A stretch of 43,895 bases of DNA from Pseudomonadota bacterium. GTDB taxonomy: Bacteria; Pseudomonadota; Gammaproteobacteria; JAKAQQ01. Position numbers and translations under genes: made by a program. Below the pieces are notes generated by a model. The model had not been told where the DNA came from. It saw only the letters and a program-made list of their open reading frames with translations, and did no database searches. Positions 1 to 43,895 of this stretch are shown here, piece by piece. Position 1 is the stretch's first letter; each line of letters starts with the position of its first letter. The DNA lies in the NCBI GenBank assembly GCA_021798795.1, contig JAJZBR010000006.1, forward strand, positions 1-43,895. The letters are read 5' to 3'.

Positions 1-960
1 CTCGCCAGCCTGAATCTCGCTGGCGGTGATCGTCCCTTGGCTCTCCTTCCAGATTCTATAGGCCAAAGCAGGCGAGCGGGTCAGCAGATAGGCGGTGTAC
101 AGCCCGGCAAAGGCTCGCGTCGGATTCTTGCGATGACCATACGAGCCATAAAGATAGATCTTGCTCCAGCTGAACCAGGCTGCCGCGACGCCGGCACGGG
201 CTGCGCGATCGATGATTACTTGCTCCATTCGTGCATCCATAGCCTGCGTTTGCTTCCGTTTTTCAGTAAGAGCTACGATACCACCGGGTCCCGTATGCTC
301 AAGAACCCACATGGTCCGTGGATTGAGGCTCCAGGCTGCAATCCGGGCCCAGTGTACGACCGTGGTTAGCTTCTGGTAGGACTCCCCCAAACAAAAGTGA
401 TAGCTTTCCTTCAAGCGGGTGATCGCGGAAGCGAGATGCGAGGTAGGCAGCCGATGCATATCCTCGCGGGTGGCATTCATCCGGGCAATTTTCTGTTTCA
501 GTGCGAGTGGGTCAGCAGGAAGAACTAGGGCGTCTAAAGAACAGTATGCGAATCCCTTGAACAGCAGCGTCGCTGCCCGCATATTGCCTTGGTTGGCAAG
601 AGCCGCTTCTGTTTTGTCGAGACTGGCCAAGGACGGACCCGAGAGATCCGGCCGAATACTTTCGAGATCCAATCGATAGGTTAACTGACTCCAGCTCTTG
701 AGCTGCTGTGGGGTTGCAGACGGCGGCGGATCATGCAGAGGATCGTAGTAATGGAAGCTATCAGAAGCCCGCTTATGGACGAACTCTAAATGCGTATTCG
801 GCCAGGTTACGCCGGAGTGAGCCGCTCTTCTGACAGCTGAGACGCGGGCTGCCGGCTGCGCCATCTGGTGCCGCGGGACGAGGAGGATGGCACCTATTCC
901 TGCTGCTGTCAGCAACGCGACAGTGAGGGTGATCACTCTGATACGGCGTGGTTTCGACAT
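1..960 (-). CDS. Hypothetical exported/membrane-anchored protein, 3' end truncated by the window edge
   Basis: Hand translation from the ATG at 960 (MSKPRRIRVITLTVALLTAAGIGAILLVPRH...) reads through to base 1 without a stop, about 320 codons; N-terminal hydrophobic segment. Not in the ORF track because it is partial. Confidence 0.75.
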   Translation of the reverse strand, partial: MSKPRRIRVITLTVALLTAAGIGAILLVPRHQMAQPAARVSAVRRAAHSGVTWPNTHLEFVHKRASDSFHYYDPLHDPPPSATPQQLKSWSQLTYRLDLESIRPDLSGPSLASLDKTEAALANQGNMRAATLLFKGFAYCSLDALVLPADPLALKQKIARMNATREDMHRLPTSHLASAITRLKESYHFCLGESYQKLTTVVHWARIAAWSLNPRTMWVLEHTGPGGIVALTEKRKQTQAMDARMEQVIIDRAARAGVAAAWFSWSKIYLYGSYGHRKNPTRAFAGLYTAYLLTRSPALAYRIWKESQGTITASEIQAGE

Positions 961-1114
961 TGCCCTGTCACGAACACACTTCTTGATCGATGTATAGCAC
1001 ACCGATTGACTGAACTCAATCCGGAGTTTCCGTCAATCTAAATTCCGGAAAAATAATCCCTATTTGGGGGTCTGAACATCGAGCTCAGGTTGAGTCGTCT
1101 TCTCGGGTACCGGC

Positions 1115-3208
1115 TCAAGCCTGGCCATAACGAAGGCTTTCGCCCAGCCAGCGTTGCATCAACGGCTCTACGCTTTCGGGGTATTGTTCCTGAACCAGCC
1201 GGATGGCTTGGGGGATGCGTGCCAAAAGTGCACGATCACGGTAGAGATCCGCTATCCGGAATGCCAGTCCGCCGCTTTGCCGGGTCCCCCACAGTTCTCC
1301 GGGTCCGCGGATTTCGAGATCGCGCTCGGCAATGAGAAATCCATCGGTCGTTTTGCGCAGAATGTCGAGTCGTGCCTGTGCCTCAGGCGATAGGGGCCCG
1401 TAGACGAGCAGGCACTGGCCACTTTGGGTTCCGCGGCCCACGCGGCCCCGGAGCTGGTGAAGCTGAAGGAGTCCGAGACGTTCGGCTCCATCAATTACCA
1501 TCACATTCGCTCGTGGAATGTCGACGCCCACCTCGACGATAGTGGTTGCCACGAGGATATCGATCTGACCTTCCTGAAAATCTGCCACGATCCGCTGGCG
1601 TGCCTCGGTCGCGAGACGCCCATGGATCATCCCGATACGCAGATCCGGTAATGCGCGATGCAGCTCGTGGAGGGCGGTCTCGACAGCACGCCCGCTGCTG
1701 CCTTCGGCATCTTCGACCCGGGGACAGACCCAAAATACCTGCTGGCCTCCCCGGCAGAGCGATCCGAGTCGATCCATCAACTCTGGTCGCCGACTCTCCG
1801 GCAGTGCCACTGTGACCACGGGAATCCGGCCGGGAGGCAACTCATCGAGACGGGATTGATCCAACCCGGCATAAAGTGACATGGCCAGAGTGCGCGGAAT
1901 CGGTGTTGCGGTCATGATCAGCTGGTGGGGTCTCTGGATTCCTTTATCGGCGAGGTTCAAGCGCTGTGCAACGCCAAAACGGTGCTGCTCGTCTATGACG
2001 ATGGTCATGAGGTTGGGAAACTCGACATCGCTCTGGAAGAGGCTCTGGGTCCCGAGGACGACGCAAGGTAGTCCATGGGCCAGCTCTTCCAGCAGCTCCC
2101 GGCGTTCCTTGCGTGTCAAATGGGAATGCAGCGATCGCACAGGGATATTGTGGGGTGCGAGCCATCTCGTGAAAGTCTGAACATGCTGGTGAATCAAAAG
2201 CTCCGTTGGGGCCATTACGGCAGCTTGGCCCTGATTCCGGATGGTAACGAATGCCGTAAGGGCGGCCAGTACCGTTTTCCCTGAGCCCACATCCCCTTGC
2301 AGCAGACGCAGCATCGGAATCGACCGCTCGAGATCCCGCTTGATCTCTTGCCACACCCGGATTTGCGCATGGGTCATCTGCCAGGGAAGTGATGTGACAA
2401 ACCGGTTCAGGTCATCCGGCTCGATCCGGATGGGATAGGAGCGGGATGCAATCCACTCATTCCGGATTTTCTGAAGCGACAGGGCGTGAGCCAAGAGCTC
2501 TTCCAGAGCCAGGCGCTGGCGAAACGGTGCCAGCCACTCGGAGAGATGCTCAGCAGAAGCCTCCGGCGGTGGCCGGTGAATGTTTTCGAGCGCATCGATG
2601 AGATCTGATCGAGTTGAGTCAGTCATGAGTGGCCGGGGCAATCGATCGACGAGTGCCAGCTGCCCGCTCCGAAGCAATGCCAAAGCCGAATCCACGAGCC
2701 CGGCGGTTCGCTTCGAGCTGATCCCGTCACGTTTGGCATAAACCGGAGTCAACCGGTCCCGGAGCGGGGGTAGTCGTTCCGAGTGGAAAACCTGGTAGCG
2801 GGGATGAATGAGTTCGTGGCCAAGCGGCCCTTCGCGGCAGGTGCCGAACGCGCGAATCCATTTACCCCGTTGCAGTGCCTGGCGCTGAATCTCATGGAAA
2901 TGGAAGAAACGCAGATTCAGAAAGCCAGTGCCATCTGCAATCCGGCAGATGAGTTGACGCCTCGGCGCGTAACGGATTTCGGTCAGCTCGATGGTCGCTT
3001 GGATCATCCCCGTCTGGCCGGGAGTCATGGCACCGATCGGAATGAGTCTGGTTTCATCTTCATAGCGCAGAGGCAGTGCGAATAGGAGATCTTCGAGACC
3101 GTCGATGCCGAGACGATCGAGTTTTGCCAGGAAGGCCGCGGCTCCTCGGCTACCGTCAGTGGTTGAGCGCGAGCCCCGCCGACTGGACTGTATGGTGTCA
3201 GTCAGCAT
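1115..3208 (-). CDS. recG: ATP-dependent DNA helicase RecG
   Basis: 697 aa; LLQGDVGSGKTVLA Walker A, DEQHRFG, MTATPIPRTLAMS, QLRGRVGRG motifs. Confidence 0.97.
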   Translation of the reverse strand: MLTDTIQSSRRGSRSTTDGSRGAAAFLAKLDRLGIDGLEDLLFALPLRYEDETRLIPIGAMTPGQTGMIQATIELTEIRYAPRRQLICRIADGTGFLNLRFFHFHEIQRQALQRGKWIRAFGTCREGPLGHELIHPRYQVFHSERLPPLRDRLTPVYAKRDGISSKRTAGLVDSALALLRSGQLALVDRLPRPLMTDSTRSDLIDALENIHRPPPEASAEHLSEWLAPFRQRLALEELLAHALSLQKIRNEWIASRSYPIRIEPDDLNRFVTSLPWQMTHAQIRVWQEIKRDLERSIPMLRLLQGDVGSGKTVLAALTAFVTIRNQGQAAVMAPTELLIHQHVQTFTRWLAPHNIPVRSLHSHLTRKERRELLEELAHGLPCVVLGTQSLFQSDVEFPNLMTIVIDEQHRFGVAQRLNLADKGIQRPHQLIMTATPIPRTLAMSLYAGLDQSRLDELPPGRIPVVTVALPESRRPELMDRLGSLCRGGQQVFWVCPRVEDAEGSSGRAVETALHELHRALPDLRIGMIHGRLATEARQRIVADFQEGQIDILVATTIVEVGVDIPRANVMVIDGAERLGLLQLHQLRGRVGRGTQSGQCLLVYGPLSPEAQARLDILRKTTDGFLIAERDLEIRGPGELWGTRQSGGLAFRIADLYRDRALLARIPQAIRLVQEQYPESVEPLMQRWLGESLRYGQA

Positions 3209-5189
3209 GGGGCGGCGCGTTCCTGACCGAATGATGGTGGAATGCCCGATTGAGGAAAGTCAGGATCGTGCTCCAGATCCGTGTGATTACATGAAATCCA
3301 GTAAACCGATGGCCTTGGGTGGATTCCCTGAGGACTTGAACGGGGGTCTTGACGCGATTGAGTGCGGCCGTGACTTCATTGAGATCGCTTGGAGGTGCCT
3401 GCTCGTCCCGCTCTCCCTGGATCAGCAGTACGGCAGCCCGTATCCGGCTCGCGAGTGTGATCGGCGATCGCGCTCGCAGATGTTTCCTGCCGAGTGTCCG
3501 GTTTATAAATCTGCGCCCGGCAGGAGTGCGCCACATTCTGTCGAGTCGTGTTCGAAGGAGCTGCAGGTTGTAGTACCCGTTGAGTGAGACCACCGCCTGA
3601 ACCTCTTTCGGGTGCAGGGCCGCAAGGGTCAGTGCGGCGTAACCGCCATACCCGGTTCCGATCAGTGCGAGGCGTCCGGGCGGTGCCCAATGGCGGGATT
3701 CCGCCCATCGAGCCGCCGCCCAGATTCCCCTGAGCATGATGCCGCTCCAATGTCCGTACCCCACCCGCCTCCAGGCAGCACCACTTCCAAACGAGCCCGG
3801 GTAATCGACTTCAACGACCACAAATCCATGGCTCACGAGATCTTGGATCCTTGGATCAAAAGATTTCTGGATGCCGTCTACGAATGGATGGTCGTGAATC
3901 CAGATCATGATCCCGCGGCGTTTACGAGCGGTCAGATGAGGAAAAGCGACGTAAAGGGACTCCCTCCATTTGTGCCAGATTAGGCGGAAGCTATGCAATC
4001 GTGAGAGCGTCGGAGGTTCGATATCGGGGCTTGCACTCATGAGGTAGCGCAAGGTATGTGTCCCCGGATTGAAGAGATAATAATCTCCCGGGTTGCGGTC
4101 TCCCTGTACGCGGATCAGAGCCAGATTGTTGCGCGTGGTCACGCCCAAAATCCGGATCGTTTGTTTGCGGAAAATCGGTTCGAGGAGGTGGATCCATTGC
4201 GCCTCTTCGTTGTGTGGGTCGAGAAAAGTGTAGTGAGGGTGGGCGATGCCAGTCCAGACCGCGTAAATCCTGCCCGAGGGTGCGGTGAAGGTCTTGAGGA
4301 TGTCATGTCTCCTGCTCACGTAGAGACGGGTCTCGGCGGAGTTGGAGGGATTGACCGCGTACAGGCCGAGGGTACCGTAGCGACTGGTTCTGAGCAGGTA
4401 AAAACGGCGATCACCAGGCAAAAAACCGATCGGGCGTGCACGGGAAGCAGGGCCTTCCCCGCGCAGCAGTCCGCTCAGATTTTCCCATCGCAGGGAATGC
4501 CCGGTCCGATACCAGAGCTCGGCTTGCCCGGACAGGGAGTTGGCGCCGAATGCGAGTTTGACCCGGCCCGCGTGGTCCGTGAGCAGCTTGCCATTGGTTA
4601 GTGGACTGTGGATCAAGGTCTGGGTGAATCCGGTCCGGAGATTCACGGATTCAGCTAGCGGAGCCGGATCAGCGTAGGAGTACCGTTCCACCACGATCCG
4701 GTTGGTGTGCTGGGCGGAGCTGGCCAGAATCCGGTTGAATGAAAAGTTGAACTCGAGTCGATGTTTCCGGAATCCAGCCAGCAAGTGTGCCGGATGAACT
4801 TTTGCACCATTGATCCGAACGACCCAGATCTCTCCGCTCGGGAAGGGCGTGTGATAGCCTGCGAGCTTGAGCCGAGTGCTGACCAGAAGCAGTCCGTGAC
4901 GAGCCCAGTGCAAATGAGCAATCTCGCTCTGGCGGACCAGATGGAGGGTTGCCCGGCGGCCTGCGTGACGCAGGTTAATGAGTGCCAGGAGTTCTCTCTG
5001 ATGAGAGCGAAAATAACCTGCGATAGCAAGCCAGTGACCTTCCGGTGACAGTGCGACCGCATGGGCACGCGAGGGTTTGAACAAAATGGATCCGGGAACG
5101 CCGGCTTCGGCTGACGCGGCCAGGATCACCCCGAAAATGATTGCGGGGTAGTGCAGCCAGTGCCGGGATCGGATGCTTCGTGCAGTCAT
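3198..5189 (-). CDS. S9 prolyl-oligopeptidase-fold protein, predicted catalytically inactive (nucleophile Ser replaced by Gly)
   Basis: 663 aa; beta-propeller-like N-terminal half and alpha/beta hydrolase C-terminal half (VVVEVDYPGSFGSG, LIGTGYGGYAALTLAALHP, LLIQGERDEQAPP, STQGHRF). Overlaps the recG start by 11 nt. Confidence 0.8.
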   Translation of the reverse strand: MTARSIRSRHWLHYPAIIFGVILAASAEAGVPGSILFKPSRAHAVALSPEGHWLAIAGYFRSHQRELLALINLRHAGRRATLHLVRQSEIAHLHWARHGLLLVSTRLKLAGYHTPFPSGEIWVVRINGAKVHPAHLLAGFRKHRLEFNFSFNRILASSAQHTNRIVVERYSYADPAPLAESVNLRTGFTQTLIHSPLTNGKLLTDHAGRVKLAFGANSLSGQAELWYRTGHSLRWENLSGLLRGEGPASRARPIGFLPGDRRFYLLRTSRYGTLGLYAVNPSNSAETRLYVSRRHDILKTFTAPSGRIYAVWTGIAHPHYTFLDPHNEEAQWIHLLEPIFRKQTIRILGVTTRNNLALIRVQGDRNPGDYYLFNPGTHTLRYLMSASPDIEPPTLSRLHSFRLIWHKWRESLYVAFPHLTARKRRGIMIWIHDHPFVDGIQKSFDPRIQDLVSHGFVVVEVDYPGSFGSGAAWRRVGYGHWSGIMLRGIWAAARWAESRHWAPPGRLALIGTGYGGYAALTLAALHPKEVQAVVSLNGYYNLQLLRTRLDRMWRTPAGRRFINRTLGRKHLRARSPITLASRIRAAVLLIQGERDEQAPPSDLNEVTAALNRVKTPVQVLRESTQGHRFTGFHVITRIWSTILTFLNRAFHHHSVRNAPPHAD

Positions 5190-5206
5190 GGGGATGATGA
5201 AAATAA

Positions 5207-6262
5207 TCAGGAGAATCGGATTTTGCTTTCGAGATTGGTCCTCGAATCGGCAAAACCCAACGCTGTTTGCAGGTCGATGATGCCTTCGCGGTACAAGCGG
5301 TGCAAGGCCACATCGAAAGTTTGCATACCTGATTCCGCACTTTGTTCCATGGCTTCCCGTATGCTGTCGAGATCCCCTTTGCGGATCACGTCCGCCATAT
5401 GCGGCGTGTTGAGCAGAATTTCCACAGCGGCAACCAGCTTGGCCTGCAGGTTGGGGATGAGGCGTTGGGCGATAATCGCGCGCAAGTTGACAGAGAGATC
5501 GGTCAGGATCTGCCGTCGGGCATATTCGGGATAAAGATTCAGGATCCGCTCAAGCGTCTGGTGCGCGTTGCTGGTGTGGAGTGTAGCGAGCGTGAGATGA
5601 CCGGTGCCCGCCATTTCGATGGCTGCGGTCATGGTTTCCTGGTCCCGGATTTCGCCGATCAGAATCACATCCGGAGTAGCTCGGAGCGCACTGCGCAGCG
5701 CATCAGCGTAACTGTGAACGTCGTTTCCAATCTCACGCTGGTTGACGATGGATTGACGATTGGTGTACACGTATTCGATCGGGTCCTCGATGGTGAGGAT
5801 ATGGTCAGTATGCTGGGCGTTTCGATAATCGATCATTGCCGCCAAGGTCGTTGATTTCCCCGCACCGGTTGCGCCAACCACGAGAATCAGACCTCGGCGC
5901 AGCTCGGTGAGTTCGGTGAGAAGAGGGGGCAAGGCGAGAGTCGACAGTTCCGGAATTTTTTGGGGGATAAACCGGATGGCCATCGCGACGCGACTGCGTT
6001 CCAGGAACGCATTGATGCGGTAGCGACCGAGATCAGTTACATCCATGGCAAACTCGGCCTGGTGTTTTTCCTCGAATTGATCGACTACCGCTTCGGGCAT
6101 GATCCCCAGAGCGGCCTCGCGAATCATGGGTACATCGAGGATGGTTTTCCCAACGGACAGGATCCGACCCTGTACACGGATCTTGATCGGTGAACCGGTG
6201 GTGAGATAGAGATCGGAGGCTTTTTGTTCCGCCATGAGACGGAGATAAGGTTCGAGATTCAT
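5207..6262 (-). CDS. PilU-like type IV pilus retraction ATPase (second PilU-like copy)
   Basis: 351 aa; VVGATGAGKSTTLA Walker A, TIEDPIEYV, ILIGEIRDQETM, TLHTSNA; lacks the AIRNLIRE motif. Confidence 0.9.
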   Translation of the reverse strand: MNLEPYLRLMAEQKASDLYLTTGSPIKIRVQGRILSVGKTILDVPMIREAALGIMPEAVVDQFEEKHQAEFAMDVTDLGRYRINAFLERSRVAMAIRFIPQKIPELSTLALPPLLTELTELRRGLILVVGATGAGKSTTLAAMIDYRNAQHTDHILTIEDPIEYVYTNRQSIVNQREIGNDVHSYADALRSALRATPDVILIGEIRDQETMTAAIEMAGTGHLTLATLHTSNAHQTLERILNLYPEYARRQILTDLSVNLRAIIAQRLIPNLQAKLVAAVEILLNTPHMADVIRKGDLDSIREAMEQSAESGMQTFDVALHRLYREGIIDLQTALGFADSRTNLESKIRFS

Positions 6263-6313
6263 GCTTCTTTCCCTAAGGCGAGATCTGTCTTGTCCCGAGC
6301 AGCCAAAGGGCGG

Positions 6314-7489
6314 TCATCTCGGGTTGCGCAGCGGTGCGGTGCTTTTCGGTGCACCCTCAGCGAGTTTCAGCCCACCGAGATCGTCATCCTGAGGGCGACT
6401 CGCCCGGTGGCTTTCCAGTTTGATTCGAAGGCGAAGCTCATTCTGGGAATCCGCGTTGCGAATGGCTTCCTCGTAGCTGATCACGCCCCTTTCATAAAGA
6501 TCAAAGATGGACTGGTCAAATGTCTGCATGCCAAGCCCCGTTGATTTAGCCATGAGCTCCTTGAGTTCAGCAACGCGCCCGTTGAAAATGAGATCTGCTA
6601 CAAGAGGCGTATTGATCAGGATTTCCATGGCTGCGACCCGCCCGGATCCAGAGGCTCGTCTGAGTAGACGCTGGGATATCATTGCCTTGAGATTCAAGGA
6701 AAGATCCATGAGTAACTGCTGGCGCCGTGCCAGTGGGTAGAGGTTGATGACTCGGTCCAACGCCTGGTTGGCATTGTTTGCATGGAGTGTACTCAGGCAG
6801 AGATGCCCGGTTTCGGCGAAATCGACCGCGTAAGTCATCGCTTCCGTATCGCGGATCTCACCAATGAGGATGACATCCGGAGCCTGACGCAGCGTGTTTT
6901 TGAGTGCGGATCCCCAAGATTCGGTATCGATACCGAGTTCCCGCTGAGTGACAATGCAGGAGGCATGACTATGAACGTATTCAATGGGATCCTCGATCGT
7001 AACGATGTGATCGTGCGCATGAGTATTATGATGGTGAATCATGGCCGCCAACGTCGTTGATTTGCCCGATCCGGTTGCGCCCACGACGAGCACGAGCCCG
7101 CGCTTGGTCAGCGCAATCGGCTCGAGGACCTGGGGCAGATCCAGTTCACGGATGTTCGGAACCTGGGTATTGATCGTACGAAGCACCGCTCCGAGCCGAC
7201 CCTGTTCGACGAATGCGCTAACCCGGAAACGTCCAATACCCAGGGGGGCAATGGCGAAGTTGACTTCTTTGGATGCGTCGAACTCTCTCGACTGGCGGTC
7301 ATTCAGCAGGGATCGCACAAGGGTTGCCGCCTGCTCCGCCGTAAATGGGCGATCCGAGACCGGTTTGACCTCGCCATCGATTTTCATCGCAGGTGGAAAG
7401 TCAGCCGTGATGAAAAGATCGGATGCGTGGCGCTGCACCATGATCCGAAGAAGGTCTTGGATAAACTTGACAGCTTGATCGCGGTCCAT
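6314..7489 (-). CDS. pilU: PilU-like type IV pilus retraction ATPase
   Basis: ORF 6314..7588, likely start at 7489 (MDRDQAVKFIQDLLRIMVQRHASDLFIT); VVGATGSGKSTTLA; GEIRDTEAM; no AIRNLIRE motif. Confidence 0.9.
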   Translation of the reverse strand: MDRDQAVKFIQDLLRIMVQRHASDLFITADFPPAMKIDGEVKPVSDRPFTAEQAATLVRSLLNDRQSREFDASKEVNFAIAPLGIGRFRVSAFVEQGRLGAVLRTINTQVPNIRELDLPQVLEPIALTKRGLVLVVGATGSGKSTTLAAMIHHHNTHAHDHIVTIEDPIEYVHSHASCIVTQRELGIDTESWGSALKNTLRQAPDVILIGEIRDTEAMTYAVDFAETGHLCLSTLHANNANQALDRVINLYPLARRQQLLMDLSLNLKAMISQRLLRRASGSGRVAAMEILINTPLVADLIFNGRVAELKELMAKSTGLGMQTFDQSIFDLYERGVISYEEAIRNADSQNELRLRIKLESHRASRPQDDDLGGLKLAEGAPKSTAPLRNPR

Positions 7490-7503
7490 GGGATTCCTCT
7501 GCG

Positions 7504-8565
7504 CTATGCGAACAGATCTTTGTTGCTGGCCTTGGCCCGGGCTTGATCGCGGGCGACCAAGCCGCGTTTGACCAGATCGGCGAGACATTGGTCAAGCGTT
7601 TGCATACCATGGGATTGGCCGGTCTGAATGGCAGAATACATTTGAGCGACTTTGTTCTCCCGGATCAAATTACGAATCGCAGGCGTTGCGATCATAATCT
7701 CGAAAGCAGCGATCCGTCCGCCTCCCATGCGTTTCATGAGTGTCTGAGAGATGACCGCGCGCAGCGATTCGGAGAGCATGGTGCGCACCATGTCCTTCTC
7801 GGCGGCAGGAAAGACATCGACGACGCGATCGATGGTTTTGGCTGCTGAGCTCGTATGGAGGGTGGCGAATACCAAGTGCCCCGTCTCGGCTGCTGTGAGT
7901 GCAAGGCGAATGGTTTCGAGATCGCGCATCTCGCCTACCAAGATGACATCCGGGTCTTCACGCAGACCGGCCCGCAACGCTTCCGCAAAACCGAGTGTGT
8001 GCTCATGGACTTCGCGCTGGTTGACGATGCATTTCTTGCTTTCGTGAACAAACTCGATAGGGTCCTCAATCGTGAGGATGTGCGACATCAGGTTTTCATT
8101 AACGTGGTTGACCATGCCTGCGAGGGTGGTCGATTTACCGGAGCCCGTGGGACCCGTGACCAGTATCAATCCGCGTGGCTGCAGTGAGATTTCCTTGAAT
8201 ATCGAGGGAGTCGCCAGATCCTCCAGGGTGAGCACCGTGGACGGAATGGTCCGGAAAACAGCACCGGGCCCGCGTTTCTGGTTGAACGCATTGACCCGGA
8301 AGCGTGCGACCCCGCTGATCTCGAAGGAAAAATCACAATCGAGAAACTCCTCGAATTGTTTGCGTTGTTTATCGTTCATAATGTCATAGATCATGTCGTG
8401 TACTTTTTTACCTTCGAGGGCCGGCAGGTTGATTCGTCGGATATCTCCGTCGACCCGAATCATGGGAGGTTCTCCCGATGACAGATGGAGATCCGAGGCG
8501 TTATTTCGTACGCCAAACTGGAGGAGCTGGGTGATATCCAGGATTTTTACAGCTTCTTCGGCCAT
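7504..8565 (-). CDS. pilT: Type IV pilus twitching motility ATPase PilT
   Basis: Likely start at 8565 (MAEEAVKILDITQLLQFGVRNNASDLHLSSG), preceded by an SD-like AGAGGAG; VTGPTGSGKSTTLAGM; PilT-type AIRNLIRENK motif present. Confidence 0.95.
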   Translation of the reverse strand: MAEEAVKILDITQLLQFGVRNNASDLHLSSGEPPMIRVDGDIRRINLPALEGKKVHDMIYDIMNDKQRKQFEEFLDCDFSFEISGVARFRVNAFNQKRGPGAVFRTIPSTVLTLEDLATPSIFKEISLQPRGLILVTGPTGSGKSTTLAGMVNHVNENLMSHILTIEDPIEFVHESKKCIVNQREVHEHTLGFAEALRAGLREDPDVILVGEMRDLETIRLALTAAETGHLVFATLHTSSAAKTIDRVVDVFPAAEKDMVRTMLSESLRAVISQTLMKRMGGGRIAAFEIMIATPAIRNLIRENKVAQMYSAIQTGQSHGMQTLDQCLADLVKRGLVARDQARAKASNKDLFA

Positions 8566-8612
8566 GTTGTGGGCTCCTCTACGGCTTTCAACCCCCTTAA
8601 AGGTATAGCGAA

Positions 8613-9509
8613 GTGCACCGAACAGCAAGCGATCCCTCCCCGGATAGCCCATCGGCTGGAAAAGAGTCGGGTGCCTCGGACGATTACCGGATCGCGATCC
8701 TTGGCGGGGGGCATCTCGGCCGGGCCTTTGTAGCCGGATTGATCCGGTCCGGAATGGAGGCCTACCGCATACGAATCGGGGAGCCGGATGCCACGAGGCA
8801 GCTGAGTCTCGAAAGGGACTATGGCGTGGTGGCGCTGGCTGATAATCGAGACGTGGTTGAGCAGGCTGATGTGGTTCTGGTGGCCGTTCGTCCGACCGCG
8901 CTGGCTGCTGTTCTGCCCCCTCTCCAGGGGAGTTGGGGAACCCGTCGGCGGCTACTCGTCAGTCTGGCTGCGGGCGCGATGATCACCCACCTGCGGCAAT
9001 GGATACCGGGTTCGGTGACCGTTGCGCGAGCCATGCCGAATCTGGCGGTCGAGCTGGGACAGGGGGTCATTGCGCTCTACATCCCAGACCCGGTTGCGAA
9101 AGTTGACCGGATGCTTCTCGAGGGTCTGTTCGGCCGTTTGGGCAGGCTTTTCTGGCTTCGGGAGGAGAGCCTTCTGAATGTGGTAACCGCACTATCCGGC
9201 AGTGGCCCTGCTTATTTCTTCTACTTTATGGAACAACTTGAAACAGCGGCACATGCTCTTGGCATGGAGCGTGATATGGCACGTGCGCTGATCCTTGGGA
9301 CGGGCGCAGGTAGCATGGCCCTGGCCCAGGAAGCCAAGGGAGCGTTCCAGACCCTGCGCGAACAGGTGACCTCGCCTGGTGGAACGACGGCAGCCGCGCT
9401 CACCCACCTCGCCCAGCCTGACTTTTCAGATTCGATCGTCGCCGCCGTGCGGGCGGCCTATGAACGAACCCGTGATCTTGTAGATCCCCAGTCGGAGACG
9501 AATCCATGA
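8613..9509 (+). CDS. proC: Pyrroline-5-carboxylate reductase
   Basis: 298 aa; AILGGGHLGRAFVAGL, ARAMPNLAVELGQG, ALSGSGPAYFF, VTSPGGTTAAAL. Confidence 0.95.
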   Translation: MHRTASDPSPDSPSAGKESGASDDYRIAILGGGHLGRAFVAGLIRSGMEAYRIRIGEPDATRQLSLERDYGVVALADNRDVVEQADVVLVAVRPTALAAVLPPLQGSWGTRRRLLVSLAAGAMITHLRQWIPGSVTVARAMPNLAVELGQGVIALYIPDPVAKVDRMLLEGLFGRLGRLFWLREESLLNVVTALSGSGPAYFFYFMEQLETAAHALGMERDMARALILGTGAGSMALAQEAKGAFQTLREQVTSPGGTTAAALTHLAQPDFSDSIVAAVRAAYERTRDLVDPQSETNP

Positions 9510-10066
9510 TTTTTCACTGGTCGAGCGCTTGGATATTCCTGATCAATTTCGCATTTACGCTGTACGCGCTCCTCTTCCTGTTACGCTTTGCGCTGAGTTT
9601 TAGCCGGCTGGATCCGCGCCATCCCCTCATCCAGGGGATTGGAAGGGTGACCTGGCCGCTTTTGCGCCCCTTCTACCTTTATGGGGGGGGTCGCCGACTG
9701 CGCAGGGATTGGTGGAGCCTCATGTTTGCGCTCCTCTTCTGCTGGCTCGATCTCGGGGTCCTTTCCCTCTGGATCGCGGGACATGGCATCCCCTGGCAGA
9801 TGCTGATCCTCGCCGCTGGGGTGAAGACGTTGACACTGCTTGACGATCTTTATATTTTTACACTGATTGCAGGGGTGGTTCTGAGTTGGTTTTCGACCTA
9901 TCCAGGCCACCCCATGCTGAGTTTGCTGGATACGATCAACGAGCCGATCCTGCGACCCCTTCGGCGTCTACTGCCTCCGACGGCTGGGTTCGACTTTTCT
10001 CCCGTTTTGGCGCTGGTATTCCTATTCTTTGTCAACATCTTGCTGCCAACCATCCGGATACCTTAA
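9506..10066 (+). CDS. yggT: YggT family membrane protein
   Basis: 186 aa; hydrophobic; two similar halves (LLFLLRFALSFSRLDPRHPLIQ; LSWFSTYPGHPMLSLLDTINEPILRPLRRLLPP); 4-nt overlap with proC. Confidence 0.88.
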   Translation: MIFHWSSAWIFLINFAFTLYALLFLLRFALSFSRLDPRHPLIQGIGRVTWPLLRPFYLYGGGRRLRRDWWSLMFALLFCWLDLGVLSLWIAGHGIPWQMLILAAGVKTLTLLDDLYIFTLIAGVVLSWFSTYPGHPMLSLLDTINEPILRPLRRLLPPTAGFDFSPVLALVFLFFVNILLPTIRIP

Positions 10067-10243
10067 ATCAGGGTTGGTGGACGAGCTGTCCCCGGCGCTA
10101 CTTTGGGGCTCAAGTGCCTGGGCGGTGCGTGAGCGGGAGTGTGGTGCGGGTCATGTCTCGTCTACTCGTGTTCACCTTTCCGGTTGGCGTTATGGTACAT
10201 TTTACGGGGTTCGTCTTTCATCCCTTCAACTACGAGGAATCAC

Positions 10244-10567
10244 ATGCCTAGCAACAATCACGCTGCCAAACCTCTGACCAAGAGTGAGCTGCTTCGGACG
10301 GTTTCCGGGGAAACCGATTTGACCCGTAAACAGGTCTCCGCGGTGTTTGACGCACTTGAGGGGCAGATCAAAAAAAGCCTTGGGAAAAGAGGCGCTGGTC
10401 TTTTCGTTCTTCCGGGAATACTCAAAATCAAGCTGGTTCACAAGCCAGCGGTGAAGGCAAGAAAGGGAGTCAATCCGTTTACCGGGGAGCCCACGACCTT
10501 CAAAGCCAGGCCCGCTCGCAACGTCGTCAAGGTTCTTGCGCTCAAGAAACTCAAGGATATGGCGTAA
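10244..10567 (+). CDS. HU-family-like DNA-binding protein
   Basis: MPSNNHAAKPLTKSELLRTVSGETDLTRKQVSAVFDALEGQIKKSL...GVNPFTGEPTTFKARPARNVVKVLALKKLKDMA; TACGAGGAATCAC RBS region upstream. Confidence 0.85.
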   Translation: MPSNNHAAKPLTKSELLRTVSGETDLTRKQVSAVFDALEGQIKKSLGKRGAGLFVLPGILKIKLVHKPAVKARKGVNPFTGEPTTFKARPARNVVKVLALKKLKDMA

Positions 10568-10670
10568 TTGCATTCCATGGGACGAGGGACTCGTCACGTA
10601 CTGAAACCTCCCGTCACTTTCATGTAGCAACGCCGGTTGCGGGTGAGTGCCGGGAGGCGCCGATACGAGT

Positions 10671-11321
10671 TCAGAAACTCCCTTGGTGCGCGCTCAAAAA
10701 ATCAGTAACGGTTGCCCTGAGCGGCACGAGATGTCCGTGGAAGAAATGGGTGACTTCGGGGTACAGCTTGAGTTCGGGCGGGTGCTTCAGGTTTCGGCAC
10801 CAGCGTTGAACGGATTCTGGAGATACCACTTCGTCCTTTCCTCCCTGGATGACGAGCCATGGGCACAGGGGTCGCTCTTCATCCTTGAGCGCCAAGTGTT
10901 CGACGGGAGGCGCGATACTGACCAGTATGCGGGCGCTGGATGGGCGAGCCGCACGGATCGCAATCCCGGCACCAAAGGAGAACCCGAGCAGCCATAAGGC
11001 AAGATCCTTCCCCCAGTTTGAACGGGCCCAACCGATGACCGCAAGGGCATCGTCGAGCTCGCCTACTCCCTCATCGTACCGCCCAGCGCTTGCACCTACG
11101 CCACGGAAATTGAACCGGACCGTGTGTGCACCGAGATTTCCCGCAGCACGCGTCAGAGTGAATACCACCTTGTTGTCCAGGGTGCCCTGAAAAAGCGGGT
11201 GTGGATGAAAGATGACTGCGATCGCTTGAGGCGCTTGTAAAGCTTCTACTATCGTGTTCCCGATGCGGGCTTCGATTGGTCCGGCTGGCCCGGGTATGAA
11301 CTGCTGGATTTCGGCAACCAA
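10671..11321 (-). CDS. Alpha/beta hydrolase (dienelactone hydrolase-like)
   Basis: 216 aa; FHPHPLFQGTLDNKVV, RFNFRGVGASAGRYDEG, LLGFSFGAGIA nucleophile elbow, VIQGGKDEVV, THFFHGH. Confidence 0.9.
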   Translation of the reverse strand: MVAEIQQFIPGPAGPIEARIGNTIVEALQAPQAIAVIFHPHPLFQGTLDNKVVFTLTRAAGNLGAHTVRFNFRGVGASAGRYDEGVGELDDALAVIGWARSNWGKDLALWLLGFSFGAGIAIRAARPSSARILVSIAPPVEHLALKDEERPLCPWLVIQGGKDEVVSPESVQRWCRNLKHPPELKLYPEVTHFFHGHLVPLRATVTDFLSAHQGSF

Positions 11322-11388
11322 GGCTGAACCTCCGCGTCTTCATTTGACACTGGTTACCTTGGGCAGTCATGTGTCCGGTGAGATCAGC

Positions 11389-11577
11389 CTAGGCGCCCCT
11401 CCCCACGGTTGAAGCCGTGGGGATTGATGACCCAGTCCATGGCGGGGATAGGTGCCCGAGGTTATACAGGGCATGCAACGCATTTGACCTCACCCTCCCC
11501 ACCCCATCCTTTCGCACGTCGCATGATCCATGTCGGAAGCCAGTATGCCTAAGGATTGGAGAAAATAATATCAACAA
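11389..11577. mobile_element. Possible relict IS200/IS605-type right end (no transposase or full tnpB)
   Basis: Perfect 8-bp stem CCCCACGG-TTGAAG-CCGTGGGG (11401-11422). On the minus strand it reads ATCCCCACGGCTTCAACCGTGGGGAGG, resembling recalled IS605/omega-RNA right-end hairpins. Boundaries uncertain. Confidence 0.4.
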
Positions 11578-11591
11578 ATGTTGACACTTTT

Positions 11592-11609
11592 TGTAAACGA
11601 TCGTTTACA
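11592..11609. promoter_or_regulatory. 18-bp perfect palindrome TGTAAACGATCGTTTACA, candidate operator
   Basis: Self-complementary over 18 nt; 4 nt downstream of TTGACA (11582-11587) and 7 nt downstream of the dyad TCAACA-AA-TGTTGA (11571-11584). Confidence 0.6.
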
Positions 11610-11652
11610 CGGGGCTTCGGACAAGGTCTGAAAACTATGGCCTATATTCATT

Positions 11653-11680
11653 CTGACATTGATTTTATTGATATTATAAT
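11653..11680 (+). promoter_or_regulatory. Candidate sigma70-type promoter for dtd
   Basis: CTGACA - 16 nt - TATAAT, 43 nt upstream of the dtd ATG. Confidence 0.4.
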
Positions 11681-11722
11681 GTTTTCATCCGGATCTTCAG
11701 CAGGACAGTGGGGTGCGGCCTT

Positions 11723-12175
11723 ATGAAAGCACTGATACAGAGAGTGAAGGAGGCGCGTGTCGAGGTCCAAGGCGAAATCGTCGCTTCGATCGGGGTCGGC
11801 ATATTGGTCTTTCTCGGATTTGAACGTGGCGACGGGCGCGACCAGGCGGTGCGCATCATTGATCGAGTCATGCATTACCGGGTGTTTTCCGATGCGAAGG
11901 ATCGTATGAATCTTAACGTGCAATCCGTATCGGGTGGCGTCATTTGGGTGCCTCAGTTCACCTTGGCCGCAGACACCCGTCAGGGCAACCGTGCGGACCT
12001 GAACCGGGCCTTGCCTCGCGAGCCCAGTGCACGGCTTTTCGAGCAGCTATTGGTCCATGCACACTCCCGCTATGGTGAGGTCATGGCGCGCGCCGGACGA
12101 TTTGGCGAGCAGATGAGAGTTCATCTCGTGAACGACGGTCCAGTTACCTTTCTCCTGGCAACCGAAGGCGTGTAA
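11723..12175 (+). CDS. dtd: D-aminoacyl-tRNA deacylase
   Basis: MKALIQRVKEARVEV...GGVIWVPQFTLAADTRQGNR...VNDGPVTFLL. Confidence 0.95.
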   Translation: MKALIQRVKEARVEVQGEIVASIGVGILVFLGFERGDGRDQAVRIIDRVMHYRVFSDAKDRMNLNVQSVSGGVIWVPQFTLAADTRQGNRADLNRALPREPSARLFEQLLVHAHSRYGEVMARAGRFGEQMRVHLVNDGPVTFLLATEGV

Positions 12176-12231
12176 ATAAGCTAAAATATGATCTTTACAG
12201 CGGGCTGGTTAGTCCGCCGGAGGTATAGACC

Positions 12232-12465
12232 ATGGGACTTGATGGTCTGAGTATCTGGCACCTGCTCATCATCTTCGCGATCGTTGTGGTTATTTTTGGC
12301 ACGGGTCGCCTGCGAACGATTGGCCCCGACCTGGGCAAGGCGATACGCAGTTTCAGAGAAGCACTCAGTGGGGAAACTTCTGAAACCAAGAAAGCCGATT
12401 CCTCGAAGACGGACCAACCGCAGACCCCCGAGCCCGCAAAGGAAGCCAAGGATCGAACACCCTGA
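12232..12465 (+). CDS. tatA: Sec-independent protein translocase TatA
   Basis: 77 aa; single N-terminal TM then amphipathic helix (FGTGRLRTIGPDLGKAIRSFREAL); upstream of tatB and tatC. Confidence 0.92.
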   Translation: MGLDGLSIWHLLIIFAIVVVIFGTGRLRTIGPDLGKAIRSFREALSGETSETKKADSSKTDQPQTPEPAKEAKDRTP

Positions 12466-12541
12466 CGCGAACCGCTCCGTACCTATTGAGGATCGAGGCA
12501 CGAAGTGGTTGGGAGAGGGGTGATGCGGACTGGATGCCCGG

Positions 12542-12784
12542 GTGTTTGATTTAGGATTGGGCGAGATCGTTGTACTTGCGCTGATTGCGCTAGTGGTCGT
12601 CGGACCCGAACAAATCCCAGGCGTCGCGCGTTCACTCGGGTATTGGGTTCGGCGGGCAAGAAGTATCTGGTCCCGCATGAGCGAGGACATCGAGAGTTCG
12701 CTGGATCTGGAACACAGGGCTCCGGAGCGAGAATCTGAGGAATCTTCCCCAAGAGAATCCCACGATCCCCCTGCCGCGCAATGA
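12542..12784 (+). CDS. tatB: Sec-independent protein translocase TatB
   Basis: 80 aa; MFDLGLGEIVVLALIALVVVGPEQIPGVARSLGYWVRRAR; GTG start; 4-nt overlap with tatC. Confidence 0.92.
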   Translation: MFDLGLGEIVVLALIALVVVGPEQIPGVARSLGYWVRRARSIWSRMSEDIESSLDLEHRAPERESEESSPRESHDPPAAQ

Positions 12785-13524
12785 ACGAGGCGCGTGAATC
12801 GAAATGGTTCAGCCCAACCCTCATAGCCTACCTTGTTGAGCTGAGACGCAGGCTGTTAATATCTGCAGCCGTCTTCGCCGTCGTTTTCCTGGCACTCTTG
12901 CCTTGGGCGAATCCCCTGTTCGACTGGCTGACGCTTCCTTTGGTCGACGCGCTGCCTCCTGGTGGTCATCTGATAGCGATTCATGTCACAACCACCTTCG
13001 TCGTGCCGTTCAAGCTGACCCTCCTCGTGGCCCTGCTGGGATGCATGCCCGTATTCCTCTACGAACTTTGGGCATTCGTGGCGCCTGCGCTCTATCGGAG
13101 GGAACGGCGATTCGCGCGGGTGCTACTGGTTTCTGGTATTGCGCTTTTTTATGCAGGAGTTGCCTTTGCTTACTTCGTCATTTTCCCCATGGCGTTTCAT
13201 TTCTTTGCCTCGGTGACTCCGCGTGGAGTGGCGATGACCACGGATATTCAGAACTATCTCGGGTTTTGTCTGCATCTCATGCTGGCGTTCGGCGTCGCTT
13301 TTGAGATGCCGGTTGTAATTGTCCTTCTGGTTTTTACGGGGCTTATGCAGGAAGCGACACTGAGACACAACCGGCGCTATGTATTTCTGATTTGCTTTAT
13401 CATCGCCGCATTTCTCACGCCACCCGATGCCCTATCGATGACTTTACTGGGGTTGCCCATGTATGGGCTATACGAACTCGGTCTTGTGCTCGTTAAATGG
13501 CTTTTGCCGGGTGCCCCCGCATGA
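12781..13524 (+). CDS. tatC: Sec-independent protein translocase TatC
   Basis: 247 aa polytopic protein; YLVELRRRLL, ELWAFVAPALYRRER, FGVAFEMPVV, AFLTPPD. Confidence 0.96.
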   Translation: MNEARESKWFSPTLIAYLVELRRRLLISAAVFAVVFLALLPWANPLFDWLTLPLVDALPPGGHLIAIHVTTTFVVPFKLTLLVALLGCMPVFLYELWAFVAPALYRRERRFARVLLVSGIALFYAGVAFAYFVIFPMAFHFFASVTPRGVAMTTDIQNYLGFCLHLMLAFGVAFEMPVVIVLLVFTGLMQEATLRHNRRYVFLICFIIAAFLTPPDALSMTLLGLPMYGLYELGLVLVKWLLPGAPA

Positions 13525-13796
13525 ACAGATCGCAGGGTATGAGCGGAGCGATCGGGAACGTTGCGGATTTTGTAACCATCGCAGTGTTTGATGATGTCTT
13601 TAATGCCCGAGTGGTTGCCGGGCGGCTTGAGGTCGAGGGGTTTACCGTCCGCATCAAGGATCAGCATATTGTCCAGATGGATTGGCTCTACACACTGGCA
13701 GTCGGAGGGATCAAGCTTCAGGTCCACTCGGAGGAAGTGTCCCGCGCGCAACGCGTCATTCAGGACGATTATTCTGATTGCCTGCCGTCTATTTGA
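13521..13796 (+). CDS. DUF2007-like putative signal-transducing protein
   Basis: ATGA overlap with tatC; VTIAVFDDVFNARVVAGRLEVEGFTVRIKDQHIVQMDW...GGIKLQVHSEEVSRAQRVI. Confidence 0.75.
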   Translation: MNRSQGMSGAIGNVADFVTIAVFDDVFNARVVAGRLEVEGFTVRIKDQHIVQMDWLYTLAVGGIKLQVHSEEVSRAQRVIQDDYSDCLPSI

Positions 13797-15045
13797 TCAT
13801 GCGCAAGGATTCCTCTTCGAGCACGCTTAACTCCCGTTCCAGGGTTGAAAGATGCGTTTCAAAATCGGATTCAGTCGGGGTTACGACCTGAACGGAACGA
13901 AGTTCCCATTGCGCGTTGGAATCTGGTGGGTTATGAGTCAGTTCCTCCCAGACAGCGTTTTGTGCGGGGATGGTTCCAGACAACTCAGCAGGAGACAGAA
14001 TCCCGAAGCGACGGGGGGACAAACACGCGCAAAACGTGCTGGAAGGAAGCCCAGCCTGCCAATGCCGGATTCGTGTTACGAACTCGGGGTTCGAAAGATC
14101 CAGCCAGGATGGTTCATCTTCCAGGGACAGGTTCAGGACTTCGAACAACGCGAGCTGAATACCGGTAGATCCTTCAAAGCCTGTCCTGAAACGCCAAGAT
14201 CCGTAATCGCGGAAGGCACGGGCGTTGGGCAGTCGGGTTTGGGGTTCCAGCAACCGTTCTGACAGCAGGCGTGTCTCGAGGCGCCGGATGAGATTATGCG
14301 TGTTCCGTGCCAGGCCGTAGCGCTCCATCCGTGCCTGGATCTCCTCAAGGGATGCGGATTTGCTCCAGAAATCGTCCGCACCTGCGGCGAAGGCTCGACG
14401 CCTTTGATCATCATCGTTTCCGCCTGAGACCATGATGATCGGTACCGGACCGGAAGGGAGGGTTTGGGCTCGAATTTTTGGAATCAAAGCATATCCGGTT
14501 TGTGTATCTTCGATGAAGACATCGCAGAGCACCAGACCATAGGCGGATTTCTGCAAGGCGAGCAGCGCTTCGGCCGGTGTAAAAAAGTGGTGCAGGACGA
14601 TTCCCAGTTTTTCAAAGCGGTTTTTCATGTGTTGAGCAGCGACCTGGCTATCGTCAAGATAAAGTACGGGTAACGCTGGCGGCGACCGCAGAACCCCGAT
14701 CCGCTCTGCCAATGCCGTACTGATACGGTGCCGATCCTGGCGATCCACAATCTCGTAACGTGGATGCTGCATGAGGGCCATTCCCCAGCTGTCCGGATTC
14801 GAGGTCACAATGAGTGGCCAATACACGGCGTGCAAAGGCGACTGCTGGAGCAGTTCCGCGCACGTGATTCCATCCATGTCCGACAATGTGAAGGCGATGA
14901 GTGCCGAATCGCAACGGACGCTACGTGCCAGAGACAGTGCTTCCTGGCCGTTGGCTGCGAGGATCGGCACCTGACCCAGTGTACGGATGATCTTCTCCCA
15001 GTTGAGCTGATACAACCGCGATCCCTCGACGACCAGTATGTTCAT
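13789..15045 (-). CDS. REC(pseudo)-REC-degenerate GGDEF-like regulator
   Basis: 418 aa; REC1 NILVVEGSR...LIAFTLSDMDG lacks the acceptor Asp; REC2 VLYLDDSQ...LVLCDVFIED...VSGG...SK appears intact; C-terminal EPQTRLPNARAFRDY...CACLSPRRFGILSP aligns by eye with GGDEF-domain landmarks but has SPRRF at the signature. Confidence 0.75.
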   Translation of the reverse strand: MNILVVEGSRLYQLNWEKIIRTLGQVPILAANGQEALSLARSVRCDSALIAFTLSDMDGITCAELLQQSPLHAVYWPLIVTSNPDSWGMALMQHPRYEIVDRQDRHRISTALAERIGVLRSPPALPVLYLDDSQVAAQHMKNRFEKLGIVLHHFFTPAEALLALQKSAYGLVLCDVFIEDTQTGYALIPKIRAQTLPSGPVPIIMVSGGNDDDQRRRAFAAGADDFWSKSASLEEIQARMERYGLARNTHNLIRRLETRLLSERLLEPQTRLPNARAFRDYGSWRFRTGFEGSTGIQLALFEVLNLSLEDEPSWLDLSNPEFVTRIRHWQAGLPSSTFCACLSPRRFGILSPAELSGTIPAQNAVWEELTHNPPDSNAQWELRSVQVVTPTESDFETHLSTLERELSVLEEESLRMIK

Positions 15046-16835
15046 CGGCTGCTTGCCGCAAGAGCGTGAGTTTGGGGAAGTGCGCGAGGGAGCCGGTCAA
15101 CCGGATAGAGAGAGGGTGAGATGGGATCCTGAAACAAGTAACGATAGAAAAAATCGAGGCGTGCCGATGGATTCCCGGAAAATCCCGAGTGCATGATCCG
15201 GACAAGGAAGCGCCGCGCCAGATGTGGATGATGTCGAAGGAGTGTTCGAGCCAGTGTTTCAAGGGCACCCTGGGGACGGATGTGCAACGGCTTGAAGATG
15301 GCGCTGAAGTAACCCAGGCGATAGAGATTCAAGGGACTTTGAATATCAAGAAGGAGGTAAATGAGGCGAGCGAGCGGCTGGCGGATCGGGACAAATACCG
15401 AGCCTGCTGGGTAGACAAAATAGCGGATTTCCGGTTTTGCATTGAATGAGTCGATATCCCGATCAGGGCCTTGTTTCGATCGTCCCCATTGGATATGGCT
15501 CAGCCGGTCAGTTTGGACCTCAAGCTTGAGCGGTGCCAAAAGCCGCTTGGTTTGGATACCATGCATCCGCAGTATGGAAATGACTTGCGGAAATCCAGCA
15601 GGGATCATGTATCCCGTGAGCTCCGGCATGGGATCGCGGCCCGAGAGGCGACTGTAACGTGGCACGAGGTAGTTGCGTGGCAGGTTCCATTCATAGCGAG
15701 TCCATACCGTACCCGATATCGGGCTCAGCGTTTCGGTATAAGCATAAGTTCTCAGCAAAAATCCGGCTGGGGAGCGTTCAAGTTTCGTGTAGATGGGGAA
15801 ACGCTTCCTGAATGCTCCATAATGAAATCGGATTTCGGTTGCGATGTGGTGCTCTGCCCGCAGCAGTAAAGTTCCCTTCCGAGCTAACAGCGTGATCCAG
15901 TTTGAAATCATACGGGTCATGAGGAGGCTTTTATGATGGTCCGGGTTGCGGTCATTGCAGACCAGGTGAAATGCCGGAACATTTGCGAAAGCGCTGTAGC
16001 CGAGGATGTGCCGAGGTGAAGCTGAAAGGGTCTGAACACCCCAGGCTGGATTTTCCGGATTGCGCGTCTGCATCCACGTGCCCACTGCCAAATCAGCATG
16101 GCCCCAAATGGCCTGCGCCTCGTTTGTGAGTTGCTTGGCGAGTTGTCCGAGCTCGGTCGGCAAGAGAGCGGTTGGAGTGCCCCCGAACAAAAATCCGTCA
16201 CGCCACGCGGCTTTGCGACTGATCGTAATTTCTGTGACCAGATCAGGGTGCCAGCGGACGAAAAGCTTGAGCCAGGCCTGTGTCGTCGGGGTTTGCGCCA
16301 AAAGCAGATTCTGTGCATAGACGGCTGATGGGTTGGGTAAATCATTGGGCCAATGGAAGATTGCACGGGTTTGCGCCTGCGGGCGATAGCCGCGTCCCAG
16401 GAAAAAAACCAAAAGCACATGTTGCATCAGAGCGGGTTCTGTTGACCATTGCTGGATGAGGTGAACGGCGAAATCGCGGACGGCCTGACCGGAATCATCG
16501 AGAGCGGGAGTCAGCAAGATAACCAGTCTTGATTCCCCTCCCGCTTCCCTGGTGTGCAAAGGATTCCCGACAATGAGGGCGAAAAGCGGGTGATCGGTGC
16601 GTGTTTTCCCGATCAACTTGAGATGCAGCCAAGGCTTATGCTCATGTTTGAGGAACAGAGCGAGTGGCGAAGACGCTGAAGCGGTGCGTGTGACATCTTG
16701 GGGTGCGTGAGGGGCATCGGCTTGGACCGGAGCTACGAGCAGAAGAGCCAGACCCAGGCCAGCTGTCAGAAAACACCAAAGTCCCTGGCGTGGGGTTCGA
16801 TTTCGAGCATCAGCCGACAGCAACGAGCGCGTCAT
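15042..16835 (-). CDS. M14 carboxypeptidase-fold exported protein lacking recognisable zinc ligands (predicted pseudoenzyme)
   Basis: 597 aa; signal-like N-terminus; QNLLLAQTPTTQAWLKLFVRWHPDL, NLPRNYLVP, VISILRMHGI, YPAGSVFVPIRQPLARLIYLLLD, LYRLGYFSAIFKP landmarks; ATGA overlap with the downstream gene. Confidence 0.65.
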   Translation of the reverse strand: MTRSLLSADARNRTPRQGLWCFLTAGLGLALLLVAPVQADAPHAPQDVTRTASASSPLALFLKHEHKPWLHLKLIGKTRTDHPLFALIVGNPLHTREAGGESRLVILLTPALDDSGQAVRDFAVHLIQQWSTEPALMQHVLLVFFLGRGYRPQAQTRAIFHWPNDLPNPSAVYAQNLLLAQTPTTQAWLKLFVRWHPDLVTEITISRKAAWRDGFLFGGTPTALLPTELGQLAKQLTNEAQAIWGHADLAVGTWMQTRNPENPAWGVQTLSASPRHILGYSAFANVPAFHLVCNDRNPDHHKSLLMTRMISNWITLLARKGTLLLRAEHHIATEIRFHYGAFRKRFPIYTKLERSPAGFLLRTYAYTETLSPISGTVWTRYEWNLPRNYLVPRYSRLSGRDPMPELTGYMIPAGFPQVISILRMHGIQTKRLLAPLKLEVQTDRLSHIQWGRSKQGPDRDIDSFNAKPEIRYFVYPAGSVFVPIRQPLARLIYLLLDIQSPLNLYRLGYFSAIFKPLHIRPQGALETLARTLLRHHPHLARRFLVRIMHSGFSGNPSARLDFFYRYLFQDPISPSLYPVDRLPRALPQTHALAASSR

Positions 16836-17025
16836 TGCAACGATATTACCAGATCGACATCACCAGGGATTCAGCCACCATGCGGAGCGGCTGACCCATG
16901 TCAAACCAAACCCAGCGCATCGGGCGATCAGAGACGGGTGGGCTCAATGATTTCCCATGCATGGCCATGCATCTGCAGCGTGTCTGGGTCGGTGCGAAGG
17001 AACCATGTTCTGAATTCCAGGGTCG

Positions 17026-17607
17026 TCAGGGGCGTGGGACGAAGTAGCGGCGGCCATGATATTTGACCAAAAGTCCGTCGCTTTGGATTGCCAGCAGGCG
17101 GGCCCCGCCTGGGAGGTGGCTACCGGTACGATAAAGATGCATGTTAATGACTACATACCGGTTGATACGTTGCGGGGTCCAACTGAAAACCTGGATCTGC
17201 CAGCCCACTTGGTCAGGCAGATTGCGGTTTGCGGTTACGGGTGGACTCGTGTGCCGGGTTTCCAGAGAGACGGGGGGGTGCGGTAAGGCTACGGATAGGG
17301 AGGATCTCGATTTTGCAGCAGGGCCCGGCATTCGTGTTACCGGGTGATGGAGAGCAGGTCGCATCGGTTGTACGGAGTCAGATCGGGGCACGCGTGCTGA
17401 GCGGGCTAGCGGCTTTTCATGGGCCAGGAAATAAACGCCCAGTAGTGCCACAATGACCCCCAGAATCAGCCCGGCTCCGATCGCGGCAGCCACTTTATAA
17501 TGGGCACCCTTTGCAGGGTCGAGATCCGGTCCGAGCATCGTTGGTCCGTTTCCTTGATGGATCCGGTCCATTTCAGCTTTTCGCAATGCATCAAGGATAA
17601 TCGACAC
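17026..17607 (-). CDS. gspB: General secretion pathway protein B-like
   Basis: 193 aa; MSIILDALRKAEMDR N-terminal motif, one TM, C-terminal RYVVINMHLYRTG...LPGGARLLAIQSDGLLVKYHGRRYFVP. Confidence 0.8.
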   Translation of the reverse strand: MSIILDALRKAEMDRIHQGNGPTMLGPDLDPAKGAHYKVAAAIGAGLILGVIVALLGVYFLAHEKPLARSARVPRSDSVQPMRPALHHPVTRMPGPAAKSRSSLSVALPHPPVSLETRHTSPPVTANRNLPDQVGWQIQVFSWTPQRINRYVVINMHLYRTGSHLPGGARLLAIQSDGLLVKYHGRRYFVPRP

Positions 17608-17616
17608 GCGAGTTTC

Positions 17617-18642
17617 TCAATGGCTGGTCCGGAGTGAGAGAGGTGGGCCTTGGAAGCGGATTTTCCCGGACCGTCCATATTTGATCAGCATGGAAATAGG
17701 GGCCCGATCCATCGGTTGGCCCCGCTGCAGGGTCGTACTGCCGCCAGCCAGGATCAACAAGAAAATCAACAGATTTGCGCGGCTGAATGCCCGGCGGATC
17801 CAACTGATACCTGGTTTTGAGTGCCCTCCCACTTCCTGAGCCGCTTGTCTGGCCAAAGGGTAGGTCACCAGTCTCCTTCTTTTCACAAAAGCCCCGAGCA
17901 AGGCACGGTCGCAGATGATGTTGATGGACCGGGGTAGACCGTGTGAGTCGCGATGGACTGCGCGAATAGCGGCGGGTGTGAACAAGGGAGTTGATAGCCC
18001 TGCAATCCGCAGGCGGTGGTGGATGTAGTCCCGCGTCTCAGTGGGGCGGAGTGGACCGAGTCGGAAACGGGCAGTGATTCGATTCCGCAAGGGCAGCAGT
18101 TCCGGTCGTTCAAGGAGTACATCGAGTTCCGGTTGGCCCACGAGAATGATCTGCATGAGTTTGGTGGTGCGGGTTTCGAGGTTCGTAAGCAGGCGTATTT
18201 GTTCGAGGGTTTCAACTGGGAGGGCTTGGGCCTCGTCCACGATCAGTATGACTCGGCGTCCCTGGGCGTAGATCTCAAGCAAGCGATCATTTATGCAGGT
18301 GATCAATGACGGGAGATCGGCACGGTGCATGGCGCGCGACGCGTCGGGTTGAATTTCCTGTAACAGGTTACGAATGAAAGCTTTGGGTGTCTGTTTCGGG
18401 TTGAAAATGAGCGCAATCTCGAAATCCGCTGGTGGATGATCCAGCAGTCGACGGACGAGGGTTGTCTTCCCGGTTCCGACGGGTCCTGACAACTCGATGA
18501 ATCCGCCCGGCTGGGTGACCCCGTATAAAAGGTGCGCCAACCCTTCCTGATGCAAAGGGCTCAAAAACAGGAAACGGGGATCCGGTGCCATGCTAAATGG
18601 ATCTTCCCGCAAGCCAAAATAGGGTGTGTAGAGCGTGACCAC
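17617..18642 (-). CDS. gspA: GspA/ExeA-like AAA ATPase
   Basis: 341 aa; YFGLREDPFSMAPDPRFLFLSPLHQEGLAHLLYGV, SGPVGTGKTTLVR Walker A, VILIVDEAQALP Walker B, C-terminal TM. Confidence 0.85.
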   Translation of the reverse strand: MVTLYTPYFGLREDPFSMAPDPRFLFLSPLHQEGLAHLLYGVTQPGGFIELSGPVGTGKTTLVRRLLDHPPADFEIALIFNPKQTPKAFIRNLLQEIQPDASRAMHRADLPSLITCINDRLLEIYAQGRRVILIVDEAQALPVETLEQIRLLTNLETRTTKLMQIILVGQPELDVLLERPELLPLRNRITARFRLGPLRPTETRDYIHHRLRIAGLSTPLFTPAAIRAVHRDSHGLPRSINIICDRALLGAFVKRRRLVTYPLARQAAQEVGGHSKPGISWIRRAFSRANLLIFLLILAGGSTTLQRGQPMDRAPISMLIKYGRSGKIRFQGPPLSLRTSH

Positions 18643-18695
18643 TCCGCTTGCCGCCTTGCGGATCGTTCAGTTGACCCGCAGAGTTGTGTGCGCAG

Positions 18696-19292
18696 CTAGC
18701 GTGGCGGGAAATGTTGCAGGATGTGACGAACCAGATGGTATACGGCACGCGTCGAAAAATTGCTGCGCGTGACGATCTGGGATTCCCAGCCGCGCCAGAT
18801 CAAATGACGATTTTTGGCACTGATGATGTCGAGTACGAGATCAGCCTTGCGGTACGTATAGGAGTTTCCATAACCGTATCCGAATCCGTAGCCAAAGCCA
18901 TATCCTCCCTCCATCATTGCGCTTCCCGGAAAGAAATAATCGTCATAGTAAGGGAACCCAAACCCGAAACCGGGAAAGAAAGGCGGATTGTTTACGAACT
19001 CACGATGACTGATGATGTGGTAAGTAATCAGAAATTGTGCTTGTGCCGGTTGCTTGCGGTACGAGAACCCCCTATTTTCGAGTACTGCTATCGCTGCACG
19101 TTTGACCCGTTGCGTTATGATCCCGCTATTGACAATCGGGTTTTTGAGCAGCTGTTTGCCCGGCTTGAGCCAAGCAAAGCGGTTCAAGTTGGAAAAGTTC
19201 GCGTTTCGCTCGATTTCTACCCCGACGGTAGACGCACAGCCGGTCAAAATCACAATAAGGGTCAGTGCGGAAAACAGACGAATTGGCTTCAT
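18696..19292 (-). CDS. DUF4136-like lipoprotein
   Basis: 198 aa; lipobox LTGCAS; FAWLKPG...VKRAAIAVLENRGFSYRKQPAQAQFLITYHI; Gly/Tyr/Phe-rich insert; DIISAKNRHLIWRGW. Confidence 0.8.
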   Translation of the reverse strand: MKPIRLFSALTLIVILTGCASTVGVEIERNANFSNLNRFAWLKPGKQLLKNPIVNSGIITQRVKRAAIAVLENRGFSYRKQPAQAQFLITYHIISHREFVNNPPFFPGFGFGFPYYDDYFFPGSAMMEGGYGFGYGFGYGYGNSYTYRKADLVLDIISAKNRHLIWRGWESQIVTRSNFSTRAVYHLVRHILQHFPPR

Positions 19293-19632
19293 GGTGTGTC
19301 TCCAGGGGTTACCTTACAGAAGTTGGAAACGTTTCAGCGGCAACCCGAGCCTACTACTACCTTAAGGTCAGACCATCCAAGTAGTATAAAGTTTTCGGGG
19401 AATGACTTCTTCCAGGGCACGAACGGGCAGAGTAGCCTGTCACAAATCTGAAACTGTGGATACTCGATCCCCTGCCGATCAGTTTTCGGGAGACTCAAAT
19501 CCGTCTGCCGGCTGAATCGTTTCGGAACAGTTCCCATAGTTGGTGGATTCAAGCCATCCATTCCGTCATCATACCCCTCTCTCCAGCTACTGTGAGTAGG
19601 CTTCCCGCTTCGATGTCAGACGGTCTGCTGTC

Positions 19633-20310
19633 TTGAGGAACGGGGTCAGGGCGGTAGGTGCAAACCGGATGAAGGCTGTTCTTTCATTGATCGCCAAGCA
19701 TCTTTCGTGGCGCCAGGTTGTTTGGAGCCTGATGCCGGTTCGAGTGGCCGGGCGCGTTCCAGAAGGTGGTCCGACGCTTTTGACAGCAGATCACCGGAGT
19801 TTATGCGATGGACCTTTGCTGGCGATATGGCTCACCCGCCCCGCTCTTTTTGCTGTTCATGCAGATTATGGGCGGCACTGGTTTTGGTCGCATGTGATCC
19901 AGCTCTGGTGCCGGTTTTGGGGGCATCGTTTTGTTGTGCTTTCGGAGGGCGCACCATTCGGGTTGCGTGCACTTTTAGCCGCATGCCCTGATCGTCTCGT
20001 CTGCTTGTTTCCAGAGGGAAAAATCTCGCATGGTTCGACTTCGTATCCGTGGAAAGAAGGAGTTTTTTTTCTATTAAAGCACCGGCCGGACTTCAAGCAT
20101 CATCACATGACCATTGCATCCCGGTTCAAAGTGTGGGGCATCCCCGTTTGGCTGTCTGGGTTCGACTGGACGATTGAAGCCCTGCCGGTTCTGCGCATTG
20201 TTCAGGTCCCGGTTAGAACCTGTGCGCCCATGGGCAGCGGAAGCGGCTTTGTTCCTAACGCATCCGGAGGGAAGGCATCTACGGAAATGATCTCGAACAC
20301 AAGGCCATAG
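19633..20310 (+). CDS. PlsC-like acyltransferase
   Basis: 225 aa; ADHRSLCDGPL (HxxxxD box), CLFPEGKIS (FPEG box). C-terminal about 36 codons overlap the fadE 3' end antisense. Confidence 0.7.
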   Translation: MRNGVRAVGANRMKAVLSLIAKHLSWRQVVWSLMPVRVAGRVPEGGPTLLTADHRSLCDGPLLAIWLTRPALFAVHADYGRHWFWSHVIQLWCRFWGHRFVVLSEGAPFGLRALLAACPDRLVCLFPEGKISHGSTSYPWKEGVFFLLKHRPDFKHHHMTIASRFKVWGIPVWLSGFDWTIEALPVLRIVQVPVRTCAPMGSGSGFVPNASGGKASTEMISNTRP

Positions 20311-22676
20311 AAGCGCTCGAGTATAGAATATTCCTCGAAAGTCAGGACCCCCCCGTCTTTTGCCCAGCGAGCCCGTTCGAGATCGTTCAGAATCCGGCTC
20401 GGCAGTTCCCGGTGGGCGCTGCGAATCTTGTGTTCGAGTTTTTCAGCTTCAGGAGCGAGCGCCAATGCTTCTTCCAGCTGAGCAATGGATCGCGCACCCG
20501 GTCCTTCACAGCTCACGCCAGCCGTAAGCCGTTGCCGTGTCTCATTCGAAGAGGTAAGCAAATCGGCGACCGAACGAGCCAACTGATCCGAAGGAGCAGA
20601 ATATGTGCGACCCGTCGGAAAGACCACACCGCGCAGGAATATCGCGAGCCCGCGTTTAGGGAAGTTTCTCAGAAAATCGTGTGCCTGCTCTTGGAACTGA
20701 TAGATCAGGCGACGACAGGCCCATTCGACGAGTGGAAGATCATGGGCGGGCCGTCCGTCATCTTCGAAGCGCTTCAATACCGCCGAGGTCATGTAAAGGA
20801 AGCTCAGCAAATCCCCCAGACGTGCCGAGAGACGCTCCTTTCGTTTAAGTTCGCCTCCTAAAGTCAGCATGGCCGCATCCGCGAGTACAGCAAACGCGGC
20901 ACTGTAACGCTCGAGGTGCTGGTAAAACCGGCGCGTGGGTCCATGAATGGGGCTTTGGGCCCAGTGGGCCGTATGAAAGCCCAGGGTCCAAGCACGAACG
21001 ATATTGCTCAGAAACAATCCGATATGGGCCCAAAGCGCATGATCGAAGGCCCTGAGTGCTGTCCGTCCGTCTGGATTCTGGGCGGCTTCCATTTCTTTCA
21101 GAATGAAAGGGTGGCACCGGATGGCGCCTTGGCCGAATATGATCATATTGCGCGTCAGGATATTCGCGCCCTCGACCGTGATGGCGATGGGTGCGGCCTG
21201 GAAGCCGCGACCAAGATAGTTCCTGGGCCCGAGGATGATACCTTTCCCGCCATGGATATCCATGGCATCCAAAGCAATCTGACGCCCCATTTCAGTCACA
21301 TGATATTTCACGATAGCCGATGGTACGGCCGGAATCTCACCGAGATCGTTTGCCCCGACTGTCATCGTTCGAACGGCGTCCATGGCATAAAGCATGCCAC
21401 CCATTCTGGCAAGAACCTCTTGAACCCCCTCAAACCAGCCGATTGGCGTATGGAACTGGCGGCGAACACGGGCGTACGCACCTGTTGTCATAACGGCGGT
21501 TTTGGCCGCACCGGTTGCGTGCGCAGGAAGCGAAATTGACCGGCCTGCCGCGAGGTTTTCCATGAGCATGCGCCAGCCTTGTCCGATGAGGGCAGGTCCG
21601 CCTATGATCTGCTCCAACGGAATGAACACGTTGCGACCTCGAATCGGTCCATTCTGAAATGGGATATTGAGTGGGAAATGGCGAAATCCGATCTCGAGAC
21701 CGGGTAGGTTGCGCGGCAGTAGGGCGCAGGTAACACCCCGATCTTCCAGTTCGCTTAAAAGATGGTCCGGATCCTGAAGTTTGAAGGCCAGCCCGATAAG
21801 TGTTGCAACAGGTGCCAGAGTAATGTATCGCTTCTCGAAATTAAGTCGCAACCCGAGAACCGAACGCCCTTCCCAGTTCCCCTGGCAGACGACTCCTATG
21901 TCGGGGATCGATGCGGCATCTGAGCCCGCATAGGGACCGGTCAGAGCGAAGCAAGGAATCTCCTCTCCGCAAGCCAGGCGTGGCAGATAATGGCTTTTCT
22001 GTTCCGTGGTTCCATAGTGCAGGAGGAGTTCGGCGGGTCCGAGCGAGTTGGGAACGGCAACTACGGATGCCGCAGTGATGGAACGAGTTGCAATCCGGAG
22101 CAGAATTTCAGAATGCGCATAGCTCGAAAACTCAAGTCCGCCATAGGACTTGGGTATGATCAGAGCAAAAAACCGGTTGGTTTTGAGAAAACTCCAGACC
22201 TCCGGGGGGAGATCGGCCCATTCATGGGTGATCTTCCAATCATCCAGCATGGCACATAACGTCTCGACTGGGCCGCTCAGAAACGCGTGTTCCTCATCGG
22301 ATAAAGTGGGTTTCGGTATGCCCAGCAGTTTCGACCAGCGCGGTCGACCGTTGAAGAGTTCGCCCTCCCACCAGACTGTTCCGGCTGCGAGTGCTTCCTT
22401 TTCCGTCGTGGACATGGCTGGCAAGACGCGTCGATAGATCCGGAGCAATGGTTTTGTGAGCAGAGATTTGCGGATCGGGGTGCGGTTCATCAGTACCAAG
22501 ATCGCGAAGCCAACAACAGCGACACCCGTAGCGGCAACGCCGGGAAAGTAGGCCATGAGGATCACGATCCAGATGGCAACCCAGATGCTGATGGCCCAAA
22601 GCGGCACGCGTAGAAAGGCGCATCCTGCCAGTCCTACGATCAAAAAGACGATCCAGATCAACAGCACAGTGATCAT
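20202..22676 (-). CDS. fadE: FadE-type acyl-CoA dehydrogenase
   Basis: 824 aa; N-terminal TM, IIPKSYGGLEFSSYAHSEIL, CFALTGPYAGSDAAS, HGGKGIILGPRNYLGR, ITVEGANILTRNMIIFGQGA. Confidence 0.95.
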   Translation of the reverse strand: MITVLLIWIVFLIVGLAGCAFLRVPLWAISIWVAIWIVILMAYFPGVAATGVAVVGFAILVLMNRTPIRKSLLTKPLLRIYRRVLPAMSTTEKEALAAGTVWWEGELFNGRPRWSKLLGIPKPTLSDEEHAFLSGPVETLCAMLDDWKITHEWADLPPEVWSFLKTNRFFALIIPKSYGGLEFSSYAHSEILLRIATRSITAASVVAVPNSLGPAELLLHYGTTEQKSHYLPRLACGEEIPCFALTGPYAGSDAASIPDIGVVCQGNWEGRSVLGLRLNFEKRYITLAPVATLIGLAFKLQDPDHLLSELEDRGVTCALLPRNLPGLEIGFRHFPLNIPFQNGPIRGRNVFIPLEQIIGGPALIGQGWRMLMENLAAGRSISLPAHATGAAKTAVMTTGAYARVRRQFHTPIGWFEGVQEVLARMGGMLYAMDAVRTMTVGANDLGEIPAVPSAIVKYHVTEMGRQIALDAMDIHGGKGIILGPRNYLGRGFQAAPIAITVEGANILTRNMIIFGQGAIRCHPFILKEMEAAQNPDGRTALRAFDHALWAHIGLFLSNIVRAWTLGFHTAHWAQSPIHGPTRRFYQHLERYSAAFAVLADAAMLTLGGELKRKERLSARLGDLLSFLYMTSAVLKRFEDDGRPAHDLPLVEWACRRLIYQFQEQAHDFLRNFPKRGLAIFLRGVVFPTGRTYSAPSDQLARSVADLLTSSNETRQRLTAGVSCEGPGARSIAQLEEALALAPEAEKLEHKIRSAHRELPSRILNDLERARWAKDGGVLTFEEYSILERFYGLVFEIISVDAFPPDALGTKPLPLPMGAQVLTGT

Positions 22677-22753
22677 CGGCTCCTCCTCAATTCATCCCGG
22701 CGTCGCGAGATGCAAGTTCTCTCTGTTGCATCTAGTATAGACCCAAGTGTTCC

Positions 22754-23869
22754 ATGAATCGTGTCCAAACCGCTGTTGGATTTGCAATGCCCCGTTCGCA
22801 AACGATCCGCTATCCAAACGCCGCACCGCAGCGGATGACCGTCATACGTGCGGACCGGGCGGGTGGCCCTGATGTATTGATCACGGATACCGTGCCCATA
22901 CCGGAACCCGGCCCCCGCGAGCTCCTAGTGGAGATATGGGCAGCTGGAGTTAACCGGCCCGACGTCCTGCAGCGTGAGGGGCGCTATCCACCGCCGGCCG
23001 GGTCGACAGATATATTCGGGCTCGAAGTCATGGGCCGCGTGGTTCGTGTGGGATCCCGGACGCGGCGCTTCCGTATGGGCGATCAGGTGATGGCCCTCTT
23101 GGTCGGGGGCGGATACGCGGAATACGTGAGTGTTCCCGAGTGCCAGTGCTTACCTGTTCCAAAGGCTCTTACAGGAATCGAAGCCGCAGCACTTCCGGAG
23201 ACATTGTTTACGGTTTGGTTCAACCTGATTCAGCGCGCCCATCTCCAATCGGGAGAATGGATCCTGATCCATGGAGGTGGAGGCGCCATAGGAACCATGG
23301 CGGTGACGTTATCGGCAGTGATGGGGTGTCATGTCGTGACGACGACGGGCAATGCCAGCAAGGCCATACGTCTGCGATCGATCGGTGCCCACGAAGCCAT
23401 TGTGTACGCGCAGGAGGCTTTTTGGACGGTGCTGCAGCACGAGAGCGCTGTCCACGGTGGCTTCGATGTGATTCTCGACATGGTCGGCGGCTCCTACTTT
23501 CAGAAAAACCTTGAACTTCTGGCGCCGGATGGCCGGTTGGTTCAGATCGCCTTTCGGCAGGGGAGCAGCCTGCAGGTTGACTTGGCGCCCTTTCTGTACA
23601 AGCGGTTAAGTTTCATGGGGTCGACGCTGCGTGCGCAGAAACCCGTTGCCAAGGCGCGCATTGCGCGATCCATTGAGCGGCATGTGTTCCCCTGGATCGA
23701 AGCCGGGCGGCTGCGCCCCGTAATGGACTCAGTTTTCCCGCTAGACGAGGCGTGGCGCGCTCATGCCCGAATCGATGATCCAGAGCACTTTGGCAAGGTC
23801 ATGCTCGTGACGAAGGTGGGAGAAGATCACGGATTCCATCCCGTTCTTCTCGCAACTCACGGTTCGTGA
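22754..23869 (+). CDS. NAD(P)H-quinone oxidoreductase, zinc-independent MDR / PIG3-like
   Basis: 371 aa ORF; likely start at the internal [67 protein letters not shown]. Convergent 3' overlap with mdh. Confidence 0.88.
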
Positions 23870-24821
23870 GAGCAATCTGGGAACGAGCGAACTCCGAAAG
23901 CGCCAGTCCTTGCACGATATCGTGGTGACCATTCCGACATGCAACCGGATAGCCGAAAAAGATCCCGGGTTCGATTCCGTAGTCCCCATTTGCAGCAACC
24001 CCCATGCTGACCCAATCCTCCTTGGGAGTCCCGGCAATCCAGTCCCGCATGTGATCGAGTGCGGCTGAGGCAGCTGATGCGGCTGAGGATGCTCCGCGCG
24101 CTTTGATAACGGCTGCTCCCCGTTGTTGAACCGTTGCGATCAAGGTATTCCGGTACCAGGTCGAGTCGACCTGGTCCAGGGCGGGCCGATCCGCGATGCG
24201 AGCATGTTCGAGATCAGGAAACTGTGTTGAGGAATGGTTCCCCCATACGGTGACCTGATGGATGCTTGAGACTGGAACACGGCACTTCTCGTGCAGGATG
24301 CTCAAGGTCCGGTTATGGTCGAGGCGCATCATGCTGCTGAACTGGTTTTCGCCGAGGTCAGGTGCATTCTGGCTTGCAATCAGCGCATTCGTGTTGGCCG
24401 GGTTGCCAACCACGAGAACCCGGACTTGGCGCGAAGCACGTTCGTTGAGAGCCTGCCCTTGAATCTTGAAAATCTCGGCGTTGACACGGAGCAGGTCTTT
24501 TCTTTCCATCCCTTGGGTGCGTGGTCTTGAACCGACGAGGAAGGCGTAGTCGACTCCGTCAAAGGCTTGCATAGCCTGGTCGGTCGGTACGAGATCTTGA
24601 AGCAGGGGGAACGCGCAATCCGTGAGCTCCATGGCGACGCCTGAAAGAGCCGGAAGCGCCTGGGGTATTTCGAGCAGGTGCAGGATCAAGGGCTGTTCCG
24701 GTCCGAACAGTGCTCCCGAAGCAAGGCGGAACACGAGGGCATACCCGATATTCCCGGCGGCGCCCGTGACGGCGATCCGGATGGGTTTGGCTGGGGTTGG
24801 GGGCATAGTTGGCGGATCCAT
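23799..24821 (-). CDS. mdh: Malate dehydrogenase
   Basis: 340 aa; [70 protein letters not shown]. Confidence 0.93.
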
Positions 24822-24972
24822 AAATCAGGTGAGCGGATGGGAATTGTAGAGTTTTTATTCCCGGGTGGCCAGTTTGACATATTTCGTCTGTGATTTCAGG
24901 AGACATGGCATGGATGGATAGAGTAGAATATTCACTGCTCAAAGCACCTGTATGCATCGAGATGGAGAGACC

Positions 24973-26193
24973 ATGACTGCCGAGCGAAGTCTTGAAGATC
25001 GCTACGGGGCAAACAATTACGACCCTCTGCCAGTCGTGTTGGTCAGGGGCGAGGGCGTCTTTGTCTGGGACAGCCTAGGCCGACGCTACCTAGACATGAT
25101 GAGTGCTTATTCCGCTGTGAGTCATGGTCACTGCAATCCCCGTCTTGTGCGTGTTTTGACAGACCAGGCACAGAAACTGGCTGTAGTCTCGCGCGCCTTC
25201 TATACGGACCAGCTGGGTCCCTTCCTGTCACTGGCCTGCGAGCTCACCCGCATGGATCGCGCACTTCCCATGAACACGGGTACAGAGGCAGTCGAGACCG
25301 CGCTGAAGGCGGCCCGTAAGTGGGCTTGCGTCCACAAGGGAGTTCCGGACGGGCAGTCGGAAATCATTGCGTGTCAAGGCAACTTTCATGGACGGAGCAT
25401 TGCCATCGTGGGACTTTCAAGTGAGCCCCAGTATCGGAGGGGGTTTGGGCCCTATCCGCCAGGCCTGAAAATCATTCCCTATGGCGATGCTGACGCTTTG
25501 GCTCAGGCCGTAACCGTTCGAACCGCCGCGTTTCTCGTCGAACCCATTCAGGGAGAGGGCGGGATTGTGCTTCCACCCGAAGGTTATTTGGCTCGCTGTG
25601 CCGAGATCTGCCGCGAGCGCAATATCTTGTTTCTTGTGGATGAAGTACAGACCGGTTTGGGCCGCACTGGACGATTTCTGGCCTGTGATTACGAGGGAGT
25701 CAAGCCGGACGGCCTGATACTCGGAAAGGCTCTCGGTGGTGGACTGCTCCCGGTCTCCCTGTTTTTGGCACGTGAGCAGCTGATGCATGTATTTGGACCC
25801 GGCGATCACGGCAGCACATTCGGGGGCAACCCGCTCGCTGCTGCAGTTGGGCTTGAAGCACTCAAGATCATCGTCGAGGAAGGGTTGGCCGAACGCTCGG
25901 CAGAACTCGGAAGGGAGTTTTTGGATGCCTTGCGTTCCATCCGAAGCCCGCTGATCCGCAGTGTGCGCGGGCGGGGGCTTTTCATAGGAATTGAGATCCA
26001 GTCCGAACGGGTGACGGGCCGGATGGTTTGTGAGCGACTGCTTGATGCGGGTATTCTCAGCAAGGAAACCCATAAAACCGTGATCCGGCTGGCTCCACCG
26101 CTCATTATTCGGGCTGATCAGCTTCGTGATGCCGTGGATCGGATCCACCGTGTTTTCGATGCGCTCGATCAGGGGGTTCGCAAGGCTTCCTGA
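24973..26193 (+). CDS. rocD: Ornithine--oxo-acid aminotransferase (class III)
   Basis: EDRYGANNYDPLPVVLVRGEGVFVWD, MNTGTEAVETALKAARKW, FHGRSIAIVGLSS, EPIQGEGGIVLP, LVDEVQTGLGRTG, DGLILGKALGGG; RBS-like GGAGAG before the ATG at 24973. Confidence 0.92.
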   Translation: MTAERSLEDRYGANNYDPLPVVLVRGEGVFVWDSLGRRYLDMMSAYSAVSHGHCNPRLVRVLTDQAQKLAVVSRAFYTDQLGPFLSLACELTRMDRALPMNTGTEAVETALKAARKWACVHKGVPDGQSEIIACQGNFHGRSIAIVGLSSEPQYRRGFGPYPPGLKIIPYGDADALAQAVTVRTAAFLVEPIQGEGGIVLPPEGYLARCAEICRERNILFLVDEVQTGLGRTGRFLACDYEGVKPDGLILGKALGGGLLPVSLFLAREQLMHVFGPGDHGSTFGGNPLAAAVGLEALKIIVEEGLAERSAELGREFLDALRSIRSPLIRSVRGRGLFIGIEIQSERVTGRMVCERLLDAGILSKETHKTVIRLAPPLIIRADQLRDAVDRIHRVFDALDQGVRKAS

Positions 26194-26293
26194 GATTGGT
26201 ATCGGAGCTTCTGGATGGAGCAGGTCAACGCGGGTTGCCGGAAAATTTGATACCATGCCGACACGTTTTGGACCGATTGATAGGGTTTTCCGC

Positions 26294-26953
26294 ATGAAAC
26301 CAAAAACTCGTTTGGGAACGGGAATCGGGGCAGGGTTGATTTTCCTCGTGCTGGTTGCGGCGGCGCCCGCTTTCGCGCATGCCGTGGCTAGATCCAGGCA
26401 CCTGTCGGAAATCGCGCGCGGGCGGATGCTGACCTTCACCTGTATCGGTTGTCACGGGTTGCGCGGAATAGACGTGACCTACCCGTTTTACAACGTACCC
26501 AAGGTCGCCGGACAGAATCGCCAGTATCTCTACCATGCTCTGATGGACTACCGCAGGAATCTCCGGGAGTTCCCGACCATGCGCGCACAAGCGCACAGTA
26601 TGACGATACATGATTTGAGCGATATTGCCACCTATTTTGCTTCGTTGAGAGGCCAAGTAACCACCCGGACACCCCTCTATAGCCGGAGCGAGGCTCAAGC
26701 TGGCGCTAAGCTGATCACGACATGCGCTGCCTGTCATGGCCTGCACGGAATTGCGGTCGCACCCGAGTTTCCGGATCTGGCAGGCCAGTATCCATCCTAT
26801 CTTGTGAGGGCACTTGAAGAGTATCAGAGCGGGCAACGCAAAAATGCAATCATGAACTCCATGGCAGCCCACCTGTCTCACCGCGACATGGTTGACATCG
26901 CCAACTACTTTGCCAGTCAGAAAGGCCCTCTCGGGCAGCTCCCGAAGCGCTAA
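26294..26953 (+). CDS. Diheme cytochrome c (c4-like)
   Basis: Signal peptide then two CXXCH motifs (CIGCH, CAACH), each followed by a class I-like domain with a distal Met; ORF 26126..26953, start refined. Confidence 0.9.
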   Translation: MKPKTRLGTGIGAGLIFLVLVAAAPAFAHAVARSRHLSEIARGRMLTFTCIGCHGLRGIDVTYPFYNVPKVAGQNRQYLYHALMDYRRNLREFPTMRAQAHSMTIHDLSDIATYFASLRGQVTTRTPLYSRSEAQAGAKLITTCAACHGLHGIAVAPEFPDLAGQYPSYLVRALEEYQSGQRKNAIMNSMAAHLSHRDMVDIANYFASQKGPLGQLPKR

Positions 26954-26986
26954 GTACGCTCCTCGGCACGGAAATCATCAGCCACT

Positions 26987-27526
26987 GTGGGAAGGATCGC
27001 TTCAAGCGTGAGATCGCGTTTTTTAGGGAAGGGGCGTTGTCTCCTTTGTCCGTGTCTATTGGCGTTTCTGGTTTTCGGGGCTTGCGGATGTGCCGCTGCC
27101 GCACCCGCAGGGAGCTGGAAGGTGATTCGTCTCCCCCCGCACGGGCTCCGCCGGATGCTTCGAGCGAGAGGCGGGCTCGTGATTCCGGATCTTTGGGTAT
27201 TCAACTCGACCGGTCGGTTGATTTTCCGTTTTGCAGGCAATCACCGAGACTTGATTCCGAGTCTGGTGCGGACGCTCGCACACCCCGTACCCATTAAAGG
27301 TCCAAGCCTCTCCGACTGGCTCACGTCACGGCAAATAGCGGATCTCCTCAAGAGTGAATCAAGCAAAGGATTGATTTTTATAGAATCATGGGCATCATGG
27401 AATCCGGCTTGTCAGAGCGAGCTGAACGACCTTGAGCACTATCTGGATGCTCACCCCAAGCTTTCGGTTCGTGGCGTTCTGCTCAGTGTGGATTCCGTTC
27501 GAATGTCATCTCGCCCGCACCGGTAG
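26987..27526 (+). CDS. Thioredoxin-like (TlpA-like) exported protein, apparently truncated, single-Cys WNPAC site
   Basis: GTG start; signal-like N-terminus; GLIFIESWASWNPACQSELNDLEHYLDAHPKLSVRGVLLSVDS, then an abrupt end. Confidence 0.5.
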   Translation: MGRIASSVRSRFLGKGRCLLCPCLLAFLVFGACGCAAAAPAGSWKVIRLPPHGLRRMLRARGGLVIPDLWVFNSTGRLIFRFAGNHRDLIPSLVRTLAHPVPIKGPSLSDWLTSRQIADLLKSESSKGLIFIESWASWNPACQSELNDLEHYLDAHPKLSVRGVLLSVDSVRMSSRPHR

Positions 27527-27628
27527 CCGATCGGCGCGCATGCCTATGCGCGCACCTTTACCAGGTGCCTATGGTATGCTGGCTCAGAGGGTCGTCGCGA
27601 GTCTTCAAAGCCGGCTCGAGGAGTCATC

Positions 27629-28069
27629 GTGAAAGCAAGATGTTCCGCAAGTACCGCTCTTCTGGGAATAGTTGCCGCCCTGGCGCTTTGGGGTCCTTTG
27701 GCCTTGGCACGAACCGCCACCCATCCTGATCTCAAGGCCGAGATTCGCGTGGCGGCGATCCATGCAGGTTTGGCTGTCGATATGCACCGGATTGCGTTGA
27801 TTCACTTGCATCTACATCATGTGATCAACTGCCTGGTCGGAGTAGGAAGCCACCAGTTTGATCCCCGCGCAGGTAATCCCTGCAAAGGGCTCGGGAATGG
27901 GGCTATTCCGGATTCCCCGGTGAGCGGATCGATCCATTTTGACCTCATGCATGCCTTGCGTCTGGCACAGAGTGGAGAAAGAGCGACAGCTTTTGCTCCT
28001 GCCCACCATCTGGCTGTGGAAACGCTTCACGTCCTTCTATTGGCTAAACGTTCCTTGGTACATGGCTGA
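27629..28069 (+). CDS. Small His-rich periplasmic protein, unknown function
   Basis: 146 aa; signal peptide MKARCSASTALLGIVAALALWGPLALA; HAGLAVDMHRIALIHLHLHHVINCLVG...GNPCKGLGNGAIPD. Confidence 0.7.
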   Translation: MKARCSASTALLGIVAALALWGPLALARTATHPDLKAEIRVAAIHAGLAVDMHRIALIHLHLHHVINCLVGVGSHQFDPRAGNPCKGLGNGAIPDSPVSGSIHFDLMHALRLAQSGERATAFAPAHHLAVETLHVLLLAKRSLVHG

Positions 28070-28082
28070 AGGATATGTGAGG

Positions 28083-28676
28083 ATGAACCAAGGAACCGGG
28101 CGGGACCGGTTTTGCCCGAGCTTGCGTCCTTGGCGAATCTTTTTTGCCATGATTGCTCCGTTGCTGCTAGGTCTTGCGTTGCCCGGACTCGTCCGGGCGA
28201 GGGGACACGTTCCGGTGGCTCGGGTGCCCCTCAAAAAGATTATGACGGTGGACGCTTATGAGCGGGCAGGGCTCAACCGGCTCACAGCTGTGCAGCGACG
28301 GGATTTTGAAGCATGGCTAGCCAAGCATCTTCAGGAGATGTCGAATCTGATCCATCCGGCTCGGGTATCTCCTGCACCCAGAGCGCATCAGAGCACTCGA
28401 CCGTCTGTTCCCGCGCGTTTCGGGCTGCCAACGCATCGACGCCCGCCCATTTCCGGCAATTCCATGGAAAGCCGAATCGAGGGTATCTTCCGGGGCTGGA
28501 GCGGTGCAACCCGTTTTCATCTGGCTAACGGTCAAACCTGGGTCCAAACGGATTCTGGCTATTTCAGGATCTCCCCGGTTTTGAACCCGCGTGTCAAAAT
28601 CAAGAAGCTACTGGTGGGTTATGTGCTCAGGGTTCGGGGATATGGGGAACAGGTTTTTGTCACCCGCGTGCATTGA
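28083..28676 (+). CDS. Exported hypothetical protein
   Basis: Internal start MNQGTGRDRF... of ORF 27939..28676; N-terminal hydrophobic segment; C-terminal IFRGWSGATRFHLANGQTWVQTDSGYF. Confidence 0.65.
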   Translation: MNQGTGRDRFCPSLRPWRIFFAMIAPLLLGLALPGLVRARGHVPVARVPLKKIMTVDAYERAGLNRLTAVQRRDFEAWLAKHLQEMSNLIHPARVSPAPRAHQSTRPSVPARFGLPTHRRPPISGNSMESRIEGIFRGWSGATRFHLANGQTWVQTDSGYFRISPVLNPRVKIKKLLVGYVLRVRGYGEQVFVTRVH

Positions 28677-28752
28677 GTCTTTGAACTGGCGCATGGATCG
28701 GACGCACATCACTTTGCCCCATCATCAAAATATTTTCTTTGGAACAAAAGCG

Positions 28753-28862
28753 AGCGAGCCGTGCCCGGACGGTGAACCCAATCGGGTCACCGGGCGCAGC
28801 TGGCTCCTGCTTCACCCCTAACCACGAAACAGGGGCCTATGCCGCCTGCACGACTAGGGGTG
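28753..28862 (+). promoter_or_regulatory. Structured 5' leader upstream of the APC permease (candidate cis-regulatory RNA)
   Basis: Hairpin I nested between GAGCC (28756-28760) and GGCTC (28802-28806), with GCCC/GGGC, GGTGA/TCACC, CCC/GGG and AATC loop; hairpin II CACCCCTA (28813-28820) with TAGGGGTG (28855-28862). Confidence 0.45.
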
Positions 28863-28908
28863 TATCAGTTGCAGCGATCTACATTTGATTCATCAGGAGG
28901 TAATAAAA

Positions 28909-30537
28909 ATGGCTGGTCCCACTCGACTCAAACGTGACGCAGGCGTCATCGGCCTCTTGTATGCCAGCCTTGGGGCCATCATCGGGTCAGGCTGGCTGTT
29001 TGGAGCGCTCCATGCCTCGCTCCAGGCCGGGCCCTTCAGTATCCTATCCTGGATCGTCGGCGCATCGGTGGTTTTGTTTCTGGCTTTTGTTTTTGCCGAA
29101 TTGTCGACCATGTTCCCGAACTCAGGTGCATTGGTTCACATGACCCATGTGAGTCATGGCGATCTCGTTGGAAAAATCTGGAGCTGGATACTTTTTCTGG
29201 CGTTTGTATCGGTTCCTCCAGTCGAAGTCAGCGCGGTGCTGACGTATGCCAACAACTATCTCCCGGGATTGATTCATGGAAACACTGGACTCCTTACTGG
29301 AAACGGTTTCGTGTATGCAGCCATTCTCCTGGCATTTGTCGTAGCACTTAATTTCCTGGCAGTCCGCTGGGTCATTGCCATCAACAGTGCGGCCACTTGG
29401 TGGAAGGTCGTCATTCCCGTTGCGACGATTGTCATTTTGATGGTTTATTCCTTTCATCCTGGAAACATGTCAGCACATCTTTCGAGCACACCCGTAAGCG
29501 GGATTTTTACCGCAGTGGCAACAGCGGGGATTATCTTTAGTTTTCTAGGTTTCCAGCAGGCGATCGCACTGGCCGGCGAGACACGCAACCCGAGCCGGTA
29601 TATTCCGATTGCCCTGATCGGTTCCGTGTTGATTGCCATGCTGATCTATATCGGATTGCAGGTGGCGTTCATTCTGGCGCTGAAACCCGCGGATATTGCT
29701 CACGGCTGGATGAATCTGCATTTCACCGGGATGTTCAGTCCGCTTGCGGCAATAGCAGTTGCGGTCGGTGCGTTCTGGTGGGCGATCCTTCTCTATGTCG
29801 ATGCAATTATTTCTCCACTGGGGACGGCGTTTATATATGTAACAGCCAGCCCACGCATCATCATGGCCGCAGGAGAGATGGGAAATGCGCCCCGAAAAGT
29901 CATTCAGCTCAACCGCCAGGGGGTGCCTTGGGTGGGGTTGATCGTGACCTATATCGTAGGTGTGTTTTTCTTCTTTCCATTTCCGTCGTGGCAAAAACTG
30001 GTTTCGGCCGTATCACTGATTACCGTATTGTCTTACAGCATCGGTCCGATTATCTTGTTGCATCTGCGCCGTGCATTGCCCGATGCCAAGCGACCCTTCC
30101 GGTTGCGTTTGACAAAGATCATCTCACTGGTTGCCTTCATCGCCGCGAATTGGATCATTTATTGGACTGGTTACGATGTGGTCAAGTGGCTTTTAAGTCT
30201 AGTTGCCCTCTACATCGTGTTCTACCTGGCGTGGTATTTCCTGATCCTCCGTGGTTCGATATCTAAACTGGGCTGGGAACAGGCTTGGTGGCTGATCCCC
30301 TATTTTGCGGGTCTTTGGATCATCAGTTTGTTGGGTCCATCAGGGCTAATGGGTGGCTTGGGTGATTTTGGGTTTTTTACGGGCATGTGGATACTCGCAA
30401 TCTTCAGTGTTGTGATTCTTTTGCTAGCCCTTTATTGCGGGCAGTCGTCCGAAGCTGCGGAACGTTGTGCCCGCGAGATCCAGAATCTGGGTTCGCGAGG
30501 GCTGGATACCACTCAGGAATCCCAGCTGAGCCCCTAA
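28909..30537 (+). CDS. APC superfamily amino acid permease
   Basis: GLLYASLGAIIGSGWLFG, multiple TMs; CAGGAGG RBS then ATG at 28909 (ORF opens at 28885). Confidence 0.9.
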   Translation: MAGPTRLKRDAGVIGLLYASLGAIIGSGWLFGALHASLQAGPFSILSWIVGASVVLFLAFVFAELSTMFPNSGALVHMTHVSHGDLVGKIWSWILFLAFVSVPPVEVSAVLTYANNYLPGLIHGNTGLLTGNGFVYAAILLAFVVALNFLAVRWVIAINSAATWWKVVIPVATIVILMVYSFHPGNMSAHLSSTPVSGIFTAVATAGIIFSFLGFQQAIALAGETRNPSRYIPIALIGSVLIAMLIYIGLQVAFILALKPADIAHGWMNLHFTGMFSPLAAIAVAVGAFWWAILLYVDAIISPLGTAFIYVTASPRIIMAAGEMGNAPRKVIQLNRQGVPWVGLIVTYIVGVFFFFPFPSWQKLVSAVSLITVLSYSIGPIILLHLRRALPDAKRPFRLRLTKIISLVAFIAANWIIYWTGYDVVKWLLSLVALYIVFYLAWYFLILRGSISKLGWEQAWWLIPYFAGLWIISLLGPSGLMGGLGDFGFFTGMWILAIFSVVILLLALYCGQSSEAAERCAREIQNLGSRGLDTTQESQLSP

Positions 30538-30558
30538 TCGGATCGTGACCGTTGTGTG

Positions 30559-30590
30559 GCTTCCCCTGTCCGGAGGGGACATGGGGAAGC
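30559..30590. terminator. Strong hairpin between convergent genes, candidate bidirectional terminator
   Basis: GCTTCCCCTGTCC-ggagg-GGACA(T)GGGGAAGC: 13 bp with one bulged T; no clear U tract. Confidence 0.5.
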
Positions 30591-30601
30591 TCGCGGTTCG
30601 G

Positions 30602-31591
30602 CTAGAGCGGGTTCGGGCACAGGGCCTCAATTTCGGCTTTGAGTTCAGGTGTCATGTGCCGAACCCACTCTAGCGCGGATAAATTTTCAAGAAGCTGGCT
30701 TTTCCGTGAAGCACCGAGGATGACGGACGAGACATGAGGATTGCTGAGGCACCAGGCAATGGCGAGCTGGCTCGGTTTTGCATCCCGATCACGTGCGAGA
30801 GCAAGGAGTTTACGGGAGGCCTCAAGCTCGCGTGCGCCCGATTCGGAATCGAGCTGTGCACCCAGCCACTCGTAGCCGGGCAAGCGTAGTCTGCCCCCCT
30901 CAGCAGAACTCGCTTCTCCGGAGGCGTATTTGCCAGTCAGAACTCCCGATGCCAGTGGAGACCAGGTCGTCAGCCCGAGTCCGAAACTCTGGCACAAGGC
31001 TCGGTATTCTTCCTCGACCCGCTTCCGGACCAAGAGATTGTATTGGGGCTGTTCCATTACAGGTGGCTCGGCTTGTCGCTCCCGGGCAACGCGCAACGCC
31101 GTTTCAATCAACGAGGCAGGCCATTCCGATGTTCCCCAGTAGAGAATTTTTCCTTGCGTGATCAAACGCTGCATGGTCGTAACGATTTCCTCGATCGGCG
31201 TTTCAGGATCCGGTCGGTGGCAAAAAAAGAGATCCAGGTAATCCAACTGGAGACGGGATAAAGATTGGTTACAGGCTTCGATCAGGTGTTTGCGGCTCAA
31301 TCCACGCTGGGTGGGTGCAGGATGCGGGACGGAGCCAAAAAAAACCTTGCTCGAGACACAGAATCGGTCCCTCGGCCATCCAAGCCTTTGCAAGGCACGA
31401 CCCATGAGCCGTTCCGATTCGCCAAGCGCGTAGGATTCTGCGTTGTCAAAGAACGTGACACCTTGCTCGAAGGCGCAGGCCATCATATCCATGGCGGCTG
31501 ACTCGTCAATCTGAGTGGCAAAAGTGACCCAGGATCCCAAAGATAGTGCACTTAGTTTAAGGCCCGACCGGCCCAATGATCGGTATAGCAT
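30602..31591 (-). CDS. Aldo/keto reductase, Kv-channel beta-subunit-like
   Basis: 329 aa; MLYRSLGRSGLKLSALSLGSWVTF, FFDNAESYALGESERLMGRAL, LDYLDLFFCHRPDPETPIEEIV, YWGTSEW. Confidence 0.9.
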   Translation of the reverse strand: MLYRSLGRSGLKLSALSLGSWVTFATQIDESAAMDMMACAFEQGVTFFDNAESYALGESERLMGRALQRLGWPRDRFCVSSKVFFGSVPHPAPTQRGLSRKHLIEACNQSLSRLQLDYLDLFFCHRPDPETPIEEIVTTMQRLITQGKILYWGTSEWPASLIETALRVARERQAEPPVMEQPQYNLLVRKRVEEEYRALCQSFGLGLTTWSPLASGVLTGKYASGEASSAEGGRLRLPGYEWLGAQLDSESGARELEASRKLLALARDRDAKPSQLAIAWCLSNPHVSSVILGASRKSQLLENLSALEWVRHMTPELKAEIEALCPNPL

Positions 31592-31605
31592 CTGTCCTTT
31601 CCCTA

Positions 31606-33555
31606 TCAGTGATCCGGTGATAGCGAGACCCGGATTCCGAATTCGATCGCCCGTTCTGCGGGGATCTCATAAAAGTCGGTTGCCCGCGAGGCATTGCGGG
31701 AAAGGAATGCAAATATCCTACGCGGGATACGGGGCCAAGGCGCGTGCTCCGGGATGATGAGGCTTTCGCGACCGATAAAATACGTAGCCTGGAGCGGGTC
31801 GAACGGCAATCCGTCCTTCAGGGCCCCAGCTGACAATGCAACCGGTATATTTTGGTTTTGCATGAACCCAAAGTGGATAAACGCGCGATAAAAATTCTGG
31901 CCCAAGTTTTCGATCTCGAGACGGTTTTCGCCGTGTACAGTAGGCATATCCTCTGTCACCACCGTGAGAAGAATGATCTGTTCGTGCAGACATTTGAGAT
32001 GGGCCAGCTGTTTGGCGAGTGTGGGTGGAACGCCAAGATTGGGTGCCGTGAAATAGACCGCGGTTCCCGGCACGCGCACCGGTGGTGATTTCTTAAGGTG
32101 GTCAAGAAACAGGTTCCATGGCTCGATATCGGCCCTAAGACGTGTAATGAGCTCTTGACGTCCATTCGACCAGATCAGCATCAGGGTAAAAAGTACGAGA
32201 GATACCAGAAGCGGAAACCAGCCCCCAGCTTCGATCTTCGTGAGTGTACTCAACCAGAATATGGTGTCGATGAGAAGAAAGCCCCCGAGGACTGCGGCAA
32301 TCTTGAGCGGGTGCCACTTCCACTTTTGATAGGCTAAGAGCATCAGGAAGATGGTTGTGATCCACATTAATGTGCTGATCGCGACTCCGTATGCACCTGC
32401 GAGGTTATTGCTGGTTTGAAAAGCAATCACAAGGCCGATGGTGCCGAGCATCAGTAACCAGTTCAATGTCGGGATGTAGATGCGCCCTCGTTTCTCATGC
32501 GAGGTTTGAATGATTTTGAGACGGGGGGTTTGATTCAGGCGGATGGATTGCCCCATCAGGGAGAAACTTCCAGAAATGATCGACTGGGAAGCAATAATGG
32601 TTGCTGCGGTCGCGAGCAAGACCGTTGGAATGAGCGCCCAATGCGGGACCAGTTGGTAAAGAGGCGCATTGATGGCGTTCGGATTGTGAAGCAGCAGTGC
32701 GCCTTGACCGAGGTAGTTGAGAATGAGCCCAGGAAATACGAGGGCAAACCAGGCCAACCGAATCGGGGTGCGGCCAAAATGACCCAGGTCGGCATAAAGC
32801 GCCTCCGCGCCAGTGACTGCAAGAATCACGGCACCGAGGACCAGAAATCCCGCCACCTCATGCCCTATCAAAAACCCGATTCCGATCAATGGGTTTAAGG
32901 AAACGAGGATGAATGGATGATGGATGACTTCAAGCAGGCCTGTCAGAGCAAGGACGAGAAACCAAAAGGCCATGACCGGGCCGAACCAGTTGCTGATGTC
33001 GCCAGTTCCGCGTCGCTGGATGGCAAACAGGAAAATCAAGACAAGGATGGTGATCGGGACAATATAACGGTTCAATGCGGGAGTGATGACACCCAGACCC
33101 TGGATGGCACTGAGAACCGAGATGGCAGGAGTAATCATCCCATCTCCGTAGAGAAGAGTTGCACCCAAAAGGCCCAGAACCAAAAACCAGCGCCTGCGGC
33201 GTTTGAGGCGAGGATGCGGACGCAGGTTCAGGATGTTGAGCAGGGCAAGGAGTGCCAGGATGCCGCCTTCGCCGTGGTTGTCGGCCCGCAAGACGAAAAT
33301 CACATACTTCAAGGTGACCGTTATGGTCAGAGTCCAGAGAATCAGGGACAAGATACCGATCACGTTGGCCGAGAGAATCGGTAAACTCGACTGGCCCGTA
33401 AAGCAGGCTTGCAGAGTGTAAAGGGGGCTGGTACCGATATCTCCATAGACGACACCGAGCGCTCCCAGGCCCAAGAGGGTGAGCGTAGTCCGTGATGCCG
33501 GGGGATCCGGGGTTGGAACCGGTTTGGTCCTGAAAGGACGAGTGGCGTCTACCAA
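31606..33555 (-). CDS. kup: Kup/TrkD-type potassium uptake protein
   Basis: 649 aa; LGALGVVYGDIGTSPLYTL, RADNHGEGGILALLAL, LLYGDGMITPAISVLSAIQGL. Confidence 0.97.
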   Translation of the reverse strand: MVDATRPFRTKPVPTPDPPASRTTLTLLGLGALGVVYGDIGTSPLYTLQACFTGQSSLPILSANVIGILSLILWTLTITVTLKYVIFVLRADNHGEGGILALLALLNILNLRPHPRLKRRRRWFLVLGLLGATLLYGDGMITPAISVLSAIQGLGVITPALNRYIVPITILVLIFLFAIQRRGTGDISNWFGPVMAFWFLVLALTGLLEVIHHPFILVSLNPLIGIGFLIGHEVAGFLVLGAVILAVTGAEALYADLGHFGRTPIRLAWFALVFPGLILNYLGQGALLLHNPNAINAPLYQLVPHWALIPTVLLATAATIIASQSIISGSFSLMGQSIRLNQTPRLKIIQTSHEKRGRIYIPTLNWLLMLGTIGLVIAFQTSNNLAGAYGVAISTLMWITTIFLMLLAYQKWKWHPLKIAAVLGGFLLIDTIFWLSTLTKIEAGGWFPLLVSLVLFTLMLIWSNGRQELITRLRADIEPWNLFLDHLKKSPPVRVPGTAVYFTAPNLGVPPTLAKQLAHLKCLHEQIILLTVVTEDMPTVHGENRLEIENLGQNFYRAFIHFGFMQNQNIPVALSAGALKDGLPFDPLQATYFIGRESLIIPEHAPWPRIPRRIFAFLSRNASRATDFYEIPAERAIEFGIRVSLSPDH

Positions 33556-33755
33556 GGTTTCAGTATCCCGATTCGTTGGTTATAGTGGATGGGGCGGGCA
33601 CCCATCCGGTCATTATAGTCTGGAGCCCGCGATCCGTTTCTGCTTAGGCCGCGGTATGCTGATGAAGATACTCCAACCGTCTGCTCTGGCGTGGGCGGGT
33701 AGCCGGATACTGAAGCGAAAGACCCGATTGATGCATTCTCTGGAGCGCGAATAAT

Positions 33756-35771
33756 GTGATCTTCAACCCAGTTCTACTAAGTCTGACCGTCCTTCTCGTG
33801 GTTGCCGTGACGCTCTCGGCGCTTTTCCGTCGCCTGACTCTGCCACTCATTCCGGCCTACATTCTCGCGGGCATTCTGCTCGGACCCTACGGGCTTGCGT
33901 GGCTGGCTGATACCGCAGACGTCCGAGTCTTCGCGCGGTGGGGTGTGATCTTGTTGCTTTTCACGCTGGGATTGGAGTTCTCGCCCGCCCGGCTCCGAGA
34001 GATCCGGAAAAATAGCCTGCATCTTGCACTTGTTCTGATCAGCATTCAAGCCGGAATGGGGTGCCTCGTGATCCGGGCGCTGGGATGGCCTTGGCCTCTC
34101 GCGATGTTTATGGGGCTCATCCTCTCACTTTCTTCAACGGTATTGGTCGCCCGTCAGTTGTCTGAACAGGGTGAGCTCACATTGCCGCATGGCCGGTTGA
34201 CTCTGGCTTTGTCTCTTCTTCAGGATCTTCTGGCTGTTCCGCTCTTCATGTTGGCTCCTGTTTGGTTGAGTCACCAGGGATCCACAAAGTCATGGAGCAG
34301 CTTCATCTGGATTCTGACACGCGGGACGTTGGTAGTCGTGTTGCTTTGGATTGTTGGGAGGAGGGTGGTGGAACGCCTGTTTCGAGAGGTGGCGAAGCGA
34401 AAAGCAGCCGAGCTCTTTACACTGTCTGTCCTGCTCGTCACCGTCACCGCTGCCATGGTGACCCAGTCGCTCGGAATGTCTGCTGTGCTCGGGGCATTTC
34501 TTGCAGGGATGATTTTGGGCGGCACCGAGTTCCGGCACCAGGTTGAAGCGGATATCCGACCGTTCCGGGATGTTCTTTTGGGGTTGTTTTTCGTGTCGAT
34601 TGGAATGCTTTTTCACCCTGGGATCCTGACACGTTACGGGTGGCTCATCGCTGGTGGGATTATTCTCATACTGGTCATCAAGATAGCCACAACAGCTGTT
34701 GTCAGCCGGGTCATGGGACGCGATCGAGAAACGTCCTGGCGGGCAGCTTTTGTGCTGTCTCCGGTTGGAGAGTTTGGGCTTGCCCTCATGGCGATCGTGC
34801 CGCTTTCGGTGTGGCCGGATCGGCGCGATGGCGAAATTGTTCTGGGCATGATCATCGGAAGTCTTCTTGCAGGAGCAGTTCTGATTCGGTTCAACCGGTC
34901 TTTGTTCCACCGGGTTCCTTCACGATCGGCTTCGGGATTCAGCCAGTCATCCGAATCGATTATGCCACCCACTCCAACGGTTTCTCGTGACCACGTCATT
35001 CTTTGCGGATATGGGCGAGTGGGGCAAAATCTGGCCCGGTTTCTGGAGCAGAATAGCATTCCTTTTGTTGCGCTCGACCTGGATCCGGCCAGGGTTCGCG
35101 CCGCTCATCAGGCGGGCGATCCAGTATATTTCGGGGACGCCACGGATCTTGCGCTCTTGGAAAGTGTTGGGCTCATGTATGCACGTGCGCTCGTGATCGC
35201 CTATCAGGATGTAAATGTGAGCTCACAAATTCTGGCTCGTGTCCGGCCGGTTCGTGCGGATATGCCGATATTGGTACGGACGCTGGATGACGTGCATCTC
35301 ACCGAATTGCAGCGTTTGGGAGCCACCGAGGTTGTTCCTGAAACCCTCGAAGCAAGTCTGATGCTGGCTGCCACACTGCTCCATGTTCTGGATGTACCCG
35401 TCAGCCGGATTTTTCGCCAGATCCAGCAGGTTCGCGCCGCTCGCTATTCTCTTCTGCGCTCGGTTTTCAGAAGTGGAGAAGCGCCCACACGCTCCGCTGT
35501 GCACGCATTCCGAGAAGAACTTCGCAATATCACGTTGAGCTCCGATGCAGCATCGATTGGGCAGACACTTGAAGAAACGGCACTTCGAGAGTATGGGTGT
35601 GCCGTTACGGCACTCAGGCGCGATGGGATCGTCGGGAAACGGCCATCCCCCGGGACAGAGTTACGATCAGGCGATACGCTGGTTCTCTATGGAACACCCG
35701 AAGATCTGGATCAGGCAGAAAATCGGTTGATCGAGGGGTATACCCAAACCTCCTCGTCACCGCGAAGTTGA
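33756..35771 (+). CDS. CPA2-family K+/H+ antiporter with RCK_N and RCK_C domains (Kef/YbaL-like)
   Basis: 671 aa; GTG start; Na/H exchanger-like membrane domain; HVILCGYGRVGQNLARFLEQNSIPFVALDLDP RCK_N; C-terminal RCK_C-like region. Confidence 0.93.
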   Translation: MIFNPVLLSLTVLLVVAVTLSALFRRLTLPLIPAYILAGILLGPYGLAWLADTADVRVFARWGVILLLFTLGLEFSPARLREIRKNSLHLALVLISIQAGMGCLVIRALGWPWPLAMFMGLILSLSSTVLVARQLSEQGELTLPHGRLTLALSLLQDLLAVPLFMLAPVWLSHQGSTKSWSSFIWILTRGTLVVVLLWIVGRRVVERLFREVAKRKAAELFTLSVLLVTVTAAMVTQSLGMSAVLGAFLAGMILGGTEFRHQVEADIRPFRDVLLGLFFVSIGMLFHPGILTRYGWLIAGGIILILVIKIATTAVVSRVMGRDRETSWRAAFVLSPVGEFGLALMAIVPLSVWPDRRDGEIVLGMIIGSLLAGAVLIRFNRSLFHRVPSRSASGFSQSSESIMPPTPTVSRDHVILCGYGRVGQNLARFLEQNSIPFVALDLDPARVRAAHQAGDPVYFGDATDLALLESVGLMYARALVIAYQDVNVSSQILARVRPVRADMPILVRTLDDVHLTELQRLGATEVVPETLEASLMLAATLLHVLDVPVSRIFRQIQQVRAARYSLLRSVFRSGEAPTRSAVHAFREELRNITLSSDAASIGQTLEETALREYGCAVTALRRDGIVGKRPSPGTELRSGDTLVLYGTPEDLDQAENRLIEGYTQTSSSPRS

Positions 35772-35800
35772 TTGGTCGAGCGTATGGATCAGGTGATTCT

Positions 35801-36655
35801 TCACGGGCTTTTTTGACCCGTTTGAGGTGATCCGGGCAGGCTCAGATCAATTTTCCCTATATTGACTTTGAGACGAATGCTGTAACGACCCGGTCCGCTA
35901 TAACGATAGTTGCCACCGAGAAGTCGTGTGGTTGCTGCGCCTGAGCCATGGGCATTGGGTATTCCATTGAGTGTGAGGGTTCCGATATTCGTATCCAGCG
36001 CAATGCGACGGATCGATGTCAGATCGCTTTGAACATGAATCGATCCTACGTTCGTATGTGCCAGGATGGAACGTCGGGCTCCGCTGATGGATATGGGGCC
36101 TACATTGTCGTACACCCGGATGCTCGCACGCGCGTCTTTGATGACAACCGGTCCAACATTGCTGTGTGCGATGATTGTGCCCCCTGTATCTTGGATCCTG
36201 ATCCTGCCAACATTGTTTCTGATCTTCAGGGATAGATCTTCCGGTGCATCGATTGTCCACTCGACTTTGATATGTTTGAGGGAACGATCGTGAGGCAAGT
36301 GAAGCGCAATCATCAGAACGTGCCCTTTTTCATGATTGATGCGTATGGACGCGCTCCGAACGCTTTTCTCGAAGTCCTGCGTGCAGCAGGAAAAAAAGTC
36401 GAAGAAATAGTCGCCATGGTTATTGCTGGGCTTGATCAGCGCATGAATCTGGATCGTCCGGCCGGACGATCCTTGGAAAATGACGGCTCCAACACGATTC
36501 TTGAGTTGCAGAGTCTGGATGCCCGGAGGAGTTGGGATGACACGATTCAGTTTCAGTACATTCGGCGCAGAAGTGGCGCCCTGGGCGGTTGCGAGTGCCA
36601 GTGCTCCTGCAAGACAAGCGAATGATGCGCGGGAAATAAGTTGTCTGACGTTCAT
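35801..36655 (-). CDS. DUF4097-like putative exported adhesin
   Basis: 284 aa; signal peptide; repeated short beta units (NNVGRIRIQDTGGTIIAHSNVGPVVIKDARASIRVYDNVGPISI...HTNVGSIHV). Confidence 0.65.
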   Translation of the reverse strand: MNVRQLISRASFACLAGALALATAQGATSAPNVLKLNRVIPTPPGIQTLQLKNRVGAVIFQGSSGRTIQIHALIKPSNNHGDYFFDFFSCCTQDFEKSVRSASIRINHEKGHVLMIALHLPHDRSLKHIKVEWTIDAPEDLSLKIRNNVGRIRIQDTGGTIIAHSNVGPVVIKDARASIRVYDNVGPISISGARRSILAHTNVGSIHVQSDLTSIRRIALDTNIGTLTLNGIPNAHGSGAATTRLLGGNYRYSGPGRYSIRLKVNIGKIDLSLPGSPQTGQKSP

Positions 36656-36701
36656 TTCTCGTTCCTCAGGTTGGATCAGGAAAGGGTTACATCAATCTTT
36701 T

Positions 36702-37583
36702 TCAGCGGCTTGATTCGGAGCGGTGTCTAAAATAAATGGCCCCTGCGATGAATGCAAGTCCAACAAGCCCGCCCAGCCAGAACTCGGCATGAGCTGGCAA
36801 ATGGGTTAGTTCAAGCCAGCGCCTAGTCATGGACACCTCGTGCCCTCTAACAAGCGAGAACATCTGACCCAAGGGTGAGAACAAGTGCCCGAGCCACCTC
36901 GAGAAGAGGTGCGTTCCTAAGAGCAGAGGTTCCAGAATGATGATGACCACCGGAACCCCTAACGCCATGAAAAATGGACTCCGTCTCCTCCACTGATTGG
37001 TCCATGCAGAACAGAGCAGCATCCAGGCAAAAAGCGGGAAGATCCAAAGTGGCAGAAGTATGAATGCAACCGCGAGGTAAAACCAGACTGAAACCAGTGG
37101 TCCGAACGCCCAGAAACTTCCCCAGAAGTGATGCCCCAGGAAACTGGTAGCGAGGCTGAGGAGGAAAAGCAATAAAATCCCCGTTACGATCAGGCAGACC
37201 CAGGCGATGAGCGGCACGACAATGAGGCCAGCGAAGACTTTGCTGGCCACAGTCGCCGTATCCGAAACCGGGAGGGACTTCCAGAACACATAACTTCGGT
37301 CCATCCGATCATCGTGAAGCGTATGCAGGAAATAGACTGTGAGTCGGAGCAGGAGGATCGTCCCGAAGATGCTGGCAAGGGCCAAAAACACGATGCCACC
37401 ACCTGGATGGGTGATCTGGGGCTGTACCCGTATCGAAAACGCCTTCGAGAAAAATCCGACCAGCGTGAGCCCCGCTAATCCGCAGACGATGAGCAGGCCG
37501 GATAGGATGAGCCAAGTTCGGATGAACCACCGACGCTCCCAAAGCTCACGTCGCACGAGTGCAGCAAACCGGTAAGCATTCAT
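36702..37583 (-). CDS. ABC transporter permease (ABC-2-like)
   Basis: 293 aa, six or more hydrophobic segments; ATGA overlap with the upstream ATPase gene. Confidence 0.8.
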   Translation of the reverse strand: MNAYRFAALVRRELWERRWFIRTWLILSGLLIVCGLAGLTLVGFFSKAFSIRVQPQITHPGGGIVFLALASIFGTILLLRLTVYFLHTLHDDRMDRSYVFWKSLPVSDTATVASKVFAGLIVVPLIAWVCLIVTGILLLFLLSLATSFLGHHFWGSFWAFGPLVSVWFYLAVAFILLPLWIFPLFAWMLLCSAWTNQWRRRSPFFMALGVPVVIIILEPLLLGTHLFSRWLGHLFSPLGQMFSLVRGHEVSMTRRWLELTHLPAHAEFWLGGLVGLAFIAGAIYFRHRSESSR

Positions 37584-38437
37584 GAGGGTTTCCTCTGGGT
37601 AGCAGCTTCAAAAATATCGCTCAAGTTGGGCTGGTGGATTTCGCCATATGGCAGGAGATCCTGTTTCGATCGACCTTCAAAGAGAAAGACGGTCCTGCCC
37701 AATGCTTCCTGTTCCTTGATTGGGCCCTGTGCGCGTAAGGCATCTGCACGTCCTGGGAATGCCCAAACGCTTTGGTAGCGCTCCATAACAGATTCCATGG
37801 ACTGATTGAGCACGATCCCCCCGTGGTTGATCAGGATCAAGTGACTGAGCAGATGTTCGACCTCCGGTATCAAATGGGTCGCAATGATCAAAGTCCGTCT
37901 CCCATCGCAATAGTCATCGATAATCTGCTTCCAGAATAACTTGCGTCTGGTCACATCGAGTCCGAGAGTGGGTTCGTCCAGGATTAACAGTCGGCTGTCT
38001 ATCGCCAATACCAAGGCCAGGTGCAACTGAACCAGCATGCCTTTTGACAGTTTGTAAAGTTTCGTCGCGCCCTTGATTTCGGTCTGATTCAGGAATCGCT
38101 CCGCCTCGTTATAAGAAAATCGTGGATGGATGCTGCGCATGAACCGAAGGAGCTGATCGACGCTCAACCAGAGCGGGAGGCTGAGCTGATCGGGTATGTA
38201 GGTTACGTTCTCCATCAGCAGGTGGCGTGAGCGTCTGGGGTCTTGTCCGAGGGTTCTACAGCGTCCTTCGTAGGCAAGCAGGCCCAGAATGCACTGGATG
38301 AGTGTGGACTTCCCGGCTCCGTTTGGACCGAGAAGCCCTACAATCGCGCCTTCCTCGACCGTGAAGGAGACCTGATCCAGAACAAGCTGATTTTTGTATC
38401 GTTTGGTCAGCCTTTCGGCTTCAACGAGAGAAGACAT
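37580..38437 (-). CDS. ABC transporter ATP-binding protein
   Basis: 285 aa; GLLGPNGAGKSTLIQCILGL Walker A; KLSKGMLVQLHLALVLAIDSRLLILDEPTLGLD. Confidence 0.96.
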   Translation of the reverse strand: MSSLVEAERLTKRYKNQLVLDQVSFTVEEGAIVGLLGPNGAGKSTLIQCILGLLAYEGRCRTLGQDPRRSRHLLMENVTYIPDQLSLPLWLSVDQLLRFMRSIHPRFSYNEAERFLNQTEIKGATKLYKLSKGMLVQLHLALVLAIDSRLLILDEPTLGLDVTRRKLFWKQIIDDYCDGRRTLIIATHLIPEVEHLLSHLILINHGGIVLNQSMESVMERYQSVWAFPGRADALRAQGPIKEQEALGRTVFLFEGRSKQDLLPYGEIHQPNLSDIFEAATQRKPS

Positions 38438-38442
38438 ATCGG

Positions 38443-38820
38443 TTACTCCGGTCGTGAGTTGGATTTAAGGCTGTCTAAAAGTGCCTGGGCATCCAGCCCA
38501 AGACGTTCAATGGTTTGAATAAGGGCTGGCCAGTCGTGTTCGAGAAACCGGCGTCGTTCATGTTCGAGCAGTCGCTCGCGCCCGCCACGTGCCAGGTACA
38601 TGCCTAATCCCCTGCGTTTCTCGATTACGCCCTCATCAACGAGACCTTGATAGGATTTGAGCACAGTCAGGGGATTCAACTGAAAATCAGCGGCCATATT
38701 CCGGACGGAAGGCAAGGGATCACCTTCTTTCACGCCTTGACCGAGAATCATTGCAGCCAGACGATCCCGCAGCTGCCGGTAAATCGGTTCGCGATCATCC
38801 CATATCGGTTGCTGTGTCAT
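38443..38820 (-). CDS. GntR-family (YtrA-like) transcriptional regulator
   Basis: 125 aa; EPIYRQLRDRLAAMILGQGVKEGDPLPSVRNMAADFQLNPLTVLKSYQGLVDEGVIEKRRGLGMYL. Confidence 0.93.
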   Translation of the reverse strand: MTQQPIWDDREPIYRQLRDRLAAMILGQGVKEGDPLPSVRNMAADFQLNPLTVLKSYQGLVDEGVIEKRRGLGMYLARGGRERLLEHERRRFLEHDWPALIQTIERLGLDAQALLDSLKSNSRPE

Positions 38821-38871
38821 AGTCAGTCTCGTCAGGTGGGTATAGGTAGATGAGGTGGATCCGTGCCTGAC

Positions 38872-39243
38872 TTAGTCGGTACCGAGTTCGTGAGTCGCAA
38901 ACGCCAGGAAGCCTCCGCTGACTGTCAAAGATGCGATCACAGCCATGGCCAGGCTCCATGCGATGAGATGGATCGATGCCGTGTCGGTGGTTCTGAAAAG
39001 CCCAGAAACTCCTGGGTATGTGGCTGCGAGAGTGCCTAGAATGAGTCCGGCAGGTAGCATGAACTTCCATAAGGATGTCCTGGCCTTAGTTTCTTCGGGC
39101 ACGGATTTGGTGTTGTAATCAAGTATAACTACACCAGATAAAAAAACAGACTCCAAAGGATTATGGAGCATAAAATCTGACAACTTTGAATGGGTTAATT
39201 GAAATTTCTGGATAGCTTGGCTTTTTAAAATATCTACTGACAT
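38872..39243 (-). CDS. Small membrane protein of unknown function
   Basis: 123 aa; two hydrophobic segments (WKFMLPAGLILGTLAATYPG; IHLIAWSLAMAVIASLTVSGGFLAF). Confidence 0.55.
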   Translation of the reverse strand: MSVDILKSQAIQKFQLTHSKLSDFMLHNPLESVFLSGVVILDYNTKSVPEETKARTSLWKFMLPAGLILGTLAATYPGVSGLFRTTDTASIHLIAWSLAMAVIASLTVSGGFLAFATHELGTD

Positions 39244-39259
39244 GTGTGTAACCTCATAT

Positions 39260-39291
39260 GAGTTATATACTGTTATGGTCTAGTATAACTC
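39260..39291. promoter_or_regulatory. Inverted repeat, candidate operator upstream of the small membrane protein
   Basis: GAGTTATAtaCTgttatggtctAGTATAACTC: arms GAGTTATA/TATAACTC, 17 nt upstream of the ATG at 39243. Confidence 0.45.
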
Positions 39292-39323
39292 TATTTTTAA
39301 GTTTTGCAAGCACACTTATAATA

Positions 39324-39338
39324 TTATGATTATTATCA
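39324..39338 (-). promoter_or_regulatory. Fur-box-like site
   Basis: Minus strand TGATAATAATCATAA matches 12 of 14 fixed positions of TGATAATnATTATCA; AT-rich context raises the chance-match risk. Confidence 0.3.
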
Positions 39339-39486
39339 TATTTATTAGATATTGACCCATGATCAGGTGATCCCAACCCGGTAAGGGTCTTCGTTCCGGG
39401 GGGGGCACCTGGCTCACTTCACCTGTGAGCGGATCTCTCGGGAGTTCGATCCGTCCGCGGCCCCCGGCGTCTATACCAGGGAGGTT

Positions 39487-39934
39487 TCAGCTCAGCTCCT
39501 CAATGACATTCGTTACACCGGACTTCGCGAAATACTTAAACTCATCGGTTTCTCTCATCGTGCTTCCGTTGGAGTTGCATCTCGGGACATCGCCATACCG
39601 CGTCTGAAACACAAGTGGCAACGCGCGCTCAAGTTTGTTCCAGGGTTTCACATGTTGTTTTGGCGCGCACATGACAACCCTTGCATGGAAGGGTCCGTAC
39701 ACCATGCAGTTTAAGAATGTCGTTAGCGCGAAACGCGACGCTCTGGGCGATTCGCTCTATCCCTTTCTTTGTTGTCCCGATGTACGCGATCCGCGACTTC
39801 CCATTGGGATACACGATCCGCTTGTCGGAAATGAGGACGCAGGCCAGTTTCAGTTTCCCAACGCAGATACGGGTCGCCCGAAGCGCCTCATCGCGTTTCA
39901 AGGACAGCCGGATCTTCCGTATCTTCTTGGCCAA
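39487..39934 (-). pseudogene. Frameshifted GIY-YIG-like hypothetical protein
   Basis: MAKKIRKIRLSLKRDEALR...AYIGTTKKGIERIAQSVAFRANDILKLHGV in one frame continues as YGPFHARVVMCAPKQHVKPWNKLERALPLVFQTRYGDVPRCNSNGSTMRETDEFKYF in another; switch near 39690-39715. Confidence 0.55.
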
Positions 39935-40051
39935 GATTACCCTCCCAGTCGTTTTGATCCCGTTGAGTCACCTACAAACCAACGCATTTCCAGCCCGTGT
40001 CGGCGCAACCACTGTTACTGCTCAGTCTCGTAAAAACGAACGGGAAGGCAA

Positions 40052-40990
40052 TCAGTGAACACCTGGAATAATGGCGGGAACTATGAGCGCAGGTATTGGA
40101 GATTTCAACGACAAGGCAGGTGCCAAGCCAGGGACGAGACCGGTATCTGTACCCACATGCCCGTGGCTAGCCAAGACCAGAAGATCGAAGGAGCCAGAGG
40201 CGGCCAGCTCAACCAGCCTTGACCGTGGATCTCCGCGCAAAATGCTGGTTGAGGCTTCAAGGCCGTGTCCTCTGAGCTCTTGGGCACGGGCTTTAAGATA
40301 GCGCTCGGTTTTCTCGCGTTCTTGTACGAGGACGGCATCAAATGCGCGCGGAGAGAAGCGGGCAGTGATTGCCTCGAGCCCGTCGAGATCACCAAGTGTT
40401 TCACTGACATAAGCCAAAAGAAGATCGGCATGGGTATGTTGCGCGAGCGTGCAGGCCCGAGACAGTGCGGGTTCATGACCACGGTCCCCGTCCAGCGGAA
40501 CCAATAGATGCTGAAGTTTTTCCGCCGGCTTACGTGTAATGCCGGCGGGTGACAGCGCCAAAACGTCCAAGCCCGCGGAAGACATCAGTTGCTGGGCGAT
40601 CGACCCGAATAGCCAACGGCTGGGGTCGCCTCTACCGTGGGTGCAAAGGGCGATCAGGCCAGCCCCTTCGTCCAATGCGATCTGAGTCATGATCTCCGGC
40701 AAATCAGGTGATTGAGCAGGAATGATGAGAGGTTTTACTGTGAGAGATTGTTGAGCCAGATGGGCCTGACATTGCCGGAGATAGGTTTCTGCCGCAGGCC
40801 TGTTTGTGAGATGAGGCTCGCCGTGCCGGGTTTTCGGGGCATCTGGTTCGAGAATGTGAAGCAGTATCAGCGTTCCGTTATCTGGTTCGGTTAAAAGGCT
40901 CGCCCAAGGCAGAATCGACGCGGCAGCTCCCGAACCGTCCAGTGGAACCAGAATTCGTTGATAAAGATTGGAGTGCCATCCCATTTTCAT
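40052..40990 (-). CDS. Tandem-domain universal stress protein
   Basis: Start refined to 40990 (MKMGWHSNLYQRILVPLDGSGAAASILPWA...); two Usp domains (LVPLDGS; LLVPLDGDRGHEPAL). The ORF's upstream extension lies out of frame inside mntH. Confidence 0.88.
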   Translation of the reverse strand: MKMGWHSNLYQRILVPLDGSGAAASILPWASLLTEPDNGTLILLHILEPDAPKTRHGEPHLTNRPAAETYLRQCQAHLAQQSLTVKPLIIPAQSPDLPEIMTQIALDEGAGLIALCTHGRGDPSRWLFGSIAQQLMSSAGLDVLALSPAGITRKPAEKLQHLLVPLDGDRGHEPALSRACTLAQHTHADLLLAYVSETLGDLDGLEAITARFSPRAFDAVLVQEREKTERYLKARAQELRGHGLEASTSILRGDPRSRLVELAASGSFDLLVLASHGHVGTDTGLVPGLAPALSLKSPIPALIVPAIIPGVH

Positions 40991-42270
40991 CGCAACATTC
41001 CTACAATCAATATCAGGTTCAAGATCGCAAGTAATACAGTGAAGCTCCACGCAGTGAGCCGGATCGTAGGCGGATTGACGAAGGAGCCCATGAGCGTCCT
41101 CCGGGAAGTGAAATCGGCCAGAGGAACCAACGCAAGTGGCAGACCAAAGCTGATCAGAACTTGGGTCCAAAGTAAGATCTGGGTCAGGTTCCAGCCTGAA
41201 AAAACAACGATTGCAAAGGAAGGCACAAGAGTCAACATCCGTCTTAACCAGATGGGAATCTGAAAGTTGATGAAACCTTGCATCATGACCTGGCCAGCAA
41301 AAGTTCCAACTGTTGTGGCTGAAATCCCTGAGGCCAGGAGTGCGAGGGCGAAAAGCGTCGCTGCAATTGGGCCCAAGAGCGGCGTAAGGGTGTGATAAGC
41401 CTGGGATAGTCCGATAATCAATGGTATCCCGGGGTGATGGAAGGCGGCAGCAGACATGATCAGCATGGCAGCGTTGGTGAGCGTTGCGATGGACATGGCC
41501 ACTACGATATCCCAAGTCTCATAACGAAGGAGTGTCCGGACATGACGTGGTTCATCGACACGAATCCGTTTCTGTGTGAGTGAGGAATGCAGAAAAATGA
41601 CATGCGGCATGATGGTTGCACCAACGATACCGACAGCCAGGAACAAACCGCCTTGTGGTATGCCAGGATTCAAGAGATGACTCTCGACTTGGGCCCACCT
41701 GGGGGGCGCTGCAAACAGTTCGATGACATAGGCCACGGCCACGAAGCCAACAAAAGCCGCGATAACCCATTCAAATGGCCGGAATCCATGCGACTGGACC
41801 GCGAGAACCAAAGTTGCGGCGAGCGCGGTCAATAATGCGGCATCGGCCAGAGTAACCGGTAAAAGAATATGGAACGCAATGGTTGCGCCGATGAATTCCG
41901 CGAGGTCAGTGGCCACTGCCACAAGTTCCATCCCGGCCCACATTCCCATCACAACCGGTTTCGGATAGGTTCTTCGGCATTGTTCCGCGAGGTTGTAGCC
42001 GGTGACGGTCCCGAGTCGTGCCGCCAGAATCTGCACAAAATACGCAGACAGACTTGCGAGGATCACAACCCAAAGTAAAGCCATCCCGTAGCGTGAGCCG
42101 CTTTCGACGTTGGTTGCGAAGTTTCCGGGATCAATATAGGCGACCGAGGCGATAAAGGCCGGCCCTAGAAATGGCAGCATGCGAGATAGGCCGCGGCGTC
42201 GGCTTTTCCCCTCGAGCACCTGAAGTGCATGGTTAACAGTAGCCGTATCCAGTTTCGTAGAACGATTCAT
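40987..42270 (-). CDS. mntH: NRAMP-family divalent metal transporter (MntH-like)
   Basis: 427 aa; FLGPAFIASVAYIDPGNFATNVESGSRYGMALLWV; GIVGATIMPHVIFLHSSL; ATGA overlap with the Usp gene. Confidence 0.94.
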   Translation of the reverse strand: MNRSTKLDTATVNHALQVLEGKSRRRGLSRMLPFLGPAFIASVAYIDPGNFATNVESGSRYGMALLWVVILASLSAYFVQILAARLGTVTGYNLAEQCRRTYPKPVVMGMWAGMELVAVATDLAEFIGATIAFHILLPVTLADAALLTALAATLVLAVQSHGFRPFEWVIAAFVGFVAVAYVIELFAAPPRWAQVESHLLNPGIPQGGLFLAVGIVGATIMPHVIFLHSSLTQKRIRVDEPRHVRTLLRYETWDIVVAMSIATLTNAAMLIMSAAAFHHPGIPLIIGLSQAYHTLTPLLGPIAATLFALALLASGISATTVGTFAGQVMMQGFINFQIPIWLRRMLTLVPSFAIVVFSGWNLTQILLWTQVLISFGLPLALVPLADFTSRRTLMGSFVNPPTIRLTAWSFTVLLAILNLILIVGMLR

Positions 42271-42343
42271 GAGCGCTCAGACATTCGATTGTGTCTCAAA
42301 GATCTCAGCCTGCGGTTGTCGATCGTACTGCCGAGTGGAGGGG

Positions 42344-43466
42344 TCAACCAAACATGTACATTTTAAGTTCATTCGGGGCGTCAAAATTCTCCCAGCAATG
42401 AATCGTGGGGGTCGCGTTGATTTTCTGGACACCTGCGAGGATCCGTTCCTTGAGTTCGCCTCGGGTGGCAACCCGGGTGTGCCGAAGAAAAGTCCGGCTC
42501 ATTTTGCGAAAGAGGATTTCGAAAAGATTGAGCGAGGATCCATGCTTGGGACTCTGGACAGAGACGAACCGGTTAGGCCGGGTGGCGAGATATACCAGGG
42601 TTTCCCAGGAGATGTGGTTATCCAGAAGCACTCGAATCAGGGCCCACTGAGGGTAGAATCGATCTAACTCCTCCAGGAGTTTGACGAACTCCTTTCTCCG
42701 GTGGCGCTCGTGCACCTGGGCGCTGACAGGGCCGTCATGGAGATCCGGAGCCGCAAGAATCGAGAGCGTTCCCATCCGGACATATTCAGGATCTTGGGGA
42801 ACGGCCGGATGTTTTCCGGAGACCGGAGAGCGATCCGGGGCCGTGACCCCCAAGGCTTGTACTCCAGGCTTCTCACCGACACTGACCGTGATCATGGGGC
42901 GACCATCGGCGGTTTTCTGCTCCCCCAGTGAGGCCTCCTTGTAAACCATGAGATCCTCCCGCATCTTCCGGTCGAAGTCCGAGTCCAGCCGTACCAGATC
43001 ATACCGGACCTTGTGGGGCTTGAGTTCCTGTGCGTTCAGAATCCGCTGGTCCGTGGATTCTGCTGCCCGTATCCCGGGTCTGGGATCGAATGTGGCGGGC
43101 CCACGCCTGATGGGTCCAGACCTCGGTCTCAAGTCCCCAAGAGACCGACGGTGTATCGGCCCCCGAGGCCACCCAGGATTTCGCCTCGCCCAGGTAATGG
43201 TCGGATCCTTCGGAGCGGTGATCAAGATCCTTGAATCCCATTTCCCATCCTATCGACAGGGTCTGATCGATGCATGGGCACACTGTGGGATGGCTCTGTT
43301 CCGGTCCACGTCGCGAGGGTGGCAAGTGGAACGTGATCGGCATAAGCCAACAGGACCTTCGTCCGTAGCACCGCCCGGAGCGGGGCCGTACGGGGGGGGT
43401 CATCTGGATCAGTTGGCGTTGTTGTTCGTCGATAACCAAAGGAGACCTTCGTGTTTTATCCGCCAT
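42344..43466 (-). pseudogene. Decayed IS630-family transposase
   Basis: HPTVCPCIDQTLSIG...WGLETEVWTHQAWARHIRSQTRDTG (ORF 42999..43466) continues in another frame as RILNAQELKPHKVRYDLVRLDSDFDRKM...PEYVRMGTLSILA...PKHGSSLNLFEILFRKM (ORF 42344..43225). First catalytic Asp is Gly (VSVGEKPG); DNHxxxIS site shortened. Confidence 0.75.
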
Positions 43467-43740
43467 AATGCCCTTTCAGGAAGCCAGGTTGGTCAGGGAA
43501 CCAGGATATAGGGTTCAGATTACTGTGCAAGCAGTTTATTGGGCCTTTCTACTCACTGCTTTGAGAGGTGCAACCCTGGCTCCAGCACCATAAGGCGACA
43601 CTCACAGCATATGAATAGGCCATGCAACAAGCAGAAGTTGTTCAGAGAGTCCTTTCAAGCAACAGGCCAAGGTCTGGCATAATCGGGGCTTTGCGCTTCG
43701 AATATACTTGGGTAACCTCGATTCAATCGGGCAGTCGGCC

Positions 43741-43895
43741 ATGAACGACAACCTGTCTTGGACCAAAAGAGATCTGGCCGTGATTTGGCATCCCTGCACC
43801 CAAATGAAGGATCATGAGTGGCTCCCACTTATACCTTTGTCACGAGGAAACGGCGTTTGGCTGTTTGACGTCGAGGGACACCGGTACCTGGATGC
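43741..43895 (+). CDS. bioA: Adenosylmethionine-8-amino-7-oxononanoate aminotransferase, 3' end off the window edge
   Basis: Hand translation MNDNLSWTKRDLAVIWHPCTQMKDHEWLPLIPLSRGNGVWLFDVEGHRYLD; no stop within the window, so absent from the ORF track. Confidence 0.85.
   Translation, partial: MNDNLSWTKRDLAVIWHPCTQMKDHEWLPLIPLSRGNGVWLFDVEGHRYLD

Follow-up and report, generated by a model that had tools for sequence, protein, structure and literature searches.

A conserved gene pair for an M14 pseudo-carboxypeptidase and a GGDEF-like regulator beside gspAB, possibly an accessory of type II secretion

In the window, by which we mean the whole stretch of 43,895 nucleotides that was analysed, the genes of an M14 pseudo-carboxypeptidase (pseudo-M14) and of a response regulator belong to a larger conserved neighbourhood, which comprises a DUF4136 lipoprotein gene, gspA, gspB, the pseudo-M14 gene and the regulator gene (Table 1). 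Both enzymes are catalytically dead, as judged by their residues, in every genome that carries the pair. We propose, with a probability of about 0.42, that the pair is a conserved double-pseudoenzyme accessory of the GspAB locus of type II secretion (T2SS); its role in T2SS, which we infer, is given about the same probability. An earlier note on this DNA had described an unusual two-gene module. The conserved pairing and the degeneration of both members hold, and its context is likely to be T2SS assembly, not pili or surface behaviour. In the literature that we searched, we found no description of a bacterial M14 pseudopeptidase or of a link between GspAB and a signalling protein of the c-di-GMP type.

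Table 1. Positions of the genes and protein regions of the conserved neighbourhood in the window
Feature	Position	Strand	Basis
DUF4136 lipoprotein gene, first of the conserved neighbourhood	18696..19292	-	domain match
gspA/exeA-like AAA ATPase gene, shortened, without C39-like or peptidoglycan-binding region	17617..18642	-	domain match and ortholog comparison
gspB-like gene (putative T2SSB domain)	17026..17607	-	28.1 bits against a cut-off of 28.4
M14 pseudo-carboxypeptidase gene, product 597 aa, probably exported	15042..16835	-	homology, alignment, Foldseek, selection
Predicted Sec signal peptide, residues 1-39 (basic start, hydrophobic 19-31, VQA|D)	16719..16835	-	read from sequence
Eroded M14 domain, residues about 58-340; zinc ligands, catalytic Glu and NVDGHER loop lost	15816..16664	-	alignment and profile
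C-terminal domain, residues 362-581, common to active M14 homologs	15093..15752	-	profile E=2.8e-34
ATGA stop/start overlap of pseudo-M14 and regulator genes	15042..15045	-	read from sequence
Response regulator gene, product 418 aa; pseudo-REC1, canonical REC2, probable degenerate GGDEF	13789..15045	-	domains and fold
REC1 pseudo-receiver, phospho-acceptor Asp to Ala	14710..15045	-	alignment
REC2, intact DD / D175 / S207 / K229 phosphorylation set	14326..14667	-	Pfam and alignment
Probable degenerate GGDEF, residues about 266-393; without GG[DE]EF, metal-binding Asp, RxxD I-site	13867..14250	-	fold and alignment

The two reading frames of the pair (418 and 597 aa) lie on the minus strand, at the places where they had been reported. 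TCAT on the plus strand at 15042-15045 reads ATGA on the coding strand, so that the pseudo-M14 gene, ending in TGA, overlaps by 4 nt with the regulator gene, which starts with ATG. This overlap, from which translational coupling had been proposed, is present in the window but is not fixed among carriers, whose spacings are -4, +6, +6, -4 and +59 nt. Domain matches agree that gspB and gspA lie upstream on the same strand, and the gap between gspB and the pseudo-M14 gene is 190 nt. Downstream of the regulator, tatC and a DUF2007-like gene have the opposite orientation. The surroundings of the pair yielded no kinase gene, and scans for promoters and terminators gave results at chance level. The pilT/pilU block noticed elsewhere in the window was found at 5207-8652 on the minus strand; it consists of three tandem PilT/PilU-type ATPase genes (382, 424 and 351 aa) with 93-94% identity in G002, and the third copy is unusual. 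Nothing connects this block with the pair and it is outside the conserved five-gene unit; the surface-behaviour role that had been suggested partly from the block has no support.

The pair is carried by G000, G001, G002 and G006, which belong to the window's family, and by G155, a member of another order that is publicly listed as a Gammaproteobacteria MAG (contig JALUYA010000038.1). In all five carriers the two genes have identical order and strand and lie within 60 nt of each other. Because the pair recurs in four genomes besides the window's own, it is not a chance arrangement. The earlier note had allowed that adjacency might not be conserved, and this was not seen: the two genes adjoin in 5/5 genomes with a pseudo-M14 gene. 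G002 and G006 have the full order DUF4136-gspA-gspB-pseudo-M14-regulator, and G001 has it from gspA to the regulator, its lipoprotein gene having been left out of the profile check. G155 has the five genes in the window's order, with an opposite-strand TonB-like gene inserted between gspB and the M14-like gene; fadE is syntenic there too. Since this divergent gene parts gspB from the pair, the pair is probably its own transcription unit in G155. The inserted gene encodes a two-domain protein (L027, 7677-8567). In G048, from a third lineage, DUF4136-gspA-gspB is followed about 5 kb downstream by an intact REC-REC-GGDEF gene (L019, 1876-10441), and no M14 gene was found in this genome.

Among 369 sampled genomes of the class, M14 homologs of this type occur in five. 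Three of these genomes (G000, G002 and G155) carry dead copies, all of them beside the regulator; the active copies of the other two are not. Within the family, matches to the M14 protein, the regulator and full gspB coincide in four genomes. The informative absences are G003 and G005, in which a GspK match is present, neither a copy of the pair nor of the gspA-gspB unit was found, and the tatC neighbourhood differs. Absence from G004, G007 and G008 was dropped as evidence of loss, since tatC is missing too and the region is perhaps absent from these assemblies. An alignment-based pattern scan of genome contigs gave six loci, and a single-protein pattern scan of the same contigs gave nothing. 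Recurrence in two distant bacterial groups suggests that the pair has a conserved structural or regulatory role.

The 597-aa protein belongs to M14 by homology and fold. Because direct searches against Pfam, NCBIfam and PDB sequences gave no useful match, this link is made through relatives. In a whole-protein search of related genomes, G001, G002 and G006 yielded orthologs, and G020 a distant homolog that is itself an ordinary M14 enzyme (Pfam M14 E=2.8e-23); more homologs came from a phylum-wide sample. The window's protein is recognised by a profile built from the active homologs alone, with a strong match over its C-terminal domain (2.8e-34) and a weak one over its M14 domain (9e-8). When the M14 halves were compared by hhalign, P was 98.2 and E was 5e-14. 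Carboxypeptidases were also the top Foldseek matches of the structure model, which are taken as support only because the model is poor (pLDDT 53). No Pfam-recognisable M14 protein was found in nine genomes of the window's family.

In the alignment, the zinc ligands (H69, E72 and H196 in CPA numbering) are missing, with PALDDSG in place of HAGE and VTEI in place of VDLH, and the catalytic Glu270 is missing too, with FHLVCND in place of LVETHSW. All five clustered copies lack the zinc ligands and the catalytic Glu, and the NVDGHER loop is also gone in the four copies of the window's family; the M14 domain carries deletions. In 20/20 active homologs aligned over the active site, the catalytic Glu, the second His and the motifs HxGE and NLNRD are all intact; the fragmentary homolog L120 was left out of this count. 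The five dead copies form a single branch with support of 100/99, and branches are long. A hydrophobic 19-mer begins at residue 19, and the N-termini in G006 and G155 are similarly hydrophobic; family knowledge suggests that the protein is exported. The earlier reading of an exported non-catalytic peptidase fold thus agrees with a predicted signal peptide, a catalytic set that is replaced or deleted, and M14 homology by way of relatives. The gene is held under purifying selection: dN/dS within the genus is about 0.18 (NG86), a rough figure as dS is above 1 and near saturation. No known substrate was found for the active M14 homologs, and no gspA, gspB, DUF4136 or close regulator relative was found in their flanks. 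In a Bacteroidetes MAG (L034, 7984-8793), a receiver-type protein with 22% identity is encoded on the other strand about 0.5 kb from a catalytic M14 homolog.

Pfam finds two Response_reg domains in the regulator, and the receiver set (acidic pair, Asp, Ser/Thr and Lys) is complete in REC2 only. By analogy with its family, REC2 is presumably phosphorylated at Asp175. The loss of the REC1 Asp is probably ancestral, since nearly all relatives of the regulator also lack it. Regulators of related type occur in 84/369 sampled genomes of the class, and their third part is GGDEF in those aligned; class-wide (e.g. L125-L152), the aligned regulators almost always lack the REC1 Asp and keep that of REC2, an arrangement opposite to that of PleD. 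In the tree of regulators, where branches are long, G155 is not grouped with the window's family. A scan of viral contigs for the regulator gave unrelated receiver domains only. No transcription-factor output domain was found in the regulator by domain search or in the predicted fold. Its dN/dS is 0.07-0.10 (NG86; dS near saturation).

The third domain of the regulator is probably a degenerate GGDEF domain, a reading that relies on its fold, a retained start motif and the G155 ortholog, with no significant match by sequence (hhalign P=3%, no Pfam hit). Its predicted topology is beta-alpha-beta-beta-alpha-beta-alpha, as in GGDEF, and the best Foldseek match of the full-length model is PleD (E=1e-17), for a model whose alignment input contained GGDEF relatives. 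A DPxTxLPN-like start is retained, as EPQTRLPN in the window and DPESGLPN in G006. CLSPRRF is aligned with the RVGGEEF signature and LFEVLNLS with VIDLDHFK, so that signature and metal Asp are lost. The G155 ortholog still gives a Pfam GGDEF match of 1.2e-11, with GAEEF and a kept RLGD I-site, and its metal Asp is already gone. The degenerate GGDEF regulator of the earlier note is in line with this topology, the PleD match, the bridging ortholog and the loss of signature, metal Asp and I-site.

The GspA of the window's family (309-341 aa) ends soon after its presumed membrane segment; it keeps the AAA domain but not the C39-like and peptidoglycan-binding region. In G155 and G048, GspA is longer (507-537 aa) and includes PG_binding_1; in G048 it is complete, having both the C39-like and the peptidoglycan-binding domains. 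The T2SSB score of the window's gspB lies just under the cut-off (Table 1); that of the G155 ortholog is 47.5 bits and that of the G048 ortholog is clearly above the cut-off. GspK, GspL and GspN are encoded on another contig of the window's genome. A second ExeA-like ATPase (L100, about 7853-9376 on contig C96 of G000) is apparently part of an MSHA-type pilus cluster; this second type is present in 8/9 family genomes and absent from G001 (73% complete). GspAB has been implicated in inserting the secretin through peptidoglycan, and the parts that anchor to peptidoglycan differ among bacteria (PMC9239104, PMC4098917); ExeAB is required and ExeB contacts ExeD (PMC4098917).

According to our reading of the pair as an accessory of GspAB, phosphorylation of Asp175 would switch the regulator through REC2, and the regulator might then bind a partner in the cytoplasm, for which the GspA ATPase is the most plausible candidate; acting on GspA without cyclase activity, it could tune secretin assembly. 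In the periplasm, the pseudopeptidase may bind peptidoglycan, GspB or the secretin, or act as a scaffold for them; of these, binding to peptidoglycan is a guess. Because it adjoins a GspA without the peptidase-like and wall-binding region, the pseudopeptidase is a reasonable candidate for a substitute, and in the window's family it might compensate for the C39-like and peptidoglycan-binding region lost from GspA. G155 has both a pseudo-M14 protein and the peptidoglycan-binding domain of GspA, hence the pair cannot have begun as a simple replacement; substitution would have followed at a later stage and would not explain why the two genes were first paired. Taken as one module of two-sided control on GspAB, in which the dead cyclase, switched by phosphorylation, acts on the ATPase in the cytoplasm and the dead carboxypeptidase on the peptidoglycan side, the latter replacing the GspA region in one family, the scheme is rather unlikely to be right in full.

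The pair may instead be a two-gene signalling unit for another envelope process, with the exported pseudopeptidase as effector or sensor partner of the regulator and nearness to gspAB as inherited synteny. The syntenic fadE in G155 fits this, as the whole region is then perhaps conserved by descent, and so do the TonB-like gene, which sets the pair apart there, and the close relatives of the regulator that lie far from gspA in many genomes. However, in the third lineage, G048, the regulator is within 5 kb of DUF4136-gspA-gspB, and the pair and gspB co-occur in family genomes; we regard this explanation as possible but doubtful. It is improbable that the pseudo-M14 protein is a T2SS cargo or surface protein whose supply the regulator merely adjusts. 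A cargo would have a signal peptide, which is predicted, and a secretion system, whose genes are in the genome, and tight coupling of both genes would match their levels, but an output domain of the transcription-factor kind was not found in the regulator, and a cargo gene is seldom fixed next to gspAB across orders.

Loss of the canonical residues is compatible with a remodelled M14 fold that retains some other catalytic activity, and G155 has Asp..Asp at the former HxxE position; across the five copies, however, the alignment shows no conserved alternative set of His, Asp, Glu or Cys where the active site used to be, and we regard such an activity as very improbable. That both genes are decaying relics could be argued from the lost catalytic residues of both enzymes and the deletions in the M14 domain, but it is disfavoured and hardly credible: in five genomes both frames stay open over about 600 and 420 codons, dN/dS is low in both genes, and the receiver residues and the C-terminal domain are strongly conserved.

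If the pair acts on GspAB, phospho-signalling would be linked to the step at which the secretin crosses the cell wall, and the locus would offer a natural case of a secretion machine whose wall anchoring was rebuilt from different parts. G048 has an intact cyclase and no M14 gene, G155 has a dead cyclase and a dead M14 protein with the wall-binding domain of GspA kept, and in the window's family both are dead and GspA is truncated. These look like successive states, whose temporal order we infer, and the three-lineage series makes the idea testable through comparison. The arrangement at L019 of G048 (intact REC-REC-GGDEF, no M14) is a possible ancestral state.

Active M14 metallocarboxypeptidases (G020, G372) likewise have an M14 domain and a conserved long C-terminal domain, and such homologs are annotated just as 'M14 family metallopeptidase', for example in Croceibacterium and Sphingomonas plasmid records. 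The window's protein differs from them by its lack of zinc ligands and catalytic Glu and by its fixed gspAB neighbourhood, outside of which the active copies are found. AEBP1/ACLP, CPXM1/2, CPD domain III and Ecm14 have an M14 fold without catalysis, probably for binding; these reviewed pseudopeptidases come from animals and yeast and for the most part retain a partial zinc set (PMC11266112). Unlike them, the protein of the window is bacterial, has lost the entire set and has a regulator partner. PleD-type REC-REC-GGDEF proteins have the same three-domain order as the window's regulator, and 3luf, DgcR and WspR are looser matches. PleD carries the phosphorylation set in REC1 and has REC2 as pseudo-receiver; the window's regulator has the reverse arrangement, and the catalytic, metal and I-site residues of its GGDEF part are gone. 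As in the GspA-GspB (ExeAB) of known T2SS, the window has a gene for an AAA_22 ATPase and, after it, one for a putative T2SSB-domain protein, but the C39-like and peptidoglycan-binding region is missing from its GspA. A short GspA is known from Alteromonas, where it is paired with a longer GspB (PMC9239104), whereas in the window GspB is short as well as GspA.
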